From NCBI GenBank assembly GCA_003054695.1, contig QAZA01000045.1, forward strand, positions 124,001 to 188,000: a stretch of 64,000 nt of DNA, given 5' to 3'. Each line of letters begins with the position of its first letter. The first letter of the stretch is position 1. The notes below the pieces were generated by a model, which saw only the letters and a list, made by a program, of their open reading frames with translations, had not been told where the DNA came from and did not search any database. The stretch comes from Verrucomicrobia bacterium LW23 (GTDB taxonomy: Bacteria; Verrucomicrobiota; Verrucomicrobiia; Methylacidiphilales; UBA1321). Positions 1 to 64,000 of this stretch are shown in pieces. A program made the position numbers and the translations under genes.

Positions 1-871
1 CCACCCGTACAAGCGGCGGTAACTGATGCAGGGTAGTGCCGGAGTATCCCGAGCCCGCCGGCGGGCGCGTGGTAAAGGCCCGGCTCTGGCGCGAATCATA
101 CGCATAGTCCGGGGCCAGTGCCGTGCCGTCGTCCTCTCCCTTTGGCAGCACCGGCACCAGCAGCAGGAGGATAACGTTGTCCGCCACGTCATGTGTCACC
201 GGGGCGCTTGCGGCGGAGCTGGCAAAGTACGTGCGAAACCAGTCGCAGCGCGTGGAATCCGTCCAGCCCGGCGCCTGCACCAGGGAAGCTTCCGCCGGCT
301 CCGTAAACTGCCGCAGACGCCAGCGCCATTTTCTCTGATAACTGTTGCCGAGAAAGGACGGCATCACCGGCTCCTGGCTGTACTCCACAAAGTAGCCGCA
401 GCCGTTTATGAGGTTGGAGAGACGCCCTAAATCGGTCTTGTCCTCCGAGTATCCCAGCGGCGCTGTAAAAAACACGGCGCTGCCACTGTACTGGGGCGAG
501 TTGGATAGAAGATTCTTCGCCGGACCACAAACAAAATGCAGGCTGGACTGGCGCACATAACGGGTTGGCGCGTTAGGGTTGTCATAATCCCAGTACGTGT
601 TTAAGGAAGCCTGGCGAAGCCGCTGTGTGATGGAGAAAAACGCGCCCCTCGCGTTGCCAAACATCTCCACCTTGGTAACCGACGCGCGCCATACCTGATC
701 CAGCTGCTTCGTCAATTGCACCACCGCTACCATCAGAACCAGCAGCACGGCAATCGCCACCATAAGCTCCACCAGAGTAAATGCCCTGCGCCTGACGCGC
801 GCGGACGTGCGCCAACGGGCTGCTCCCATCGGAATCGTTACGGCCAGGGAAGTGAGGCTGGGCGCGTTCAT
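1..871 (-). CDS. Prepilin-like protein, Verru_Chthon cassette protein C type (partial, runs off left edge)
   Basis: The frame is open from an ATG at 871 to the window edge (290 codons, no stop). After a short basic leader comes a type IV prepilin signal, RRRAFTLVELMVAIAVLL, with the Glu five residues after the processing site and a hydrophobic helix. The rest has a pseudopilin-like alpha/beta character with many Trp, Tyr and Asn. The start overlaps the stop of the upstream prepilin gene (ATGA at 868-871), so the two are translationally coupled. Both resemble the B and C members of the Verru_Chthon cassette known from Verrucomicrobium and Chthoniobacter. Function is unknown; a pseudopilus or secretion role is inferred. 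The C-terminus lies outside the window. Confidence 0.8.
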   Translation of the reverse strand, partial: MNAPSLTSLAVTIPMGAARWRTSARVRRRAFTLVELMVAIAVLLVLMVAVVQLTKQLDQVWRASVTKVEMFGNARGAFFSITQRLRQASLNTYWDYDNPNAPTRYVRQSSLHFVCGPAKNLLSNSPQYSGSAVFFTAPLGYSEDKTDLGRLSNLINGCGYFVEYSQEPVMPSFLGNSYQRKWRWRLRQFTEPAEASLVQAPGWTDSTRCDWFRTYFASSAASAPVTHDVADNVILLLLVPVLPKGEDDGTALAPDYAYDSRQSRAFTTRPPAGSGYSGTTLHQLPPLVRV

Positions 872-1383
872 TTGAGTAACACCGCGGAGTATACCCGCAC
901 TTGTGGAGGCAGATCGCTCACCGGCACGGCCATCGACCAGTTGGCATCCGTGGCGGGGTTATTCCGAGACTCGATGGCCACAACCAGCGTTTGCCCGCCG
1001 GACATCCCGCTGCCCGTGCCGCCATGCGACACCGTCAGCCCATCCAGCCGCATCTTCACCTTGTAGCGCCACTCGTCTGTCTGGCTTGCCAGCGCCATCC
1101 CATACTCGTCAAAGTACCGGGTGTTTGCCGCCATAGCTCCGGGGTCGCCGGAGTAGCCTTCGTTCAGCAGCGTCTGCGTAATGTGCAGCCGCGCCGTGGC
1201 GTCCATGGATTCACGCAAGGTCGCCAACCCAAGAGGCACCAGCCCAAGAATCGCCACAAGCACAAAGCTCATAATCCCCAGACTGAGAACAACCTCCACC
1301 AGACTAAAGCCGCTGCGGCCGGGCAAACCCGCCATCGGGAACCACGCAGGTTGAGGGGAGAGTTGGGGATCAGCTGCGTCCAT
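868..1383 (-). CDS. Prepilin-like protein, Verru_Chthon cassette protein B type
   Basis: 171 residues. The prepilin cleavage/methylation motif GFSLVEVVLSLGIMSF is at about residues 25-40, followed by a hydrophobic N-terminal helix that ends in LGLVPLGL, typical of cassette protein B. The frame is open further upstream to 1461, but ATG 1383 is preferred because AGGA lies seven bases before it; upstream starts lack a Shine-Dalgarno. The gene overlaps the next prepilin gene by four bases. The product is probably exported and processed by a PilD-type peptidase, which is not encoded here. Role unknown. Confidence 0.78.
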   Translation of the reverse strand: MDAADPQLSPQPAWFPMAGLPGRSGFSLVEVVLSLGIMSFVLVAILGLVPLGLATLRESMDATARLHITQTLLNEGYSGDPGAMAANTRYFDEYGMALASQTDEWRYKVKMRLDGLTVSHGGTGSGMSGGQTLVVAIESRNNPATDANWSMAVPVSDLPPQVRVYSAVLLK

Positions 1384-1720
1384 GTGCTTCCTGTTTCGTG
1401 AATGTTCCCAAACTGTGCGTAAAACGTCAATACAATTATTTAGGAGACTGCTCTCACGCAAAGTCCCGTCAGAGACCTGTTTCCGCGTGCCAACCCTGCC
1501 GTCGCCGCTGGAGAGCAGAAAGAAATGTGCCGTGAACGTTCACGTCAATTGTGAGCATCATGATCCTCTTCCGTCGGACCATCGCTGAGGCAAACGCCTG
1601 TGGAGGATCAAGCGCTATATCGACATCAGCGCAACGCCCGCTACAGTATAGCTTCACGTGCGCCCATTTCCGCAACCGGACGCCCCGACGAGCAAATCCA
1701 GGCAGCAGGCCATATACCAC
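1384..1720. other. Intergenic region between divergent genes
   Basis: 337 bases between the prepilin operon (leftward) and the DUF4380-like gene (rightward). Short frames here have no coding character. An AT-richer patch at about 1420-1445 could hold the leftward promoter (TTGACG is readable on the minus strand), but no convincing -10 box at proper spacing was found. No RNA gene or long repeat seen. Confidence 0.4.
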
Positions 1721-2710
1721 ATGAACATACGCATCTCCGCCACGCCGCGCATTATCTTACGCCTCACCGCCTGGCTGGCGCTCGCTGCAGCCGCCACACT
1801 CGGCATGAGCCTTAGCCTGGGCCACGCCGCCGACAAGGTTGCTCCAGCGGGAAGCTGGAGCCGCGTGGATTTGCAAGGTCTTCCAATGTGGGTCTCGGAA
1901 TCCGGCGACTGGCGCGCCGAGGTCGATCCATCGCGTGGACGCCTCACCTACCTCGGCCCCCGCAGGGGCCCCAACTTCCTCAACGCTCCTGCGCAGCCTG
2001 CGGATACGCTTCAATTCGGCGGTCATCGCGTGTGGCTTGGCCCTCAAAGCGAATGGAAGCCGTTCTGGCCTCCGCCCCGCCAATGGGAGATGGCCCCCGC
2101 GGAGTCAATCCAGGCCCGCGACGGAAACATCCTGGAACTGGAATCCCCACCCGGCCCGGGCGATGCCGTTGCCATCCGCCGAACTTACCGCTGGTGCGAG
2201 GCAGGTAAGTTGGAATGCGCGGTATCGTGGAAGGAAACCACGCCACGTGGCCGCCAGGCTATTCAGATTTTCCAGATAGCGGAAGGCGCCGTGATCGAAG
2301 CCACGCCTGCATCCAGGCTGGTTGACTCCGCGCCACGCGGGTTTATCCGTCTGCCCCTCAGCACAAGGGCCACTACGGAGCGCGTTTTCGACTGGCCCGC
2401 TCAGGCAACAAAATCCGCGACCGGCGACACCATCCTGCTGCGCCGCAAACCAGCGGAAGAAAAACTCGGTTTCCCTCTCCAGACTCTTACCGCCCGCTGG
2501 CCGCAGGGCGAGCTCCACCTGCACCCGGGCACAAGCACAGGCAATCCCCAGGGCGCTACGGACGCCGACACCGAATTCCCATCACAAGTCTACCTCGGCG
2601 CCGACGCCGCGCCTTTTGTGGAGATCGAGCAGCTTTCCCAACGTCTGCTACCCTCTCAATCGGATGGTCGCGTATCCCACACCGTGATCGTGGAACTCAG
2701 GCACCCGTAA
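1721..2710 (+). CDS. Secreted DUF4380-like protein
   Basis: 329 residues. The ATG at 1721 gives a clear signal peptide: basic start, hydrophobic LTAWLALAAAATLGMSLSL, then GHAADK as likely cleavage region. The mature part contains FGGHRVWLGPQ followed by WPPP and, near the C-terminus, a VEIEQLS segment. These resemble the DUF4380 family, whose fold belongs to the galactose-mutarotase-like group, so sugar binding is possible but inferred. The gene stands alone, converging on the OmpA-family gene with only 34 bases between the stops. Confidence 0.6.
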   Translation: MNIRISATPRIILRLTAWLALAAAATLGMSLSLGHAADKVAPAGSWSRVDLQGLPMWVSESGDWRAEVDPSRGRLTYLGPRRGPNFLNAPAQPADTLQFGGHRVWLGPQSEWKPFWPPPRQWEMAPAESIQARDGNILELESPPGPGDAVAIRRTYRWCEAGKLECAVSWKETTPRGRQAIQIFQIAEGAVIEATPASRLVDSAPRGFIRLPLSTRATTERVFDWPAQATKSATGDTILLRRKPAEEKLGFPLQTLTARWPQGELHLHPGTSTGNPQGATDADTEFPSQVYLGADAAPFVEIEQLSQRLLPSQSDGRVSHTVIVELRHP

Positions 2711-2744
2711 ACGAAAAAGCGCACCGACGGCAGGCAGCGCCCCC

Positions 2745-3788
2745 TCAAAACTCCACAAGTTCCAGCCGCACGTTGCGGGCGCGACCTTCGGGAGTGCGGT
2801 TGCTGGCCGCGGGGGCGGTGAGGCCGGCGCCGACAGCGCGCAGGCGGCCGGCTTCCACGCCGTAGGTGCGCTCCAGCTCGGCCACCGCCGCCTGGGCGCG
2901 CTTTTCGGTGAGGATGCGCTGGTGCTCGGGATCCAGCGAGCTGTCGGTATGGGCCACAAGCAGCAGGCGCAGCTTGGGCTGAGCCTTGAGGAATTTGGCG
3001 ATCTCCTCCAGCGTGCCTTTGCTTTCTGGCTTGATGTCGGCCTTGTCGTCCTCAAACGCCACGCCGTAGAGGACAACGCGGCCGTCGGCGGCGAGGGCCG
3101 TCTGCATGTCGGCCATCTCCAGCGGCTTCACGCGCACCATCTTTTCGTCCATCATTTTGCTCTCGATGACGTCCACCTGCACAATCACCTGGTCCTTCTT
3201 CACCTGCACGCTGGTGGCGCCCATCTCGTACGGCGTCACCATCACGGCCACGTGAATCACCGAAGTGCCTTTCTGGCCGCGCGCCGCGATGTAGCGGGGC
3301 CCCCCGCGGCTGTACTCCAGCAACTGCGTGCCTATGCCGGCGTAGGAGGACATAAAGGCGTCGTTGTTACCCAGCTCATCGGGCTTGGCCTCAAAGAGAA
3401 TCTCCATGCCGGCGGCCTCCAGCGCTGTTTTGTAATTGCGAAACACCTCCAGCCCGGAGCGGCCCATCGGCACCAGGTAGCTGATGCGAGTCACCTTGCC
3501 TTCCAGCGCTTCGCTTTTCTCAAACCGCGTGCGCTTTTTGTTAAAGTCGTACTCCAGCGCCTTGCCCAGCGGCAATGTATACTCGTTATAGTCGTACTGC
3601 GTATAGATGGCGATGGTAGAGCCTTCGTATCGCTTGACGGAGGGGTGATCCTTGCCGCCTTCCACATCGGGCTCTGCCACAACGTGCAGGCCCCCCGCTA
3701 CAAGCACGGCGGCGACTGCTGCCAGCATGACCCGGAACGCCGCCCGGCGCGGCAATGTACAAACGGCACTCAGGAGGAAGGATCTCAT
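2745..3788 (-). CDS. OmpA-family outer membrane protein with DUF4892-like N-terminal domain
   Basis: 347 residues from ATG 3788 (the frame is open to 4148, but this start gives a hydrophobic export signal, VMLAAVAAVLVAGGLHVV). Residues about 45-200, beginning KDHPSVKRYEGS and carrying Tyr/Asp-rich blocks, resemble DUF4892. The C-terminal ~110 residues are an OmpA-like peptidoglycan-binding domain: LLVAHTDSS, the RAQAAV helix, VGAG, and the closing RARNVRLELVEF. Likely periplasmic or outer-membrane-attached, binding diaminopimelate peptidoglycan. It follows the small gene upstream by 20 bases, so both probably share an mRNA. Confidence 0.8.
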   Translation of the reverse strand: MRSFLLSAVCTLPRRAAFRVMLAAVAAVLVAGGLHVVAEPDVEGGKDHPSVKRYEGSTIAIYTQYDYNEYTLPLGKALEYDFNKKRTRFEKSEALEGKVTRISYLVPMGRSGLEVFRNYKTALEAAGMEILFEAKPDELGNNDAFMSSYAGIGTQLLEYSRGGPRYIAARGQKGTSVIHVAVMVTPYEMGATSVQVKKDQVIVQVDVIESKMMDEKMVRVKPLEMADMQTALAADGRVVLYGVAFEDDKADIKPESKGTLEEIAKFLKAQPKLRLLLVAHTDSSLDPEHQRILTEKRAQAAVAELERTYGVEAGRLRAVGAGLTAPAASNRTPEGRARNVRLELVEF

Positions 3789-3808
3789 AGGTGTGAGACG
3801 AACAAGCG

Positions 3809-4114
3809 CTAATGTCTTCCGCAGTTTCCCGCGGCATTTTCGGCGTCGCGATCCTGCAAAAACAGCCAGGCCTTGCGATAGCTCTTCTGGTGCATGTAGT
3901 GGCGCAATTGCGGGTGCGTGCCCGCGGGCAGTGTGCGCTCCGCCTCGTCCAGCTGCCGAAACAGCGCGCGCAGGTCGGGCGGATTCGGATCCTTCTGCCG
4001 CGGCACGGCATCCAGATACGCGGTCAGCGTGTCGTACAGGGCGCGAAGCACGGCGCCGGCATCGGCTGCTGCTGCCGCGGCGGCGGAGGTATCGGGGCTG
4101 GGGCTGGTGGCCAT
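3809..4114 (-). CDS. Small hypothetical protein upstream of OmpA-family gene
   Basis: 101 residues. A low-complexity Ala/Ser start is followed by helical sequence with DAVPRQKDPNPPDLRALF and a conserved-looking C-terminal part, GTHPQLRHYMHQKSYRKAWL. No signal peptide or membrane helix. Twenty bases separate its stop from the OmpA-family start, suggesting an operon. The frame competes with an overlapping one on the same strand, but the choppy charge pattern and plausible fold favour this one. Function unknown. Confidence 0.55.
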   Translation of the reverse strand: MATSPSPDTSAAAAAAADAGAVLRALYDTLTAYLDAVPRQKDPNPPDLRALFRQLDEAERTLPAGTHPQLRHYMHQKSYRKAWLFLQDRDAENAAGNCGRH

Positions 4115-4185
4115 GCCTCAACATAATGCCGCGCGCCGCGCCGGGCAATCGCTAATCGCGAACTGCCTAAACCCTTATTGGACTA

Positions 4186-4355
4186 GAGGCTGTCGACATT
4201 TGGCCTCCTCCCCCTTTATCCCCTGGAAGCATCCCCTTGGCGAAACTTTCCGCCCTTGGCGATGTTATCTGAAGGTCCGTAGATCCAAGGCAGATAGTAT
4301 CGCCAAGGACGGAAAGTTTCGCCAAGGGGATGCTGCGGAAATGTCGACAGCCTCT
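4186..4355. repeat. Inverted repeat, family A (nested hairpin)
   Basis: An outer pair of arms (GAGGCTGTCGACATT at 4186-4200 and its complement at 4340-4354) encloses an inner imperfect pair of about 43 bases: 4229-4271 (contains CCCCTTGGCGAAACTTTCC) and 4291-4333 (contains GGAAAGTTTCGCCAAGGGG). Related copies lie at 23171-23262 and 39368-39467. It lies between two leftward genes and abuts the family B hairpin. Confidence 0.85.
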
Positions 4356-4522
4356 AAGACCAATTCGCACAGTCATTTGCTCTTTGTGCGGAGCTGATTT
4401 TGGGCTATGGGTGAGCTGAAACGGAGGGAGTGCATTAGGATTATGCTCGACCGGAGTTTCAGTGCGGCCATAGCCCAAAAGCGGCCCGCAAAAAGAGCAA
4501 ATAACTGTGCGAATTGGTCTAA
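4354..4522. repeat. Inverted repeat, family B, full-length copy 1
   Basis: About 168 bases folding on itself. Arms are AGACCAATTCGCACAGTCAT onward from 4355 and the complement ending GTGCGAATTGGTCT near 4520, extended inward by GGGCTATGG / CCATAGCCC and an inner CTGAAAC / GTTTCAG pair. A near-identical copy, including the loop, is at 39148-39316; shorter derivatives are at 8790-8831 and 11373-11432. It sits 46 bases behind the thrC stop. Confidence 0.9.
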
Positions 4523-4567
4523 AGGCTTTCGCGCCTCTGGCGCTTTCGAGGATACCGTCGACAGTCT

Positions 4568-5623
4568 CTACATCCCCAGCGTGCGCAACACGGCATCCAG
4601 CGTGGGCTCCACGGGGGAGAAGGCCGGGGCTTGCTTGAGGGCGTTGTCCGGGTCCTTGAGGCCGTGGCCGGTAAGGGTGGCGGTGATGACGCTGCCTTCC
4701 GGGATTTTGCCGGCGCCGTGCGCTTTAATCAGGCCGGCGACACCGGCGGCGCTGGCGGGCTCGACGAACACGCCTTCCATGCGGGCGATCAGGCGATAGG
4801 CCTCCAGGATCTCCTCGTCCGTCACGCTGTCGATCCAGCCTTCGCTCTCTTGCGCGGCGGCGACGGCCTGCTTCCAGCTGGCGGGGTTGCCGATGCGAAT
4901 GGCGCTGGCGACGGTTTGCGGTTTAAGCACCGGCTCGCCCAGCACGATGGGCGCGCTGCCGGCGGCCTGGTAGCCGCACATTTTGGGTGTGGCGCTGGTA
5001 ATGCCGTCGCGCTTGTACTCCGTAAAGCCGCGCCAGTAGGCGGTGATGTTGCCGGCGTTGCCGACGGGAAGGAAGTGGAAGTCGGGCGCGCGGCCCAGCA
5101 CGTCGCAAATCTCGAACGCGGCGGTTTTCTGGCCTTCGATGCGCACCGGGTTGATGCTGTTGACAATCTCCACCTCGGGCCGCGATGCAAGCTCGCGCAC
5201 CAGGCGCAGCGCGTCGTCAAAGTTGCCGGAGATGGGCACGATGGACGCGCCGTACATGATGGCCTGGGCCAGCTTGCCCATGGCAATGTTGCCGTGCGGC
5301 AGAATCACCGCGCACTTGAGGCCCGCGCTGGCCGCATACGCGCTGGCGCTGGCGCTGGTGTTGCCCGTGCTGGCGCACACCACGACTTCGGCCCCGCGCT
5401 CCCTGGCTTTGCTTACGGCCATGGTCATGCCGCGGTCCTTAAAGGAGCAGGTGGGGTTGAGACCTTCGTACTTGAGATAGAGTGTGATGTTGCCGCCGAT
5501 CAACCCGGCGATGCGGGGTGCGGGGATGAGCGGCGTGCTGCCCTCCAGCAGGGTCACGACGGGGGTGGCGTCGCTGACGGGGAGGCGCGAGCGGTAGTGG
5601 CGGATAAGTCCGGGCCAGTTCAT
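4568..5623 (-). CDS. thrC: Threonine synthase
   Basis: 352 residues, the size of the shorter, Bacillus-type threonine synthases. It converts O-phosphohomoserine to threonine with pyridoxal phosphate. The PLP lysine is K62 in [22 protein letters not shown] is the phosphate/substrate loop, and [12 protein letters not shown] is the glycine-rich PLP-phosphate loop. ATG 5623 is chosen since the family begins near the [10 protein letters not shown] segment and ends here with the usual start; the open frame upstream to 5767 is not family-like. It is a monocistronic unit, divergent from exoD-like, and its 3' side carries the family B and A hairpins. Confidence 0.93.
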
Positions 5624-5957
5624 GGGGCGGTAAGCTTGCTTGCCGGGGAAGGGATGGGACGAGGCAAGAGGGTAATCAAACGCTTTTTCCGCAGGAATGA
5701 AAAGCAGGAAATGAGGAGATCCGTAAAAACAGGGCGGCCGCGCACCAGAGTGAGCGCCCCGTGGCACGGCTGTGGCCGGGCTGTCACAAGCGCGTGACAG
5801 GGGGGCGACGGCAATCTTTTCTCTCCACCCGAGCTTGCATCCCGCTCAGACACCGCTACCGTTCCGTGCAACCGCGGGCTGCCGTGGTGCCTGTCTGTGT
5901 GTTGATCTGATCCACCTGCCCTGCCCCCCGCTTTTGACTGCGCGCACGCCAAACCCT
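5624..5957. other. Divergent intergenic region with a perfect 7-bp palindrome
   Basis: 334 bases between thrC (leftward) and the exoD-like gene (rightward). It carries an inverted repeat CTGTCAC-N6-GTGACAG at 5781-5800, which has the shape of a dimeric regulator site and could serve either gene. No matching regulator is evident nearby. Otherwise no RNA or coding signal seen. Confidence 0.45.
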
Positions 5958-6722
5958 ATGACCGACCCGCACGACCCGAAGGGAACCCCCTGCGAGAAGA
6001 CTGATGCCTCCGCGCCGGCCGCGGAAGCCGCTTCGGCGGCCCACCTCAACACCGCCTCCGCCAAGCTGTCGGCGGAGCTGAAACTGCTGTTGCCGGAGGA
6101 TCCCGACAAGAAGATGACGATCCGTGACATCATGCACACGCTGCAGGATCGCAGCGTGGCCGTGCTGCTCATTCTCTTTTGCGTGCCGTTTTTGCAGCCG
6201 ATTCCCATGCTCGGCCTCTCCACGCCGTTCGGCTTTGTTATCGGCCTGCTGGGCATGGCGCTGGCGCTGGAGCGCGAGCCGTGGCTGCCCGCGTTTATTC
6301 TCAACCGCGAGGTACCCCGCACCTTGCTTAAGTTGTTGGTGGAGAAGGGCGGCTGGATAGTCGCCAGGGTGGAGCACCTGCTTAAGCCCCGCCTGCTGGC
6401 CCTGGCCGCGCCGGGCCTGCCGATGCGCTTTCACGGCATCAACCTGGCCATCATGGCGTTCCTGCTCTCGCTGCCCATCCCCTTTCCCTGGACAAACACC
6501 GCCCCGGCCGCCGCCATTATGCTGCTAAGCCTGGCGCTGCTGGAAAAGGACGGCATCTTTGTCATCCTCTCCTACCTGGCCCAGCTGGGCACCTACATCT
6601 TTTTTGGTGTGCTGGGCTATAGCGCCTACATGGCGGGCACCCTGGGCCTCAGTTTCCTTACACGCGCCGCCGTTTTGCGCACCTATTACATTGGCTGGGA
6701 AGCGGGGCATTTACCCATGTGA
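5958..6722 (+). CDS. ExoD-like exopolysaccharide synthesis membrane protein
   Basis: 254 residues from ATG 5958. A hydrophilic N-terminus (about 50 residues) leads into the ExoD family core: MTIRDIMHTLQDRSVAVLLI, then PFLQPIPMLGLSTPFGFVIGL, followed by further membrane segments around LAIMAFLLSLPIPFPW and LSLALLEKDGIFVIL. ExoD in rhizobia affects exopolysaccharide and alkali tolerance; its biochemical role is not established. No polysaccharide genes are adjacent, so the job here is unclear. The next gene, yebC, starts 83 bases downstream on the same strand. Confidence 0.85.
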   Translation: MTDPHDPKGTPCEKTDASAPAAEAASAAHLNTASAKLSAELKLLLPEDPDKKMTIRDIMHTLQDRSVAVLLILFCVPFLQPIPMLGLSTPFGFVIGLLGMALALEREPWLPAFILNREVPRTLLKLLVEKGGWIVARVEHLLKPRLLALAAPGLPMRFHGINLAIMAFLLSLPIPFPWTNTAPAAAIMLLSLALLEKDGIFVILSYLAQLGTYIFFGVLGYSAYMAGTLGLSFLTRAAVLRTYYIGWEAGHLPM

Positions 6723-6805
6723 CGGAGTGCGTGGAAGCAAAAAGTTGCATGCTACGCCACATTGCCATTGTCAACTTGCTCTACTTCGCGTGAAATACGC
6801 CCCTT

Positions 6806-7558
6806 ATGGCAGGTCATAGTCACTGGGCTAAAGTCAAACGCACCAAAGGCGTTCTCGATCAACGCAGGGGAAAGCTGTTTAGCCGGCTTTCCAAGGAAAT
6901 TACCGTAGCCGCGCGCATGGGCGGCGGGGACCCCAACTTTAACCCGCGCCTGCGCCAGGCCATCGCCACCGCCCGCGGCGAGAGCATGCCGGTGGATAAC
7001 ATCGAGCGCGCCGTCAAAAAAGGCACCGGCGAGCTGGAAGGCGAGGCCTACGAAGAGCTGAACTACGAGGGCTACATGCCCGGCGGCGTCGCCGTGCTGG
7101 TGGAGACAACCACCGACAACAAAAACCGCACCGCCGCGGAAATCCGCGCCATCTTTACCAAAGGCCACGGCAACATGGGTGGTGTGGGCAGCGTCTCCTG
7201 GATGTTCCATCGCAAGGGGCTCCTCTCCATCGAGAAGGACAAAAGCAACGAGGACTCCGTGCTGGAAGCCACGCTGGACGCCGGCGCGGAAGACGTCAAG
7301 GTGGGCGAAGAAGGCGGCATCGAAGTGCTGACCCCGCCCGATAAACTTTATGCGGTGGGCGACGCGCTTAAAACCGCCGGCATCCCCGTCGCGTCCTCCA
7401 AATTTACCTACATCGCCGAGAACCCGACGCCCATCACCGAAGTCGCCACCGCGGAGCAGGTGCTGAAGCTGTACGAAATGCTCGACGACCACGACGACGT
7501 GCAGAATGTTTATGCGAATTTTGACATTCCGCAGGAAATTCTCGCCAAACTTTCGTAG
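6806..7558 (+). CDS. yebC: YebC/PmpR/TACO1-family protein
   Basis: 250 residues, full family length. It opens with the hallmark MAGHSHWAKVKRTKG (most relatives have KxxKG here) and continues with RRGKLFSRLSKEI, ARMGGGDPNFNPRLR and MPVDNIERAVKKG; the middle block TTDNKNRTAAEIRAIF and GNMGGVGSVSWMF is also diagnostic. Family members bind DNA or ribosomes and are linked both to transcription control and to relief of polyproline stalling. Cytoplasmic. The proline-rich proteins in this window would fit a translation role, but that is only suggestive. Confidence 0.95.
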   Translation: MAGHSHWAKVKRTKGVLDQRRGKLFSRLSKEITVAARMGGGDPNFNPRLRQAIATARGESMPVDNIERAVKKGTGELEGEAYEELNYEGYMPGGVAVLVETTTDNKNRTAAEIRAIFTKGHGNMGGVGSVSWMFHRKGLLSIEKDKSNEDSVLEATLDAGAEDVKVGEEGGIEVLTPPDKLYAVGDALKTAGIPVASSKFTYIAENPTPITEVATAEQVLKLYEMLDDHDDVQNVYANFDIPQEILAKLS

Positions 7559-7709
7559 CTCATTCGTCATGGTTTCTCGAGCCCACGCACACGAATGAAC
7601 AGGCGGAACCCGCGCTTTGGCATTGCAGTGTTAAGAGGATACATCTAATACAGTCCCAGGACAAAGAACCACAACACGGCAGTTCATCCCCCCCAAACCC
7701 ACCCCCGGT

Positions 7710-8426
7710 ATGAGCGAATGGTATTACGCCCAGAATAGTGAGCAGAAAGGTCCCGTCAACGAGGCGGAGATCAAGGAACTCCTTGCCGCCAAGGCCATTG
7801 CGCCGGACGCGCTCGTCTGGAAGGAAGGCATGGGCGAATGGACGCCCGCCAACAAGGTGCCCGAATTCGTGATGCGCACCCCTCCAAAGCCCGCCGCCTC
7901 CGCGGCCCCGGCCCCGGTCGCATCCGCCCCCGCGCCCAGCCCGTCAGCTTCCCCGCTGTCGGAGCGCGAGATCGCATCGTCCTTTGCCGGCGCGTCGTCC
8001 TCCGGCGGCGCGGCGAGCGGAGAGCCTCTCTTCGGCTTTCTCTATGCGCCGCAACAGTTTACGCCGGATCCCCAGGACGTGGAGAAGAACAAGATCATCG
8101 CGGTGCTCGCCCTCTTCCCCATGCTGTTCTGGCTCCCCATGGTAGCCGCCAAGGATTCGCCCTTTGCCAAGTACTACGGCAACCAGGGGCTTACCCTGCT
8201 GCTGCTGTGCTTCGCCATCGGCCTGGTGATGACTGTTTTCCAGCTGATCATCATGTTCGGAAGCGCAGTTGTGGCGCCCCTCGCGCTCCTCGGCTGCCCG
8301 CTCACCATCCTCAGCTGCATCATCAACATCGGCATCCTGGCCGTTATGATCATGGGAATGATCAAAGCCTCCAGCGGCAAGGTCGAGCCCCTGCCCGTCA
8401 TCGGCAACTACGTGGTAATGAAGTAA
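7710..8426 (+). CDS. GYF_2 domain membrane protein with DUF4870-like C-terminus
   Basis: 238 residues. Residues 1-55 form a GYF_2 (DUF4339) domain: WYYAQNSEQKGPVNEAEIK and LVWKEGMGEWTPA. A Pro/Ala/Ser linker (about 57-105) follows. The C-terminal half begins KNKIIAVLALFPMLFW, has YYGNQGLTLLLLCFAIGL, further hydrophobic helices, and ends PLPVIGNYVVMK, resembling DUF4870-type small membrane proteins (about four helices). GYF-like domains bind proline-rich peptides in other proteins, so a link to the proline-rich protein next door is an idea only. A rho-independent terminator follows. Confidence 0.8.
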   Translation: MSEWYYAQNSEQKGPVNEAEIKELLAAKAIAPDALVWKEGMGEWTPANKVPEFVMRTPPKPAASAAPAPVASAPAPSPSASPLSEREIASSFAGASSSGGAASGEPLFGFLYAPQQFTPDPQDVEKNKIIAVLALFPMLFWLPMVAAKDSPFAKYYGNQGLTLLLLCFAIGLVMTVFQLIIMFGSAVVAPLALLGCPLTILSCIINIGILAVMIMGMIKASSGKVEPLPVIGNYVVMK

Positions 8427-8464
8427 TTACACAGATTCTCCGAATCCCCCCGCCCGCGACGCCC

Positions 8465-8498
8465 AGCCCGCAAAAGCTGTGCCTCGCGGGCTTTTTTT
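8465..8498 (+). terminator. Rho-independent terminator of the GYF_2 gene
   Basis: Stem AGCCCGC (8465-8471) pairs with GCGGGCT (8486-8492) across a 14-base loop and runs into seven T residues. It begins 38 bases after the stop at 8426. Confidence 0.85.
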
Positions 8499-8516
8499 GT
8501 CCGCTGGTGTCCTGTG

Positions 8517-8732
8517 TCACTGATATAATTTAGGATTATTACTCGTGCATTTTCCAGATAGCTTGTCGCGAATTCGCCAAGCGCCGAGAACGGCGGAAGC
8601 CGTTCCATACCGTAGCCGGGAGTTGCCCGGAGCAGTCTGATGCCAGGGCTACCCCGGGTAGGCTGGAATCAGGAAGCCCACGCGAAGCGTTCTTCCATCG
8701 GACCCTTCGCACTCGTTCGTCGCGTGGGCCAT
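8517..8732 (-). pseudogene. Remnant of a short repeated ORF (72 codons, one internal stop)
   Basis: Read leftward from an ATG at 8732, the frame gives MAHATNECEGSDGRTLRVGF and continues to a stop at codon 28 (TAG), then stays open to codon 72, containing SAVLGAWRIRDKLSGK. The same stretch recurs at 35915-35966 in 50 of 52 bases, behind rnpB. It therefore looks like a dispersed repeat, coding or formerly coding. It also carries a 10-bp inverted repeat (8676-8685 / 8720-8729). Function unknown; it could simply be non-coding repeat DNA. Confidence 0.55.
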
Positions 8733-8789
8733 GTTCAGAGCACAGAGAATACCTCGTACTTGCAAGAAGCAAGCGCGAGTCGATCGACC

Positions 8790-8831
8790 TTAGACCAATT
8801 CGCACCCCAATAGCCGTGCGAATTGGTCTAA
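8790..8831. repeat. Inverted repeat, family B, minimal form
   Basis: Perfect 15-base arms TTAGACCAATTCGCA (8790-8804) and complement (8817-8831) around 12 bases. It contains only the tips of the family B hairpin and lies 11 bases behind the stop of the proline-rich gene, where it could act as a transcript-end hairpin. No T-tract. Confidence 0.9.
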
Positions 8832-8842
8832 GGGACCGCGCG

Positions 8843-11209
8843 CTACGGCAGTACAAAAATCCGGTTGGTGTACGGGCAGCGCAAAAGGGTGCCGCGCTTG
8901 TGGCCGCGCGCGTCAATCTTGCCGGAGTAGCGGGCGTAGGGGCTGATGACGTAGCCGGGCTCGCCGGTGGGGATGCCGACTTCGTAGAGCGCCCACCATT
9001 CGACGTAGTCCACCAGCGCCTGGCGGGTAAACTCGGTTGTGCGGGAGAGGCTGACGAGCGGTGCGTACACCTGCTCCACAAACTCGCGGCCTTTTTCGGA
9101 GGTGAGGGCGCCTTCAATCGCGTCCTCCCGCGCGTCCATAAAACTGGGGCCCGACACGATTTGCAGGGAGGCCGACCGCATGGCAGGGCCGATACCCGCC
9201 ACGTACAGGGCCAGCAGCGTGGGCAGCGCCACCAGGGAGAACCACGAGAACAGGGGCCGGCGCTTGCGGGGGCCGGCAGGTTTTGCCTTGCGGGCGGCCT
9301 CCTCGGCTGCGGCCTGCGCACGCTCAGCCGCAGCCTCCTCCTCCACGCGCATGGCGGCGCCTTCGGGCGCGTAGGTATCCAGGTAGGCGGGCTGATGGCG
9401 GCGAAGCGCCACGGTGCGATTGGCAAAGCGGCGCCGCTTCCACGCGGCTGATCCGCCCGGGCCTGTGTGGGGCTCGGCGCCGTGCGCAACGCCGGTGGGC
9501 GGGCGCGCCGGGGCGTCCGTCTCGGGGGCGGAAGTTTCGGCGTAGACACCGGGCGGCGGCGGCGGCCAGGCGCTTCCAGGCTCGCCCGCCACGGTAAAGG
9601 GAAAGTCCGGGTGGTGTGCGCCGGCAAGCGGATCTGCCGCGCCAGCGTCCCCCCCATACACGCCCGGCGGCGGAAACGCGGGCGGGGGCGGCATGTCCTC
9701 GCCCAGCAAGGCGTCCAGCACATTCTTGTCCGCCTGACGCTGTGCCTCGCTATCGTCCGCCGCAGGCAAAGGCGGGGGCGGCGGCAGCTGGTCGTCAGCC
9801 GGCGGCGGGGCGGGAGGCTGAGGGAGATTAGTGAGATCAGGCAGGTCCGGCAGCTCAGGAAGCTCTGGCTCGGGAAAATCCGGCGCCGGGGGAGGAAGCG
9901 GTGGGAGGGGAGGGAGGGGAAGCTCGTCGCCCGGGAGATCCTCCGCCGCGCGCTCCTCCATCCCCGCAGCCGCAACTGGAGCTGGAGCCGCGGGTGCTTC
10001 AGCCGCCGCCGGGCCCTGCGCCGGCGCACTGGATGAGATGGGCAGGTCGGATGCGGAGGCCGAATCCTCCGCGGCCACAGGTGGCGGTGGGGGCAGCGGC
10101 ACAAAGTCGGGCGCCGGCTCCTCGGTCTCCTCCAGCTCGGGCGGAGCGGGAAAGTCGGGGAATTCCGGAGCCTCCGGCGGCGGCGGTGGCGGCAAGTCGT
10201 CGGCAGCGCCCTGCTCTTGCTCCGGCAGAGCCGGAATCTCCTGCGCCCTGGCAGCCTCATCGTCTGCCAGCCCTTGCTGCTTGACCGCGTCGAGAAGTGG
10301 CTCGTCCGCACCCGTAGGCGCGGGCACGGGAGGAAGCGCCCCCTCGCCCTGCGCATCATCCTCCGCAGGGGGCTGTGGAGGCGGCGGAAACTCCACCGCA
10401 ATCTCCCCGGCTGCGTCAGCCTCAGGCAACGGGGGCAGCGCCTCCGCCTCCAAGACATCATGCTCGGGCATCGGCGGCAAGGGCGGCAGCTCCGGCGGGG
10501 TGGACTCTCCCGTGCCAGGCTGGGGCATTTCCGCAAGCTCGGCGGCGGCGGCGTCCGGCTGTGCTTCCTCCAGGGGCGGAAGGGTGAGGGAAAGCTGCTC
10601 AGCTTCTGCGGCCAGCGGCGGCGGTTCAGGCCAGGCGGGCGGCTCAGGGACCTCCGTTGCGGCGGGGAGAGGGTACGAGGGCACGGCGAGCGCTTCGGGC
10701 AGAAGGGGCTCATCCTCGGCCTTGTCCTCGGCTTCGACTGGAAGGGGAGGCAGCGGCGGCGGAGCGGCGAAGGACGCGGGGAGATACCTCAGGTGATCGG
10801 CGGGGATCCCCGTGGCAGGCTCCTCAGCGCGGCCCGCATCGACAGCGGCGGAAGCCGCCTGATGGCCGGTTGCGTCCCCCTCATCGAGAGCATCACAGGC
10901 GTGCGAAGCATCCGACACCACCTCAGCATCCGGCGGCGGGGGCGGAAAGGCGAACGCCTCGGCGCCATCCGGTTCGGGAAAATCAGGGATCGCAAGATCA
11001 ATGCTGTCTTGGGAGGAGGCCGCATCTGCTGCACCAATCTCCGTCGGTTCCCTCTCTACGGGCGGCGGCGGCGGTGGTGGTGGAAGGAACTCGTCCACCG
11101 CGTCCGGCGGGAGCAGTTCCGGCCACGGCGTCTCCCCCGCGGCGACCGCCGGGGCAGGCGGGAGCGGCGGCGGCTTCGGAGACGAATGTTCGCCGGTGGG
11201 GGAGTTCAT
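8843..11209 (-). CDS. Very large proline-rich protein with a single C-terminal membrane helix
   Basis: 788 residues from ATG 11209. About the first 600 residues are low-complexity Pro/Glu/Ala (many PPLPP, PPPPP and acidic runs), expected to be disordered. A basic stretch (RKAKPAGPRKRRP) precedes one membrane helix (about residues 645-665, FSWFSLVALPTLLALYVAGI). The last 120 residues are ordinary globular sequence, ending VISPYARYSGKIDARGHKRG then RCPYTNRIFVLP. Orientation by positive-inside suggests the disordered part is cytoplasmic and the folded part outside. Composition-driven drift makes the N-terminus unlikely to be conserved. Function unknown. Confidence 0.75.
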   Translation of the reverse strand: MNSPTGEHSSPKPPPLPPAPAVAAGETPWPELLPPDAVDEFLPPPPPPPPVEREPTEIGAADAASSQDSIDLAIPDFPEPDGAEAFAFPPPPPDAEVVSDASHACDALDEGDATGHQAASAAVDAGRAEEPATGIPADHLRYLPASFAAPPPLPPLPVEAEDKAEDEPLLPEALAVPSYPLPAATEVPEPPAWPEPPPLAAEAEQLSLTLPPLEEAQPDAAAAELAEMPQPGTGESTPPELPPLPPMPEHDVLEAEALPPLPEADAAGEIAVEFPPPPQPPAEDDAQGEGALPPVPAPTGADEPLLDAVKQQGLADDEAARAQEIPALPEQEQGAADDLPPPPPPEAPEFPDFPAPPELEETEEPAPDFVPLPPPPPVAAEDSASASDLPISSSAPAQGPAAAEAPAAPAPVAAAGMEERAAEDLPGDELPLPPLPPLPPPAPDFPEPELPELPDLPDLTNLPQPPAPPPADDQLPPPPPLPAADDSEAQRQADKNVLDALLGEDMPPPPAFPPPGVYGGDAGAADPLAGAHHPDFPFTVAGEPGSAWPPPPPGVYAETSAPETDAPARPPTGVAHGAEPHTGPGGSAAWKRRRFANRTVALRRHQPAYLDTYAPEGAAMRVEEEAAAERAQAAAEEAARKAKPAGPRKRRPLFSWFSLVALPTLLALYVAGIGPAMRSASLQIVSGPSFMDAREDAIEGALTSEKGREFVEQVYAPLVSLSRTTEFTRQALVDYVEWWALYEVGIPTGEPGYVISPYARYSGKIDARGHKRGTLLRCPYTNRIFVLP

Positions 11210-11346
11210 GCGTGGAGCTGGTCGAAGCAAAAGGCGGCCGCCACCCATTATGAAGAGGAGCGCCCCTGCAACCTAGAAGGAATGAATTCCAGAGCGCCAT
11301 ATGTCGAGAAGAATGCGCACAGGTTGAGGTGGGTACGCCCAGCCGC

Positions 11347-11434
11347 CTTACGGAGGGGAATATCTCGCTCTAAGACCAATTCGCAAAGTGATTTGCTCCG
11401 CATAAAGAGCAAATCACTTTGCGAATTGGTCTAA
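11347..11434. repeat. Chimeric repeat: right arm of family C joined to a family B hairpin
   Basis: Bases 11350-11372 (TACGGAGGGGAATATCTCGC onward) match the inner part of family C (about 23361-23385). They run straight into a perfect 26-base family B inverted repeat, 11373-11398 and 11407-11432, with an 8-base loop. It lies between the P-type ATPase stop and the proline-rich gene start. Confidence 0.88.
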
Positions 11435-11525
11435 GCCGGCAGCGCCCTTTGGCGCGCACCGCTATCCGCGATTGTACGGCAACGCCGATCTCGGAGCAGA
11501 TCGCCCGTACAGGGCTTTTACCCAG

Positions 11526-14500
11526 CTACTTGCGCAGCAGGCGCAGGGAGTTGGCGACGACGCATACATCCGAAAGGCCCATGGCCAGGGCACACAGGAT
11601 GGGCGACATCAGGCCGAAGGCCGCCAGGGGGATGGCTAAGGCGTTGTAGATGAACGCCCAGAAGAGATTCTGACGGATGACCGCCAACGTGTCGCCGGCG
11701 ATTTTCAGCGCCTCAGGCACCTTGGCCACGCTGGCGTTGACCAGCACGATGTCGGCCGACTCCCTCGCCACGTCCGACGCGCCGGTGACGGCGATGCCGA
11801 GGTTGGCCTGGGCCAGCGCGGGTCCGTCGTTAATGCCATCGCCGATAAACGCGACGCGGTGGCCCTGGGATTGCAGGAGCGTTACAAACCGCGCTTTGCC
11901 ATCCGGCCTGGTCTCGGCGAAGACGCGTTCGGCGCTGAGGCCGGCTTCCTCGGCTAGGCGCAGGCAGTTCTCTTTAGTGTCGCCGGAGATGAGCCAGAGC
12001 GCTTTGCCGCGCGCCTCCAGCTCGTGCACCACCTCGCGCACGGCGGTGGCGGCGCGGGTGCGGTAGGGGAAGGACATGACCAGCTGGTCCTCGTCGGCCA
12101 CGCCCAGCTCGCTGGCGGTGGCGGGGCCCTCGCCTTCGCCTTCGCGGGGTGCAAGGTCCACCCCGCAGCTGCGCAGCCAGGGCAGGCTGCCCAGGCGCAC
12201 CACGCGGCCGTCCCACGTGGCGCTTACACCGGCGCCGGGTTGCTCCTGCCAGTTCTCCAGGTCCACGGGCGCGGGGGACTGGGCGTGAAGCAGACGGCAC
12301 ACGGCCTCGCTCATGGGGTGGTGGCTGGGCGCGGCGAGGCCGTAGGCCAGCGAGACGGCTTCCAGCTGCTCCTCCACGTAGTAGGTGGGGGGCTCCAGCT
12401 GCGGTTCCCGGTCGGTAAGCGTGCCGGTTTTGTCGAAGAGAACCGTGTTGATGGCGCCGGCTTTTTCGATCGCCTGGCCATCGCGAATGAGGATGCCGCG
12501 TGCGGCGGCGGCGTTGATGCCGGCCATCAGGGCCATCGGCGTGGCCAGGCCCATGGCGCACGGGCAGGCGACAATCAGCACGGCAATGGCGTTGATGATA
12601 GCGGGCTCCCAGCCGCGCAGCAGGCCCCAGCTCACCAGCGTCACCAGCGCAATGGCAATCACCACCGGCACAAACCAGCTGCTCACCTGGTCGGCCAGGC
12701 GCTCGATGCGGGCGCGGCTTTGCTGGGCACGGCGCACCATTTTGGTGATGCGCGCAATGGCCGTTGCCTCGCCCACGGCGCCCACGCGCACACGGAGGGC
12801 GCCAAACTGGTTGAGGGTGCCGCCGTACACGCGCGAGCCTACCTTTTTGGCAACGGCCACGCTCTCGCCGGTCAGCATCTGCTCGTCCACGGTGCTTTCG
12901 CCGTGCGTCACGTCGCCGTCCACGGGTACGGCGTCGCCGGCTTTTACGAGCACCAGATCGCCCACCTGCAGGGTGGCGACGGGCACCACGTCTTCGCCGG
13001 AGCCGTCCGGGCGGGTGCGGCGGGCGGTTTGCGGCGTCAGCTTCATCAGGGCGTCCAGCGAGCGGGTGGCGCGCGCGCTCATGATTTCCTCCACCCAGTG
13101 GCCCAGGCTAACCAGGGCCAAGATGGCCACCGTCTCCATAAAGTAGAGGTGGTGCAGGCGGTCGGGGTAGATCATGCCGTACAGGCTAAGGCCGTACGCG
13201 GCGGTGGCGCCGATGGAGACGAGCGTGTCCATGGTGGCGCGGCCTACCATCAGCTGCCGCCAGGCGCCGACGTAAAATTTGGTGCCGCCGATAATCAGCA
13301 TCTCCAGCGCCAGAATCAGCGAGACCCACTTGAACCACGTAACGCCGTGCCAGCCCATCACCCACTCGCCCAGCATGAGAAAGAGCATGGCCGGCACGCC
13401 AAACGCCACGCTGTACAACCAGTTGGAGCCCAGCCACGAGCGCTGACCGTGCGCGCCGCCCGCCGGCGGAGCCCCGGCCGATTGCACGCCCGCGCCGGCA
13501 ACCAGCGCGCCCGCGTTGGGTTCGCCATGGCCGTGGTCGTCGCAGCCACCGCAGCAGGGGGGGCGCCCGCCGCCGGTGGGCTGGCGCCCGGCATCGGAAT
13601 CACGCGGTGCGGCGCGATCATCGCGCGGGGGAATGCGCGTGGGTGGGGGTGTGGCCCCGCGTGCGGCGGCGGGGTGCGCGGAAGGGGGGGCGGCGCTTGC
13701 GGGCTCCGAGGGAGGGAAGATCGGCATCGGCATCTCCGCCGTGGGGATGCGCTCGCGTTCGCGATCCGCGCGCGGGGGCGCCGAGGCGCTGCCGGTGACG
13801 CCGGAGCCGTTGGTCTGGTCGCGAAACATCTTGGGCAGCCTGCCGCTGGCCGTGGGATTGCTCGCAAACGAGGCGGTTGCGGGCCCGATGGCGGGTCCGA
13901 ACGAGCGCGGCGTTTCAACGGGGCCGGCCGCCGCCTTTAGGGGGGAGGCCGGCGCTTCGTGTGAATCCGGCGCGTGATAGAAAGCGGCTGTCGCATGGCC
14001 CGGGGCAGGCGTTTTTGCCGCCGCCGCGGACGCTGGGGCCGGCGCCACGGACGCGGGGCGTGTAACCGGGGGGCGGGCCGCAGGGCGGCGCTGAGCATCG
14101 CGGGGGGAGGGCACAAGATCCATGCGCGCCATCTCGGGCTCCGCCGGGCGGCGAGCCGCGGGCGTGGTGGGGGGCGCTGCCGAGAAAGCCGATGCCGTGG
14201 CGGCGGTGACAGCGGGCGCGGCCTGGGCCTCGGCGGCGGAGGTGGCGGCGGCGTCAGCGTCCGCCTCGTCAAACATGGGGGGCAGCGGGCCGGTGGAGCC
14301 CCCCACACGCACGGGGCCCACGCTGCTGGGGCGGCTGCCGCCGGTTCCCGGCCAGCGCTGCGGCCCCTGCGGGGGCGCGGGGCGCGGCACGCGGATGCCG
14401 TGGCTGGGGAGCACGGAGACAGCGTAGCCCGCGGAGCGGACGGCTTCCTCCAGCGCGGCGGTGTTGGGGCGCAGTCCATCGCCCCAGCCCACCAGGGCGC

Positions 14501-14624
14501 GGCCGGCGGTCACGTCCACCTGAACTTCCTCCACGCCGGCCACGTCGAGCAGGGCGCCCTGCACCGATCGGGCGCAGCCCTGGCAGGTCATACCGTCGAT
14601 TCGCAGGGTTGTTCGCAAGGCCAT
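11526..14624 (-). CDS. copA: Heavy-metal (copper-type) P1B ATPase with a long disordered linker
   Basis: 1032 residues. An HMA domain (1-71) has GMTCQGC. Residues 72-395 are a Pro/Ala-rich linker, ending with a metal-ligand-rich patch (CCGGCDDHGHGE, 357-368). The ATPase core has the TGES loop (585-588), the CPC metal site (687-689), DKTGTLT with the phosphorylated D731, SHHP (767-770; SEHP in most relatives) and GDGIND (928-933). It pumps copper, or a similar soft metal, out of the cytoplasm. Typical CopA is 750-850 residues; the linker explains the excess. A sigma70-like promoter lies 260 bases upstream. No metallochaperone or cueR is adjacent. Confidence 0.92.
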   Translation of the reverse strand: MALRTTLRIDGMTCQGCARSVQGALLDVAGVEEVQVDVTAGRALVGWGDGLRPNTAALEEAVRSAGYAVSVLPSHGIRVPRPAPPQGPQRWPGTGGSRPSSVGPVRVGGSTGPLPPMFDEADADAAATSAAEAQAAPAVTAATASAFSAAPPTTPAARRPAEPEMARMDLVPSPRDAQRRPAARPPVTRPASVAPAPASAAAAKTPAPGHATAAFYHAPDSHEAPASPLKAAAGPVETPRSFGPAIGPATASFASNPTASGRLPKMFRDQTNGSGVTGSASAPPRADRERERIPTAEMPMPIFPPSEPASAAPPSAHPAAARGATPPPTRIPPRDDRAAPRDSDAGRQPTGGGRPPCCGGCDDHGHGEPNAGALVAGAGVQSAGAPPAGGAHGQRSWLGSNWLYSVAFGVPAMLFLMLGEWVMGWHGVTWFKWVSLILALEMLIIGGTKFYVGAWRQLMVGRATMDTLVSIGATAAYGLSLYGMIYPDRLHHLYFMETVAILALVSLGHWVEEIMSARATRSLDALMKLTPQTARRTRPDGSGEDVVPVATLQVGDLVLVKAGDAVPVDGDVTHGESTVDEQMLTGESVAVAKKVGSRVYGGTLNQFGALRVRVGAVGEATAIARITKMVRRAQQSRARIERLADQVSSWFVPVVIAIALVTLVSWGLLRGWEPAIINAIAVLIVACPCAMGLATPMALMAGINAAAARGILIRDGQAIEKAGAINTVLFDKTGTLTDREPQLEPPTYYVEEQLEAVSLAYGLAAPSHHPMSEAVCRLLHAQSPAPVDLENWQEQPGAGVSATWDGRVVRLGSLPWLRSCGVDLAPREGEGEGPATASELGVADEDQLVMSFPYRTRAATAVREVVHELEARGKALWLISGDTKENCLRLAEEAGLSAERVFAETRPDGKARFVTLLQSQGHRVAFIGDGINDGPALAQANLGIAVTGASDVARESADIVLVNASVAKVPEALKIAGDTLAVIRQNLFWAFIYNALAIPLAAFGLMSPILCALAMGLSDVCVVANSLRLLRK

Positions 14625-14886
14625 GGGAGTGGGGGGAGGTAGTGAGGGTGAGAGGGGGCGTCGGTCGGATGTTGGGTCGGAAGCAAAGCCTGGCGGCGCG
14701 CGGCTTTGGTACAGGAGTGTAATCGCAGCGACTTATCCTGAAGCCGGGGAGTAATCCTTTACCCGTGGGCGAGGACCTCCGCCGTCCACCGCCGCATGTT
14801 CCCGACATATCCGATAAGTATGCGCGAGAAATGTCCTTCCACAACACTCCTCGCGCCCTCTGCTGGAAAGAGCCCCGACAGAACGC

Positions 14887-14915
14887 GTTATACTCATTCG
14901 TCCGTATAATGACAA
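14887..14915 (-). promoter_or_regulatory. Predicted sigma70 promoter for the P-type ATPase, overlapping a dyad
   Basis: On the minus strand TTGTCA (14915-14910), 17 bases, TATAAC (14892-14887): each box is one mismatch from consensus. The palindrome TTATAC-N10-GTATAA (14888-14909) overlaps the spacer and -10 box, as an operator might. The predicted leader to the ATPase start is about 255 bases. The rest of the 14625-15151 gap shows no gene. Confidence 0.5.
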
Positions 14916-15151
14916 CACGATCGTTGCGGTGGCGCCACTTTTGCAGGGGCGCCGCACTGCCGCACAAAGCTGCCCACAAAAGATGACAACATCGCACACG
15001 CCCGACGTCTTATGTACGGCCCGGCGCACCCTGATGGAGGAGGTGCAAAGCGATTGGTGGTTGCCCCAGCGCGTTCGGGCGCCGGTACTTCTCCCCAATC
15101 TCCCCAAAAACCATGCGCACTGGTCTTACACACACACAACACCCGCGCCCC

Positions 15152-15946
15152 ATGAAAATCCAGCCCCGCACCTGCCAGACATTCCGCCTTGTCGCCACGA
15201 TTGCCCTCCCCTGCGTCACGGTTCTGCTCGCCGTCGCCGTGCCGGCGCAAAGCGTTTGCGCGCAGCAACCTGCGGCTGGTTCGCCCACCGCTGCAGCAGC
15301 CGCCGCGCCTGCCGCAACCGCCCGGCCCGACGTGCTGCGCGAGCTGAAGCTGACAGACGGTCGCGTTTTGCGCAATGTTGTTGTGCGCGAAGTGCTTGCC
15401 GATGGACTGAAAGTCTCTCACCCCGATGGCGGCGGGCGCATTGACGCCGGGCTGCTGCCGCCGGATATTCGCTCTCGCTACCGGCTGGATACCCCCGAAG
15501 CGGCCGCCGCCGCGCAGGATCGCCGCCGCCAGGAGGACGCCGAAGCCCAGCGCGTGCTGGACAGCCAGCGCGGCTACCCGGAAATCGTGCTGATGCTGCG
15601 CCGCGACATCCTGGAACAGGCCGCCGTGCGCCGCACCGAAATGGCGCAATGCGGCGCCTCCGCCTGCGAGCGCGACCGCTTTGAGCGCTCCCGAATCGCC
15701 TTTTTCGACAGCATGCTGACGGCCGTGCAGGACGCCGAATCCGCCGGAGTGCGCCCGGAAACCTGCCTTGCCTGGACGCGCGCCGCCCTGGAGCGCCGCC
15801 TGGCCATCGGCATGCCCGCCGCCTTCGCCCGCCTGGCCTGGGGCGAGCCCTCCCACATCGTCGCCGAGTCCACCTCCTCCCGCCAGGAGTGGAAGTACGA
15901 CAGGGGCGTCGTCTCTCTGGAGAACGGCGCGGTTGTCACGTATTAG
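15152..15946 (+). CDS. Secreted protein of unknown function
   Basis: 264 residues. Signal peptide: basic start, LVATIALPCVTVLLAVAVPA, likely cut after QSVCAQ. After a short Ala/Pro stretch the block LKLTDGRVLRNVVVREV with later HPDGGGRIDAGLLPPDIRSRY looks like a small beta-rich domain. A charged helical part follows (QDRRRQEDAEAQRVL). The end, FARLAWGEPSHIVAES to the C-terminal Tyr, is similar in pattern to small outer-membrane-assembly lipoprotein domains (SmpA/OmlA-like), but this is tentative. Probably periplasmic. It stands alone, divergent from the P-type ATPase. Confidence 0.7.
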   Translation: MKIQPRTCQTFRLVATIALPCVTVLLAVAVPAQSVCAQQPAAGSPTAAAAAAPAATARPDVLRELKLTDGRVLRNVVVREVLADGLKVSHPDGGGRIDAGLLPPDIRSRYRLDTPEAAAAAQDRRRQEDAEAQRVLDSQRGYPEIVLMLRRDILEQAAVRRTEMAQCGASACERDRFERSRIAFFDSMLTAVQDAESAGVRPETCLAWTRAALERRLAIGMPAAFARLAWGEPSHIVAESTSSRQEWKYDRGVVSLENGAVVTY

Positions 15947-16037
15947 GCCGGGGCTCTCCCTCATGAGATATCCGGGTTAGAGGCGCCGACGGTCTCGTTC
16001 TCCTCGCCTCAGTCTTGGCGATCCTTCCCCTCCGGTC

Positions 16038-16153
16038 CCCCCCATCACTTTGTGTCTTCGTGACTTTGTGCTGAATAGTCTCCATCCCCCCCGTGAACGG
16101 AGGGTGAGAGGAGATTTTTCACCACAAAGTCACGAAGCCACAAACGGATGGGG
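16038..16153. repeat. Inverted repeat, family E (CACAAAGTCACGAAG type)
   Basis: Left arm 16038-16070 and right arm 16120-16153 are complementary with few mismatches; the core is CACAAAGTCACGAAG. Direct or partial relatives (CACGAAnnnCACGAA) occur at about 26006-26035, 27727-27750, 44790-44820 and 45075-45100. Confidence 0.7.
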
Positions 16154-16646
16154 ATAGAGGGGGAGCGGAATGGAAGATATGATATGACTCCGGACGCTGT
16201 TTATCGCGGCTTACCGGACAGCTCCGAAATGTTTGCTTGCATGGATAGTCGGCCTGCGTGGGTGGCGCGCGGGTTGTTGCAGGTTGTTGGTTGTGCAACA
16301 TTTTGTCGTGTGAAATTTACCATAATGTATGCATTGTCATTCAGGATTCCAAATGTTTTACAGTAAGAATTGACAGAAAGAAGTAGGACCAATAAGGTGC
16401 TGTTTATCCGCTTGTACTGTTCGGAATAGCAAAAATTGCCGATTTCGCTTCATCTTATCGACGATTCCGGAAATATTTTCCTCAGTTAAACCCAAAATTC
16501 TGCATCCGTTTCGCCGAAGTCAGGATCAAGCTCTTTTTTAGAGCGTCTACTCACCGACCATCGACCACTATCCCACCCCAGCGGTCCGAGCTTCCCCCCG
16601 TACCGCCGCGCCACAGCCCCTACGCCCGCCCCACAGCGCCCGCCCT
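16154..16646. other. AT-rich leader region upstream of the CheA-like gene
   Basis: This stretch is clearly richer in A+T than the rest of the window, especially 16290-16520, and holds no plausible gene. It probably contains the promoter and leader of the three-gene chemosensory-like cluster, but no boxes with convincing spacing were identified. It may also be recently acquired DNA. Confidence 0.4.
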
Positions 16647-18791
16647 ATGACAACGATGCCCTCAAACGTTCTGGATCGAGCTCCAGCCATCTCCACGGCT
16701 GATCCGATCTCCATCCCGGAAGAAAAGGTGGAGGCGTTGTTTAACCAGCGCTTCGTGGAAAACGCGGCCAATATCGACAAGCAGTTCGCTTACCTGATGA
16801 TCGGCCAGTGGCTGTTCGGCATCGTTCTGGCACTCACCGTGTCGCCGCTGGCGTGGGACGGGGCCCGCGCTTCGGTGCACAACCACGTGCTGGCGGCGGT
16901 GGCCCTGGGCGGCGTTATTGCGGCGGGGCCGATTATGCTGGCCGTGTTTCAGCCCGGCGCGGTGATTACCCGGCACGTGGTGGCTGTGGCGCAAATGCTT
17001 TTTGGCGCGCTGCTGATTCACCTGACCGGCGGGCGTATCGAAACGCACTTCCACGTCTTCGGCAGCCTGGCGTTCCTCGCGTTCTATCGCGACTGGCGCG
17101 TGCTGATTACCGGCACCGTCATCGTCGTTCTCGACCACGGCCTGCGCAATTTCTTTTGGCCGGAGTCCATTTTCGGCATCGCCAACACCGCACCCTGGCG
17201 CTTTCTGGAGCACGGCGCGTGGGTCGTGTTCGAGATCTCGTTTCTTACCATGGCGTGCCTGCGCTCCGTCAAGGAGATGCGCGCGCTGGCCAAAAACGAT
17301 TTGCAGATGACCCACTACAGCACGGGCCTGGAAGATCTCGTGGCACTGCGTACCGACCAGTCCAACAAGATTCTCTCGCTGGTGAAGGAAGGTCTCTTTC
17401 TCATGAACCGCAATTTCGAGATCGAAACGCCCTACTCGCACTCGCTGGAGGAAATCTTCTCCCAAAAGAAGCTGGGCGGCGCGCGGTTCCCCGACGTTCT
17501 CTCCAAGATCCTGCCGCCCAAGACTTTCTCCACGGCCAAGGACTACTTTGCGCTGCTGTTCGACAAGTCCGTGCCCGATAAGCTGATCACCAAGATCAAC
17601 CCGCTAAAGGAGGTTGAGGTGAGCTTCGACACCGGCACCGGTGTCCTCAAGAGCAAGTACTTCGAGATCCGCTTTGCCCGAGTGTTGGCCAATAACGAGC
17701 CCAACCAGGTGCTGGTAACCGTTAACGACGTGACCGCCCGCGTGACGCTGGCGCGGGAGCTGCAGGAGAGCAACAAGAAGAGCGCCTCCCAGTTCGAGAT
17801 GCTCTTTGGCATCCTGCACATCGAGCCCCGCCTGCTGCGCGAGTTTATGGATACGACCGAGCGCGACCTCAAGCAGGTGCTCGGCATCCTTAAGGAAGAG
17901 GCCGATGACCACACCTCCGACGCTGCCCGGCAGAACCGCTATCGCGACCAGCTGGGCCGTATTTACCGGCTGATGCACAGCATTAAGGGCAACGCCAACC
18001 TGATGAAGATTTACCTCTTCAGCAACAGCGCCCACGCCTGTGAGGCGAAGATCTCCGCCCTGCAGCGCAAGTCGGAAATCCTGGGCAGCGAGTTCCTCGG
18101 CATCACGGTGGATCTCAAGGAGATGCTGAAGAACGTGGAGGAAGTGCGCGCGCTGCTGGCCCGCTTTGGCGATCTGAGCCAGTCGTTCCGCACCGCCACG
18201 CCCTCCGGCGCCAACTCCGCCGCGCCGCAGGACGCCGACTCGCTGATGTACAGCTACATGAACAGCATGCTGAGCGAGCTGTGCGAACGCCTGGGCAAGA
18301 AGGCCAAGTTCGAGATCGTCAACAGCCAGCTGCCGCTGCTGAAGGCCGACGACCAGCAGCTGCTGCGCAAGGTGCTGCTGCAGGTGGGCCGCAACGCCCT
18401 GGTGCACGGCATCGAGGCCCCCGAAGAGCGCGCCGCCATCGGCAAGCCGGATATCGGCACCATTACGCTGCTGTTTAACGAGGCCTCCGAGCCCGATCAG
18501 ATCTCCTTCATGATCTACGACGACGGCCGCGGGCTGGACCTGGAGAAGCTGCGCGAAAAAGCCGGCCGCACCATCGGCGATGTGCGCAGAGTGGCCGGCA
18601 TGGACGAGGAAACTCTTGCCGACCTGATCTTCACGCCCGGCGTCTCCACCTCCGACACAGTGACGGTGGATGCCGGCCGCGGTGTGGGCCTGGACGTGGT
18701 GCGAAGCTCCATCCGCGACCGCGGCGGCGAAATTGTGGTGGGCACCGAGCCCGGCCGCTACACGGCGTTTAGCGTAGCGCTGCCCATTTAG
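16647..18791 (+). CDS. Membrane-bound CheA-like histidine kinase (Hpt-HATPase)
   Basis: 714 residues. Residues 50-205 hold about six membrane helices of a type seen before PAS/kinase modules (GGRIETHFHVFGSLAFLAFY). Residues 240-370 resemble a degenerate PAS segment. An Hpt domain follows with LMHSIKGNANLM, phosphoacceptor His444. The CheA-type HATPase domain has the N box GRNALVHGIEAPEERAAIGK, DDGRGLD (626-631) and AGRGVGLDVV. Unlike CheA, there is no C-terminal CheW-like domain. It probably phosphorylates the response regulator encoded next. Start ATG 16647 fits; no strong Shine-Dalgarno is visible. Confidence 0.88.
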   Translation: MTTMPSNVLDRAPAISTADPISIPEEKVEALFNQRFVENAANIDKQFAYLMIGQWLFGIVLALTVSPLAWDGARASVHNHVLAAVALGGVIAAGPIMLAVFQPGAVITRHVVAVAQMLFGALLIHLTGGRIETHFHVFGSLAFLAFYRDWRVLITGTVIVVLDHGLRNFFWPESIFGIANTAPWRFLEHGAWVVFEISFLTMACLRSVKEMRALAKNDLQMTHYSTGLEDLVALRTDQSNKILSLVKEGLFLMNRNFEIETPYSHSLEEIFSQKKLGGARFPDVLSKILPPKTFSTAKDYFALLFDKSVPDKLITKINPLKEVEVSFDTGTGVLKSKYFEIRFARVLANNEPNQVLVTVNDVTARVTLARELQESNKKSASQFEMLFGILHIEPRLLREFMDTTERDLKQVLGILKEEADDHTSDAARQNRYRDQLGRIYRLMHSIKGNANLMKIYLFSNSAHACEAKISALQRKSEILGSEFLGITVDLKEMLKNVEEVRALLARFGDLSQSFRTATPSGANSAAPQDADSLMYSYMNSMLSELCERLGKKAKFEIVNSQLPLLKADDQQLLRKVLLQVGRNALVHGIEAPEERAAIGKPDIGTITLLFNEASEPDQISFMIYDDGRGLDLEKLREKAGRTIGDVRRVAGMDEETLADLIFTPGVSTSDTVTVDAGRGVGLDVVRSSIRDRGGEIVVGTEPGRYTAFSVALPI

Positions 18792-19168
18792 CCGCGCGGC
18801 CCGCGCGCGGCCCTCCGCGCAGCATGAGGGCGGCGATCCCCACAGGTTGCCGCCCCAGCCCCCTCTTTTTAGTTTCGCTCGTTGGTGCCGGTGCCGGATG
18901 TGGCGCACAGCCGCGAACGCGCCGGGCCGGCCCCCCCGTTATCTCCTGTGGACTATGCCGTGCGGAACCTCTCTGCTGTTTTCGCACAGGACGGTGCTAA
19001 ACCGGGAGCGCTTGATGCCGATCAAATGCATCAGCAACGCCGTCCTCCACAACATCCGTCTGGGCAAGGACTAAGCTTTCCAAATCCCTACCACTCCTGC
19101 CCCCTGATCTGACTTCGCTCTGCATTGTCGATCAATCATTCCTGCCATTCCATACATTCAAGGATCTC
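18792..19168. other. Intergenic region between CheA-like and CheY genes
   Basis: 377 bases. A GC-only hairpin (GCCGCGCG / CGCGCGGC, 18790-18813) lies just after the kinase stop but lacks a T-tract. Frames here look non-coding. The gap is long for an operon, so the response regulator may have its own promoter. Confidence 0.4.
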
Positions 19169-19537
19169 ATGAGGTTGCTTATCGTCGACGACTCCAGCAT
19201 TGTGCGCCGCATTATCGAGCGGCAGTTTCGCACGCACAACATTACGGAAATTTACGAGGCGTCCAACGGCCAGATGGCTCTGGACGTGTATCGGGATAAA
19301 AAGCCGGACCTGGTGACCATGGACATTACGATGCCCGAGATGGACGGCCTGCAGGCGGTGCGCAGCATTATTGCGATCAACCCCAAAGCCCGCATCCTGG
19401 TCATCTCCGCGCTGGCCGACGCCGCCACGGCGGTGGAAGCCGTCAAGCTGGGTGCCCGCGGTTTTGTCTGCAAACCCTTTACTGCCGAAGAACTGGACGA
19501 AGCCTTTGCCGACATTCTGGAAATTGGCGAGGAATAA
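19169..19537 (+). CDS. CheY-like single-domain response regulator
   Basis: 122 residues, one receiver domain and nothing else. The acid pocket is DD (7-8), the phospho-acceptor D52 lies in TMDITMPEMDG, the switch Ser is S80 and the conserved Lys is K102 in CKPF. AAGGA stands five bases before the ATG. It sits between the CheA-like kinase and the CheX-like protein, so a phosphorelay kinase - CheY - phosphatase is the natural reading. Output target unknown; no flagellar or pilus motor genes are nearby. Confidence 0.93.
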   Translation: MRLLIVDDSSIVRRIIERQFRTHNITEIYEASNGQMALDVYRDKKPDLVTMDITMPEMDGLQAVRSIIAINPKARILVISALADAATAVEAVKLGARGFVCKPFTAEELDEAFADILEIGEE

Positions 19538-19600
19538 CCAGGCGGCGCCGCGTCTCATCTCCAAAGCTGTGCTGCAACACGATTTACAAAAAGACGATTC

Positions 19601-20065
19601 ATGACTGAAGCCGAGCTGCAAGTCTTCATCGAGGGTACGACGCGCTATTTTGAGCGCACGACCAAGCGCCCCGCCATCGTCGACCCGCCTTTCCTCAAGG
19701 GCGACGAGACGTTTCTGCTCGACTACACGGGTGTCATCGGCATCTCGGGCCGGCAACGTGGTACGATATATTACACCGCCAGCTCGGACATGCTTAGCGA
19801 GCTCATCATCGCCATGGGCGTGCCCCTGCCGTTTATGGAGGAGAACAGCCTGCGCGATATGGTGGGCGAGGTGACCAACACCATCAGCGGCAACGCCCGC
19901 AAGGAGTTTGGCGGCATGTTCATGATCAGCGTGCCCATCGTCATCACCGGCGACAAGATGTCCTCCGGCCTCTACCTGCCCAGCAACCTCAGCTCCTTCG
20001 TCATCCCCGTCATCTGGGGCCAGCACAAAAGCTACCTGGTGGTGTGCCTGGAGGACATGAAGTAG
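19601..20065 (+). CDS. cheX: CheX-like CheY-P phosphatase
   Basis: 154 residues. The CheC/CheX signature ExxN is present: DMVGEVTNTISGNARKEFG, with E90 and N93 as predicted catalytic residues, in the CheX arrangement with a single such motif. CheX dimers hydrolyse phospho-CheY. The gene starts 63 bases after the CheY-like gene on the same strand, supporting a dedicated pair. Confidence 0.88.
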   Translation: MTEAELQVFIEGTTRYFERTTKRPAIVDPPFLKGDETFLLDYTGVIGISGRQRGTIYYTASSDMLSELIIAMGVPLPFMEENSLRDMVGEVTNTISGNARKEFGGMFMISVPIVITGDKMSSGLYLPSNLSSFVIPVIWGQHKSYLVVCLEDMK

Positions 20066-20090
20066 CCGGGCGGCCCCGGCCGGCGCACCC

Positions 20091-20774
20091 TTAGTTCGCC
20101 GCCGCCTTCGTCTCCGTGGCAGAGGCCTTTGGCTTTATCTTTTTAACGCGCGAGAGCATTTTGCCCGTGCGGTCGCGGCACGTTACCTTGGTGCCGTCGC
20201 TGGACATAATGTCCATGTACCAGGTTTGCCCCATCAGCCACTCCTTTTTGGAGATAACGTGGCGCTGGATTTCGACCTCGATGCGCTCGCGCTCCTGCTC
20301 AATCACGCCGGTGCCCACCTGGTTGGCCACGTCGGGGGCGTCGAGCGTGACGCTGTAGACGTGCAGCACGGGTATCGACTTCATCTTGAGGATGATACGG
20401 TCGTTGGTGCAGTACCAGTCGCCGCGGGCCAGAATCTTCAGCTTTACCGTCAACTGGCCGCGCGTGCCCCTCAGGGGCTCGTACTCGGTGTGCATAAACT
20501 CGCAGCGGAAGGTCTTGTCGTCGTAGTAGTTCTCTTCAAGCACTGTCTTGAAGTCGTCCTTCTTCATGTACGTCGAGTCCCAGTCGCCAATCGTCTCCAG
20601 CTCCCGCTTGGTGTAGCCGTACGTCTTGTCCTTCGGCCCGGGCTTTTTCTCCATCATGGAGGCCGCTATGCCTTTGCCGAGGCCTTTGTTGCCGCTGACA
20701 TAAATGGCCAGCCCGCCAATGGCGAAAAGGACAAACAGACCCAGCCCCGCGGCCAGGATGATCATGTTCTTCAT
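20091..20774 (-). CDS. Membrane-anchored hypothetical protein
   Basis: 227 residues from ATG 20774. An N-terminal hydrophobic anchor (MIILAAGLGLFVLFAIGGLA) is followed by a soluble domain with YYDDKTFRCEFMHTEYEPL, GDWYCTNDRIILKMKSIPV and a closing VTCRDRTGKMLSRVKKIKPK, then an Ala/Thr/Lys tail. It looks like a beta-rich extracytoplasmic domain with two Cys. Not recognised. It converges with the CheX gene, with 25 bases between the stops. Confidence 0.65.
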   Translation of the reverse strand: MKNMIILAAGLGLFVLFAIGGLAIYVSGNKGLGKGIAASMMEKKPGPKDKTYGYTKRELETIGDWDSTYMKKDDFKTVLEENYYDDKTFRCEFMHTEYEPLRGTRGQLTVKLKILARGDWYCTNDRIILKMKSIPVLHVYSVTLDAPDVANQVGTGVIEQERERIEVEIQRHVISKKEWLMGQTWYMDIMSSDGTKVTCRDRTGKMLSRVKKIKPKASATETKAAAN

Positions 20775-21391
20775 GAGAGGTAAGCCAGTGGAGGGAGGGA
20801 TGGGTGCGAGGCGCTGCGGCACGACGACGCAAACCAATGCGCCGAGTTACGCGTGGTAAAGTCTGGCGATACATGGGCGACAAGTCAATGCGATAGCGTG
20901 CAGGATATTGTCCAAGGCGCTTAAGTGTTTGATGTATTGCTGTATCATCTGTCACACCAATAACTTGCGCTTATTGTTTACAGCTGGATAGAGGGAAGAG
21001 GCTTAAACCTGGGCAGAGTCGACAGCCTCGGCAACCCCGCATCGCCCACTGACCGTGCATCCACGCTTGACATCCCCCGCCCGATTCCCTACCTTTCTTT
21101 TCTCACCCCGGTATAAGCTTTCCGCGCCGGCCGTGTTCTGTCATGTCCTTACCCGCACGCCATCAGCTACTTCGACTTACCGTGCTTCCCTGCCTTTTCG
21201 GCCCGGGACAGCTCAGGTAGTCTTGCGCGGTGGTCAGGCTACGTTGGGTGTCCGGGTTTCAGCGGGTTCGAAAAGGCGCTCCTTTCCTTCTGGAGGAACT
21301 GTTTTCTTCCGGATGATCGCCGCAAATTCCCGTCCTTCCCGTTTTCGTTTTCCTGCGATAGTATCCCTGTCGCACCGACACCCCGCCCGAC
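20775..21391. other. Intergenic region upstream of leuA
   Basis: 617 bases between the divergent hypothetical gene and leuA. TTGACA at 21067-21072 with TACCTT 17 bases on (21090-21095) is a weak candidate for the leuA promoter; the -10 is poor. No leucine-rich leader peptide, T-box or attenuator was recognised. A GTCGACAGCCTC string (21016-21027) matches the outer arm of family A. Confidence 0.35.
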
Positions 21392-23164
21392 ATGCAACGA
21401 CACCCCATCACGAAGTATAAGCCCTTCCCGCAGATAGACTTGCCTAACCGCCAGTGGCCCTCGCGCACCATCGATAAGGCGCCCATCTGGTGCAGCGTCG
21501 ATCTGCGCGACGGCAATCAGGCCCTGGCCACGCCCATGAGCGTGGAGGAAAAGGTCGAGTTCTTTAAGCTGCTGGTTCAGGTCGGCTTCAAGCAGATTGA
21601 AGTCGGCTTTCCGTCCGCCTCGCAAATCGAGTTTGATTTTATGCGCCGCCTGGTGGCGGACAATCTCATCCCGGACGACGTGACGGTGCAGGTGCTGGTG
21701 CAATCGCGCGAGGACCTGATCCGCCGGACGTTTGAGAGTCTGGAGGGCGTGAAGCGCGCCATTGTGCACCTGTATAACAGCACCAGCCCCGCCCAGCGCA
21801 AAATCGTCTTTAACCTGGATAAACAGGGCGTTATCGATCTGGCCGTCTCCGGCACCAGACTGGTCAAGCGCCTGACCGAGGAACTGGTCGCCTCCGGCTC
21901 CACCACCGACATCACCTTCCAGTACTCGCCGGAGAGCTTCTCGCTGACGGAAGTCGACTTCTCCCTGCAAGTGTGTGAGGCCGTGATGGAGGCGTGGGGC
22001 CCGACGGCCGAGAAGAAGATGATCCTGAACCTGCCGGTAACGGTGGAGATTGCCACGCCCAACGTGCACGCGGACCAGATCGAGTGGTTCTGCACGCATA
22101 TGAAGCACCGCGACCGCGCGTGGATCTCCCTGCACACGCATAACGACCGCGGCACCGGCGTGGCCGCCACCGAGCTGGCCCTGATGGCCGGCGCCGACCG
22201 CGTGGAAGGCACGCTGTTTGGCAACGGCGAGCGCACCGGCAACGTCGATATCGTGATTGTGGCGCTGAACATGTACTGCCAGGGCGTCGACCCCGGCCTG
22301 GATTTCTCCAACCTGAACGCCGTGCGCGAGGTGTACGAGCGTTGCACGCGCATGGACATCCACGAGCGCCACCCGTACAGCGGCGACCTCGTCTTCACCG
22401 CCTTCAGCGGCTCGCACCAAGATGCAATCAACAAGGGGCTGAAGTATCAGTCGCAGAGGGAGAAGCACGACCTGTGGGAGGTGCCCTACCTGCCGATTGA
22501 CCCGCGCGACATGGGCCGCAGCTACCGCGCCATTATCCGGATTAACAGCCAGAGCGGCAAAGGCGGCGTTGCGTATGTTATGGAGAACGAGTTCGGCTTC
22601 CAGCTGCCCAAACTGATGCACAAGGAGCTGGGCCGCCTGATTAACCAGATTGCCGACCAGCGCGGCGCCGAGCTGGATCCCGAAGACATCTACAAGGCCT
22701 TTGCCGCCGAGTACCTAGAGCGCGACAAGCCGCTGAAGCTGAAGATGTTCCGCACCTGGACGCTGGACAATCCGTCCGCCTCGGCGTCCGTCGACGAAGC
22801 CGGCGGAAGCGGCGGCCCGGCCCCCGTGCTGGCCAACAAGGTATGCTGCGAGGTACTGCTGGAGAACCACGGCAAGGACGTGCGCCTGCAAGGCTGCGGC
22901 AACGGCCCCATCAACGCCCTGGTGGAGGCGCTGCTGAAGGACGGCATCGGGCCGTTCGAGATCCTGGATTTCCGCGAGCACTCCATGGGACGCGGCGCCG
23001 AAGCCAAAGCCGTGGCGTACATCGAGTTGCGCGACGAGCGCGTGAAAGCCAAAGGCCGCAGCGACCGCTCCTGGTTCGGCGCCGCCATCGACACGAACAT
23101 CGAGCTGGCCAGCATCCGCGCCGTCATCAGCGCCCTCAACCGCGCCAGCCAGACCGGCGAGTAA
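21392..23164 (+). CDS. leuA: 2-Isopropylmalate synthase (LeuA type 2)
   Basis: 590 residues, the length of the longer LeuA2 branch found in actinobacteria and others. It condenses acetyl-CoA with 2-oxoisovalerate, the first step of leucine synthesis. DLRDGNQAL (37-45) is the catalytic/metal site start, VGFPSASQIEFDF follows, HTHNDRGTG carries the metal histidines, and FGNGERTGN is diagnostic. The C-terminal ~100 residues form the LeuA allosteric domain (leucine feedback). Single gene; a family A hairpin begins seven bases after the stop. Confidence 0.95.
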   Translation: MQRHPITKYKPFPQIDLPNRQWPSRTIDKAPIWCSVDLRDGNQALATPMSVEEKVEFFKLLVQVGFKQIEVGFPSASQIEFDFMRRLVADNLIPDDVTVQVLVQSREDLIRRTFESLEGVKRAIVHLYNSTSPAQRKIVFNLDKQGVIDLAVSGTRLVKRLTEELVASGSTTDITFQYSPESFSLTEVDFSLQVCEAVMEAWGPTAEKKMILNLPVTVEIATPNVHADQIEWFCTHMKHRDRAWISLHTHNDRGTGVAATELALMAGADRVEGTLFGNGERTGNVDIVIVALNMYCQGVDPGLDFSNLNAVREVYERCTRMDIHERHPYSGDLVFTAFSGSHQDAINKGLKYQSQREKHDLWEVPYLPIDPRDMGRSYRAIIRINSQSGKGGVAYVMENEFGFQLPKLMHKELGRLINQIADQRGAELDPEDIYKAFAAEYLERDKPLKLKMFRTWTLDNPSASASVDEAGGSGGPAPVLANKVCCEVLLENHGKDVRLQGCGNGPINALVEALLKDGIGPFEILDFREHSMGRGAEAKAVAYIELRDERVKAKGRSDRSWFGAAIDTNIELASIRAVISALNRASQTGE

Positions 23165-23170
23165 GGCGGC

Positions 23171-23262
23171 GGCATGCCACTTGGCGATACTATCTGACGA
23201 TCAGCAGATCCAGGGCAGATAATATCGCCAAGGACGGAAAGTTTCGCCAAGGGGCGGGATGC
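23171..23262. repeat. Inverted repeat, family A, asymmetric copy
   Basis: The right arm (23215-23262, with GGACGGAAAGTTTCGCCAAG) is complete, but the left arm (23171-23195, CACTTGGCGATACTATCTG) has lost the outer AACTTTCC block. It follows the leuA stop directly. Confidence 0.8.
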
Positions 23263-23289
23263 TTCAGGATATTCTACCTTCCATTCCGA

Positions 23290-23423
23290 TCCCCCTTTAT
23301 CCCCTGCTTAGAGGCTTACATCCCCCTTAGAGCGAGACATCTCTGTGAAGCCGTACTGCTTTACGGAGGGGAATATCTCGCTCTAAGGGGGATATAAGCC
23401 TCTAAGTAGGGGATAAAGGGGGA
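23290..23423. repeat. Inverted repeat, family C
   Basis: Arms 23290-23338 and 23375-23423 pair almost perfectly; they contain CCCCCTTTATCCCC, TTAGAGGCTT and CCCCCTTAGAGCGAGA. The loop side holds TACGGAGGGGAATATCTCGC, which recurs at 11350-11370 next to a family B hairpin. It is followed by a half element of family D (23494-23538). Confidence 0.88.
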
Positions 23424-23493
23424 ACAGGTTGGATGGATCTCTGCAAGTTTGTTTCTGACTCTGGGCAACGGAGGCTGCTTCCCTTTCCAGCAG

Positions 23494-23538
23494 AGGCAGA
23501 TTTTATCACGCTAAGGGAGACAAAGCCGCTAAGGGCAG
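23494..23538. repeat. Half element, family D
   Basis: GAGGCAGATTTTATCACGCT, AAGG and GACAAAGCCGCTAAGGG here correspond to the right arm of family D (compare 26171-26197 and 27640-27671). No left arm is present. It lies behind the glmM stop. Confidence 0.65.
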
Positions 23539-23565
23539 ATGGAGGGGATGAGGAACATCCTGAGT

Positions 23566-24939
23566 CTACACCCCAATGCTGCGCTTCAGCGGATCGAGGA
23601 TGCGGGAGGCGAACGTCTCGAGCAGGGCGCCTTCTTTGGCTTCCAGCAGGAGGCGGATCTTGGGCTCCGTGCCGCTGTAGCGCAGGAAGACGCGGCCGCG
23701 GCCGGCCATGTCTGTCTCCACGCTGCGCAGGGCGGCGGAGACTTCGTCAAGGCTTTCGATCGGCACGCGCATGCGTACCGGCATGTTGACGAGCAGCTGC
23801 GGATACTTGCGGAGGCGCGTGCGCAACTCGCTGAGGCGCTTGCCGGTGCGGCGCATGATGTCGAGCAGGGCCAGTACGGTAACGAGGCCGTCGCCCGTGG
23901 TGTTGTGGTCGTGCAGGATGATGTGGCCGCTTTGCTCGCCGCCGAGGTTAAGGTGCTGGGCCAGCATGGCCTCCAGCACATAGCGATCGCCCACCGCCGT
24001 GCGTAACACTTTGCCGCCCAGCGCGTTAATCGCTTCGTCCAGGCCCAGATTGCTCATCACGGTGGCGACGACGGTATTGTTGGTCAGCCTGCCCTGCTGC
24101 AGCGCGTCGGTGGCCAGGATGGCAAGCAGCTCGTCGCCGTCCAGGGCGCAACCTGTTTCGTCGCAAACGGTTACGCGGTCGGCATCACCGTCGTGCGAGA
24201 CACCGACCATGGCGCTGCATTCGCGCACAAAGCTCTCGATTGTCGACGGATGCGTGCTGCCGCAGCCCTCGTTGATGTTGGTACCGTCCGGCTCGATATG
24301 GATGGGCAATACCTCTGCGCCCAGGTCCTGCAATACAAGGGGGGTGGTGCGGCAGGCGGCGCCGTTCGCGGCGTCCACGGCAATGCGCATCCCGGTCAGG
24401 TCCAGCGCCTTCCAGTCATTGCTGATGCTGTCGGCGTACCGGCTTTCGGCGTACTCCATCCGGGCCACATTGCCCACGCCGGCACCGACGGGGCGGCCTT
24501 CGCGAAGGTCCGGCCCCAGCATAAAGGCGGTAATGCGGTCCTCTGTAGCGTCGTCGCACTTGTAGCCGCTGCCCTGAAACAGCTTTAACCCGTTGTCGCC
24601 ATACGGGTTGTGCGATGCGCTGATAACCACGCCCGCGGCGGCGGGCAGGCGTCGCAGAAAGTAGGCCACGGCCGGGGTGGGCAACACGCCGGCCAGCAGC
24701 GCGTTACAGCCCATGCTGCAGATGCCGGCCGCCACGGCGTGCTCCAGCATGCTGCCGCTGCGCCGCGTGTCCCTGGCGATAAGCACGGGCGGACCCTCGG
24801 GCTGCAGACGAAACTCCCGCACCATGGCCTGCCCCAGCTTCAGCGCCATTTCGGGCGTAACCGGGTAGGCGTTAGCCAGGCCGCGGATGCCATCGGTGCC
24901 GAAGAGGCGGGGCTGGTAGGCGGAGGGCGTGGAGCTCAT
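23566..24939 (-). CDS. glmM: Phosphoglucosamine mutase
   Basis: 457 residues. It interconverts glucosamine-6-P and glucosamine-1-P for peptidoglycan and LPS precursors. RLFGTDGIRG (11-20) opens the alpha-D-phosphohexomutase fold; the phospho-serine is S109 in ISASHNPYGDNG; SHDGDADRV binds Mg; RYSGTEPKIRLL is the C-terminal phosphate-binding loop. ATG 24939 is chosen over a TTG three codons upstream. It is the last gene of a cdaA - mini-CdaR - glmM cluster, the same order as cdaA-cdaR-glmM in Firmicutes. Confidence 0.95.
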   Translation of the reverse strand: MSSTPSAYQPRLFGTDGIRGLANAYPVTPEMALKLGQAMVREFRLQPEGPPVLIARDTRRSGSMLEHAVAAGICSMGCNALLAGVLPTPAVAYFLRRLPAAAGVVISASHNPYGDNGLKLFQGSGYKCDDATEDRITAFMLGPDLREGRPVGAGVGNVARMEYAESRYADSISNDWKALDLTGMRIAVDAANGAACRTTPLVLQDLGAEVLPIHIEPDGTNINEGCGSTHPSTIESFVRECSAMVGVSHDGDADRVTVCDETGCALDGDELLAILATDALQQGRLTNNTVVATVMSNLGLDEAINALGGKVLRTAVGDRYVLEAMLAQHLNLGGEQSGHIILHDHNTTGDGLVTVLALLDIMRRTGKRLSELRTRLRKYPQLLVNMPVRMRVPIESLDEVSAALRSVETDMAGRGRVFLRYSGTEPKIRLLLEAKEGALLETFASRILDPLKRSIGV

Positions 24940-24966
24940 AGCATGCAAAGGGGCCGGGGAAAAAAA

Positions 24967-25107
24967 TCAGGAACGGGGGACGGTGCCAGTGATGAGTTGG
25001 TCGATAAATCCTGCGTGCACAAGTTCCTTCCACACAAGCCACCACATCAGCGCCAAAATCACGCAAATGACCTTGGCACGCCAGTTGTGGATCAAAAGCT
25101 TGTACAT
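24967..25107 (-). CDS. 46-residue membrane peptide in the place of CdaR (mini-YbbR)
   Basis: Start ATG 25107 has GGAGG six bases upstream on the minus strand; stop TGA at 24967-24969. The product starts MYKLLIHNWRAKVICVILAL and goes on with MWWLVWKELV, one membrane helix behind a short amphipathic lead, then ends at ...GTVPRS. The lead (a Leu/Ile-rich start, then NWRAK) resembles the N-terminal membrane anchor of CdaR/YbbR proteins, but all YbbR repeats are missing. It lies between cdaA and glmM with 31 and 27 base gaps. Likely a small partner of the cyclase; function inferred only from position. Confidence 0.7.
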   Translation of the reverse strand: MYKLLIHNWRAKVICVILALMWWLVWKELVHAGFIDQLITGTVPRS

Positions 25108-25138
25108 GGGGGCCTCCGCGGCGCACGCGGGTTGTGGA

Positions 25139-25897
25139 TCAGCCACTGCGCTCGCCCTGAATGAGCAGCGCTGTCAGGCGGGCGCGCAACTGGTCGAGGG
25201 TAAGCGCGCGTTCCAGGTGCTCGCCGTGTGCAAGGGCGATCATACCGGTTTCCTCGCTCAAGACAACCACAACCGCATCGGTCTCGTCGCAAAGGCCCAT
25301 GGCGGCGCGGTGGCGCAGGCCAAGGGTGCGCTCAATGTTCTCGCGCTGCGTTACGGGGAAGACGGCGGCGGCGGTGACGATCATGTCGTTGACGATCACC
25401 ACGCCGCCATCGTGCAGCGGGGTGCGGGGAAAAAAGATGGTTGTGAGAAGATCCTGCGTCACAACGGCTTGCAGCTCCGTCCCCGTCTCGCGCGCCGGCT
25501 GGTACACGTCGTCGCGCTCAAAGGCGATCAGCGCGCCGTACCGCTGGGATTGCAGCGCCTCGATCGCCCCCACCACCTCCTCGATCACCTGCGAGCGCTG
25601 CTGCGACATACCCAGCACGTGCCGGCTGCCCAGGTTGGCGAGAAAGCGGCGCAGCTCCGGCTGAAACAGGACAACCAGGGCCACCAGAAAAAACGCCGTG
25701 CCCGAGCGCAGCATGTCGGTCACCACCTCCAGCTTCAGCAGTGTGGCGACCAGGGTGATGGTCACCATCACGATGACCAGCCCGGCCAGCACCCGCGCGC
25801 CGGGCGTGCCGCGAATCAGCTGCCAGCCCAGGTAAAAGCACGCGGCAATAATCCCCACCTCCGCCAGCCAGCGCGCGTCAAAGAGAGGGAATGTCAT
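25139..25897 (-). CDS. cdaA: Diadenylate cyclase CdaA
   Basis: 252 residues from ATG 25897. Three N-terminal membrane helices (residues 12-75) precede the DAC domain. DGG (163-165, in LHDGGVVI) and RHRAA (195-199) are the two catalytic motifs for making c-di-AMP from two ATP. PELRRFLANLG is the conserved linker after the helices. C-di-AMP normally regulates potassium and osmolyte uptake. The operon with the mini-CdaR and glmM suggests control by, or of, cell-wall precursor supply, as in Firmicutes. The start agrees with the family (one short hydrophilic lead). Confidence 0.95.
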   Translation of the reverse strand: MTFPLFDARWLAEVGIIAACFYLGWQLIRGTPGARVLAGLVIVMVTITLVATLLKLEVVTDMLRSGTAFFLVALVVLFQPELRRFLANLGSRHVLGMSQQRSQVIEEVVGAIEALQSQRYGALIAFERDDVYQPARETGTELQAVVTQDLLTTIFFPRTPLHDGGVVIVNDMIVTAAAVFPVTQRENIERTLGLRHRAAMGLCDETDAVVVVLSEETGMIALAHGEHLERALTLDQLRARLTALLIQGERSG

Positions 25898-26005
25898 AGG
25901 GCGCCGCCGGGGGGATTTCCCGTGGCACCACCATCTCTGCCAGCCCGCCAACGCCACGTAAAGCGCGAAGACGGGGGACAGGGAGACAAGGGGAATGATT
26001 TAACC

Positions 26006-26036
26006 ACGAAATACACGAAGCACACGAAATGGGGAG
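26006..26036. repeat. Family E direct repeat (CACGAA units)
   Basis: Three spaced CACGAA units (CACGAAATACACGAAGCACA and one more) in the cdaA upstream region; same type as 44790-44820. Confidence 0.55.
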
Positions 26037-26085
26037 GGGACGAAAAGGGGGAAGGACTCGATACTCGGTCTGAAGTCTCCCCTTC

Positions 26086-26197
26086 CCCCTTAGCGGCTTT
26101 GTTCCCCTTAGCGTGATAATATATCTGCTGCCCCTGTCTCCTTAATCGAGCGGATGCGCAGAAGCAGAGAGAGGCAGATTTTATCACGCTAAGGGGG
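26086..26197. repeat. Inverted repeat, family D variant
   Basis: CCCCTTAGCGTGATAATATA (26105-26124) pairs with TTTTATCACGCTAAGGGG (26179-26196). The outer part CCCCCTTAGCGGCTTTG (26086-26103) lacks its partner. It sits between the ABC ATPase stop and cdaA start. Confidence 0.75.
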
Positions 26198-26249
26198 GAA
26201 AGGATGTCTGCCCCCACTTTGACTTCATCCGCACTGTAGACATCCGTAC

Positions 26250-27266
<1,017 letters not shown>

Positions 27267-27436
27267 AGCCGTGGCCCCGCGCCCCATGCGCAATGCCAGG
27301 GCGAATCAATCCCCACCTTAAGCGCCCCGCACAAATGCGCAAGCCCGGAACGGGGAAGCGTTTCGTAGTGGGGGGGAGCGTGCGCGTGTGCCGTATCAGG
27401 TGCGGCGTGGATGGGCGGCTTTCGCTCAAAGGCTGT

Positions 27437-27460
27437 CAAGGGCGCAAAGGACGCAAAGGG
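27437..27460. repeat. GGCGCAAAGGACGCAAAG repeat unit
   Basis: A short direct repeat of GCAAAGG units in the spacer upstream of the ABC ATPase. Such GCAAAG-type units recur in intergenic DNA of many bacteria; only one instance is seen here. Confidence 0.35.
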
Positions 27461-27562
27461 GGGAGGGAAATGAAGTGCAGCCCCCACGCTTCCCCTGAGT
27501 ATTGCGCGACGTCGTGAACAGGTTGGAAATGACCTTATTCTCATCCAGTCTGCTCCCCCCTC

Positions 27563-27671
27563 TATCCCCACTTAGCGGCTTTGTCCCCCTTAGCGCGAAA
27601 AAATCCCCCTTCCGAATCTGAGAGAGAGAGAGAGTTTCGCACGAAGGGGGACAAAGCCGCCAAGTGGGGAT
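27563..27671. repeat. Inverted repeat, family D, copy 1
   Basis: Arms 27563-27600 and 27634-27671 (TATCCCCACTTAGCGGCTTT and TTTCGCACGAAGGGGGACAA mark them) pair nearly perfectly over about 38 bases; the loop contains an (AG)n run. Copies at 35152-35274 and 44863-44981. The rest of the 27267-28004 gap holds family E units (27727-27750) and an AT-rich leader. Confidence 0.88.
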
Positions 27672-28004
27672 AAATCGGAGATTTTCGGAGGACACCTTTC
27701 CTCTTCCCATTCCTACCCTCCGCAGTATTCGTGTCATTCGTGCTTAAACATTCCCCCTCCCCCCAGCCCCCGGATTCACGGCATTCGCGGTTAAAAACTC
27801 CGCGCATTTATTTGGTGTTGTTTGCGACAATCGCGGCTATAACACCGTTTCCCCTCTCACATACGGGCGTATGCATTTTTATTGTCGAAACGATAAAAAG
27901 TAGTTGAAACGCATGCAGTTTCAGCCTTTTATATTGCCCAAGTTTCACCCATAACAGCCCGCCGGTCGATGACTGGCGTTCATCCATCCCCACGCTCCAC
28001 TTCC

Positions 28005-29210
28005 ATGGATCTGACCCACTACCACCAGCTTGTTCGAGAGGGGCGCGCCGGTACGGTGCGCAGCCCACGCGCGCTGTGGCGTCTGGGCGGGCCGGACCGC
28101 GTGCGCTACCTTAACGGGCAGGTGACCAACGACGTCGCCAGGCTTGCCGTCGGCACCGCCATCTACGCGGCGGTTACCTCCGCCAAAGGGCGCATGGTGG
28201 GCGATATCTTTATCGGCGCCGCCGCGGACGCCTTGTATGTGGACGCCGACATCTCCCTGCGCGACAGCCTCTCCGCCCGCCTGGAGAGATACCTGATTGC
28301 CGACGATGCCGTTTGGGAGGATCTGACGGACTCCTGGACGCTCACCCACGTCTTTGGCGCGGACGCCCCGCCGCTGCCCGAGCCCCCCGGCCCCAGGGAG
28401 GCCGACCGCGCGGAAGCCGCGTCGCATGAGCCCCTTACGTGGGCCGACGCGCAAGCCCGCGACATCATGGTGGCGAAGATGAGCGACCGCTCCCCCGACC
28501 TGGGCGGCACGCCGGAGCGCCTCCCCTCCGCCATTGTGGATGACAAGGCGATGGCCGCCGCCCGCGCCGCCGACGAAGCCGCCGCGGCCGCCCAGGAGTG
28601 GGATCCCAACGGCCCCGCCGACGATCTCGACAGCGCCGGCCCCGGCCCCGTTGCCGCCAACCTGCCCGTCGCCATCCGCAACCCCCGCTACGGCCTGGCG
28701 GGGTGGGACCTGTGGGTGCCGCCCGGCTCCGGCCCGCTCACAGGCTCCGCCGCCGCCGCGCAGGTGGCGGACGAGATGATAGAGCTGATCCGCACGGAGC
28801 ACGGCCTGGCACGCTGGGGCGTGGACATGGACGACTCCAACCTGCCGCCGGAGGCGCTGATGCCCGAGGAGCGCGCCATCAGCTACACCAAAGGCTGCTA
28901 CGTGGGCCAGGAGATTATTGCGCGCCTCAAAAGCGTAGGCCAGGTCAACAAGCGCCTGTGCGTGCTGAAGGTGACCGCATCCCCGGCGGGTGCCGGCACG
29001 GACGACGTCGCAGCGCTGCGCGGCGCCGCCCTGGCGGTGGGTGATCGCGACGTGGGGCGCATTACCGGCGCTGTGCACTCGCCCGCGGCCGGCGGCCTGC
29101 TGTGCCTGGGCTACGTCAACCGCCACTTTGGGGCGGAGGCGACACTGACGGCCTCCACTGGCCATACTCTCGCAATCGTATCACCACCATTAACACCGTT
29201 GCTTATCTAG
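28005..29210 (+). CDS. ygfZ: YgfZ/GcvT-family folate-binding protein with a large insertion
   Basis: 401 residues from ATG 28005. N-terminal GcvT-like fold: GPDRVRYLNGQVTNDVARL, SAKGRMVGDIFI. The family signature KGCYVGQE is at 296-303. YgfZ helps Fe-S cluster enzymes using tetrahydrofolate. Compared with about 326 residues in E. coli, there is an extra Ala/Asp-rich segment (about residues 125-225) between the two halves. The gene stands alone. Confidence 0.88.
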   Translation: MDLTHYHQLVREGRAGTVRSPRALWRLGGPDRVRYLNGQVTNDVARLAVGTAIYAAVTSAKGRMVGDIFIGAAADALYVDADISLRDSLSARLERYLIADDAVWEDLTDSWTLTHVFGADAPPLPEPPGPREADRAEAASHEPLTWADAQARDIMVAKMSDRSPDLGGTPERLPSAIVDDKAMAAARAADEAAAAAQEWDPNGPADDLDSAGPGPVAANLPVAIRNPRYGLAGWDLWVPPGSGPLTGSAAAAQVADEMIELIRTEHGLARWGVDMDDSNLPPEALMPEERAISYTKGCYVGQEIIARLKSVGQVNKRLCVLKVTASPAGAGTDDVAALRGAALAVGDRDVGRITGAVHSPAAGGLLCLGYVNRHFGAEATLTASTGHTLAIVSPPLTPLLI

Positions 29211-29438
29211 GTTGCCAACACCTGCATATTCAACTATCCGGGTTAACCTTTTCGCTTCTTTTTTTATCTGCGGCCCCTATAACACCATACGGCCCGCGGA
29301 ATCTCCCCTCTATCACACTCCCATCGCCTCTCCGGGCGCACAACAGCGCGCGGAGGGTGCCGCCGCCCCATGAATCGCCCCGCCGCCACACGCTCCACAG
29401 CTCTCGCCCTTGCCGCCGCATTTGCGGGCGGTGACCGG

Positions 29439-30899
29439 ATGGCGCGTGCCGCACTGCGGCTGGCCCTGGCGGCGTGGCTGTGCGTGGCACTGACGGGCTG
29501 CCTGGGTATGGGCGGCGGCGGCTCCTCCGCCTCCGTGGATGGCGAGTTGCCGACCAACCCCGGCCATATGGGCGGCGGGTCCGCCTCCAACTCTCCCTAC
29601 GTTACCGCCACAGCGGCGGACGCGGCGCCCGAGCCCGCCGGCAAGCCGCGCGCCCGCGGGTCCACCGCCTCGTCCAACTCGCGCCTGGCCTCCGGGCCCT
29701 CCGCCCCGCCTTCGGACGGCGCGCCGCAAATCCCCACCGCAAAGCCCAGGAAGGAAGAGGTGAAGCGCGCCACGCCCATTGTGGATACCGAAGCGCCCAG
29801 CCTGGCTTCCGCCGGAAGCACCAGCCGTGGCCGCTCGTCGTCCATCCCCACGCGCGGCGCCGTAACGGCGCGCGCCACGGGCAACTCGCCATCCTCGGCG
29901 CCCGCCACAACCGCCGGCACGCCGCGGGAGCCGGAGTTTGATTACACCTCGCCCGCCATTCAGCAGCGCACTATGCCGAATATGCCGCGAGAGGGGCTGA
30001 GCAAAGCCAATCCCTCCATGTTTGTGCGTCGCAACGAGTCGCAGCAGCCGCCGCCCCCCGGTTACACACCCCCCTCATACGCGCAAAGCGCTCAGCGCCA
30101 GCCCCTTGCCCGTGGCGAGGGCAATAACCGCGCCTACGGCGATGGCGCGAGCAATATGCCGCACTACGAGGCGACCGAGCCGCCGTCCGGCGATCGCAGC
30201 CGCAACGCGCCGCCGCCTCCGCCCTCGCGCGACGAGTCCTACCGCGAAAGCATTGCGGGCGGCGATGCCTACGCCCAGAGCGGCGACGGCGCCGCGCCCC
30301 GGCCCCAGGTGCAAAACCGCAGCGCCGTGCCGCCGCCCTCCCTGCCGCGCGGGCCGGAGTTCCCCGGTCGCGCCCGCGTGGGTAACGACGACGTGGCGGT
30401 GATTACCACCCCCTTTGGCGACGTGGTGATTGCGCTGGATCCGCTGGCAGCGCCGCAAACTGTGGCCAATTTTGTGCAGCTGATCTCCGAGGGCTTCTAC
30501 AACGGCACCACCTTCCACCGCACCGTGCCCAACTTTGTCATTCAGGGTGGCGACCCCAACAGCAAGCAGGCGGATCGCTCCCGCCACGGCCTGGGCGGCC
30601 CCGGCTACACCGTGCCGGCGGAGATCGGCCTCAAGCACGTGCGCGGCGCCGTTGCCATGGCCCGCGGCCGCGATGCCGTCAACCCCACCCGCGCCTCCAA
30701 CGGCAGCCAGTTCTACATCTGCCTTAACAACACGCCGGAGCTTAACAACAAGTACACCGTCTTCGGCCGGGTGATCAAAGGCATGGACATTGTCGACACT
30801 ATCTCCAACCAGCCCCGCGACAACCGCGATAACCCGCTCGACAACATCCCTATGCAAGTAGTGATGAAGAAACGGAGTGAGATCCAGGGCCTGCAGTAA
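29439..30899 (+). CDS. Lipoprotein peptidyl-prolyl isomerase (cyclophilin) with long disordered linker
   Basis: 486 residues from ATG 29439. The signal MARAALRLALAAWLCVALTG leads to a lipobox Cys (C21). An upstream ATG at 29370 is possible but would leave a 43-residue pre-lipobox part. About 300 Pro/Ser/Ala/Gly-rich residues follow, then a cyclophilin domain (from about VAVITTPFGDVVIALDP): GFYNGTTFHRTVPNFVIQGG, ASNGSQFYICLNNTPELN, YTVFGRVIKGMDIVD. The active-site Arg (FHR) and QF are present. Likely folds proteins in the periplasm or at the outer membrane. Confidence 0.88.
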   Translation: MARAALRLALAAWLCVALTGCLGMGGGGSSASVDGELPTNPGHMGGGSASNSPYVTATAADAAPEPAGKPRARGSTASSNSRLASGPSAPPSDGAPQIPTAKPRKEEVKRATPIVDTEAPSLASAGSTSRGRSSSIPTRGAVTARATGNSPSSAPATTAGTPREPEFDYTSPAIQQRTMPNMPREGLSKANPSMFVRRNESQQPPPPGYTPPSYAQSAQRQPLARGEGNNRAYGDGASNMPHYEATEPPSGDRSRNAPPPPPSRDESYRESIAGGDAYAQSGDGAAPRPQVQNRSAVPPPSLPRGPEFPGRARVGNDDVAVITTPFGDVVIALDPLAAPQTVANFVQLISEGFYNGTTFHRTVPNFVIQGGDPNSKQADRSRHGLGGPGYTVPAEIGLKHVRGAVAMARGRDAVNPTRASNGSQFYICLNNTPELNNKYTVFGRVIKGMDIVDTISNQPRDNRDNPLDNIPMQVVMKKRSEIQGLQ

Positions 30900-30902
30900 A
30901 GC

Positions 30903-31766
30903 CTACAGACTCGGCACGGCGGCCAGCAGCCTCTTCGTGTAGTCGTCCTTGGGGTTGGCGTAGATTTCCTCGGCCGAGGCGGACTCGACGAGTTTGCCCT
31001 GGGACATGACGAGGACGTGGTCGCTGATGTGCTCCACCACCGCAAGGTCGTGCGCGATAAAGAGATAGGTGAGGCCGAGCTCCTCCTGCAGGTCCTGCAG
31101 CAGGTTGACGATCTGCGCCTGCACACTTACGTCCAGCGCGCTTACCGGCTCATCGCAAATGATAAACTGCGGCTCCACAGCCAGGGCGCGGGCGATGCCG
31201 ATGCGCTGCCGCTGGCCGCCGCTGAACTCGTGCGGGTAGCGCCACATGTGGTCGGCCTTAAGTCCCACTTTGACAAGGAGATCCGCCACGCGTTGCGTGC
31301 GGTCGGCGCGGCTCATGCGGGCAAAATGGATGTCCAGCGCCTCGCCCACAATCTCGGCCACGCGCATGCGCGGGTTGAGCGAGTTGTAGGGATCCTGAAA
31401 AATAATCTGAATCTGTTTGCGATACGGCCGGAACTGGCTGTTGCTGAGCGAGTTAAGCAGTGTGCCATTAAACCGAATCGTCCCGGACGTCGGCTGCACC
31501 AGCCGTATGATCGAGCGCCCGATGGTCGTCTTGCCACTGCCGCTCTCCCCCACCAGCCCGGTGGTTTTGCCGCGCTGGACAGTAAAGCTGACGTTATCCA
31601 CCGCGCGAACTTCCCCCACCCTGCGGCGGAAGATACCGCCCAGGATAGGGAAGTATACGCACAAGTTGTTGACTTCGAGCAGGATATCGCCGCTGCCGGC
31701 GGCGCCTGGGGGGATGGCTGCCCCCGGTGTGCCTTCGGGGCGAAGTGGATAGGGGGAAATACTCAT
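30903..31766 (-). CDS. Oligopeptide-type ABC transporter ATP-binding protein (OppF-like)
   Basis: 287 residues. Walker [11 protein letters not shown]-loop [14 protein letters not shown] (a hallmark of the Opp/Dpp ATPases), signature [17 protein letters not shown], Walker [14 protein letters not shown]-loop IAHDL. No OppD, OppC or OppA lies nearby; an OppB-like permease is 6.5 kb away on the other strand. It starts 12 bases after the NTase-like gene. Stops of this gene and the cyclophilin gene are only three bases apart. Confidence 0.92.
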
Positions 31767-31778
31767 CCTGCCACCCTG

Positions 31779-32606
31779 CTACTTCACCTTGGGCACGGGC
31801 ATGATCTTCGCAAGCTTGGTAGTCATGCGTTTACCGACGTTATCGTCGCGATTGATCTTCACTTCCTCGTGCGGAATCGCCTTGGGAAGGGCGGCGGGGA
31901 CTGCGGAGTCGGTGAGCGAGGTTGCTGGCGCGGCGGTCGCATCTCCTTCGTCGGCAGCGGCTTCGCCCTCGGCGGGCTCGGCGGCCGCGGCGGCTTCCTG
32001 CTCGGCAATGTAGGCGTCGAGTTCCGCCTTGGCTTCGGCGCGAAGAGTGCCCAGGTGATCGCCGGTGAGATAGCCTTCGCTGCCGCAAATCGTCTGCAGC
32101 AGTTCCCAGTCCACGGGGATGGTTTCCGCCAGCGCAAACATCAGCAGCGTTTTGGCTTCGCCGCGGGCGCGCTCGCTCTCAAAGGGGTAGAAGGAGGCGA
32201 CGACTCGCTCCGCGATCAGGTCCTCAATGGGCAGCATGCGAAAGCTGCCGAACTCCGACTTGTACTCGCGCAATTGCTCGCGGTGCGTGGTCGGCACGTC
32301 GTGGCCCAGGCGCACGCGGATGTCGGCGATCGCCCACTCCCACAGCTGGCCTTCGGCGCCCAGTTGCTCGGCAAAAATCTCCTGCAGCAGCCGGGGGGTG
32401 AGTTTGCCGGAGTAGGGGGCCATCTCCAGGTCGTTTTCCGTGCCTTCGGCGTCGACATAGCGCTCGTAGACGAAGTTGCCGGTCACCGCCAGCTTCACGC
32501 CTTTGATCTTCATGAGCGTGGAGATGAGCCCCGCCAGAAGCGTCAGGCGGGCTGTGCGATCTTCCGTAGCCGTGATCCTTTCGAGTGACTCTTGGATTTT
32601 ACTCAC
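31779..32606 (-). CDS. Nucleotidyltransferase-like hypothetical protein
   Basis: 275 residues if started at GTG 32606 (VSKIQESLERITATEDR); the frame is open to 32876, but the upstream part overlaps the kinase and is Arg/Pro-rich, as expected for a shadow. The central part LAVTGNFVYERYVDAEGTENDLEM and MLPIEDLIAERVVASF recall the domain pattern of nucleotidyltransferase-type proteins with a degenerate active site. The C-terminal 70 residues are Ala/Glu-rich. The gene is in line with a histidine kinase (55 bases) and oppF-like (12 bases). Function unknown. Confidence 0.55.
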   Translation of the reverse strand: MSKIQESLERITATEDRTARLTLLAGLISTLMKIKGVKLAVTGNFVYERYVDAEGTENDLEMAPYSGKLTPRLLQEIFAEQLGAEGQLWEWAIADIRVRLGHDVPTTHREQLREYKSEFGSFRMLPIEDLIAERVVASFYPFESERARGEAKTLLMFALAETIPVDWELLQTICGSEGYLTGDHLGTLRAEAKAELDAYIAEQEAAAAAEPAEGEAAADEGDATAAPATSLTDSAVPAALPKAIPHEEVKINRDDNVGKRMTTKLAKIMPVPKVK

Positions 32607-32661
32607 GCGAGGTAGCGTAGCTCGCAAAAGTCTTTTCGACAATAAACAATCGCACGTTGCG

Positions 32662-34134
32662 TTACTTTTCCGCTTCGCCGCGTGATACCGCCTCCGTACG
32701 GGCGCCCGCCTCGGGCTCCGCCGGCCCGCTGTGCAGCGGCAGCGCGACGCCAAAGGTGGTGCCGATGCCCGGCCGCGTGCGGTATTGCAGGGCGCCGCCG
32801 TGTTTCTCGACAATGCGCGCGGCGATGGAGAGGCCCAGGCCGGTGCCCTGGTCTTTTGTCGTGTAAAACGGGTCAAACAGCCGCTTCTCCACCTCCGGCG
32901 GCATGCCGCTGCCGTTGTCCTCCACCTCCAGCAGCACGCAGGGGGTGCGGGTGCCGCGCAGGGTGTGGTGGGTGGGTATGGCGCGCAGCGTAACCAGGCC
33001 TTTTTCCTCGGCGCCGCCGCGGGCTTCGCGCGGGTACTCGCGCGCGGGGCCGTCGGTGATGCTGTCCGCGGCGTTTTGGATGAGGTTGAGCAATACCTGT
33101 TTGATCTGCCGCGAATCGGCGCGCAGTATCAGCCCGGGCTCCGCCTGCACGTGCAGCCATACCTCTTTGCGGGCCAGCGTGGGCTCCATCAGGTCGTGCA
33201 CTTCCAGCAAAAGCGCGGCGGCATCCACGGGGCGCAGCGCTGGCTCCTCCGGCCGCGCAAAGTCCAGCACATTGCGCACAAGTTGTTCCAGCCGAGTGAT
33301 TTCCCCCGCAATGACGCGGAAGTCCTCCTCCGCCGCGCTGCCCGGCGCGGCGCGGCGCTGCTGGCGAAAGAGGCGGCCTTTAATCGCCGTGAGCGGGTTA
33401 CGGATCTCATGCGCCACGCCGGCGGCCAGCATGCCCAGGCTGGCCAGTTTCTCCTGGCGGGAGATGATGGCCTCGCTCTGCACCAGACGGGTGCGCAGCG
33501 GCGCAATCATATCGCGATACACAATAAGCCCCAGCCACGAGACGGCCCCCATCAGCAGCAGCATGCCGGTAATGCTATACACCTGTAGCGACGCAATGCT
33601 GCTGCGCGACGCGCTGAACAGCTCCGTAAGCGAGGAATTGTGCGCCAGGGCCAGTTCGTAGCCCAGGTTCAGCAGCTGCGTGGAGCGCGCCTCGATTTTG
33701 CCCAGCGCCGCGCGGTCGCTGCCGCGGGAAAGCTCGAACGGCTGCTCCGAAACGCGGCGCGCCTCCTGCAGGTACAGGTCGAACGCTTCGTCGATGCGCT
33801 CCAGCACTTCGCTCTCCGGCGAAGTGGTGAGGTTGCCCTTTTGCTGGTCAATCCACCGATTCATCTGGCTGCTGGTCTCGCGAAATTCCTCCAGCTTTTG
33901 CGGGGATTTGGTGATGGCGTACTCCAGCAAGGCGTTGTCCAGGCCCTGAAGCTCCGCGCGAAAGTGCTCCGCAATGCCAAAGCTTTTCAGCTGCCCGTCG
34001 TCCAGCACCAGGTTAATGGCGCGCAGCGTTTGCCAGGTGGACCACGACGCGGCGAGGATCAGCCCGCCGAGAGACAGGATGGTGACGGCGAAGACGAGGA
34101 GGCGGAAGCGCAGCGTGGAGAAGAACTTCATCAT
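32662..34134 (-). CDS. Sensor histidine kinase (NtrB-like)
   Basis: 490 residues. Two membrane helices (12-32 and 187-206) flank an extracytoplasmic helical sensor of about 150 residues. The dimerisation/phosphoacceptor box is GVAHEIRNPLTAIK with H242; N box NLIQNAADS; G1 VEDNGSGMP; G2 GTGLGLSIAARIV. The four-base overlap ATGA with the SDR stop indicates coupling. No response regulator gene is adjacent, so the partner must be elsewhere. The short loop between the H box and the N box contains QQRRAAPGSAAEEDF. Confidence 0.9.
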   Translation of the reverse strand: MMKFFSTLRFRLLVFAVTILSLGGLILAASWSTWQTLRAINLVLDDGQLKSFGIAEHFRAELQGLDNALLEYAITKSPQKLEEFRETSSQMNRWIDQQKGNLTTSPESEVLERIDEAFDLYLQEARRVSEQPFELSRGSDRAALGKIEARSTQLLNLGYELALAHNSSLTELFSASRSSIASLQVYSITGMLLLMGAVSWLGLIVYRDMIAPLRTRLVQSEAIISRQEKLASLGMLAAGVAHEIRNPLTAIKGRLFRQQRRAAPGSAAEEDFRVIAGEITRLEQLVRNVLDFARPEEPALRPVDAAALLLEVHDLMEPTLARKEVWLHVQAEPGLILRADSRQIKQVLLNLIQNAADSITDGPAREYPREARGGAEEKGLVTLRAIPTHHTLRGTRTPCVLLEVEDNGSGMPPEVEKRLFDPFYTTKDQGTGLGLSIAARIVEKHGGALQYRTRPGIGTTFGVALPLHSGPAEPEAGARTEAVSRGEAEK

Positions 34135-35018
34135 GGTGCCGGGCTCTCTTGCGCGTCCGAGGGGCGAGCGGCGGAGGTCGGAGCGCTCTCCGCCTCCCGC
34201 ACGTACCCGGCCTGCTCCAAGATGCTTTTTTGCAGCGGCGCCACGTTAAAGCCGCCGGCGACGATGAGGTTGTTGCCCGTCATGTACGCGGCGGCGGCGG
34301 AGAGGAAAAAGTCAATGGCGGCGGCAATATCGGCGGGGGTGGCGAAGCGGCCGGCCGGCATCTCGCGCAGCGGCTGCAGGCCCAGGCTGTCCCCCAGCAT
34401 GCCGGGCGAGACGATGTTGATGGTGACGCCGTGCGGCGCCTCCAGGGGCGCGAGCGTTTTGGTCATCATCCAGACGCCCGTTTTGCCCACGTAATAGCTA
34501 AACGCCGGCTCCGCAAAGCCCGGCTGATCGCACAGGGAATCCCCCACGCTGACAATGCGCCCGCGGCCGGAAGCGCGCAGGTGCGGCAGCGCGGCGCGGA
34601 TGGCGAAGAACGCGGCGCCGACGGTGCTGTGCAGGCCCTCCCAGAAGTCGTCGGCGGTGAGGTCGTGAAAGCGCTTTTCGCAATACACGCCTGCATTGTT
34701 GATGAGGGTATCGGGCGGACCGAGCAAGTCCGCCACTTCGCGCATCAGGCGCTCGGCGTCCGCTTCGCGGGAGAGATCGGCCTGGAAGGCGCGGGCCCTG
34801 CCGCCCGGTGGGGACATTGCGTTGATCCGCTCCACCACCGCCTCCGCCGCCGCCCGGCTTCCCTCGCTGCGATAATGCACGGCCACCGCATGCCCCTGCG
34901 CCGCAAGATGTTGAGCGAGCGCGGCACCGAGTCGACCGGAAGCGCCCGTTACCACCACGGTGCGGCCCGCGGCCGGAGAAGCGGGGCTGCTGAGGCTCGT
35001 GGAGGCCGTGGAGGACAT
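34131..35018 (-). CDS. SDR-family oxidoreductase
   Basis: 295 residues. Rossmann nucleotide-binding motif TGASGRLGAAL (24-34), NNAGVY, and a YxxxK catalytic pair in YYVGKTG; the Ser before it is in SVGDSL. IVSPGMLGDS and the C-terminal TGNNLIVAGGFN are typical of reductases that act on pteridines or on fatty-acid-like substrates. FolM-like pteridine reductases are a fair guess, but the substrate is not certain. The gene opens a leftward cluster with a sensor kinase. Confidence 0.85.
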   Translation of the reverse strand: MSSTASTSLSSPASPAAGRTVVVTGASGRLGAALAQHLAAQGHAVAVHYRSEGSRAAAEAVVERINAMSPPGGRARAFQADLSREADAERLMREVADLLGPPDTLINNAGVYCEKRFHDLTADDFWEGLHSTVGAAFFAIRAALPHLRASGRGRIVSVGDSLCDQPGFAEPAFSYYVGKTGVWMMTKTLAPLEAPHGVTINIVSPGMLGDSLGLQPLREMPAGRFATPADIAAAIDFFLSAAAAYMTGNNLIVAGGFNVAPLQKSILEQAGYVREAESAPTSAARPSDAQESPAP

Positions 35019-35151
35019 ACCTGTAGCCTACGCGATGGCACTACCCCGCCGCAAGGTCATGCTTAAAGTGCAGGCCGCCGGAAGTGCCTGCGCGACAGAG
35101 TTGGCAAAGTTTGTATCGCAACAAAAATCCAGCTCTCCTTTCCGTATTCCC

Positions 35152-35274
35152 CTCTATCCCCACTTAGCGGCTTTGTCCCCCTTCGTGCGAAAAATCCCCC
35201 CTGAAAAAACGGGCGCACAGCAGGTGGGGAGAGTTTCGCACGAAGGGGGGCGAAGCCGATAAGTGGGGATAGAG
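35152..35274. repeat. Inverted repeat, family D, copy 2
   Basis: Arms 35152-35192 and 35234-35274 pair over about 40 bases with a few mismatches, loop about 41 bases. Located between the SDR start and rnpB. The remainder of the 35019-35353 gap shows no gene. Confidence 0.88.
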
Positions 35275-35353
35275 TTGGGATGTCGAACAGATCTGCACTC
35301 ACCTCGGATGCGTTACGCTTGCCATCGCCCCGCCGCCCTGCTACGGTAGCGAA

Positions 35354-35856
35354 GGAGCGGATAGCCGCTTCGCGCGGCATTGACGGGCCGGCGCGGAGAG
35401 GAAAGTCCGAACACCACAAGGCAGCGTGCCGCAAAAAGCTTGCGGAGCGGTGCGGGGTAACCTGCGCCGGATGGAAAGTGTCACAGAAAACAAACCGCCG
35501 CCGTCGGAGCGCCCCCGCAAGGGAGCGGGCCGTGGCGGTAAGGGTGAAAAGGCGGGGTAAAAGCCCACCGCCCGTGGAGGTAACTCCCGGGGCACGATAA
35601 ACCCCACGCGGTGCAAGACCAAACAGGGGCCCACGGCCGCCTGCCAGCACGCGCGCCTACCGCCCCGGCGGAGAGCACGCGTCGGCCCCGGGTATCGGTC
35701 GCACCAGCTCGCTCTCGCCTTCGGGCAGGGCGCGCGGCGTCTCCCCCCATCGGGGAGGCGAGATGAATGGCTATCCAGCGCCATGCGACTGGCCGCAGCC
35801 CCTCCAGGCGGCGGTCAGCCTCCTGCCGCGGACAAAATTCGGCTTACAGCTCCACC
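35354..35856 (+). ncRNA. rnpB: RNase P RNA (bacterial type A)
   Basis: About 500 nt. P1 pairs GGAGC (35354) with GCTCC (35849-35853). The first universal core is GAGAGGAAAGTCCGAACACC (35396-35415); CGCGGTGCAAGACCAAACAG (35608-35627) is the CR IV core; ACAAAATTCGGCTTACAG (35833-35850) is the CR V / P4 3' strand. It processes tRNA 5' ends with RnpA. Ends are set by pairing and are approximate. It is longer than the usual 350-450 nt, with the extra sequence after the CR IV core. A terminator follows. Confidence 0.93.
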
Positions 35857-35859
35857 AAC

Positions 35860-35903
35860 GGCGGCCCCCGGCGACACTCGTCGGCGGGCCGCCGTCCTTT
35901 TCT
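35860..35903 (+). terminator. Rho-independent terminator of rnpB
   Basis: Stem from GGCGGCCC (35860) pairing with GGGCCGCC (ending 35893), then GTCCTTTT. Immediately behind the RNase P RNA. Confidence 0.8.
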
Positions 35904-35914
35904 CGGGATACCGC

Positions 35915-35966
35915 TTTCCAGAAAGCTTGTCGCGAATTCGCCAAGCTCCGAGAACGGCGGAGCCGA
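35915..35966. repeat. 3' half of the short repeated ORF, second copy
   Basis: Matches 8551-8602 in 50 of 52 bases (core GCTTGTCGCGAATTCGCCAA). It lies 12 bases after the rnpB terminator, and it supplies the last in-frame codons of the Ig-like fragment. Confidence 0.85.
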
Positions 35967-37439
35967 GGATGAGGCCGAGGCTGATGGTGGTGTGGCCGAG
36001 GCGGCGCAGGCGCAGAGTCAGGGTGCTGAAGGTGAAGCACAGCGTCAGCAGGACCAGGCCGATGGATCCGGCTGTGAGGACGCCGGCGCCGGCGGCGATG
36101 TATCGGGCTGCCGTGCCGGGGGAGAAGGGCAGGGTTTTGGTGCAGGTGATGCGGTAGGGCAGGGTGATGCTTTCGCCGGGGCCGATGATTTCGGGGACGG
36201 TGGCCAGGAGCTCGAAGCGCATGTATTCGTCGCTGGAGGGCATGTTGAATTTCACCCCCTGAGCTTCGATGAGACCGTGGTTGGTGAAGCGGATCTGGCC
36301 GTTGTAGACGTCGCCGGCCTGCATGGCGGGCAGGTTGGTGAAGGACGGCTCTGCGATGATGACGGGGGCGGGGACGTTGGTTTCGAAGGTGGCGTTGAGC
36401 ACGACGTCGTAGCGGTCCTGGATGGTGGTAGGCACGACTTCCCATTCGACGCTGACGAGCTGGTTTTGCAGGCCGACTTCCTTGGTGGTGGTGGCGCCCG
36501 GCTGGATCCATATGGTTCCTTCGGACGACATGTGGCCGGGGGCCTGGGCGGTGTAGCGGTAGTTGCCGACGGGCAGGTCCTGGAAGAGGGCTTCGCCCAG
36601 TTCGTCGGTGGTGACTTTCACCGCCGGCTGGCTGGGGATGAGGATGTTGTTGAGGGTGATGACGGCGCCGGCAAGGCCCTGGACGACCTGCCCCTGAGCG
36701 TTGGTGCTACCGGTGTAGATGTCCGAGGCGTGGAACAGGGCGTGGCCGGTGCCGCTGGAGCTGACGATGACGGTGATGAGCGTGTCCTGCGGCGGCAGGT
36801 TATCGCTGGTGGCGCGCAGGCGGAACTGGTGCTGGCCCTGGCCCATGCCGGTAGCGGGGGCGAAGGTGAGCGAGACGGGGATACCCTGGCCGACGGGGAT
36901 GGACTCCACCGTGTCGTTGACGTTAAGCGTAGCCCAGCCGGGCGCGGCGGTGTTGTCGGCGGCGTTGAGCAGGCGCAGGGTCGTCTGGGTGGCGGGCATG
37001 AAGCCGATGTTCCGCAGCGTCAGGTTCAGGGGCGCGTCCTCGCCCGGATGCACGCCGACGGTGTTGGAGAGCGTCGACCAGCGCAGGGCGGGGATGGCGT
37101 CGGAGAAGAGGTAGCTGATGTTGATCTTCTGCCACTCGCGCGCGGGGGCGCCGGGCTCGGTCGCCTCGGTGTTGTCGCTTGAGATGCGCAGCACCAGCGA
37201 GCCGGCGGTGGTCACCGTGTTATCGGCGGTGATGGTGAGCGGGAGGCCGGCGGTGGTGTTCTCCTCAAGGGCAAGCACGGCCGCGCCGGGGGTGACGGTG
37301 AGGCCGGGGCGCAACGTGCCGTTGGGCTGGTCGGCGGCCAGGTATTCCACGCGCAGGTTGGTGGCGGTGGTGCCGGGGCCGGAGCGGGCGCTCAGCGTAA
37401 TGGGCTGCGGGTAGTTGCGCGGCGCGCTGAGCTGGATGT

Positions 37440-38020
37440 GTGCTCCGATAGCTGTTCTTCAGAACTGCCAGAGCAGGAAAGAGATACGATTGCTTTCCAG
37501 CCATACGCTTTTCAATAATGGCCCGCAGACTCGGTCCCATAACGGCGCAGGTCCAGCCCCGGCCGCGATGTCTTATCTTCGTCCGCTTGAACAGGATCTG
37601 GTTGGCCGCCAGATTCACACGCTCAGCCGTCAGCCTCGCCAGATCCGTCTGGGCCGCGCCCAGCCACCACAGCGCCTGGAAATAGTCGTACCAGTCGTCC
37701 TCGCCATGAACTGACTCCAGCAGCTTCCCGTGCTCCTCGCACGTAATCGCCCGCCGCTCTGCGCTGCGAATCTTCGGCCAGTGCCTGCGAGGCAGCAGAT
37801 TCATCGGAATCCACCCGAAATCGATCGCCAGATTGTACCACCGCCGAGCATATGAAAGCCCCGAATGACTAAACGTCCGCAACAGGGAGAGCAATATCTC
37901 CCCCGTCGTCTCCGACAACTTGAGCCGCAGCAAAGGCTGCAATGCAGGTTGCCGCATTGCAAACTGATTGCGCAACTGCGTGCTGGCCGTACTATACGGG
38001 TTGGTATGCAGCACCGTCAC
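37440..38020 (-). pseudogene. Tyrosine recombinase (phage-integrase family), 3' truncated
   Basis: About 190 recognisable residues: LRTFSHSGLSYARRWYNLAI, WIPMNLLPRRHWPKIRS, RAITCEEHGKLL, YFQALWWLGAAQTDLARLT (start of the catalytic domain; the first active-site Arg is replaced by Gln or Thr context in this branch) and LFPAL. Homology stops at about 37450, before the HxxR and Tyr motifs, and the frame continues out of register in the Ig-like fragment. Upstream of the GTG at 38020 the frame stays open to about 38145 without a start. A dead recombinase is the likeliest reading. Confidence 0.7.
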
Positions 38021-38223
38021 ATCCCGCCAGGTGCGCGTGAGAAACTGCGGATCCGACGCATGGAGATAGGCAGCGCCAATCTGGCGGCTGACAGCTGGTT
38101 GGTGGGCCGCCTCATTGCGGGAGGTTGTCCCCTGGCTAGGCTATCCGCTATCCCGAATTCCAGATCACCGGCCGTTTTCTTCCTTTTACCCGGCAACCTG
38201 GCGCGCTATAAGTCTGGCGCGCC

Positions 38224-39141
38224 ATGCTTGCCTTTATTGCTCGACGTATTCTCATCGCCATACCGGTGATGTTTATCGTCATCTCCCTCACCTTCCTGCT
38301 GGTGCGGATGATGCCGGGCAGTCCGTTTGATCTGGAGCGCGCGCAGGACCCGGAAGTGGTGCGGCAGCTGGAGATGAAGTACGAACTGGATGGCCCCCTT
38401 TGGTCGCAGTACGTCCGCTACATCAGCGCCGTGTGCAGGGGGGATTTGCGGGAGAGTGTAAAGCAGTACAAGGACCGCCCCGTTACGGAGATCCTGGCCC
38501 AGACGCTGCCGGTCAGCATGACGCTTGGCTCCCTGGCGTTTGCCCTGGCGGTAACGATGGGCGTGGGCCTGGGGGCCGTCGCGGCCGTGCATCACAACCG
38601 GTGGCAGGACCGCGGTGCGATGCTGATTGCCATGGCCGGCATCTCCCTGCCGGCGTTTTTGCTGGCGCCGCTCCTTATCCTGGGCGCGCTGATGTCCAAC
38701 CTTCTCCCCGTTGCCGGCTGGGGCGATCTGGACCAGATGGTGCTGCCGGTGATATGTCTGGCCGTGCCGTACGCGGCCTCAGTGGCCCGTTTGACGCGCG
38801 CAAGCTTTCTGGAGGTACTGGGGCAGGACTACATCCGCACGGCGCGCGCCAAGGGGCTTCCCGAGGTCGCGGTTGTGTATCAGCACGCGCTAAAGGTGGC
38901 GGTGCTCCCGGTCATCAGCTACTGCGGCCCGCTGGCGGCGTCCATCCTTACGGGCAGCATGGTGGTGGAGACGATCTTTAAAATCCCCGGCATGGGCCCG
39001 TTTTTTATCACCAGCATTACCAGCCTGGATGTGTTTATGGTGGGCGGCACGGTTATCGTGTATGCCGCCTTCCTCATCCTGTTCAACCTGGTGGTGGATG
39101 TGCTCTACTTTGTGGTGGACCGCCGTATTCGCCTGGAGTAG
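38224..39141 (+). CDS. Oligopeptide-type ABC transporter permease (OppB-like)
   Basis: 305 residues, full length for OppB/DppB. It starts MLAFIARRILIAIPVMFIVI and has the family RMMPGSPFD segment. The EAA-type loop is LGQDYIRTARAKGLPE; six membrane helices are evident, ending in VDRRIRLE. It would pair with an OppC, OppD/F and a binding protein. Only an OppF-like ATPase is seen (30903-31766, opposite strand), so the operon is either split or these genes have other partners. Confidence 0.92.
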   Translation: MLAFIARRILIAIPVMFIVISLTFLLVRMMPGSPFDLERAQDPEVVRQLEMKYELDGPLWSQYVRYISAVCRGDLRESVKQYKDRPVTEILAQTLPVSMTLGSLAFALAVTMGVGLGAVAAVHHNRWQDRGAMLIAMAGISLPAFLLAPLLILGALMSNLLPVAGWGDLDQMVLPVICLAVPYAASVARLTRASFLEVLGQDYIRTARAKGLPEVAVVYQHALKVAVLPVISYCGPLAASILTGSMVVETIFKIPGMGPFFITSITSLDVFMVGGTVIVYAAFLILFNLVVDVLYFVVDRRIRLE

Positions 39142-39147
39142 GGCGGG

Positions 39148-39316
39148 TTAGACCAATTCGCACAGTTATTTGCTCTTTATGCGGAGCTGATTTTGGGCTA
39201 TGGGTGCGCTGAAACGGAGGGAGTGCATGAGGATAATGCTCGACCGGAGTTTCAGTGCGGCCATAGCCCAAAAGCGGCCCGCATAAAGAGCAAACAACTG
39301 TGCGAATTGGTCTTAG
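39148..39316. repeat. Inverted repeat, family B, full-length copy 2
   Basis: Same 168-base structure as 4354-4522, with very high identity throughout, loop included (GCTGAAACGGAGGGAGTGCA and ATGCTCGACCGGAGTTTCAG shared). It starts seven bases after the oppB-like stop. Confidence 0.92.
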
Positions 39317-39367
39317 GCACATCAGGAAAGCCGGCAGCCGGACAACAAGCCTTCTCGGGCAATCTCT

Positions 39368-39467
39368 CCCCCTTGGCGAAACTTTCTGTCCTTGGCGATA
39401 TTATCTGCATCTCCACAAAGCCTTGGCGGATCATATCGCCATGGGGCGGAAAGTTTCGCCAAGGGGG
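39368..39467. repeat. Inverted repeat, family A, copy 3
   Basis: CCCCCTTGGCGAAACTTTC (39369-39387) pairs with GAAAGTTTCGCCAAGGGGG (39450-39467 region); inner part TCCTTGGCGATATTATCTG is only partly matched by the right side. Adjacent to family B, as at 4186-4522. Confidence 0.82.
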
Positions 39468-39503
39468 ACCGCAGAAAGCGGAATGTCGACTCCTCTCCCT
39501 CGC

Positions 39504-39923
39504 CTACGGCTTCGGCTGGTCCATATACGTTGGCAGATTGCGGATGCCCGCCTGGCTGGCCGCATCATTGACTTTGGTGATGGCCCAGAACGGCGTGTCC
39601 TTATCGGCGCGCAGCGCAAAGCGCACCTGCGGGCCCTGCGCCTTGCGGGCGCGCAGCGCGTCGGCCAGGCGGCTGCTGTCTACAGGCTCGGCCTCCAGAA
39701 AAATCTTGCCGTCCTTGGCGAGAAAGATTGTGACGGGCGGCACCTCTGCCGGCGGCACGTTGGTGGCCTGCGACGAATCCGGCACGTCGATCTTCACCAT
39801 CGGCTCCGGCTTGCGAAACACCGTGGTGACGATGAAGAAGATGAGCAGGATGCACAGAATGTCGATCAACGAAATGATGTTGATGATCGGCGGCGGCCGG
39901 CGTTGTTTCTGCGAAAAGCGCAT
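39504..39923 (-). CDS. Biopolymer transport protein ExbD/TolR
   Basis: 139 residues. One N-terminal membrane helix with the essential Asp (LIDILCILLIFFIVTTVF, D in the helix), then a periplasmic domain with DSSQATNVPPAEVPPVTIFL and a typical C-terminal domain (FALRADKDTPFWAITKVNDA). ExbD normally works with ExbB and TonB, neither visible here. It lies 21 bases behind a TPR protein gene and ends the permease-TPR-exbD operon. Confidence 0.9.
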   Translation of the reverse strand: MRFSQKQRRPPPIINIISLIDILCILLIFFIVTTVFRKPEPMVKIDVPDSSQATNVPPAEVPPVTIFLAKDGKIFLEAEPVDSSRLADALRARKAQGPQVRFALRADKDTPFWAITKVNDAASQAGIRNLPTYMDQPKP

Positions 39924-39944
39924 GGGTGTACGTACCGCCCTCCG

Positions 39945-40688
39945 CTAGCTCTTCAGCTTCGCCAGCTGCGACTGCATCTTGCCCGCCAGCGCGCTGTTGG
40001 GGGCGAGCGCCACGCCCTTTTGCCAGATGATCTTGGCGTCATCCTTCTGCTTCGTCTGCAAATAGGCCAGGCCCGCGTAGTAGTGGATGGCCTGCACGGT
40101 TTGCGTGTTCAGCTTCGGCGCGCCCTCGCCCACCACCTGGGTCAGCAAAATCTTGAAGTCGCTGCGTGCCGAGTCGCGGCGATTGCAGAACGCCGGCAGC
40201 TCGTAATTATTAACGCCGCGTATAAAGCGCACCGCCACATCCCTGGGCGCCGCGGCCACCGCCGCGTCCATCGTCTTCACCCCGTTCTTCAGAAAATCCA
40301 GCTTGCTGGGGCCGGGAAAAACGTCGCGGCTGCGCATGGTGTAGGCGCTGCCCAGGTAGGCCAGCAGCAGGTAATTGTTCGGCTTCTCCTTCGTCCACTT
40401 CTCGAGGTCTTTCACCAGCGAGATCACCGCCTCCTTGTCGCCCTGCACGCCCTTGTCGTGCCGCTGCTGCACCTGTTGAATCAGCGGATCGTCGAACGGA
40501 TCGGCCGCGGCCGCGCCTTTGCCCTCCCCTCCCTCGCCCCCGCCTGACGCCGGCTCCGCCGCCAGGGCCACGCCTGCGGGCAGCACCGCCGCGGAGGCAA
40601 TGGCGCCCAGCAGCAGTGCGGAGAGGATACGGGTAGCCGGGCGGCAACAGTCGCCGGGGATAAGAGAGCGGAAGCAGGGAAATTTCAT
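39945..40688 (-). CDS. Secreted TPR-like protein
   Basis: 247 residues. Signal peptide ILSALLLGAIASAAVLPAGVALAAEP. A Gly-rich spacer follows, then helical repeats: EKPNNYLLLAYLGSAYTMRSR, AIHYYAGLAYLQTKQKDDAK and VALAPNSALAGKMQSQLAKL, in TPR register. Probably periplasmic. The ATG overlaps the permease stop by four bases and exbD follows closely, suggesting a joint role, perhaps as a bridging partner of ExbD. Confidence 0.78.
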   Translation of the reverse strand: MKFPCFRSLIPGDCCRPATRILSALLLGAIASAAVLPAGVALAAEPASGGGEGGEGKGAAAADPFDDPLIQQVQQRHDKGVQGDKEAVISLVKDLEKWTKEKPNNYLLLAYLGSAYTMRSRDVFPGPSKLDFLKNGVKTMDAAVAAAPRDVAVRFIRGVNNYELPAFCNRRDSARSDFKILLTQVVGEGAPKLNTQTVQAIHYYAGLAYLQTKQKDDAKIIWQKGVALAPNSALAGKMQSQLAKLKS

Positions 40689-42412
40689 GCGCGAAAGAGT
40701 TGGCCGGAGGTTTTGCCCAGCAGTCGGGAGGCCAGCCAGAGACTGCCGGCCAGGAGCAGCATCGCCAGCACCCCCAGCGCACTCGCCAGCACGGGCGCGT
40801 CCGGCGCGGGGCGGCCCATCAGGTTGTAGATACCCTTGGTGATGGGCGCGAAGTTGTCATCCATGGCCAACAACAGGCTATCACTCACTTCCAGCATCGC
40901 AAAGGAAAAGGTGAGGATGGTGCCCGCCACCAGATTCGCCGCGATCAACGGCAGCGTAATCCTCCACAACGTGTACAGCCGGCTGGCGCCCAGGTTGGCC
41001 GACGCCTCCTCCAGCGTCACGCTCGTCTGCTGATAACCCGCGTAAGCCGCGCGCACGATGTAGGGCAGCCGCCGCACCGCATAGCTCACTATCAGCAGCA
41101 ACGTGGGGTCCTGCCGCGGATTGATGTACGGATTAAGCCACGCCAGCCCGCTCTCCTTGCTGAAGGTAAAGCTGACCAGGTAGCCAAACGCCAGCACCAG
41201 GCCCGGCAGCGCCAGGGGAAGCATCACCACCACATCCAGCGCCCACTTGCCCGCAAAGTTCTCGCGCGCCAGCAAATGCGCAATGGCCACGCCCAGAACG
41301 AGATCCAGAAACGCGCTGCCGATGGAGTAGTAGAGCGAGTTGCGGATGATGCGCGTCGTCGTGTCGTCCGTAAACACCTGCGCGTAGTACTTCGCGCTCC
41401 ACTCACTCGGCAGCACCGTCAGCGCCCAGTGCCCGGCAAAAGAGTTGACGATAACGCCAATATGGGGCATCAGCGCCGCCATCAGCAGCAGGGAAGACGC
41501 CACGGTAACACCCCAGCCGGCGGCGGGGGAGAGCGCAATCTCGCTGGTGTGCGTGGCGCTGCGGCTCATCATCGCATAGCTGCCGCTGTCGCCAAAGTAC
41601 TTGCCCACGATAAACAGCACGCTGACAACGACAAGCGTCGTCACCACCAGCGCGTTGCCAATCGGGTTATCCCCCGCCTCCGTAGAGGCGTTGAATATTT
41701 GCGTGGGCACCGTGGCCTGAAAATCAAAAATCAGCGGCGTGCCCAGATCCGTAAACGCGCTGACAAACACGATGCTGGCCCCCGCAAAAATGCCGGGCAT
41801 CGCCAGCGGAAGTGTAACGGTGCGAAAGAGATAGAACGGCTTTGCGCCCATGTTGGCCGCCGCGTCGCGCAGCGAGGGATCGATATTGGCCAGCGAGGCC
41901 GCCAGGCTCAGGAACATGATCGGGAACAGATGCAGCACCTCCATGATGATGACACCCGTCAACCCGCTGTTGCCAAAAAAGTCGATCGGCTGATCCCACG
42001 GAATGACTCCCCAGTGCATCAGGATGAGGTTGAGCGACCCGTACCGCGCAAAAAAGTGCTTGATGCCGATCGCCCCCACAAAAGGCGGCAGAATGATGGG
42101 GATAAGCATCGCCCCCTGCAGCAACTGCTTGCCGGGGAAGGAGTAACGCGCAAACGCCAGCGCCAGCGGCACGCTGATGATCAGGCAAAGCACCGTGGCC
42201 GCCGTGGCGATGAAAAACGAGTTGGCAAACGCGCGCAGATACAGCTCGTTCTCCATCAGCAGCCTAAAATACTGCGTGGAAAACATCAGCTCCTTCGACC
42301 CACCCCCGCGCGGTATAAAAAACGCGCCATGAACGACATACGCAAGCGGATAAAACAAAAACAGCGCAAGAAAGCCCCATATGCAGGCAAGGAGAAGATG
42401 CTTCTTTTGCAT
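40685..42412 (-). CDS. Fused iron(III)-type ABC transporter permease (FbpB/AfuB-like)
   Basis: 575 residues from ATG 42412, two permease domains in one chain with about 12 helices. Each half has an EAA loop: DAAANMGAKPFYLFRTVTLPL-type at about residue 185 and EASANLGASRLYTLWRITLPL-type at about residue 475. FbpB, AfuB and related Fe3+ permeases are built this way. No ATPase or binding protein gene is adjacent. An inverted repeat (AATAC-N4-GTATT, 42523-42536) lies upstream and could be regulatory. The frame is open upstream to 42610, but the MQKKHLLLACIW start matches the family. Confidence 0.88.
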   Translation of the reverse strand: MQKKHLLLACIWGFLALFLFYPLAYVVHGAFFIPRGGGSKELMFSTQYFRLLMENELYLRAFANSFFIATAATVLCLIISVPLALAFARYSFPGKQLLQGAMLIPIILPPFVGAIGIKHFFARYGSLNLILMHWGVIPWDQPIDFFGNSGLTGVIIMEVLHLFPIMFLSLAASLANIDPSLRDAAANMGAKPFYLFRTVTLPLAMPGIFAGASIVFVSAFTDLGTPLIFDFQATVPTQIFNASTEAGDNPIGNALVVTTLVVVSVLFIVGKYFGDSGSYAMMSRSATHTSEIALSPAAGWGVTVASSLLLMAALMPHIGVIVNSFAGHWALTVLPSEWSAKYYAQVFTDDTTTRIIRNSLYYSIGSAFLDLVLGVAIAHLLARENFAGKWALDVVVMLPLALPGLVLAFGYLVSFTFSKESGLAWLNPYINPRQDPTLLLIVSYAVRRLPYIVRAAYAGYQQTSVTLEEASANLGASRLYTLWRITLPLIAANLVAGTILTFSFAMLEVSDSLLLAMDDNFAPITKGIYNLMGRPAPDAPVLASALGVLAMLLLAGSLWLASRLLGKTSGQLFRA

Positions 42413-42948
42413 GGGCGTAGTCCGTCCCCGATGGTCATAGCCGGGAACGGGCGTGCGGGCGAGCGGAATTTTGCGGAGAACCGGCGAAAGGCGGGATCGC
42501 TTGTATAACATATTGCCTTGCAAATACAAACGTATTGAGGCGCAAGCGGCGCCGATTGACGGAACCGGCGCTCCACCCTCTCCCCTTTCTCCCGAATGAG
42601 CCCCGTGCAAGCCACAGTTTTAGAACTTTTCAACGTCATTTTCGCCCCCTTTTCGCGACCCCCAACCGCTCAGTTTGTGCCAGCAAGCCCTTCGCGAAGG
42701 GCGCTTTTTGGCCAGAGTGGCGAAAAAAAATACATCCGTCAAAAAAGGGGGCACCGGAGTAAACATCGCACTACCATTAACCACTTTAACTAAACGCAAC
42801 CAACTGATTCAAAGATAGTTATGAAATTGCGATTCTTTCGCATTACGAGCGGCTTAACCTCTGAATCCTCGGCTGTGATACGAGTCAACGCAACCGCCAA
42901 TAAAATTGAGTTGCCATTTGCCAGAGAAGCGCTACTGAAAATCGGCTC
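42413..42948. other. Intergenic region upstream of the SWIB gene
   Basis: 536 bases between divergent genes. GCCCTTCGCGAAGGGC (42687-42702) followed by a T5 run (42705-42709) is a terminator-like hairpin reading rightward, although no rightward gene lies upstream; it may end a small leader RNA or attenuate the SWIB transcript. AATAC-N4-GTATT at 42523-42536 is a candidate operator for the permease. No other gene seen. Confidence 0.4.
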
Positions 42949-43299
42949 ATGCCTACAGCGAAGAAAAAAACCACCGCCAAGACCGAAGCAGCCAAACCCG
43001 CCGCCAAAGCCGCTCCCGCCGCCAAGCCGGCCGCCCGTGCGACTAACAAGGCGTTTCTCGCCCCGGTCACCCCGGACGCGATCCTCGCCCCGATCGTGGG
43101 CTCCAAGCCGCTTCCTCGCACCGACCTCACCGTTGCCGTGTGGGACTACGTGAAGAAGCACGGCCTGCAGGACAAGGCCAACAAGCGCATGATCAACGCC
43201 GACGCCAAGCTCAAGGCGGTGTTTGATGGCAAGGACCAGGTGACGATGTTCGAGATGACCAAGCTGGTCAACAAGCACGTCTCCGCCCCCAAGAAATAA
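42949..43299 (+). CDS. SWIB/MDM2 domain protein with Lys/Ala-rich tail
   Basis: 116 residues. Residues 1-33 are Lys/Ala-rich, histone-H1-like (KKKTTAKTEAAKPAAK). Residues 36-113 form a SWIB domain: LTVAVWDYVKKHGLQDKANK, INADAKLKAVFDGKDQVTMF and LVNKHV. Stand-alone SWIB proteins are known mainly from chlamydiae and verrucomicrobia. The basic tail suggests nucleic-acid binding, perhaps chromatin compaction. Cytoplasmic. Confidence 0.9.
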   Translation: MPTAKKKTTAKTEAAKPAAKAAPAAKPAARATNKAFLAPVTPDAILAPIVGSKPLPRTDLTVAVWDYVKKHGLQDKANKRMINADAKLKAVFDGKDQVTMFEMTKLVNKHVSAPKK

Positions 43300-43650
43300 C
43301 GTAACCCCTTTCGCGGCATCGCCGTCGCGGCGTCACAAGCGGCTCCTCCCACTGTGGGGAGCTAAACGCCCGCGTCGCCATGCCACGCAACGGTTTGCCT
43401 GGTGGTGTGAAGCCGGTCCAGTCCGGTCGGCTTCACCCAGGGGACTTTACGTCCCTGCGCATCGCTGCCCCGGCGTTTCCTAAACGCACGCACGCCTGCT
43501 CGCACGCACGCGCTCTCGACAGCTTCGTTCCGCAGCTTCCTTCCTTTTTGTCACGAAGGGATAGCGAAGAGCCGGGCAATGTCCCGCCCCATCCATGCGC
43601 GCCAGATTGCCTCGCAGCGCATCGCCAGATCGGCTGAAGCACAGGTTCCC
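43300..43650. other. Intergenic region between convergent SWIB and rpe genes
   Basis: 351 bases. A stem GTGAAGCCG / CGGCTTCAC (43407-43436) could be a terminator for either gene but lacks a T-tract. Also a run of GCACGCAC units near 43490-43510. No convincing gene. Confidence 0.4.
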
Positions 43651-44355
43651 TCAGCCCCCCGCGCTGACTTCCGCGGCGCGGTTGCGCAGCAGCTTCACGG
43701 CGGCGGTCACGTCCTTCTGGCCGAAGACGGAAGTGCCGGCGACGATGACGTTGGCGCCGGCGGCGACGCTGGGCCCGATCGTTTCGGAGGTGAGGCCGCC
43801 GTCGACCTGGATGTCGTAGGGGAGGCCGTGCTGCTCGGCGTAGGCGCGTGCAAGTCGCACTTTCTCAAGTACTTCGATGATGAAGGGCTGGCCGCCAAAG
43901 CCGGGGTTCACCGTCATGCACAGCAGCAGGTCCACCCGCTTGAGCAGGCTGGTGGCGTTTTGGAAAAGCGTGAGCGGGTTGATGGCCAGGCCGCATTTGC
44001 AGCCCATATCGCGGATGAGGCCGAGCGTGCGTTTAACGTCGTGGTAGGCCTCCAGGTGCACCGTCAGCGTGTCGGCGCCGGCCTCGATAAAAGTGCGCGC
44101 GTAACGGTCCGGCTGCTGGATCATAAGATGCACATCCAGAGGCAGTTGCGTAATGCGCTTGAGCGTGGCGACGATTTCCGGGCCAAAGCTCAGGTTGGGC
44201 ACAAAATGGCCGTCCATAATGTCGACATGCAGGCAGTCGACACCGGCGGCTTCGGCCTTGCGAACGTCTGCTTCCAGGTTCGCAAAGTTGGCCGCCAGCA
44301 CGGACGGGGCAATTTGCAGTTTACGGCCGCTACTTTTTCCGCTCGATAAGTTCAA
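43651..44355 (-). CDS. rpe: Ribulose-phosphate 3-epimerase
   Basis: 234 residues. QIAPSVLAANFANL, HVDIMDGHFVPNLSFGPEI (metal His/Asp), DVHLMI, NPGFGGQPF, and VDGGL are the family motifs, with catalytic Asp in DIMDGHF and VDGG. It interconverts ribulose-5-P and xylulose-5-P in the pentose phosphate and Calvin-type pathways. The start is TTG 44355, which overlaps the VOC gene by 26 bases; the true start could be a few codons later. Coupled to the VOC gene. Confidence 0.93.
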   Translation of the reverse strand: MNLSSGKSSGRKLQIAPSVLAANFANLEADVRKAEAAGVDCLHVDIMDGHFVPNLSFGPEIVATLKRITQLPLDVHLMIQQPDRYARTFIEAGADTLTVHLEAYHDVKRTLGLIRDMGCKCGLAINPLTLFQNATSLLKRVDLLLCMTVNPGFGGQPFIIEVLEKVRLARAYAEQHGLPYDIQVDGGLTSETIGPSVAAGANVIVAGTSVFGQKDVTAAVKLLRNRAAEVSAGG

Positions 44356-44710
44356 TTTCGTAACCCTCCGGGGCGTCGATAAAAGCGATGAGGCTGCCCG
44401 AGCTGGTGCGGGTGGGCCCGTCGCTCAGGGGATAACCCTTGGATTCCGCGTGCTTTGCAAACTCTTCCAGATTTTCCACCTCAAAGGCCAGGTGGGTCAG
44501 ATCCGGCTGCACCACAACTTCGCCGCTCCTGGGGTAGTGGCAGATCTCAATCTGCTCGTCGCTTTTAGGCGCTTTAAAGAAGGCGAGCGTGGAGCCGCGG
44601 GGCGACGTGTGGCGGGAAAGTTCTTCCAGCCCAAGCACTTCCTTGTAAAAGTGCGCGGTTTTGTCCAGATCATTCACGCGATAGCGCGTATGCAGAAGTT
44701 TGGTGATCAT
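44330..44710 (-). CDS. gloA: VOC-family protein (glyoxalase I-like)
   Basis: 126 residues. KLLHTRYRVNDLDKTAHFYK and VLGLEELSRH begin the first beta-alpha-beta-beta-beta half; LTHLAFEVENLEEFAKHAES and FIDAPEGYEIELIERKK the second. Metal ligands are H (LHTRYRV), E (QIEIC), H (LTHLAF) and E (YEIEL), the glyoxalase I pattern. It may detoxify methylglyoxal; the exact substrate is unproven. ATG 44710 is chosen. Confidence 0.85.
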   Translation of the reverse strand: MITKLLHTRYRVNDLDKTAHFYKEVLGLEELSRHTSPRGSTLAFFKAPKSDEQIEICHYPRSGEVVVQPDLTHLAFEVENLEEFAKHAESKGYPLSDGPTRTSSGSLIAFIDAPEGYEIELIERKK

Positions 44711-44862
44711 CACGAAAATGGGTAATGCGTAGAGTCATCCCGTTACGCGGATGTGTCAAGAAAAGCGTGCGGGGGGACGGGGGATTATTTAGCCACGAAG
44801 CACACGAATGACACGAATCGGGAAAGGATGATGAACAAGGTTCTTGATCCTTATCCCAAAAC

Positions 44863-44981
44863 TCCCCATCCCCCCTTAGCGGCTTTGTCCCCCTTAGCGG
44901 GACAAACTCTCTGGTCCCCAAGATTCGGAAATTACAGATAGATTTCACGCGAAGGGGGACGAAGCCGCTAAGGGGGATGGG
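44863..44981. repeat. Inverted repeat, family D, copy 3, with family E units
   Basis: CCCCCTTAGCGGCTTTGTCC (44871-44890) pairs with GGACGAAGCCGCTAAGGGGG (44957-44976), arms about 34 bases. Left of it, family E units (CACGAAGCACACGAATGACA, about 44795-44814); right of it another E-type string at 45075-45100. The 44711-45198 gap is otherwise empty. Confidence 0.85.
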
Positions 44982-45198
44982 AAAACCTCCAAGTTAAACC
45001 CCTTCTCGATCCCACTACCCATTCGCGGTTCAATCCTCCTCTCTCCCCTATCCCCTTTCGTCCCCTCCGAAATTTCGTGCGCTTCGTGGCTAAAAATTCC
45101 CCCTCCCCTCCCCAACGCACTTTCTTCTTGCGAAGTCTCGTTTGACTGGCGAGGTTGGATTTTCGATTCCCCAACAGCTCCCCCTCCCCCCTTCCCCT

Positions 45199-45945
45199 AT
45201 GCAACCGCCTGCCGACTGGTCCCAGGCCGCGCCGTATTTTGCGGTGTTGGTGCCGCTATTGTTTTTGTGCGGGTCGATTCCCTTTGGCTACCTGGCCGGG
45301 TGGATGAAGGGGATGGATATTCGTAAGCATGGCAGCGGCAATATTGGCGCCACCAACGTATGGCGGGTGATGGGGCGCAAGTGGGGCGCTTCAGTCTTTT
45401 TGCTGGATTTCCTCAAAGGCTGCCTGCCTGTGCTGGCGCTGGTTAGCCTTACGCGCTCGTGGACCGCGCCGGACGCCCTCTCCGCGGGGCAGTGGCTGGA
45501 GGTGGCGGGGGCGCTGGCCGCCATTCTGGGGCATAATTATACGCCGTGGCTGGGCTTTAGCGGGGGTAAGGGCATCTCTACCTCCGCGGGGGTGTTGCTG
45601 CCGCTGATACCCGCCGGGCTTGGCGTGGTGCTTCTGCTGTGGGTGGGCTCGGTTGCGGCAACTCGATACGTCTCGGTGGCCAGCATGGCGGCGAGCGTGG
45701 CGTTGCCGGTGGCGTGCTACTTTTTGTACCCGGGCAATGTGGCACTGCTTGTGTTTTGCACGCTGGCGGCGTTTTTTGGCGTATGGCGTCATCGCTCCAA
45801 TATCGCCCGCCTGCGCGCGGGCACGGAGAAGCGGCTGGGCGACAAAAGCAAAAGCGATAAGGCCGACACCACCGGGCCGGGCGCCGGCGCCTCCGCCGAC
45901 GAAAACGACGCGGACGACGAGACCGGAGCGCTGCGGCCCTCATGA
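45199..45945 (+). CDS. plsY: Glycerol-3-phosphate acyltransferase PlsY
   Basis: 248 residues from ATG 45199. The three family motifs are GSIPFGYLAG, GSGNIGATNVWRV and GHNYTPWLGFSGGKGIST; about six membrane helices. It transfers acyl from acyl-phosphate to glycerol-3-P, the first phospholipid step. A C-terminal hydrophilic tail (about 40 residues, Asp/Ala-rich) is unusual. The stop overlaps the gpsA start (ATGA, 45942-45945), forming a compact glycerolipid pair. Confidence 0.95.
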   Translation: MQPPADWSQAAPYFAVLVPLLFLCGSIPFGYLAGWMKGMDIRKHGSGNIGATNVWRVMGRKWGASVFLLDFLKGCLPVLALVSLTRSWTAPDALSAGQWLEVAGALAAILGHNYTPWLGFSGGKGISTSAGVLLPLIPAGLGVVLLLWVGSVAATRYVSVASMAASVALPVACYFLYPGNVALLVFCTLAAFFGVWRHRSNIARLRAGTEKRLGDKSKSDKADTTGPGAGASADENDADDETGALRPS

Positions 45946-46907
45946 ACATCTCCATACTGGGCGCAGGCGTGTGGGGGCGCGCTGTCGGAAAACTTGTCGC
46001 GGATCGCGGCCACACCGTCTCTCTGCTGCACCACACGGCGCGGGACTGGAATGATGTGGCGGAGCAGATTCTGCCGACCCCGGGCTCCGAATGCCCGCCG
46101 CCCTCCGAAGCCTGCACCTCCCCAGCCGGCCCTATGGATTTCCTTATGCTGGGCCTTCCCGTCCAGCATATCCGCGAGACGATCCGTCGCCTGGCGCCGC
46201 CCGGCGTGCCCGTGCTCGGCCTCAGCAAAGGGCTGGAGATCCGCTCCGGCAAGCGCGTAAGCGAGCTGGTGACGGAGCTGTGGGGCGAGGCCCGCGTCGG
46301 CGCTCTCTCCGGGCCCACGTTTGCGACGGAAATCCAGCGCGGCCAGCCCGCCGCGTGCGTGGTGGCGGCGGAGAATGAGGCGCTGGCCGAGGCGTTTCAG
46401 GACCTGCTGCACCAGCCCTCCTTCCGCACCTACCGCAGCACGGATCTCACCGGCGTGGAGCTGGGCGGCGCGCTTAAAAACGTGTACGCCATTGCCTGCG
46501 GCGCCTGCGCCGGGCTGGACCTGGGCGAGAACTGCCAGGCCGCCCTCTTTACGCGATGTCTGGCCGAGATGACCCGCCTGGGCGTGCACAGCGGCGGCCG
46601 GGCGGAGACGTTTGCCGGCCTCAGCGGCGTGGGCGATTTGCACCTGACGGGGATGAGCCAGCAAAGCCGCAACCACCGCGTCGGCCGCCTGCTCGCCGCC
46701 GGCCACACGCTGAACGAAGCGCTGGCCCGCCTGGGCGGCGTGGCCGAGGGCGTCCCCACCACGCGCAGCGCCTACGAAAACGAGCTGATTCCCGCCGACG
46801 CCAAGCCGATCGTCACGGAGGTGTATCGCATCCTCTACGAGGGCAAGAATCTGGCCGACGCGGTACGCGATCTGCTGGGGCGCTCCATGAAGAAGGAAGT
46901 GTATTGA
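45942..46907 (+). CDS. gpsA: NAD(P)-dependent glycerol-3-phosphate dehydrogenase
   Basis: 321 residues. NISILGAGVWGRAVG gives the dinucleotide fold; LSKGLEI, GALSGPTFATEI, LGGALKNVYAIACG (with the catalytic Lys in KNVYA), and FAGLSGVGDLHLT are the family blocks. It makes sn-glycerol-3-P from DHAP for phospholipid synthesis, which plsY then uses. The coupling with plsY by a four-base overlap fits. Confidence 0.95.
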   Translation: MNISILGAGVWGRAVGKLVADRGHTVSLLHHTARDWNDVAEQILPTPGSECPPPSEACTSPAGPMDFLMLGLPVQHIRETIRRLAPPGVPVLGLSKGLEIRSGKRVSELVTELWGEARVGALSGPTFATEIQRGQPAACVVAAENEALAEAFQDLLHQPSFRTYRSTDLTGVELGGALKNVYAIACGACAGLDLGENCQAALFTRCLAEMTRLGVHSGGRAETFAGLSGVGDLHLTGMSQQSRNHRVGRLLAAGHTLNEALARLGGVAEGVPTTRSAYENELIPADAKPIVTEVYRILYEGKNLADAVRDLLGRSMKKEVY

Positions 46908-46931
46908 CGCGCGGCGGGGGAAAGGCTGACA

Positions 46932-47495
46932 ATGCCGGGTGGCTTCTCCATGAAAACCGAGCCTGAATCGAAGACTTCCGACGAAGCGCACAGCATCCGA
47001 TCCGAGATGGTGGGAACTGTCGCGCGGGCACTGCTCGCGCTCGTGCCTCTGCTTGCCGCCATTGTGTGCTTTGTGCTGTTTGGCCTGCCGCATATACCCG
47101 GGTTCCGTATCAATAATGACATTGTGTTTTATGGTGTTGTTGTGGACGAAGAGGGAAAGCCGTTAAGCCATGCGGAGGTGACAGGCATTGTTACGTTAAC
47201 CTCGGGTGTGTTTAACGATAAGCAAACCAGCACATCCCACTTTGTAAGAACGGATAAAGAGGGCAAGTTTACCCTCAGCGGCCTGTACGGGGATCGCCTG
47301 CGCGTCCTGATTGAGAAGGACGGCTACGATGGCGCCCCGGCCGCCACGCTGGTCAGCTACTCGGAGATGGACAGCAACCGGCACGTCCCCGACGCGTCCA
47401 AACCGGTGGTGATTCGGCTGAAGAAGGCGCCGGAGCCGCCTCCGCTGAGCCTGCCCGACGAGGTGCAGAACCCGCAGGAATTCGAAAGCATGTAA
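46932..47495 (+). CDS. Membrane-anchored protein with carboxypeptidase-regulatory-like domain
   Basis: 187 residues. One membrane helix (about 31-52, ALLALVPLLAAIVCFVLFGL), then a beta-rich domain: YGVVVDEEGKPLSHAEVTGI ... TDKEGKFTLSGLYG, the usual pattern of carboxypeptidase-regulatory (CarboxypepD_reg) repeats. The Pro-rich end may bind partners. Starts 24 bases after gpsA, on the same strand. Function unknown. Confidence 0.7.
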   Translation: MPGGFSMKTEPESKTSDEAHSIRSEMVGTVARALLALVPLLAAIVCFVLFGLPHIPGFRINNDIVFYGVVVDEEGKPLSHAEVTGIVTLTSGVFNDKQTSTSHFVRTDKEGKFTLSGLYGDRLRVLIEKDGYDGAPAATLVSYSEMDSNRHVPDASKPVVIRLKKAPEPPPLSLPDEVQNPQEFESM

Positions 47496-47591
47496 GTGCG
47501 CGGGCGGCGCTACACCGTCTCATGCGACGGAATGAAAATTTCCCGCGAAGCGCATTTGACATGCTTGTTTTTCCGGGAAATACTGAAAAGC

Positions 47592-48143
47592 ATGAAAGAG
47601 GCGCTGGCTATCCTTCCCGCTCCTGATGACGACAAGAATCAGGAGGCGCTTCGTAACGCCCGTGACAAATTTGTGACGGAGTGGGGCGCCATGGGCAGCA
47701 TGTGGGGCATCAGCCGCACCATGGCGCAGGTGCATGCGCTGCTCCTCGTCAGTCCGCAGGCGCTGACGACCGACGAGATTATGGAGGAGCTGAAAATCAG
47801 CCGCGGCAACGCGCACGCCAATTTGCGCGAGCTGGTAGGCTGGGGCCTCATCCGCGGCGTCATTCGCAAGGGCGAGCGTAAGGAGTATTTTGAGGCGGAA
47901 AAAGACGTGTGGCGCATGTTTTGCATGATTGCCCGCGAACGCAAGCGCCGCGAAATCGAGCCCGTGGTGAAAGTGCTGCGCGAGTGCGGCGAAACCACCA
48001 AATCCCTGGAAGGCCCCGAAGCCCGCGAGTTCAACCAGCAAATCGCCGCCCTGCGCCAGCTCGTCGAGATCGCCGACACCGCAATGGATCGCCTCTCCAA
48101 AGCACAGGAAAGCGCTATTGTGCCCTGGCTGATGCGGTTTTAG
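47592..48143 (+). CDS. GbsR/MarR-family transcriptional regulator
   Basis: 183 residues from ATG 47592. The winged-helix region has ALTTDEIMEELKISRGNAHANLRELVGWGLI, matching the GbsR branch (choline-responsive in Bacillus). WGISRTMAQVHALLLVSP precedes it. The C-terminal helices (REIEPVVKVLRECGETT) likely dimerise. Targets unknown; no glycine-betaine genes are visible. The frame opens earlier (47496) but without family similarity. Confidence 0.9.
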   Translation: MKEALAILPAPDDDKNQEALRNARDKFVTEWGAMGSMWGISRTMAQVHALLLVSPQALTTDEIMEELKISRGNAHANLRELVGWGLIRGVIRKGERKEYFEAEKDVWRMFCMIARERKRREIEPVVKVLRECGETTKSLEGPEAREFNQQIAALRQLVEIADTAMDRLSKAQESAIVPWLMRF

Positions 48144-48187
48144 GGCGAAGGCAAGCCGTGGAGAAAGCATCGCGACGTCCACGCCCT

Positions 48188-48652
48188 ATGCACGCGCCTG
48201 AAGCAACAAAGCTGATGGCAGCAGCGGAGACGCTGGCGCGGTCACTCGGCCACCCTTACCTGGGCGTGGAGCATCTGGTCCTGTGCATGTGCGAGCAGCC
48301 GGAAGGAAGCGAGGTGCGGGCCGTGCTTGATCTGCTGATACCCAATCTGCCGGGCTTCATTCATCAGCTGCGCGAGGCCTCCCGACTGGCTTCGTTCAGC
48401 AAGCTCCCGGCGCAATTGGCCGTAACGCCTCGCCTGCACAAGATCCTGGCATCCGCACAAAAGCTTGCACATCACAAGCGACGCAAAAAGATGCGCACAA
48501 TGGACCTGCTTGATGCTATCATCGTCGAAGGCGACAGCCTCCCCGCAACCCTGCTGCAGCAGTACCTGTTTGAGAACCAACCGAACCCGCACCTGCTCCA
48601 GGCGCACTATTTCAGAGGGCTGCTTGCAAACAGCTGGAAGAATCGCACTTAG
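48188..48652 (+). CDS. Stand-alone Clp N-terminal-domain protein
   Basis: 154 residues from ATG 48188. Two Clp-N repeats: LMAAAETLARSLGHPYLGVE with HLVLCM, and LHKILASAQKLAHHKRRKK with DLLDAIIVEG. No AAA+ or other domain follows. Comparable stand-alone Clp-N proteins (ClpC/ClpA N-domain-like) may bind substrates or adaptors for a Clp machine. It begins 45 bases after the GbsR-like gene. Confidence 0.8.
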   Translation: MHAPEATKLMAAAETLARSLGHPYLGVEHLVLCMCEQPEGSEVRAVLDLLIPNLPGFIHQLREASRLASFSKLPAQLAVTPRLHKILASAQKLAHHKRRKKMRTMDLLDAIIVEGDSLPATLLQQYLFENQPNPHLLQAHYFRGLLANSWKNRT

Positions 48653-48664
48653 AGGGAGCGGAAA

Positions 48665-49195
48665 TCAGCGGTCGTACAGATAATCATGCAGCACTTTGTT
48701 GACGCGTTCGGGCGTGGCTTCCAGGCAGGTGGCGCGGTAGATGCCGGGGCCGAAGCGGCCGATGAAGTAGACTTTGCGGCCGCGGAGGGTAGTGCGCTCG
48801 ATGATGGCGATGCCGGAGGGGTCGCTCATCGACTCCTTCATCAGATAGTCGCCGTTGAGATCCAGCTTGCGGGAGAGGCAGGGGGCGCCGAGAGCGCTGA
48901 CGATGTTGCGGCTGGGGCAAGCCTTGCCGCATGCGCACGGCGTGCTGCTGCATTTGCTACAGCAGCCGGACGAGCTGGCAAACGCCTTAACGGATTTCCG
49001 AAGCTTGCCGCTGTCAAACCACAGGTGCACAGTTTCAGCGTCGCGGAAGGTTTCCGTGCCGTAGTAGTCGCGATCCACGGCATAAACACGGACGACCGGC
49101 CGGGTGTACCAGCCAAAACTCTCCGGCTCCGCATGCACAAACGACACCGCAGTGACGAGAAAGGCGAGGGCGAGGAGGATCGGCCGCATATTCAT
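48665..49195 (-). CDS. Secreted Cys-rich protein of unknown function
   Basis: 176 residues. Signal peptide ILLALAFLVTAVSFVHAEPE. The middle holds a Cys cluster, CCSKCSSTPCACGKAC (seven Cys in 16 residues), flanked by Ser/Lys, then a domain ending GRKVYFIGRFGPGIYRATCL and the C-terminal HDYLYDR. It could bind metal or form disulfides outside the cytoplasm. It converges with the Clp-N gene, 12 bases between the stops. Confidence 0.65.
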   Translation of the reverse strand: MNMRPILLALAFLVTAVSFVHAEPESFGWYTRPVVRVYAVDRDYYGTETFRDAETVHLWFDSGKLRKSVKAFASSSGCCSKCSSTPCACGKACPSRNIVSALGAPCLSRKLDLNGDYLMKESMSDPSGIAIIERTTLRGRKVYFIGRFGPGIYRATCLEATPERVNKVLHDYLYDR

Positions 49196-49416
49196 AATGC
49201 ACTAGCGTCTATTATCACGAAGCAAATGTAAAGAAGGATTTTGCGTTATTGTAACAATCGGCTGAATTCTATTATATAATTGTGTTACCACGCAACGTGC
49301 ACATCCGCGCCCCCTTTTTGTATAACACATTAACAAGAATGCGACCCTTACCGTAACGCCCCTCTCTGCGCGCTGGACTTGGCGCCGCGCCTGCGCTAGC
49401 ATTCCCCTCTTCCTCT

Positions 49417-50346
49417 ATGTCCAAAACTTACGTGATTACGGGTGGCGCCGGCTTTATCGGCTCCAATCTGGCCCACACCCTGGCCGCGCGCGAGCCCGAT
49501 GCCGACATTACGATTATCGACGATTTCCGCTCCGGCGACTTCAGGAATCTCGAAGGCTTTAAGGGCGATCTCATCACGGCGGATCTCTCCCGCGTGGACC
49601 TGACGCCCTGGTTTGACGACGTGAAGGTGGACGTGGTGTTTCACCTCGCCTCCATTACGGATACCACCGACCACGACCAGTATCGCCAGTGCCACGACAA
49701 CATCGAAGGCTGGCGCAACCTCCTGGGCACGTTCACCTCCAAAAAGACGCGCATTGTGTATGCCAGCTCCGCGGCCACGTACGGCATCGCGGCGGGCATC
49801 AATCGTGTGGATCAGCCGCAAAAGCCGGCCAATGTGTATGCCTTCAGCAAGGTGCAGCTGGAGAATCTGGCGCGCCAGTGGAGCCGCAGCAACCCCAAAC
49901 AGGCCATCATCGGCCTGCGCTTTTTTAACGTCTATGGCCCGCGGGAGACGCATAAGCTCAAGGCCAGCAGCATGATCCTGCAGCTTGCCCAGCAGATGCT
50001 GGCCGGCAAACAGCCGCGCATCTTTACCGCCGGCGAGCAAAAGCGGGACTTTGTGTATGTTAATGACATCGTAGACTTTATGCTCGCCGCCGCCCGTGCG
50101 GATATCACCAGCGGCGTCTACAACGCCGGCAGCGGCGTAGCGCGGTCGTTCAACGACATCGTCACCAACCTCAACCGCGTGCTGAACCTTAACCTGCCGC
50201 CGGAGTACATCGATAACCCCTACTCCTTCTACCAGCCCCACACCGAGGCGGACCTGGCCGAGACCGAGCGCGCGCTGCTGACCCAGCCCGCCTTTACGCT
50301 GGAGACAGGCATCGACGACTACTTTGCCAGCGGCTGGCTGAAGTAA
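49417..50346 (+). CDS. hldD: NAD-dependent sugar epimerase, HldD-like (ADP-heptose 6-epimerase)
   Basis: 309 residues. Rossmann motif TGGAGFIGSN (8-17), IDDFRSGDFRNLEGFKGDLI, SSAATYG (catalytic Ser region), and VYAFSKVQLE with the YxxxK pair. It has LRFFNVYGPRE and the QKRDFVYVND block of the HldD family. HldD converts ADP-D-glycero- to ADP-L-glycero-manno-heptose for LPS core; other NDP-sugar epimerases are close in sequence, so the exact substrate is not fully certain. It is preceded by AT-rich DNA (49200-49330) that probably holds its promoter. Confidence 0.85.
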   Translation: MSKTYVITGGAGFIGSNLAHTLAAREPDADITIIDDFRSGDFRNLEGFKGDLITADLSRVDLTPWFDDVKVDVVFHLASITDTTDHDQYRQCHDNIEGWRNLLGTFTSKKTRIVYASSAATYGIAAGINRVDQPQKPANVYAFSKVQLENLARQWSRSNPKQAIIGLRFFNVYGPRETHKLKASSMILQLAQQMLAGKQPRIFTAGEQKRDFVYVNDIVDFMLAAARADITSGVYNAGSGVARSFNDIVTNLNRVLNLNLPPEYIDNPYSFYQPHTEADLAETERALLTQPAFTLETGIDDYFASGWLK

Positions 50347-50537
50347 GTGCTTTGCGGGCGCCTTTGTGCGATTGCATCGCCGCGACGGGGCTTCCCCGGC
50401 CCTGTCGCGGAGTTTGATTTACGCGGGATTAGCGCATCTTATACCGGCATTACAATAGTCGATTTGCAGGAGTCAACATTTGGGGCGATATTTTACGAGA
50501 AAGTTCTCCTTCACCCCACTTACCTGAGGATGCGATT

Positions 50538-51371
50538 ATGAGTTTACCTAGTCTCGATCCCTGCAAGGCCTACCTGGAGGCTCAGGCCAGGAACAGCGAC
50601 GACCAGTCGCTGAGGGCAATGCGCCGGCCGTTTGTCACCATCTCCCGGCAAGCCGGCACCCATGGCACAGAGCTGGCCCGCGCGGTGGCCGCCTGGCTGC
50701 AGCAACATGCGCAGTTCGGCGACCCGCCGTGGACGGTGTTTGACAGCAACCTTATTGAGAAGGTGCTGGAAGACATGCACTTACCTGCCCGCCTGGCCAC
50801 CTACCTGCCGGAGGACGCCACCATCTCCGTGCGCAACATTATTGAGGAAAGCCTGGGCCTGCACCCCAGCGGCCACGAGGTCGCCGCACGCACCACCGAG
50901 ACGATGGTGCGTCTGGCCAGCCTGGGCTTCTGCGTGCTGGTGGGCCGCGGCGGCAACCTCGTACTGCAAAAATTCCCGCAGGGCGTGCATGTACGGCTCG
51001 TCGGCGAGTTTGCCTGGCGTGTGCGTGTGGTGGCGGAGGAGCGTGGGATGACGACCGAGCGGGCCCGCGAGGTGGTAACCGAGGAGGACGGCGCCCGCAA
51101 GCGCTACACCCGCACTCACTTTAACCGCGATAACGACGATCCCCTGGGCTACGACATGGTTCTTAATATGGACCGCATCAACGTGCCCGACGCCGCCGAG
51201 CTGATCGGCCGCCGCCTGCTCGACGTTACCACCGCCGCCATGTCCGTAGGCCGCGTGCAGGTAAGCAACTTTGCCCTGGATGACTTTGGCATGCGCAAAG
51301 CGCCCCCGCCCGAGCTGGAGCCGGCGGAAATGTCGTCATACACAGTGACAGATCCGCACCCTGTGGCATAA
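50538..51371 (+). CDS. Cytidylate kinase-like family protein
   Basis: 277 residues. GAGG lies nine bases upstream of the ATG. RRPFVTISRQAGTHGTELAR is the P-loop-like start of the cytidylate-kinase-like family (COG-type uncharacterised kinases); NIIEESLGL, GFCVLVGRGGNLVL and THFNRDNDDPLGYDMVLNMDR follow. The substrate is not established. C-terminal 30 residues are Pro/Glu-rich. Likely cytoplasmic. Confidence 0.8.
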   Translation: MSLPSLDPCKAYLEAQARNSDDQSLRAMRRPFVTISRQAGTHGTELARAVAAWLQQHAQFGDPPWTVFDSNLIEKVLEDMHLPARLATYLPEDATISVRNIIEESLGLHPSGHEVAARTTETMVRLASLGFCVLVGRGGNLVLQKFPQGVHVRLVGEFAWRVRVVAEERGMTTERAREVVTEEDGARKRYTRTHFNRDNDDPLGYDMVLNMDRINVPDAAELIGRRLLDVTTAAMSVGRVQVSNFALDDFGMRKAPPPELEPAEMSSYTVTDPHPVA

Positions 51372-51425
51372 TGCAGGGGAGCGCGCCGGCGCTCGGCGCC
51401 TGGATGCAGGGCAACGCGGCACATC

Positions 51426-52733
51426 GTGTCTCCGTTGCCCTGTCCCATTGCGCCCACCCGGGCGCCCCGCCCTGCCCCTGCCGTGGAATATAACATTTAC
51501 TTCTGGATTCTCCTCGCCACTGTCGTCGGGCTGTGGCTGCTCGATCTCGTGGCGGATGTCCTTAACCTGCGCCACATGAACGCCGCCCTGCCCGACGGCG
51601 AGCTGGCGGATCTCTACGACGCGGAGCGCTACGCCCGATCGCAGGAGTACACGCGCGAGCGCACCCGGTTCGCCATCGCCAGCGGCGCGTTCGACGTGGC
51701 GGTGTTCCTCGCCTTCTGGCTGTGCGGCGGCTTTGGCATGCTGGACGGCTTTGTGCGCACGTGGCTGCAACACCCTGTGCTGCAGGGCCTTGCGTTTGCG
51801 GGAATACTGAGCGCGGGCCTCGGCGCCCTCTCCCTGCCGTGGAGCATTTACGCCACTTTTGTGCTGGAGGAAAAGTACGGCTTTAACCGCACCACCCCCG
51901 CCACGTTTGTGCTCGATCTGATCAAAGGCGCCGCCCTCGGCGCCGTGCTGGGCGGCGCGGCCTTTGCGGCGGTCATGGCCTTCTTTATGTACGCCGGCCC
52001 CTGGGCCTGGCTGTACGCCTGGGCCGCGATGGTGGCCGCCGGCGCGCTGTTTGCGTTTGTGGCGCCGCGCTTTATCATGCCGCTGTTCTTCAAGTTTACG
52101 CCGCTGCCGGCGGGCGAGCTCTCGGATCGCCTGCACGCGTTGTGCGAGAGGCTTCGCTTTCCCGTGCGCGAGATGTACGTCGTCGACGGCTCGCGCCGCA
52201 GCAGCAAGGCCAACGCCTTCTTTACCGGCTTTGGCAGCAACCGGCGCATCGCCCTGTTCGATACGCTCATCGAAGAGCACCCGCCCGAGGAGCTCGAAGG
52301 CATCCTCGCGCACGAGATAGGCCACGATAAGTGCCTGCATATGTGGAAGATGGCGGCCGTGAGCGTGGCGCAATCGTTCGTCATGTTCTGGATTCTCTCC
52401 CTCTTCATCACCTCGCCCCAGCTGCAGGCGGCGCTCGGCATCGCCACGCCGTCCGTGTACGCCGGCCTCTTTGCCTTTGCGCTGATGTACGAGCCTGTCG
52501 GCCGCCTGCTGGCCATTGGCGTTACGGCGCTTAGTCGCAGGCACGAGTATGAGGCCGACGCCTACGCCGCGCGTGGCATCGGCGGCCCTCGCCCGCTGAT
52601 GGACGCGCTCAAGCGCCTCAGCCGCAAGCACCTGGCGAACCTGACGCCGCATCCACTGGCCGTGCTGCTCCGCGCCAGCCACCCGCCGCTGGCGCAGCGC
52701 CTGGCCGCGCTGGGGCGGCTAAAGGCGCAGTGA
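51426..52733 (+). CDS. M48-family membrane metallopeptidase (Ste24/CAAX type)
   Basis: 435 residues if started at GTG 51426; a GTG at 51483 is also possible and would remove a Pro-rich lead. Zinc site HEIGH (296-300) and the second ligand Glu in YEADAYAA. The N-terminal half has about five membrane helices, LEEKYGFNRTTPATFVLDLIKG being the Ste24 hallmark. It likely degrades or processes membrane proteins. Overlapping no neighbour. Confidence 0.9.
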   Translation: MSPLPCPIAPTRAPRPAPAVEYNIYFWILLATVVGLWLLDLVADVLNLRHMNAALPDGELADLYDAERYARSQEYTRERTRFAIASGAFDVAVFLAFWLCGGFGMLDGFVRTWLQHPVLQGLAFAGILSAGLGALSLPWSIYATFVLEEKYGFNRTTPATFVLDLIKGAALGAVLGGAAFAAVMAFFMYAGPWAWLYAWAAMVAAGALFAFVAPRFIMPLFFKFTPLPAGELSDRLHALCERLRFPVREMYVVDGSRRSSKANAFFTGFGSNRRIALFDTLIEEHPPEELEGILAHEIGHDKCLHMWKMAAVSVAQSFVMFWILSLFITSPQLQAALGIATPSVYAGLFAFALMYEPVGRLLAIGVTALSRRHEYEADAYAARGIGGPRPLMDALKRLSRKHLANLTPHPLAVLLRASHPPLAQRLAALGRLKAQ

Positions 52734-52830
52734 AGCTCGGGGGCGGAAGCGCGGAGTTTCACGGATAAAGTGTAAAAACCCATCCTTCCCGCTTGCGTAC
52801 CGGCCAGTCTCAGGGCATGATAGAACCATT

Positions 52831-53769
52831 ATGCACCGGTATATCGGCCTCTTTTTCGCCGCGGCGTGTGCCATGCTGCTGGCAGGCTGCCTGGGCAAGG
52901 ATCCCAACCTGGATTTTGAGGACGCCCGCAACCCGCACGTCAAACAGGCCCAGCAATATGCGGCCGACAAGAACTTTCCCGAAGCCGTCAAAAGCTACCA
53001 GGCCGCCCTGGGCCATAACCCCGACCTCGCCGTCGTTCACTACGACATCGGTAAACTGTACGCGGAGAAAATCAACAACCCGCTCTACGCGCTCTACCAC
53101 CTGCAGCGCGCCATGGACCTGACCGCCAGTGCGCCCAACAACCCGCTGCGCGAGCAAGCCAAGCAACTCTTCGACAACCAGAAGATGGCCTACGCGGCCA
53201 CCATGCCCGACAGCCCGATCGATAACGCCCAGGCCTTTGAGAAAGTGCAGCACGACCTGGAACTGGCCCGCGGCCAGATCTCCGCACTGAAGGAGGAGCT
53301 GCGCCTGGAGCAGGCCAAGGTGGCCAAGCTGGAGGCCATGAAGGATCAGCAACCGAGCCTGGCAGGCGGCGGCCCCTCCAGCGCGGCGGACCCCAATGCT
53401 CCCCCCGGCACCACCCCCGCAGGCGGCGGCATCCCCCTGCCCCCCGCAGGCGGCGGCGCGCCCGTGCTCCCCGCAGGCGGCGGCGCGCCCGTGCTCCCCC
53501 CCGCCGATGGCTCCGGCACACCCGCCCTGCCCCCCGGCGGCGGCCTCCCCCCCGCGGCCGGCGCCAGTAACATCCCCGACGGCGCCAAGACCTATACCAT
53601 ACAAAAGGGCGACACGCTCTGGAAGATCGCCCAGAAAAACTACAAGGACCGCGATAAGGAAAGAGGCGGCGACATCATGGGCCTGATCGCCAAGATCAAG
53701 GAAGCCAACAAAGATGTCCTCGTCAACGAGCGCTCCCTCAAGCCCGGCGTGGTGATTGTGCTGCCGTAG
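52831..53769 (+). CDS. LysM-domain lipoprotein with TPR, coiled coil and Pro/Gly repeats
   Basis: 312 residues. Lipobox LLAGC with C20. TPR-like repeats (37-105: EAVKSYQAALGHNPDLAVVHYDIGKLY), then a coiled coil (about 130-170: EKVQHDLELARGQISALKEEL). Residues 175-245 are tandem Pro/Gly/Ala units (AGGGAPVLP repeats). A LysM domain (251-312) begins YTIQKGDTLWKIAQ and binds peptidoglycan. Probably an envelope organiser. Stop followed by a large palindrome. Confidence 0.9.
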   Translation: MHRYIGLFFAAACAMLLAGCLGKDPNLDFEDARNPHVKQAQQYAADKNFPEAVKSYQAALGHNPDLAVVHYDIGKLYAEKINNPLYALYHLQRAMDLTASAPNNPLREQAKQLFDNQKMAYAATMPDSPIDNAQAFEKVQHDLELARGQISALKEELRLEQAKVAKLEAMKDQQPSLAGGGPSSAADPNAPPGTTPAGGGIPLPPAGGGAPVLPAGGGAPVLPPADGSGTPALPPGGGLPPAAGASNIPDGAKTYTIQKGDTLWKIAQKNYKDRDKERGGDIMGLIAKIKEANKDVLVNERSLKPGVVIVLP

Positions 53770-53856
53770 GACTGGTTTACGCACAGTGGGTGCTGCACAG
53801 CAAAGACTTCTGCTGGGCCGAAGGAACAGCCTGAAGCCATTTTATCGCGAGCCTAC

Positions 53857-54110
53857 ACGATTTTCCGACAACCTCGAAGAGGTTGTATAACCTAGCCCAG
53901 GGTTCCCCGAACGTAGAGAGGGAACCCTGGGAAAGCAGTCATCTCAGCACAACCCCAACGCGGGTTGTATCCCTTTGCGCAAGAGCAGGATACGACCCAC
54001 GTTGGGGTCGTGTTTTCTCTCGCCTCTTCCCAGGGTTCCCTCGCTTTACTCGGGGTACTCGGGGAACCCTGGGCTAGGTTATACAACCTCTACGAGGTTG
54101 TCGGATCGTC
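53857..54110. repeat. Long nested palindrome (family F)
   Basis: About 250 bases. Outer arms 53857-53910 and 54060-54109 pair, with CCGACAACCTC, GAGGTTGTATAACC and CCCAGGGTTCCC within them. Inner hairpins are 53898-53930 (CCAGGGTTCCC / GGGAACCCTGG), 53948-54011 (ACAACCCCAACG / CGTTGGGGTCGT) and 54029-54073 (CCCAGGGTTCCC / GGGAACCCTGGG). It fills the spacer between the LysM gene and miaA; the miaA frame runs through it but its start is beyond. Confidence 0.9.
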
Positions 54111-54133
54111 TTGCGCACATCTCTCCTAATACC

Positions 54134-55141
54134 ATGCCGCCCGATCCCCTCCCCGCCACCGCGCGGCCTGTGCTGTTTATCCTGGGGCCCACCGCCGTCG
54201 GTAAATCGGCTCTTGCGCTGGAGATGGCCGAGCGTTTTGGCGCCGCTCTGCTCTCCCTCGACGCCATGCAGGTGTACCGCGGCGCAGATATCGGCACCGG
54301 CAAGCCCACGGCCGAGGAGCAGGCGCGCGTGCCGCACGGCGGCATCAACCTCGTGGAGCCCGGCGAGCGCTTTACCACGGCAGACTTCCTCCGCCACGCG
54401 GCCGCCTTCCTGGCGCAATGCCGCCGCGAAGGCCGCCCCGTCATCGCCGCGGGCGGCACCGGCCTCTACTTCCGCGCCCTTACACGCGGCCTGTGCGAGG
54501 CGCCCGCGACGCCGCCCGCCCTGCAGGCCGAGCTGGACGCGCTGCCCCTGGAGGCCCTGCGCGAGCGCCTGCGCCGCGTTGACCCATCGATGGCCGAGCC
54601 GGCCGCCTCCCCGCTCGATCTGGCCAATCCGCGCCGCATAGCACGGGCCATCGCGGTGGCGGAGATCAGCGGCAAGTCGCTGCTGCAGTGGCAGTTGGAG
54701 ACGCCGGAGCCGCTCATTCCCGTCCAGGATTTCACCTCCGTGCTGCTCCTGCGCGATCTGCCCGACCTGCGCGAACGCATTGCGGCGCGCGTCCGATCCA
54801 TGGTCTCCGCCGGCTGGGCGGACGAGGTGGCGCGGCTTGTTACACAACACGGGCTACCTGCGATAAGGGATTTTCCTGCAATAGGTTACGGGTCGCTCGC
54901 CATCGATCGGAAGGAAGCCGCCCGCAAGCTCGATATTTCTTTTCCGGACAAAGCACTTTCCGAGAAAGCCCTTCACCGTATTTCCACACAACCCGTTGCG
55001 CCTGATATTGTTGAGCAGATTATTATCGACACCCGGCATTATGCAAAGAGGCAGTTGACATGGTTTCGAAAGGAATCTATAGTTCGTCAAATTAACCTCT
55101 CACGCAGCGCGACCCTTAATTTCCTGGAGTGGTGGACATGA
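54134..55141 (+). CDS. miaA: tRNA dimethylallyltransferase
   Basis: 335 residues from ATG 54134. P-loop GPTAVGKSALALEM (18-31), LDAMQVYRGADIGTGKPT (DMAPP and tRNA site), VIAAGGTGLYFRALTRGL, and DFPAIGYGSL are the family blocks. It adds a dimethylallyl group to A37 of tRNAs that read UNN. The frame stays open upstream through the palindrome to 53975, but that is repeat DNA, so this ATG is chosen. Confidence 0.94.
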   Translation: MPPDPLPATARPVLFILGPTAVGKSALALEMAERFGAALLSLDAMQVYRGADIGTGKPTAEEQARVPHGGINLVEPGERFTTADFLRHAAAFLAQCRREGRPVIAAGGTGLYFRALTRGLCEAPATPPALQAELDALPLEALRERLRRVDPSMAEPAASPLDLANPRRIARAIAVAEISGKSLLQWQLETPEPLIPVQDFTSVLLLRDLPDLRERIAARVRSMVSAGWADEVARLVTQHGLPAIRDFPAIGYGSLAIDRKEAARKLDISFPDKALSEKALHRISTQPVAPDIVEQIIIDTRHYAKRQLTWFRKESIVRQINLSRSATLNFLEWWT

Positions 55142-55531
55142 TCCTGTTTGGAGCCACAGCTACATGGTGAAGTTGCCACCGCAACTTCCCGACCTAGTCA
55201 CCGTGCGAAGCGTTTCGCGCTTCCAGCCAATCCGGCGTCTCACAAAACGACGTCGGCCGACCGACCGCCTGTGCGGCCCGGCACCGGCCCTCGCGTTCCC
55301 TTGCCCCACTCGCGGCGCACCAGCTGTATCCTCAGCGCGCCCCGGCAAGGCACCGTTGACTTCCCGCATCGGCAACGCTCTGCACACCAGCGGCTTGGTT
55401 ACGTGCGTCCCCACGCTGGACGCGCGCCCGGCCAGCCGCAACGGCGCAACTGATCCGCGGCCCCGCACCCAACCTACCCGCGGCACGCACGGCACTTCCA
55501 TCAGCGCCCCATTTACACCCTGCCTTACCCT
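55142..55531. other. Intergenic region between miaA and hflX
   Basis: 390 bases. In proteobacteria hfq lies here; no Hfq-like sequence is seen in either frame. Open frames have skewed, Arg/Pro-rich content, typical of non-coding GC-rich DNA. Contains no clear terminator or promoter. Confidence 0.45.
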
Positions 55532-56908
55532 GTGAAACAACTCCTTCACTCCACCATCACCAAACTTCCCGAAGAACGCGCGCTGCTCATTGGCCTGGAG
55601 CGCACCAGCCGCGATAACCCCGTCAGCATCTGGGAGTTCCGCGAATCCCTGCTGGAACTCGGCGAGCTCGTCAAGTCCGCCGGCGGCACGGTTATCGAGA
55701 CCCAGACCCAGAGGCTGGAGCACCCCAACGCCGCCTGCTACATCGGCCGCGGCAAGGCCGAAGAACTGGCCGCGCTTTGCGGCGAAAAGGGCATCAACTC
55801 CATCGTTTTTGACGACGACCTGACCCCCGCGCAAAGCCGCAACCTGGAGAAAATCTTCAACCGCAAGGTGATCGACCGCACCCAGCTCATCCTCGACATC
55901 TTTGCCCAGCGCGCCAAAACGCGCGAGGGCAAGCTGCAAATCGAGCTGGCGCAGCTGCGCTACCTCTTCCCGCGCCTCACCGGTATGTGGACCCACCTGA
56001 GCCGCCAGAGCGGCGGTATCGGCACCCGAGGCCCCGGTGAAACACAGCTGGAAGTGGACCGCCGCCGTGTGGAAGAACGCATTGCCCGCCTGGGCCGCGA
56101 CCTGCAGGAGGTGCGCCAGCACCGCGCCATTCAGCGGGAGGGCCGGCAGCGCCACCAGTGGCCCATCGCCTCGCTCGTCGGCTACACCAATGCCGGTAAG
56201 TCCACGCTGCTGAACGCTTTAACGCAGGCTGGCACCCTTGCGGAGGACAAACTTTTTGCCACGCTGGACCCCACCACCCGCTCCGTGATGCTGCCCAACC
56301 GCCAGCGCATGCTGCTGACCGATACGGTCGGTTTCCTCAAGAAACTGCCGCACGGCCTCATCGAGTCGTTCAAGGCCACGCTGGAGGAAGTCGTTGAGTC
56401 CGACCTGCTTATCCACGTTGTCGACCTGAGCCATCCGCACTACATGGCGCAGATGGACGCCGTCGAAGCCGTGCTTAAGGAGCTGAAGGCCGACGAAAAG
56501 CAGACGATCATCCTCTTCAACAAAATCGACAAGGTGGAGACCCCCGGGCTGGTGGCGTCGGCGCTCGCGCGCTTCCCCAACAGCGTGGCGCTCTCCGCCC
56601 GCGAAGGCACTGGCGTTGAAGATGTTCTGCACGAAATCGAGAATCGCGTGGCCAGCTGGCGCCAGCGGGTGGACCTGCTGCTGCCGCACACCGAGGCGTC
56701 GCTGATTTCCGAAGTGCACAGCCTGGGCCGCGTGCTGGAGATTCGCTACGAGGGAGACGGTGTGTACATCACAGCACACATTCCTCCCTCCTTGCAGTAC
56801 CGCCTGCGGCCGTTTATCATCGCGCCAGATGTCACAGCTCATTCGCGAAATGGCGGCCGAGGAGAGGCCGCGGGAGCGCTTGCTCAGACAGGGGGCCTCC
56901 GCGCTTAA
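55532..56908 (+). CDS. hflX: GTPase HflX
   Basis: 458 residues, GTG start. The N-terminal HflX domain has RLEHPNAACYIGRGKAEEL (glycine-rich) and FDDDLTPAQSRNLEK; GIGTRGPGETQLEVDRRRV is the hallmark. G1 GYTNAGKST (217-225), G3 DTVG, G4 NKID. It splits stalled ribosomes. The last 30 residues after RLRPFI go beyond the usual HflX end and run over the radC start; 80 bases overlap with radC (56829-56908). Confidence 0.93.
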   Translation: MKQLLHSTITKLPEERALLIGLERTSRDNPVSIWEFRESLLELGELVKSAGGTVIETQTQRLEHPNAACYIGRGKAEELAALCGEKGINSIVFDDDLTPAQSRNLEKIFNRKVIDRTQLILDIFAQRAKTREGKLQIELAQLRYLFPRLTGMWTHLSRQSGGIGTRGPGETQLEVDRRRVEERIARLGRDLQEVRQHRAIQREGRQRHQWPIASLVGYTNAGKSTLLNALTQAGTLAEDKLFATLDPTTRSVMLPNRQRMLLTDTVGFLKKLPHGLIESFKATLEEVVESDLLIHVVDLSHPHYMAQMDAVEAVLKELKADEKQTIILFNKIDKVETPGLVASALARFPNSVALSAREGTGVEDVLHEIENRVASWRQRVDLLLPHTEASLISEVHSLGRVLEIRYEGDGVYITAHIPPSLQYRLRPFIIAPDVTAHSRNGGRGEAAGALAQTGGLRA

Positions 56909-57530
56909 AAACAGCGAGCTGATTGCCATACTGCTGCGCACCGGCACCAAAGGCGTCTCCGTCATCCAGGTGGCGGAGCTGATGTTGCAACGCTTTGGTA
57001 CGCTGGAACTTCTGGCGCGCGCGGAGGTGGGCGACCTGGCGAAGATCAAAGGCATCGGCCAGGCCAAAGCCATCGAGCTGAAGGCCGCGTTCACTCTGGG
57101 CGCGCGCCTCAGCCGCAGCCTTGCCGAGGCGCGGGCGATCGACAACCCCGAGGATGTGCACGCGCTCATGGGCGAGGAAATGCGCCTGCTCGGCTACGAA
57201 AGCCTGCGCGTTATTCTGCTCAACACCAAGCAGAAAATCCTTGGCATAGAAGAAGTTACGCGCGGCACGGTAAACGAGAGCATTTTCCACCCGCGCGAGG
57301 TGTTGCGCCCGGCCATCGCCCGCCAGGCCTACGCCTTTGTGCTCGTGCACAATCACCCCAGCGGGGATCCCACGCCCTCCAACGCGGACCGCAAAGTCAC
57401 GCACATGCTCAAGCAGGCCAGCGACATCATGAGCATCAAGTTTATGGACCACATCATCATCGGCGCCCCGCGCGGCGCCGACACGCGTCCGTACTTCAGC
57501 TTCCGCGAGTTTGGGCTGCTGACGGGGTAG
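56829..57530 (+). CDS. radC: RadC-family JAB/MPN-domain protein
   Basis: 233 residues from ATG 56829. N-terminal helix-hairpin-helix-like part ALKNSELIAILLRTGTKG and LAKIKGIGQAKAIELKAAF. The JAMM metal site is HNHPSGDPTPSNAD (174-187: His174, His176, Asp187). RadC-like proteins are of uncertain function; earlier links to recombination repair are disputed. The overlap with hflX suggests translational coupling. Confidence 0.93.
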   Translation: MSQLIREMAAEERPRERLLRQGASALKNSELIAILLRTGTKGVSVIQVAELMLQRFGTLELLARAEVGDLAKIKGIGQAKAIELKAAFTLGARLSRSLAEARAIDNPEDVHALMGEEMRLLGYESLRVILLNTKQKILGIEEVTRGTVNESIFHPREVLRPAIARQAYAFVLVHNHPSGDPTPSNADRKVTHMLKQASDIMSIKFMDHIIIGAPRGADTRPYFSFREFGLLTG

Positions 57531-57728
57531 GCCAGAGCAGGGGAGTGGGGGATTCGATGCGCTCCTTACGGGCGCGCTCGACATTTTTGCGGTGGTTTTT
57601 GGGGCGAAACCGGCCTTCGAAAAATATTGCGGTAAAATATTTCGTTGCGCTGCAACGACTTGCGATTGTTTAGGTGGTTTACTTCTAATTTAATTCGGCA
57701 AACAGCTGCGCCTACCCGTCTTAACTAC

Positions 57729-57959
57729 ATGAAATACATACTCGCTGCTCTTCTCGCTGTTGGCGCTTTTACTATGGTGCCTACCTCCCAGGCTAAAGCG
57801 GATCTTGTGATTGTTCTTGGCGATGGCCATCATCATCACCACAAACCGCACTGGAAGAAAAAGTACTATGGTTGCTATGGCTACGGTGGTTACTACGGCC
57901 ACCATCACCACCACCACAAGCCCTGGTGGAAGAAGAAGAAGCACCACCACCATCACTAA
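57729..57959 (+). CDS. Tiny secreted His/Lys-rich protein (paralogue 1)
   Basis: 76 residues from ATG 57729. Signal peptide MKYILAALLAVGAFTMVPTS, cut near QAKA. The mature ~50 residues have 17 His in three clusters, Lys triplets, Trp/Tyr/Gly in between (e.g. GYGGYYGHHHHHHKPWWKKK). A closely similar signal peptide and C-terminus (KPxWKKKKH) occur in the next gene. A palindrome (CGTTGCGCTGCAACG, 57643-57657) lies upstream. It may bind transition metals or act on membranes; role unknown. Confidence 0.8.
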   Translation: MKYILAALLAVGAFTMVPTSQAKADLVIVLGDGHHHHHKPHWKKKYYGCYGYGGYYGHHHHHHKPWWKKKKHHHHH

Positions 57960-58090
57960 AGAGCAAACCCCTGTTGGATGTATGTGCGAAGTTTCCGCCG
58001 GCAAGATATCTGATTGAACAGAACTAACCAACATATCTTAGACCGCACCGCAGATTCTCTCCTCAAACTCCACAAGGACAACATAACCCC

Positions 58091-58123
58091 AGCCGTCCGC
58101 CGCAAGGCGGGCGGCTGTTTTGT
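58091..58123 (+). terminator. Terminator of paralogue 1
   Basis: AGCCGTCCGCC / GGCGGGCGGCT stem with GCAA loop, then GTTTTGTT, 131 bases after the stop at 57959. Confidence 0.85.
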
Positions 58124-58252
58124 TGTCCACAAGCGTCGCCCGCTGAACTCTCCCCCTTCTGCTGCAATAACTTGCATCAGTCTGCGACACACACTGCGAC
58201 AATTCCGTACAATTCTTCCCGACAAGATTTGCAGGGAGCCCGTCTATACCAT

Positions 58253-58471
58253 ATGAAATACTTTCTTGCTGTTCTCCTCGCTGTTTGTGCTTTCTCTTTT
58301 GTTCCTGCTACTGAATCCAAAGCAGGCATCGTTATCACCATCGGTGGCGGCTATAATAACTGCGGCCCTCATTACAAGAAGCCGTACAAAAATTGCTGGA
58401 CGCCTTACTACAATCAGCCTTGTTATAAGAAGCCGTACTGGAAGAAGAAGAAGCACAACCATTGCTGGTAA
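58253..58471 (+). CDS. Tiny secreted Lys/Tyr/Cys-rich protein (paralogue 2)
   Basis: 72 residues from ATG 58253. Signal peptide MKYFLAVLLAVCAFSFVPAT, cut near ESKA. Mature part has Cys (in YNNCGPHYKKPYKNCW, NQPCYKK and HNHCW) where paralogue 1 has His clusters, but the ending KPYWKKKKHNHCW matches KPWWKKKKHHHHH in position. So the two genes are a diverged tandem pair; the first is His-rich, the second Cys/Tyr-rich. Function unknown. Confidence 0.8.
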   Translation: MKYFLAVLLAVCAFSFVPATESKAGIVITIGGGYNNCGPHYKKPYKNCWTPYYNQPCYKKPYWKKKKHNHCW

Positions 58472-58636
58472 TTTAAAACACGCCACGGCTACATCATGAG
58501 CCGCCGACTGGTCGGGCCTGAAGCAACGTCACTTAAGTTTACATGCCTTCACTACAAGCAGGGCCCAGGAACAAGGTCGGCAACATGCATAGCCAGTACG
58601 CATAACCCTACAACCCATCCTCTGATTATCTATACC

Positions 58637-58675
58637 GCGGCCGCTCGCCCTCCCCAGGGCGGGCGGCCGCTTTTG
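58637..58675 (+). terminator. Terminator of paralogue 2
   Basis: GCGGCCGC(T)CGCCC stem with TCCCCA loop and GGGCGGGCGGCCGC, then TTTTG. It lies 166 bases after the stop at 58471; the rest of the 58472-58803 spacer holds no gene. Confidence 0.85.
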
Positions 58676-58803
58676 TTATGCGTGCGATTGTCTGAGTGAC
58701 AGCCATGTCAAATGAAGTTTGTCTACTGGACACGCCCCGATTCTGCGCCATGGTTACAGGGTCGGCAAAGTCGAACCTAACAACCGACTCTCCTACTACC
58801 CCC

Positions 58804-59280
58804 ATGTCTACACAAGCTCGTCTGGACTACATGAAGCACGGCCCTGCGGCGGTTAAGGCGCTGTACGCAGTTGAAATGTTTATTATGAAATGCGGGCTGG
58901 AGCGCAGCCTGCTCCACCTTATCAAGTTGCGCGCCTCGCAAATCAACGGCTGCGCATTTTGCATCGACATGCACTCGCACGAGGCGATCGTCGACGGCGA
59001 AGACGCCACGCGTCTGTTTATGCTGAGCGTGTGGGAGGAGACCGACATTTTTACCGAGCGCGAAAGGGTGGCACTGGCGTGGACGGAAGCCGTGACGCGA
59101 ATCGCCGACGGCGCGCCCTCGGACGACTTGTTTGCCCGTGCGCGCCAGGCGTTTACGGAGGAAGAGCTGGTGAACCTCAACCTGGCCGTGGCCACGATTA
59201 ATGCGTGGAACCGTTTTGGCAAAACCTTCCAGTCGCCCCCGTTGCTGAAGGGCCTCAGGAAGGCGGAAGCGCACGCCTGA
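58804..59280 (+). CDS. AhpD/carboxymuconolactone decarboxylase-family protein
   Basis: 158 residues from ATG 58804. The CxxC redox site is CAFCIDMHSHEA with C50, C53 and the family His (H57). MKCGLERSLLHLIKLRASQI and the C-terminal NLNLAVATINAWNRFGKTF are typical of the alkylhydroperoxidase-like family. Likely a peroxidase or thiol-oxidation defence protein in the cytoplasm; the partner reductase is not seen. The frame is open upstream to 58696, but that part has no family match. Confidence 0.9.
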   Translation: MSTQARLDYMKHGPAAVKALYAVEMFIMKCGLERSLLHLIKLRASQINGCAFCIDMHSHEAIVDGEDATRLFMLSVWEETDIFTERERVALAWTEAVTRIADGAPSDDLFARARQAFTEEELVNLNLAVATINAWNRFGKTFQSPPLLKGLRKAEAHA

Positions 59281-59333
59281 CGTTCATGTGCATAGCCCGT
59301 TGCGCCTGGCGGAGGGGCGCGACGGGCGCGGTG

Positions 59334-59915
59334 TTATACCATGGAGAAGTCGAGGTCGTCCGCCTCGCCCGCGTCATCGTCGGCTTCGGCGTCGAAGAAG
59401 TCGTAGATCACCGTCTCGCCGACAAATGTGGTGCGGCGGGAGTGGCCGGCCAGCAGCCAGGTTTCGCCGTTGTCCTTAACGAGAACCAGGGCGTCCTGCG
59501 GTTGTAAGGCCTTGCGGTAGTTAAAGATAGTGCTGTAGAGGCCGGGCGCCAGCGTGCCCTCCGGCGCGGTGAGCGGGTAAAGGTCGCGCGTGTCGAAGCC
59601 CGCCAATGTGTGCAGCGGCACGGGCTCGAGGGCGTTGGTGGCGTCGAAAGAGCTGGGCACGAACTCCGCGGGAGCGCCGTCTACTTCTGTAACCACCTCG
59701 TCCACAGGGGTTCCCAGCGGATCTAGCCTGACGAGCGACAAGGCGTCGCGTCGCAGCAGGGAGCCGTCCGGGCACAGGTAGCCGCGGTCGAGGATCACTC
59801 CGTTTTTCTCCGCCACGTGGCGGGCGTAGCCGTACAGGTCCTTCTTATTGACTTTCGCCCCAAGTTCCAGGGACACAACGGTTTCGCCAAGCTTCAGTTG
59901 AATTGGCTTTGCCAT
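59334..59915 (-). CDS. Hypothetical protein
   Basis: 193 residues from ATG 59915. It starts MAKPIQLKLGETVVSLELGA and contains KKDLYGYARHVAEKNGVIL, then ALEPVPLHTLAGFDTRDLY and YRKALQPQDALVLVKDNGET; the end is acidic (DDDAGEADDLDF). It has no signal peptide or membrane helix. Not recognised; a beta-rich cytosolic protein is likely. Stands alone, facing the AhpD-like gene with about 53 bases between stops. Confidence 0.6.
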   Translation of the reverse strand: MAKPIQLKLGETVVSLELGAKVNKKDLYGYARHVAEKNGVILDRGYLCPDGSLLRRDALSLVRLDPLGTPVDEVVTEVDGAPAEFVPSSFDATNALEPVPLHTLAGFDTRDLYPLTAPEGTLAPGLYSTIFNYRKALQPQDALVLVKDNGETWLLAGHSRRTTFVGETVIYDFFDAEADDDAGEADDLDFSMV

Positions 59916-60034
59916 GGGGGAGATGGTACGCGGCCCGGTTTCGTCCGTCAAGTCAGGGAGTTCTGATACAAATCTTGCGCTTTTTGTCTAAGCCGTGTAG
60001 AATCGGGTTCCAGCCGATAACCATTCACAACAAT

Positions 60035-60412
60035 ATGAGCGACAAGGAGATGTGGGAGGCCGATGAGCGCGAGCGCGAAGAAATGCGTGCCCGGCGCGAG
60101 GGCAGGTACGTTGAGTCAGTCGGTCAACTGACTGCCCTGGAAGAAGAAGGGGGATCGCAGTTTGGCGCTTTTCTGCTGTATTGTTTCCTCTCAGTCCTTT
60201 TCTTTTTCCTCAAGCTGGCCTTTGCCGCGTGCATCGTCGGCGGCTTTTTGTGGGCGATAGCCTGGCAGTACAAGCCGACTCCGGAGCAATGGTACACGGC
60301 GTTTACCATTCTTCTCTTTGTGTTCATGCTTGCGCTCAGGGTGTTCCGCATTGTGGGTTTCAGAGGTGGCGGCGGCGATGACGATGGCGGCGGCGACTGC
60401 GGCGGCGATTAG
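60035..60412 (+). CDS. Small membrane protein, MSDKEMWE type
   Basis: 125 residues from ATG 60035. N-terminal 45 residues are charged (EADEREREEMRARREGRY), then two membrane helices (LLYCFLSVLFFFLKLAFAAC-like and AFTILLFVFMLALRVF), and an Asp/Gly-rich tail (GGGGDDDGGGDCGGD). The following gene begins with a similar pattern (MSNQNMWDRD), hinting at a duplicated pair. Not recognised. Confidence 0.65.
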   Translation: MSDKEMWEADEREREEMRARREGRYVESVGQLTALEEEGGSQFGAFLLYCFLSVLFFFLKLAFAACIVGGFLWAIAWQYKPTPEQWYTAFTILLFVFMLALRVFRIVGFRGGGGDDDGGGDCGGD

Positions 60413-60431
60413 ACCTTTGGAGATCGATACT

Positions 60432-60797
60432 ATGAGCAACCAAAACATGTGGGACCGCGACCCTGAGTACGCCCGCCAGAAGGCGCTTGAGGAAGAGGAA
60501 GAAGCGTCTCGGCAAATCCGCACGCCGGACGATGACAGCTGGAGCGGCGGCGGTGGCGGCTGGGGCGTGCCAGACTGGGTGCAGTATTATGGCTTTCACA
60601 CGCTGATCATCCTCTTGCAGTTTGCGCTGTGGGTTCTCGTGGTCGAAGGCATCTTTTACCTGGCGCTGGGGGCAATGAAGAACAAACCTTCCGCCGAGAA
60701 AATTACGGATGGTTACGCTGGTTGGGTTGGCCTCGGCTGGGGCGTTATTCTTTACCGCTATTGGACCTACGTCAAAAAGACGGACGACCCGTCGTAG
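60432..60797 (+). CDS. Small membrane protein, MSNQNMWD type
   Basis: 121 residues from ATG 60432. Charged N-terminus (DPEYARQKALEEEEEASRQ), Gly-rich linker (SWSGGGGGWGV), two membrane helices (LIILLQFALWVLVVEGIFYL and GWVGLGWGVILYRYW). Starts 19 bases after the previous gene, same strand. Together they look like a small two-gene membrane unit; function unknown. Confidence 0.65.
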   Translation: MSNQNMWDRDPEYARQKALEEEEEASRQIRTPDDDSWSGGGGGWGVPDWVQYYGFHTLIILLQFALWVLVVEGIFYLALGAMKNKPSAEKITDGYAGWVGLGWGVILYRYWTYVKKTDDPS

Positions 60798-60817
60798 CCT
60801 TCTGCAGAAGGCAGTGG

Positions 60818-60870
60818 CCCGGCGCTCTTTGCGGCGCGCGTTGCGGCGCTCTTCGCAGCGCGCGTTGCGC
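60818..60870. repeat. Short tandem GCGCTCTT / GCGCGCGTTGCG repeats
   Basis: GGCGCTCTTTGCGGCGCGCG is followed by a close repeat (GGCGCTCTTCGCAGCGCGCG) about 22 bases on. Lies behind the membrane-protein gene stop, within a 259-base gap before prmC. Confidence 0.5.
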
Positions 60871-61056
60871 AAGCCTGTGTGCACATACGTAGCCTTCGCC
60901 CCATCTTTCCCATTGCAGTATTGCCCGGGCGGTGCTTTGCTTGTGCCTTCCGCCGCCCGGCGCTTATCCGGGGGTTCACCTTCAACCTTTATTCTTTAGA
61001 ATAACCGGTCGCTTCCTCCCGATGCCGCCGGCTCCGCCCCCTCCCCCCGCCCCGCC

Positions 61057-61927
61057 ATGCGCCTGCTCGACGTCATGGAGAATACGACCCGCTACTTCGC
61101 CAAGCACTCGGTGGAATCGCCGCGGCTGACGATTGATTTGCTGCTGGCGGAGGTGCTGAAGAAGACGCGGCTGCAGTTGTATCTCGACTTTGAGATGGAC
61201 ATCCCGGACGCCACGCTGGACAAGCTGCGCCCGATGGTAAAGGCGCGCGCGGGGGGCGAGCCGCTGGAGTACATCCTGGGCTACAAGCAGTTTGACGGCC
61301 ATCGCTTTACGGTAACGCCGGACGTTCTGGTGCCGCGCTACGAGACGGAGCTGCTGTTGCAAGCCGCTGTGCCGCTGGTAGATAAGTCTGCGCCCGCAGG
61401 CGCCGCCGGGCCACGGCCGGTGCTGGATGTGGGCACGGGCAGCGGCATCATGGGCGTCTCCCTGGCGCGGCGTTTTCCGGAGGTGCCGGTGGTGGCGTTT
61501 GACATCAGTGAGAAAGCACTGGCCGTAGCGCGCGGCAATGGCGCGGGGGTGGGCAATATCTCCTTTTACCACAGTAACTTACTGGGTGCGTGGCTTGACG
61601 GTAATGTGGCGCCGGAGCATGGCTTTGGCCGGGCGCCGCAGGTCATCGTGGCCAACCTGCCTTACATCCCTACGGAGCAGATTTCCACCCTCTCGCGCGA
61701 GGTGCAGCGCGAGCCTAAGCTGGCGCTGGACGGCGGGCCTGACGGCCTGGACCTGATCCGCACGCTGGCGCAACAGGCCGCGCAGGTGGGGGCGGAGCAT
61801 CTTGTGCTGGAGCACGGCGACGGGCAGAGCGCCGACATTGCTTCTATTCTTACACAAAACGGATTTTCCATTAGCCAAATCATGAAGGATCTATCTTACA
61901 AAGAACGCGTTATCGCAGGGAGCCGCC

Positions 61928-61935
<8 letters not shown>
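61057..61935 (+). CDS. prmC: Peptide chain release factor N5-glutamine methyltransferase
   Basis: 292 residues. N-terminal helical domain SVESPRLTIDLLLAEVL, GGEPLEYILGYKQFDGHRF, then the SAM site LDVGTGSGIMG. The catalytic motif is NLPY (200-203) where NPPY is usual. It methylates the Gln of the GGQ loop of RF1/RF2. The stop overlaps murA by eight bases, so the pair is coupled. Confidence 0.92.
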
Positions 61936-63196
<1,261 letters not shown>

Positions 63197-63228
63197 GAGG
63201 AGGACGGCGCCGCCGCAGGCCAGCCAGA

Positions 63229-63786
63229 ATGCAACGCCTCTTCCACGTCAGCGACAACGGCGGGATCGCCCGGTTTGAGCCGCGCCCGCCTCCGGCTTCC
63301 GGCGCGGCTGCGCTGGGGGTTGCGGAGCCTTGCGTGTGGGCGGTGGATGCCATGCATCTGCCGCACTACCTGCTGCCTCGCGATTGCCCGCGCGTGGCGT
63401 TTTACCCGCTGCCCACCAGCACCCAGGCGGACGTGCGCGCGTTCTTTGGCCCGGCTTCCGCCCTGGACACCGCCGACGTCCGGCAACATGTCGTGGCTAT
63501 AGAATCCGCGTGGCTGGAGCGAGCGCTTGGGGACGAGATCTGGATCTACGAGCTGCCCTCCGACACCTTTTCGGTTATCGATGCAGGCGCCGGCTACCAT
63601 ACATCGCGCGTTGCCGTGGATCCGCTTGGCGTGCGTCGGGTGGCAAGTCCGTTTCGCGAGCTTGCAGCCGGCGGCGTGGAGATTCGGGTGGTGCCCTCAC
63701 TCTGGCCGCTACGCGATGCGGTTGTGTTGTCCACCCTCCAGTTCTCGTGCATTCGCATGCGCAACGCGTTGCCACGGAGGGTTTAG
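63229..63786 (+). CDS. DUF6886-like protein
   Basis: 185 residues. LFHVSDNGGIARFEPRPPPA, VWAVDAMHLPHYLLPRDCPR, VVAIESAWLERAL and IYELPSDTFSVIDAGAGYHT match the pattern I know for DUF6886 proteins, which are of unknown function. Starts 32 bases after murA. No signal or membrane segment. Confidence 0.75.
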   Translation: MQRLFHVSDNGGIARFEPRPPPASGAAALGVAEPCVWAVDAMHLPHYLLPRDCPRVAFYPLPTSTQADVRAFFGPASALDTADVRQHVVAIESAWLERALGDEIWIYELPSDTFSVIDAGAGYHTSRVAVDPLGVRRVASPFRELAAGGVEIRVVPSLWPLRDAVVLSTLQFSCIRMRNALPRRV

Positions 63787-63877
63787 CGCCACCCCACGCC
63801 ACGCCACGCCATGTGGCGCTCGCGCTGCGAAAGGGCCGGCCTTGCCAGCGGCGGGCTATCCGGTTAGAGTATTGCTT

Positions 63878-64000
63878 ATGGCTATGCGCGCGTTACCGGC
63901 TGTAATCGCGACACTCATAGTGCTGGGGCTAACGCAGCTGGCAACGCCGGAACATCTTGCTGCAGAAAGGGATACGAATGCCACACCAAAGTCAGACGCG
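63878..64000 (+). CDS. Start of a secreted protein (partial, runs off right edge)
   Basis: 41 codons to the edge without a stop. Start MAMRALPAVIATLIVLGLTQ is a signal peptide, with cleavage likely near QLATPEHLAA; an alternative ATG is two codons in (63884). The remainder lies beyond the window. Confidence 0.55.
   Translation, partial: MAMRALPAVIATLIVLGLTQLATPEHLAAERDTNATPKSDA

Follow-up and report, generated by a model that had tools for sequence, protein, structure and literature searches.

In gastric Helicobacter, Hpn and Hpn-2 are small paralogous His-rich proteins that act intracellularly, and Hpn sequesters nickel (PMC4671568). Bufferins are small Sec-exported Cys peptides that chelate metal; they occur sometimes in tandem and sometimes with sigma genes, precursors without adjacent MNIO genes are found, and the exported part of Buf2 has, by definition, 6 or 12 conserved Cys (PMC12452194). 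As for regulation, the RpoE9 promoter of S. meliloti reads TGTCACA-N16-CGTC, with CGTC lying 9 nt upstream of the start site (PMC3616915). Tiny low-complexity secreted proteins usually remain orphan hypotheticals, since similarity searches fail on them.

Here, we analysed two such genes, g1 and g2, lying within a stretch of 64,000 nucleotides from Verrucomicrobia bacterium LW23 (the window). Their likeness to Hpn and Hpn-2 is one of description; whereas the Helicobacter proteins are intracellular, g1 and g2 have signal peptides. In our best explanation, which as a whole we hold tentatively and somewhat short of an even chance, g1 and g2 form a tandem duplicate and belong to a lineage-specific set of eight exported proteins, all very small. 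An upstream signature links the set, and one member (L098) was found by it alone. Thus, function becomes testable on the set as a whole (one regulator, one stress), and the approach suggests a way to find similar genes in further genomes. The set is better organised than an earlier note, drawn from the sequence only, could see.

Two paralogous mini-protein genes

The earlier note had described tandem mini-protein genes with near-identical signal peptides and a common C-terminal pattern, KPxWKKKKH. All of this was borne out: both ORFs are present (table 1) and encode 76 and 72 aa, the signal peptides (MKYILAALLAVGAF in g1, MKYFLAVLLAVCAF in g2) are homologous, and the ends read KPWWKKKKH and KPYWKKKKH, respectively. 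The proteins are 49% identical, and their global alignment gives z scores of 17 (whole length), 12 (signal peptide), and 7.7 (mature part), with 0 of 2000 shuffles reaching the observed score; the KPxWKKKKH end is therefore not just common composition. On these alignments, g1 and g2 are true paralogues. The count of 17 His in g1 was likewise correct, all being mature (HHHHH, one single H, HHHHHH, and HHHHH) and accounting for 17 of 52 mature residues, next to a single mature Cys. The label Cys/Tyr/Asn given to g2 fits its 4 mature Cys, 7 Tyr, and 5 Asn, but omits Lys; because both mature parts are rich in Lys to the same degree, with 9 each, g2 is better named Lys/Tyr/Asn/Cys-rich. Its mature part also holds 3 His. 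Features of Sec export (charged start, hydrophobic core, and AxA-type cleavage site) are present, as judged from a simple rule-based scan and the sequence. A structure model built from two sequences returned the signal helix and no further fold (pLDDT 50), which is weakly compatible with disorder. High-expression codon usage found no support in either gene, both falling within the upper 27-29% of background stretches.

The two-gene locus (window 57535-58690) has 51% GC against 63% for the window, with g2 alone at 44%. Judged by eye, radC lies upstream of it and a gene of the carboxymuconolactone-decarboxylase-like type downstream; the closest matches of this RadC are in MAGs labelled Chthoniobacter or Verrucomicrobia (50-52%), which places the genome in the phylum Verrucomicrobiota. 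Elsewhere in the window, a bacterial class A RNase P RNA lies at 35354-35857 (+), and two facing copies of a dispersed repeat, CAACGCGGGTTGTAT, at 53956-53970 (+) and 53990-54004 (-). This repeat, possibly a REP- or MITE-like element, is found letter for letter 7 times within 884 kb of the contig that holds the window and 0 times in 240 kb of another contig.

Each gene had also been credited with a strong terminator, and hairpins with a TTTTGTT tail are indeed found 3' of both. The stretch between stop codon and terminator is long, as claimed, but measures 130 (g1) and 165 (g2) nt instead of 131 and 166. In the 64-kb window, both strands considered, four hairpins pass a stricter scan, and TTTT directly follows the stem only in the g1 and g2 terminators. 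Under a single rule, the genome background of strong terminators is 47 per Mb on both strands, this and the other background rates being drawn from 1.24 Mb of the 6.6-Mb genome; the same rule finds one 3' of five of the eight members, 21 to 511 nt past the stop codon. A comparable hairpin follows L020, but its T tract is shorter.

Table 1. Features of the two-gene locus (window positions) and loci of the remaining members (contig:position).
Feature	Position	Strand	Description
g1	57729..57959	+	His/Lys/Tyr-rich exported protein (76 aa, 17 His); mature part begins near residue 25 (DLVIVLGDGHHHHH...)
g2	58253..58471	+	Lys/Tyr/Asn/Cys-rich exported protein (72 aa, 4 mature Cys); mature part begins near residue 25 (GIVITIGGGYNNC...)
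g1 CGGCAA	57696..57701	+	15 nt 5' of CGTC; proposed -35 element (CGNCAA, as in g2 and L003); three sequences only, weak
g1 CGTC	57717..57720	+	at -12 from ATG (CGTCTTAACTACATG); ECF-type promoter, proposed -10 element
g1 3' untranslated stretch	57960..58089	+	130 nt; no sign of structure or conservation
g1 intrinsic terminator	58090..58124	+	12-bp hairpin (58090-58117, -27 kcal/mol) and TTTTGTT
g2 CGACAA	58220..58225	+	15 nt 5' of CGTC; proposed -35 element; weak
g2 CGTC	58241..58244	+	at -12 from ATG (CGTCTATACCATATG); proposed -10 element
g2 3' untranslated stretch	58472..58636	+	165 nt; no sign of structure or conservation
g2 intrinsic terminator	58637..58677	+	15-bp hairpin (58637-58670, -35.4 kcal/mol) and TTTTGTT
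L003/L019	C45:695721		paralogue
L004/L021	C45:287148	minus	paralogue
L006/L020	C56:151317		paralogue
L022	C50:241204	minus	paralogue
L023	C25:161731		paralogue
L098	C21:48017		paralogue

The eight-member set and its upstream signature

The genome (6.6 Mb, 56 contigs) holds eight members, g1 and g2 included, at seven loci that are scattered and apparently single-gene. All eight have a Sec-type signal peptide and a cationic tail rich in His, Tyr, Gly, Arg, and Lys, the mature part usually starting like AGIVIxxGGG. Every member scores 1e-14 or better against a profile of all eight, a result that is circular for members; non-circular support comes from the first 33 residues of g2, which align with the starts of the six other paralogues at z 3.8-10.9 (lowest for L098). 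The mature tails of these six align with the g2 tail at z -0.4 to 2.1, not beyond composition, and a shared molecular function is therefore not assured. Across the eight mature parts, pI is 9.4-11.2, net charge +5 to +13, and His plus aromatic residues 25-50%, with mature His ranging from 0 (L021) to 27 (L098) per member and Cys from 0 to 4. Scanned by rule for small ORFs that combine export with a tail of this type, 1.24 Mb yielded no case convincing by eye other than the five members present.

The earlier note had named a lack of homologues in related genomes as a refutation, and this applies by half: none was found at E <= 0.01 in 59 other genomes of the order, a sample without any genome of the same genus, but the genome itself yielded six further paralogues. 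Plasmid, phage, and IMG/VR collections gave no homologues, and a GTDB-220 scan with a three-member alignment gave 393 pattern matches, 0 of them confirmed. A search of 384 genomes sampled across the class gave matches at E <= 1e-3 in nine, not counting the genome of the window itself (e.g. MNWKKLLVIGLAVGGFAFATASPSQAGVSVGIGIGVPGYGYYPYGYY). The matching proteins have a signal peptide and a Tyr-rich tail, and their mature part often starts in the AGVxVGIGxG manner; a Shine-Dalgarno precedes several, and CGTC at -12 is absent from all those checked. Kinship with these proteins is no more than possible, since the common stretch is short and the tails are of low complexity. Of the new secreted family that had been proposed, there stand eight small secreted members in the genome, with nothing above the curated Pfam or NCBIfam cut-off for g1, g2, or the paralogues; structured RNA in the long 3' segments, which had also been proposed, found no support. 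Overall, this is a real and lineage-specific family, ordinary in kind and apparently co-regulated.

CGTC or CGTT stands exactly at -12 in g1, g2, L003, L023, and L098 and at -13 in L020 and L022. Thus, seven of the eight members carry the element, against 6 of 660 ordinary genes (0.9%; Fisher p 1.2e-12), these being genes of >=150 aa with an ATG start within 1.24 Mb of the same genome, whose start codons are approximate; the test is post hoc, the motif having been spotted in the family before testing, and the count calls for caution in that g1, g2, and L003 may owe CGTC to duplication. In L021 the motif lies 234 nt upstream and not at -12, with a TGAA-type site and a 226-nt leader. Two forms are seen on the -35 side, TGAA-N17/18 (L020, L023, and L098) and CGNCAA-N15 (g1, g2, and L003); L022 is a strict fit to neither. 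TGAA-N17/18-CGTCWTWA occurs at 7 sites genome-wide (control 4). Four of these stand before members, including L021, and one more before a different exported protein of low complexity. A broad catalogue, compiled over 1.24 Mb, of ORFs with CGTY...A close to an ATG was mostly noise and was set aside.

Two loci outside the set may be mentioned. At L146 (C25:11905, +), an exported low-complexity protein of 249 aa, rich in Ser, Thr, and Gly, has a TGAA-N17-CGTCATAA site 111 nt before it. Locus L163 (C45:298277, +) encodes a 126-aa exported LTXXQ protein (PF07813, E 7e-8) with HHHHH, CGTCTACA at -14, and ribosomal-protein-like codon usage; it may likewise belong to the regulon.

Candidate regulation and function

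The upstream geometry of the seven members resembles, we infer, that of ECF-sigma promoters giving leaderless mRNA. It is like that of the RpoE9 promoter if +1 here is the ATG, and since RpoE9-like geometry would put +1 about there, an ECF-type, leaderless reading suggests itself; a common putative -10 at a fixed position, one mark of an ECF regulon, is found in the same seven of eight. Other marks of such a regulon are a single conserved -35 element at fixed spacing and a cognate sigma factor, which usually regulates itself. An alternative (ECF-type) sigma factor would then read the members' promoters, and transcription would start at or beside the ATG, giving leaderless mRNAs in response to one signal. 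The Sec pathway would export the peptides, which would stay disordered, whether periplasmic or on the cell surface; through charge and aromatic side chains they would bind the anionic polymers of the envelope and form a protective coat, to which His-rich g1 and Cys-containing g2 would add transition-metal binding. The upstream signal in common suggests one switch controlling a lineage-specific set of disordered envelope peptides. That these cationic peptides are co-regulated and disordered, and both coat the envelope and bind metal, is the account we lean to, while granting it a little under an even chance. A bolder form, in which one alternative sigma drives at least eight mostly leaderless, dispersed genes for a stress-deployed peptide coat of interchangeable His, Tyr/Arg, and Lys/Cys chemistry, seems doubtful.

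Alternatively, the proteins may be dedicated periplasmic metal buffers, with g1 (His clusters) and g2 (Cys/His) sequestering Ni, Cu, Zn, or Co, their chemistries covering different metals, and the other paralogues having diverged or using other ligands. The share of His in mature g1, the 4 Cys and 3 His of g2, the 12-27 His of L003, L023, and L098, and the precedent of paralogous small His-rich metal proteins in Hpn and Hpn-2 (PMC4671568) make metal handling by the His-rich members plausible. A further point in favour, read by eye, is a cnrYXH-like anti-sigma, sensor, and ECF-sigma set in the genome (L204, C56:60001-68007, minus), with genes for outer-membrane, membrane-fusion, and RND efflux components after it, together likely to be a heavy-metal resistance operon. 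However, only those three members besides g1 are strongly His-rich, and metal binding is therefore not the common denominator of the set: L020, L021, and L022 have the common N-terminal half yet only 4, 0, and 3 His, L020 and L022 with the upstream signature as well. Moreover, no metal genes were seen among the neighbours of g1 and g2, and low-complexity tails easily give rise to His runs. A pure metal buffer is thus a reading we doubt, and a cationic envelope set is preferred to it because the traits in common are export, positive charge, aromatic or His side chains, low complexity, and, in seven, the signature.

The signature itself could be read otherwise, the CGTC at -12 marking another, constitutive promoter class or a translation signal and not an ECF regulon, and being shared because the members descend from one ancestor. 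None of 19 sigma-70 region 4 matches in the genome has a convincing matching upstream site, and no cognate sigma gene was identified among them; the two forms of the -35 side, and the counts of CGTCWTAA-N2/6-ATG genome-wide, only slightly above control (15 vs 10), also speak for such a reading. Conversely, apart from this element the stretches upstream of the members are no more alike than shuffled sequence, L023-L098 being the one marginal exception, and inheritance alone would therefore not preserve just the CGTC element, which is moreover rare before ordinary genes, as given above; that L098 was picked out by the motif also speaks against simple inheritance. On balance we consider a non-ECF origin of the signature unlikely. 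The one candidate for the cognate sigma's own site, GGAAC-N17-CGTC before a cnrH-like gene, was discarded, because it falls within the preceding gene's coding sequence.

Envelope coating under an ECF-type sigma remains the reading we prefer. Small, exported, and cationic, the peptides might instead attack other microbes, and their His/Tyr-rich composition recalls histatins, a lead only; yet the genes are dispersed and single, no gene for immunity or dedicated transport is seen beside g1 and g2, and the signal is, by eye, Sec-type and not a double-glycine leader, all of which makes an antimicrobial or competition role improbable. That the long 3' segments are functional structured RNAs, with the peptides secondary, as the unusual distance from stop codon to terminator had suggested, is hardly credible and was rejected: folding z scores against shuffles are -1.1 (g1) and -0.4 (g2), the two segments resemble neither each other nor the paralogues' 3' segments beyond shuffles, the stop-to-terminator length varies from 21 to 511 nt among paralogues, and no Rfam family matched.

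Comparison with described families

Buf2 has 6 or 12 Cys, whereas g2 has 4 in its mature part and g1 has one; the Buf1 domain DUF2282 (PF10048) has no Pfam match in either, and no MNIO or DUF2063 gene was recognised by eye beside g2. The HHHH-motif mini-proteins (NF040554) are, like g1, small, with a signal peptide and a His run, but g1 and g2 give no match to NF040554 at E <= 1. Membership there means an NCBIfam score of at least 40 bits, and the genomes of the order were set aside in this respect, as they gave sub-threshold matches only and control genomes match as well. WXXGXW repeat proteins (PF12779), which g1 and g2 do not match at E <= 1, and similar small secreted Tyr/Gly-rich proteins of Verrucomicrobiota are like the members in size and signal peptide, and also in a mature start of the AGVxVGIGxG kind and an aromatic, basic low-complexity tail; one such protein of the same order (L048) scores above the PF12779 cut-off. 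Unlike the members, the genes of this kind checked in other genomes are without CGTC at -12. If the bolder form of the preferred reading is true, the set would constitute a peptide coat of a kind not described before.
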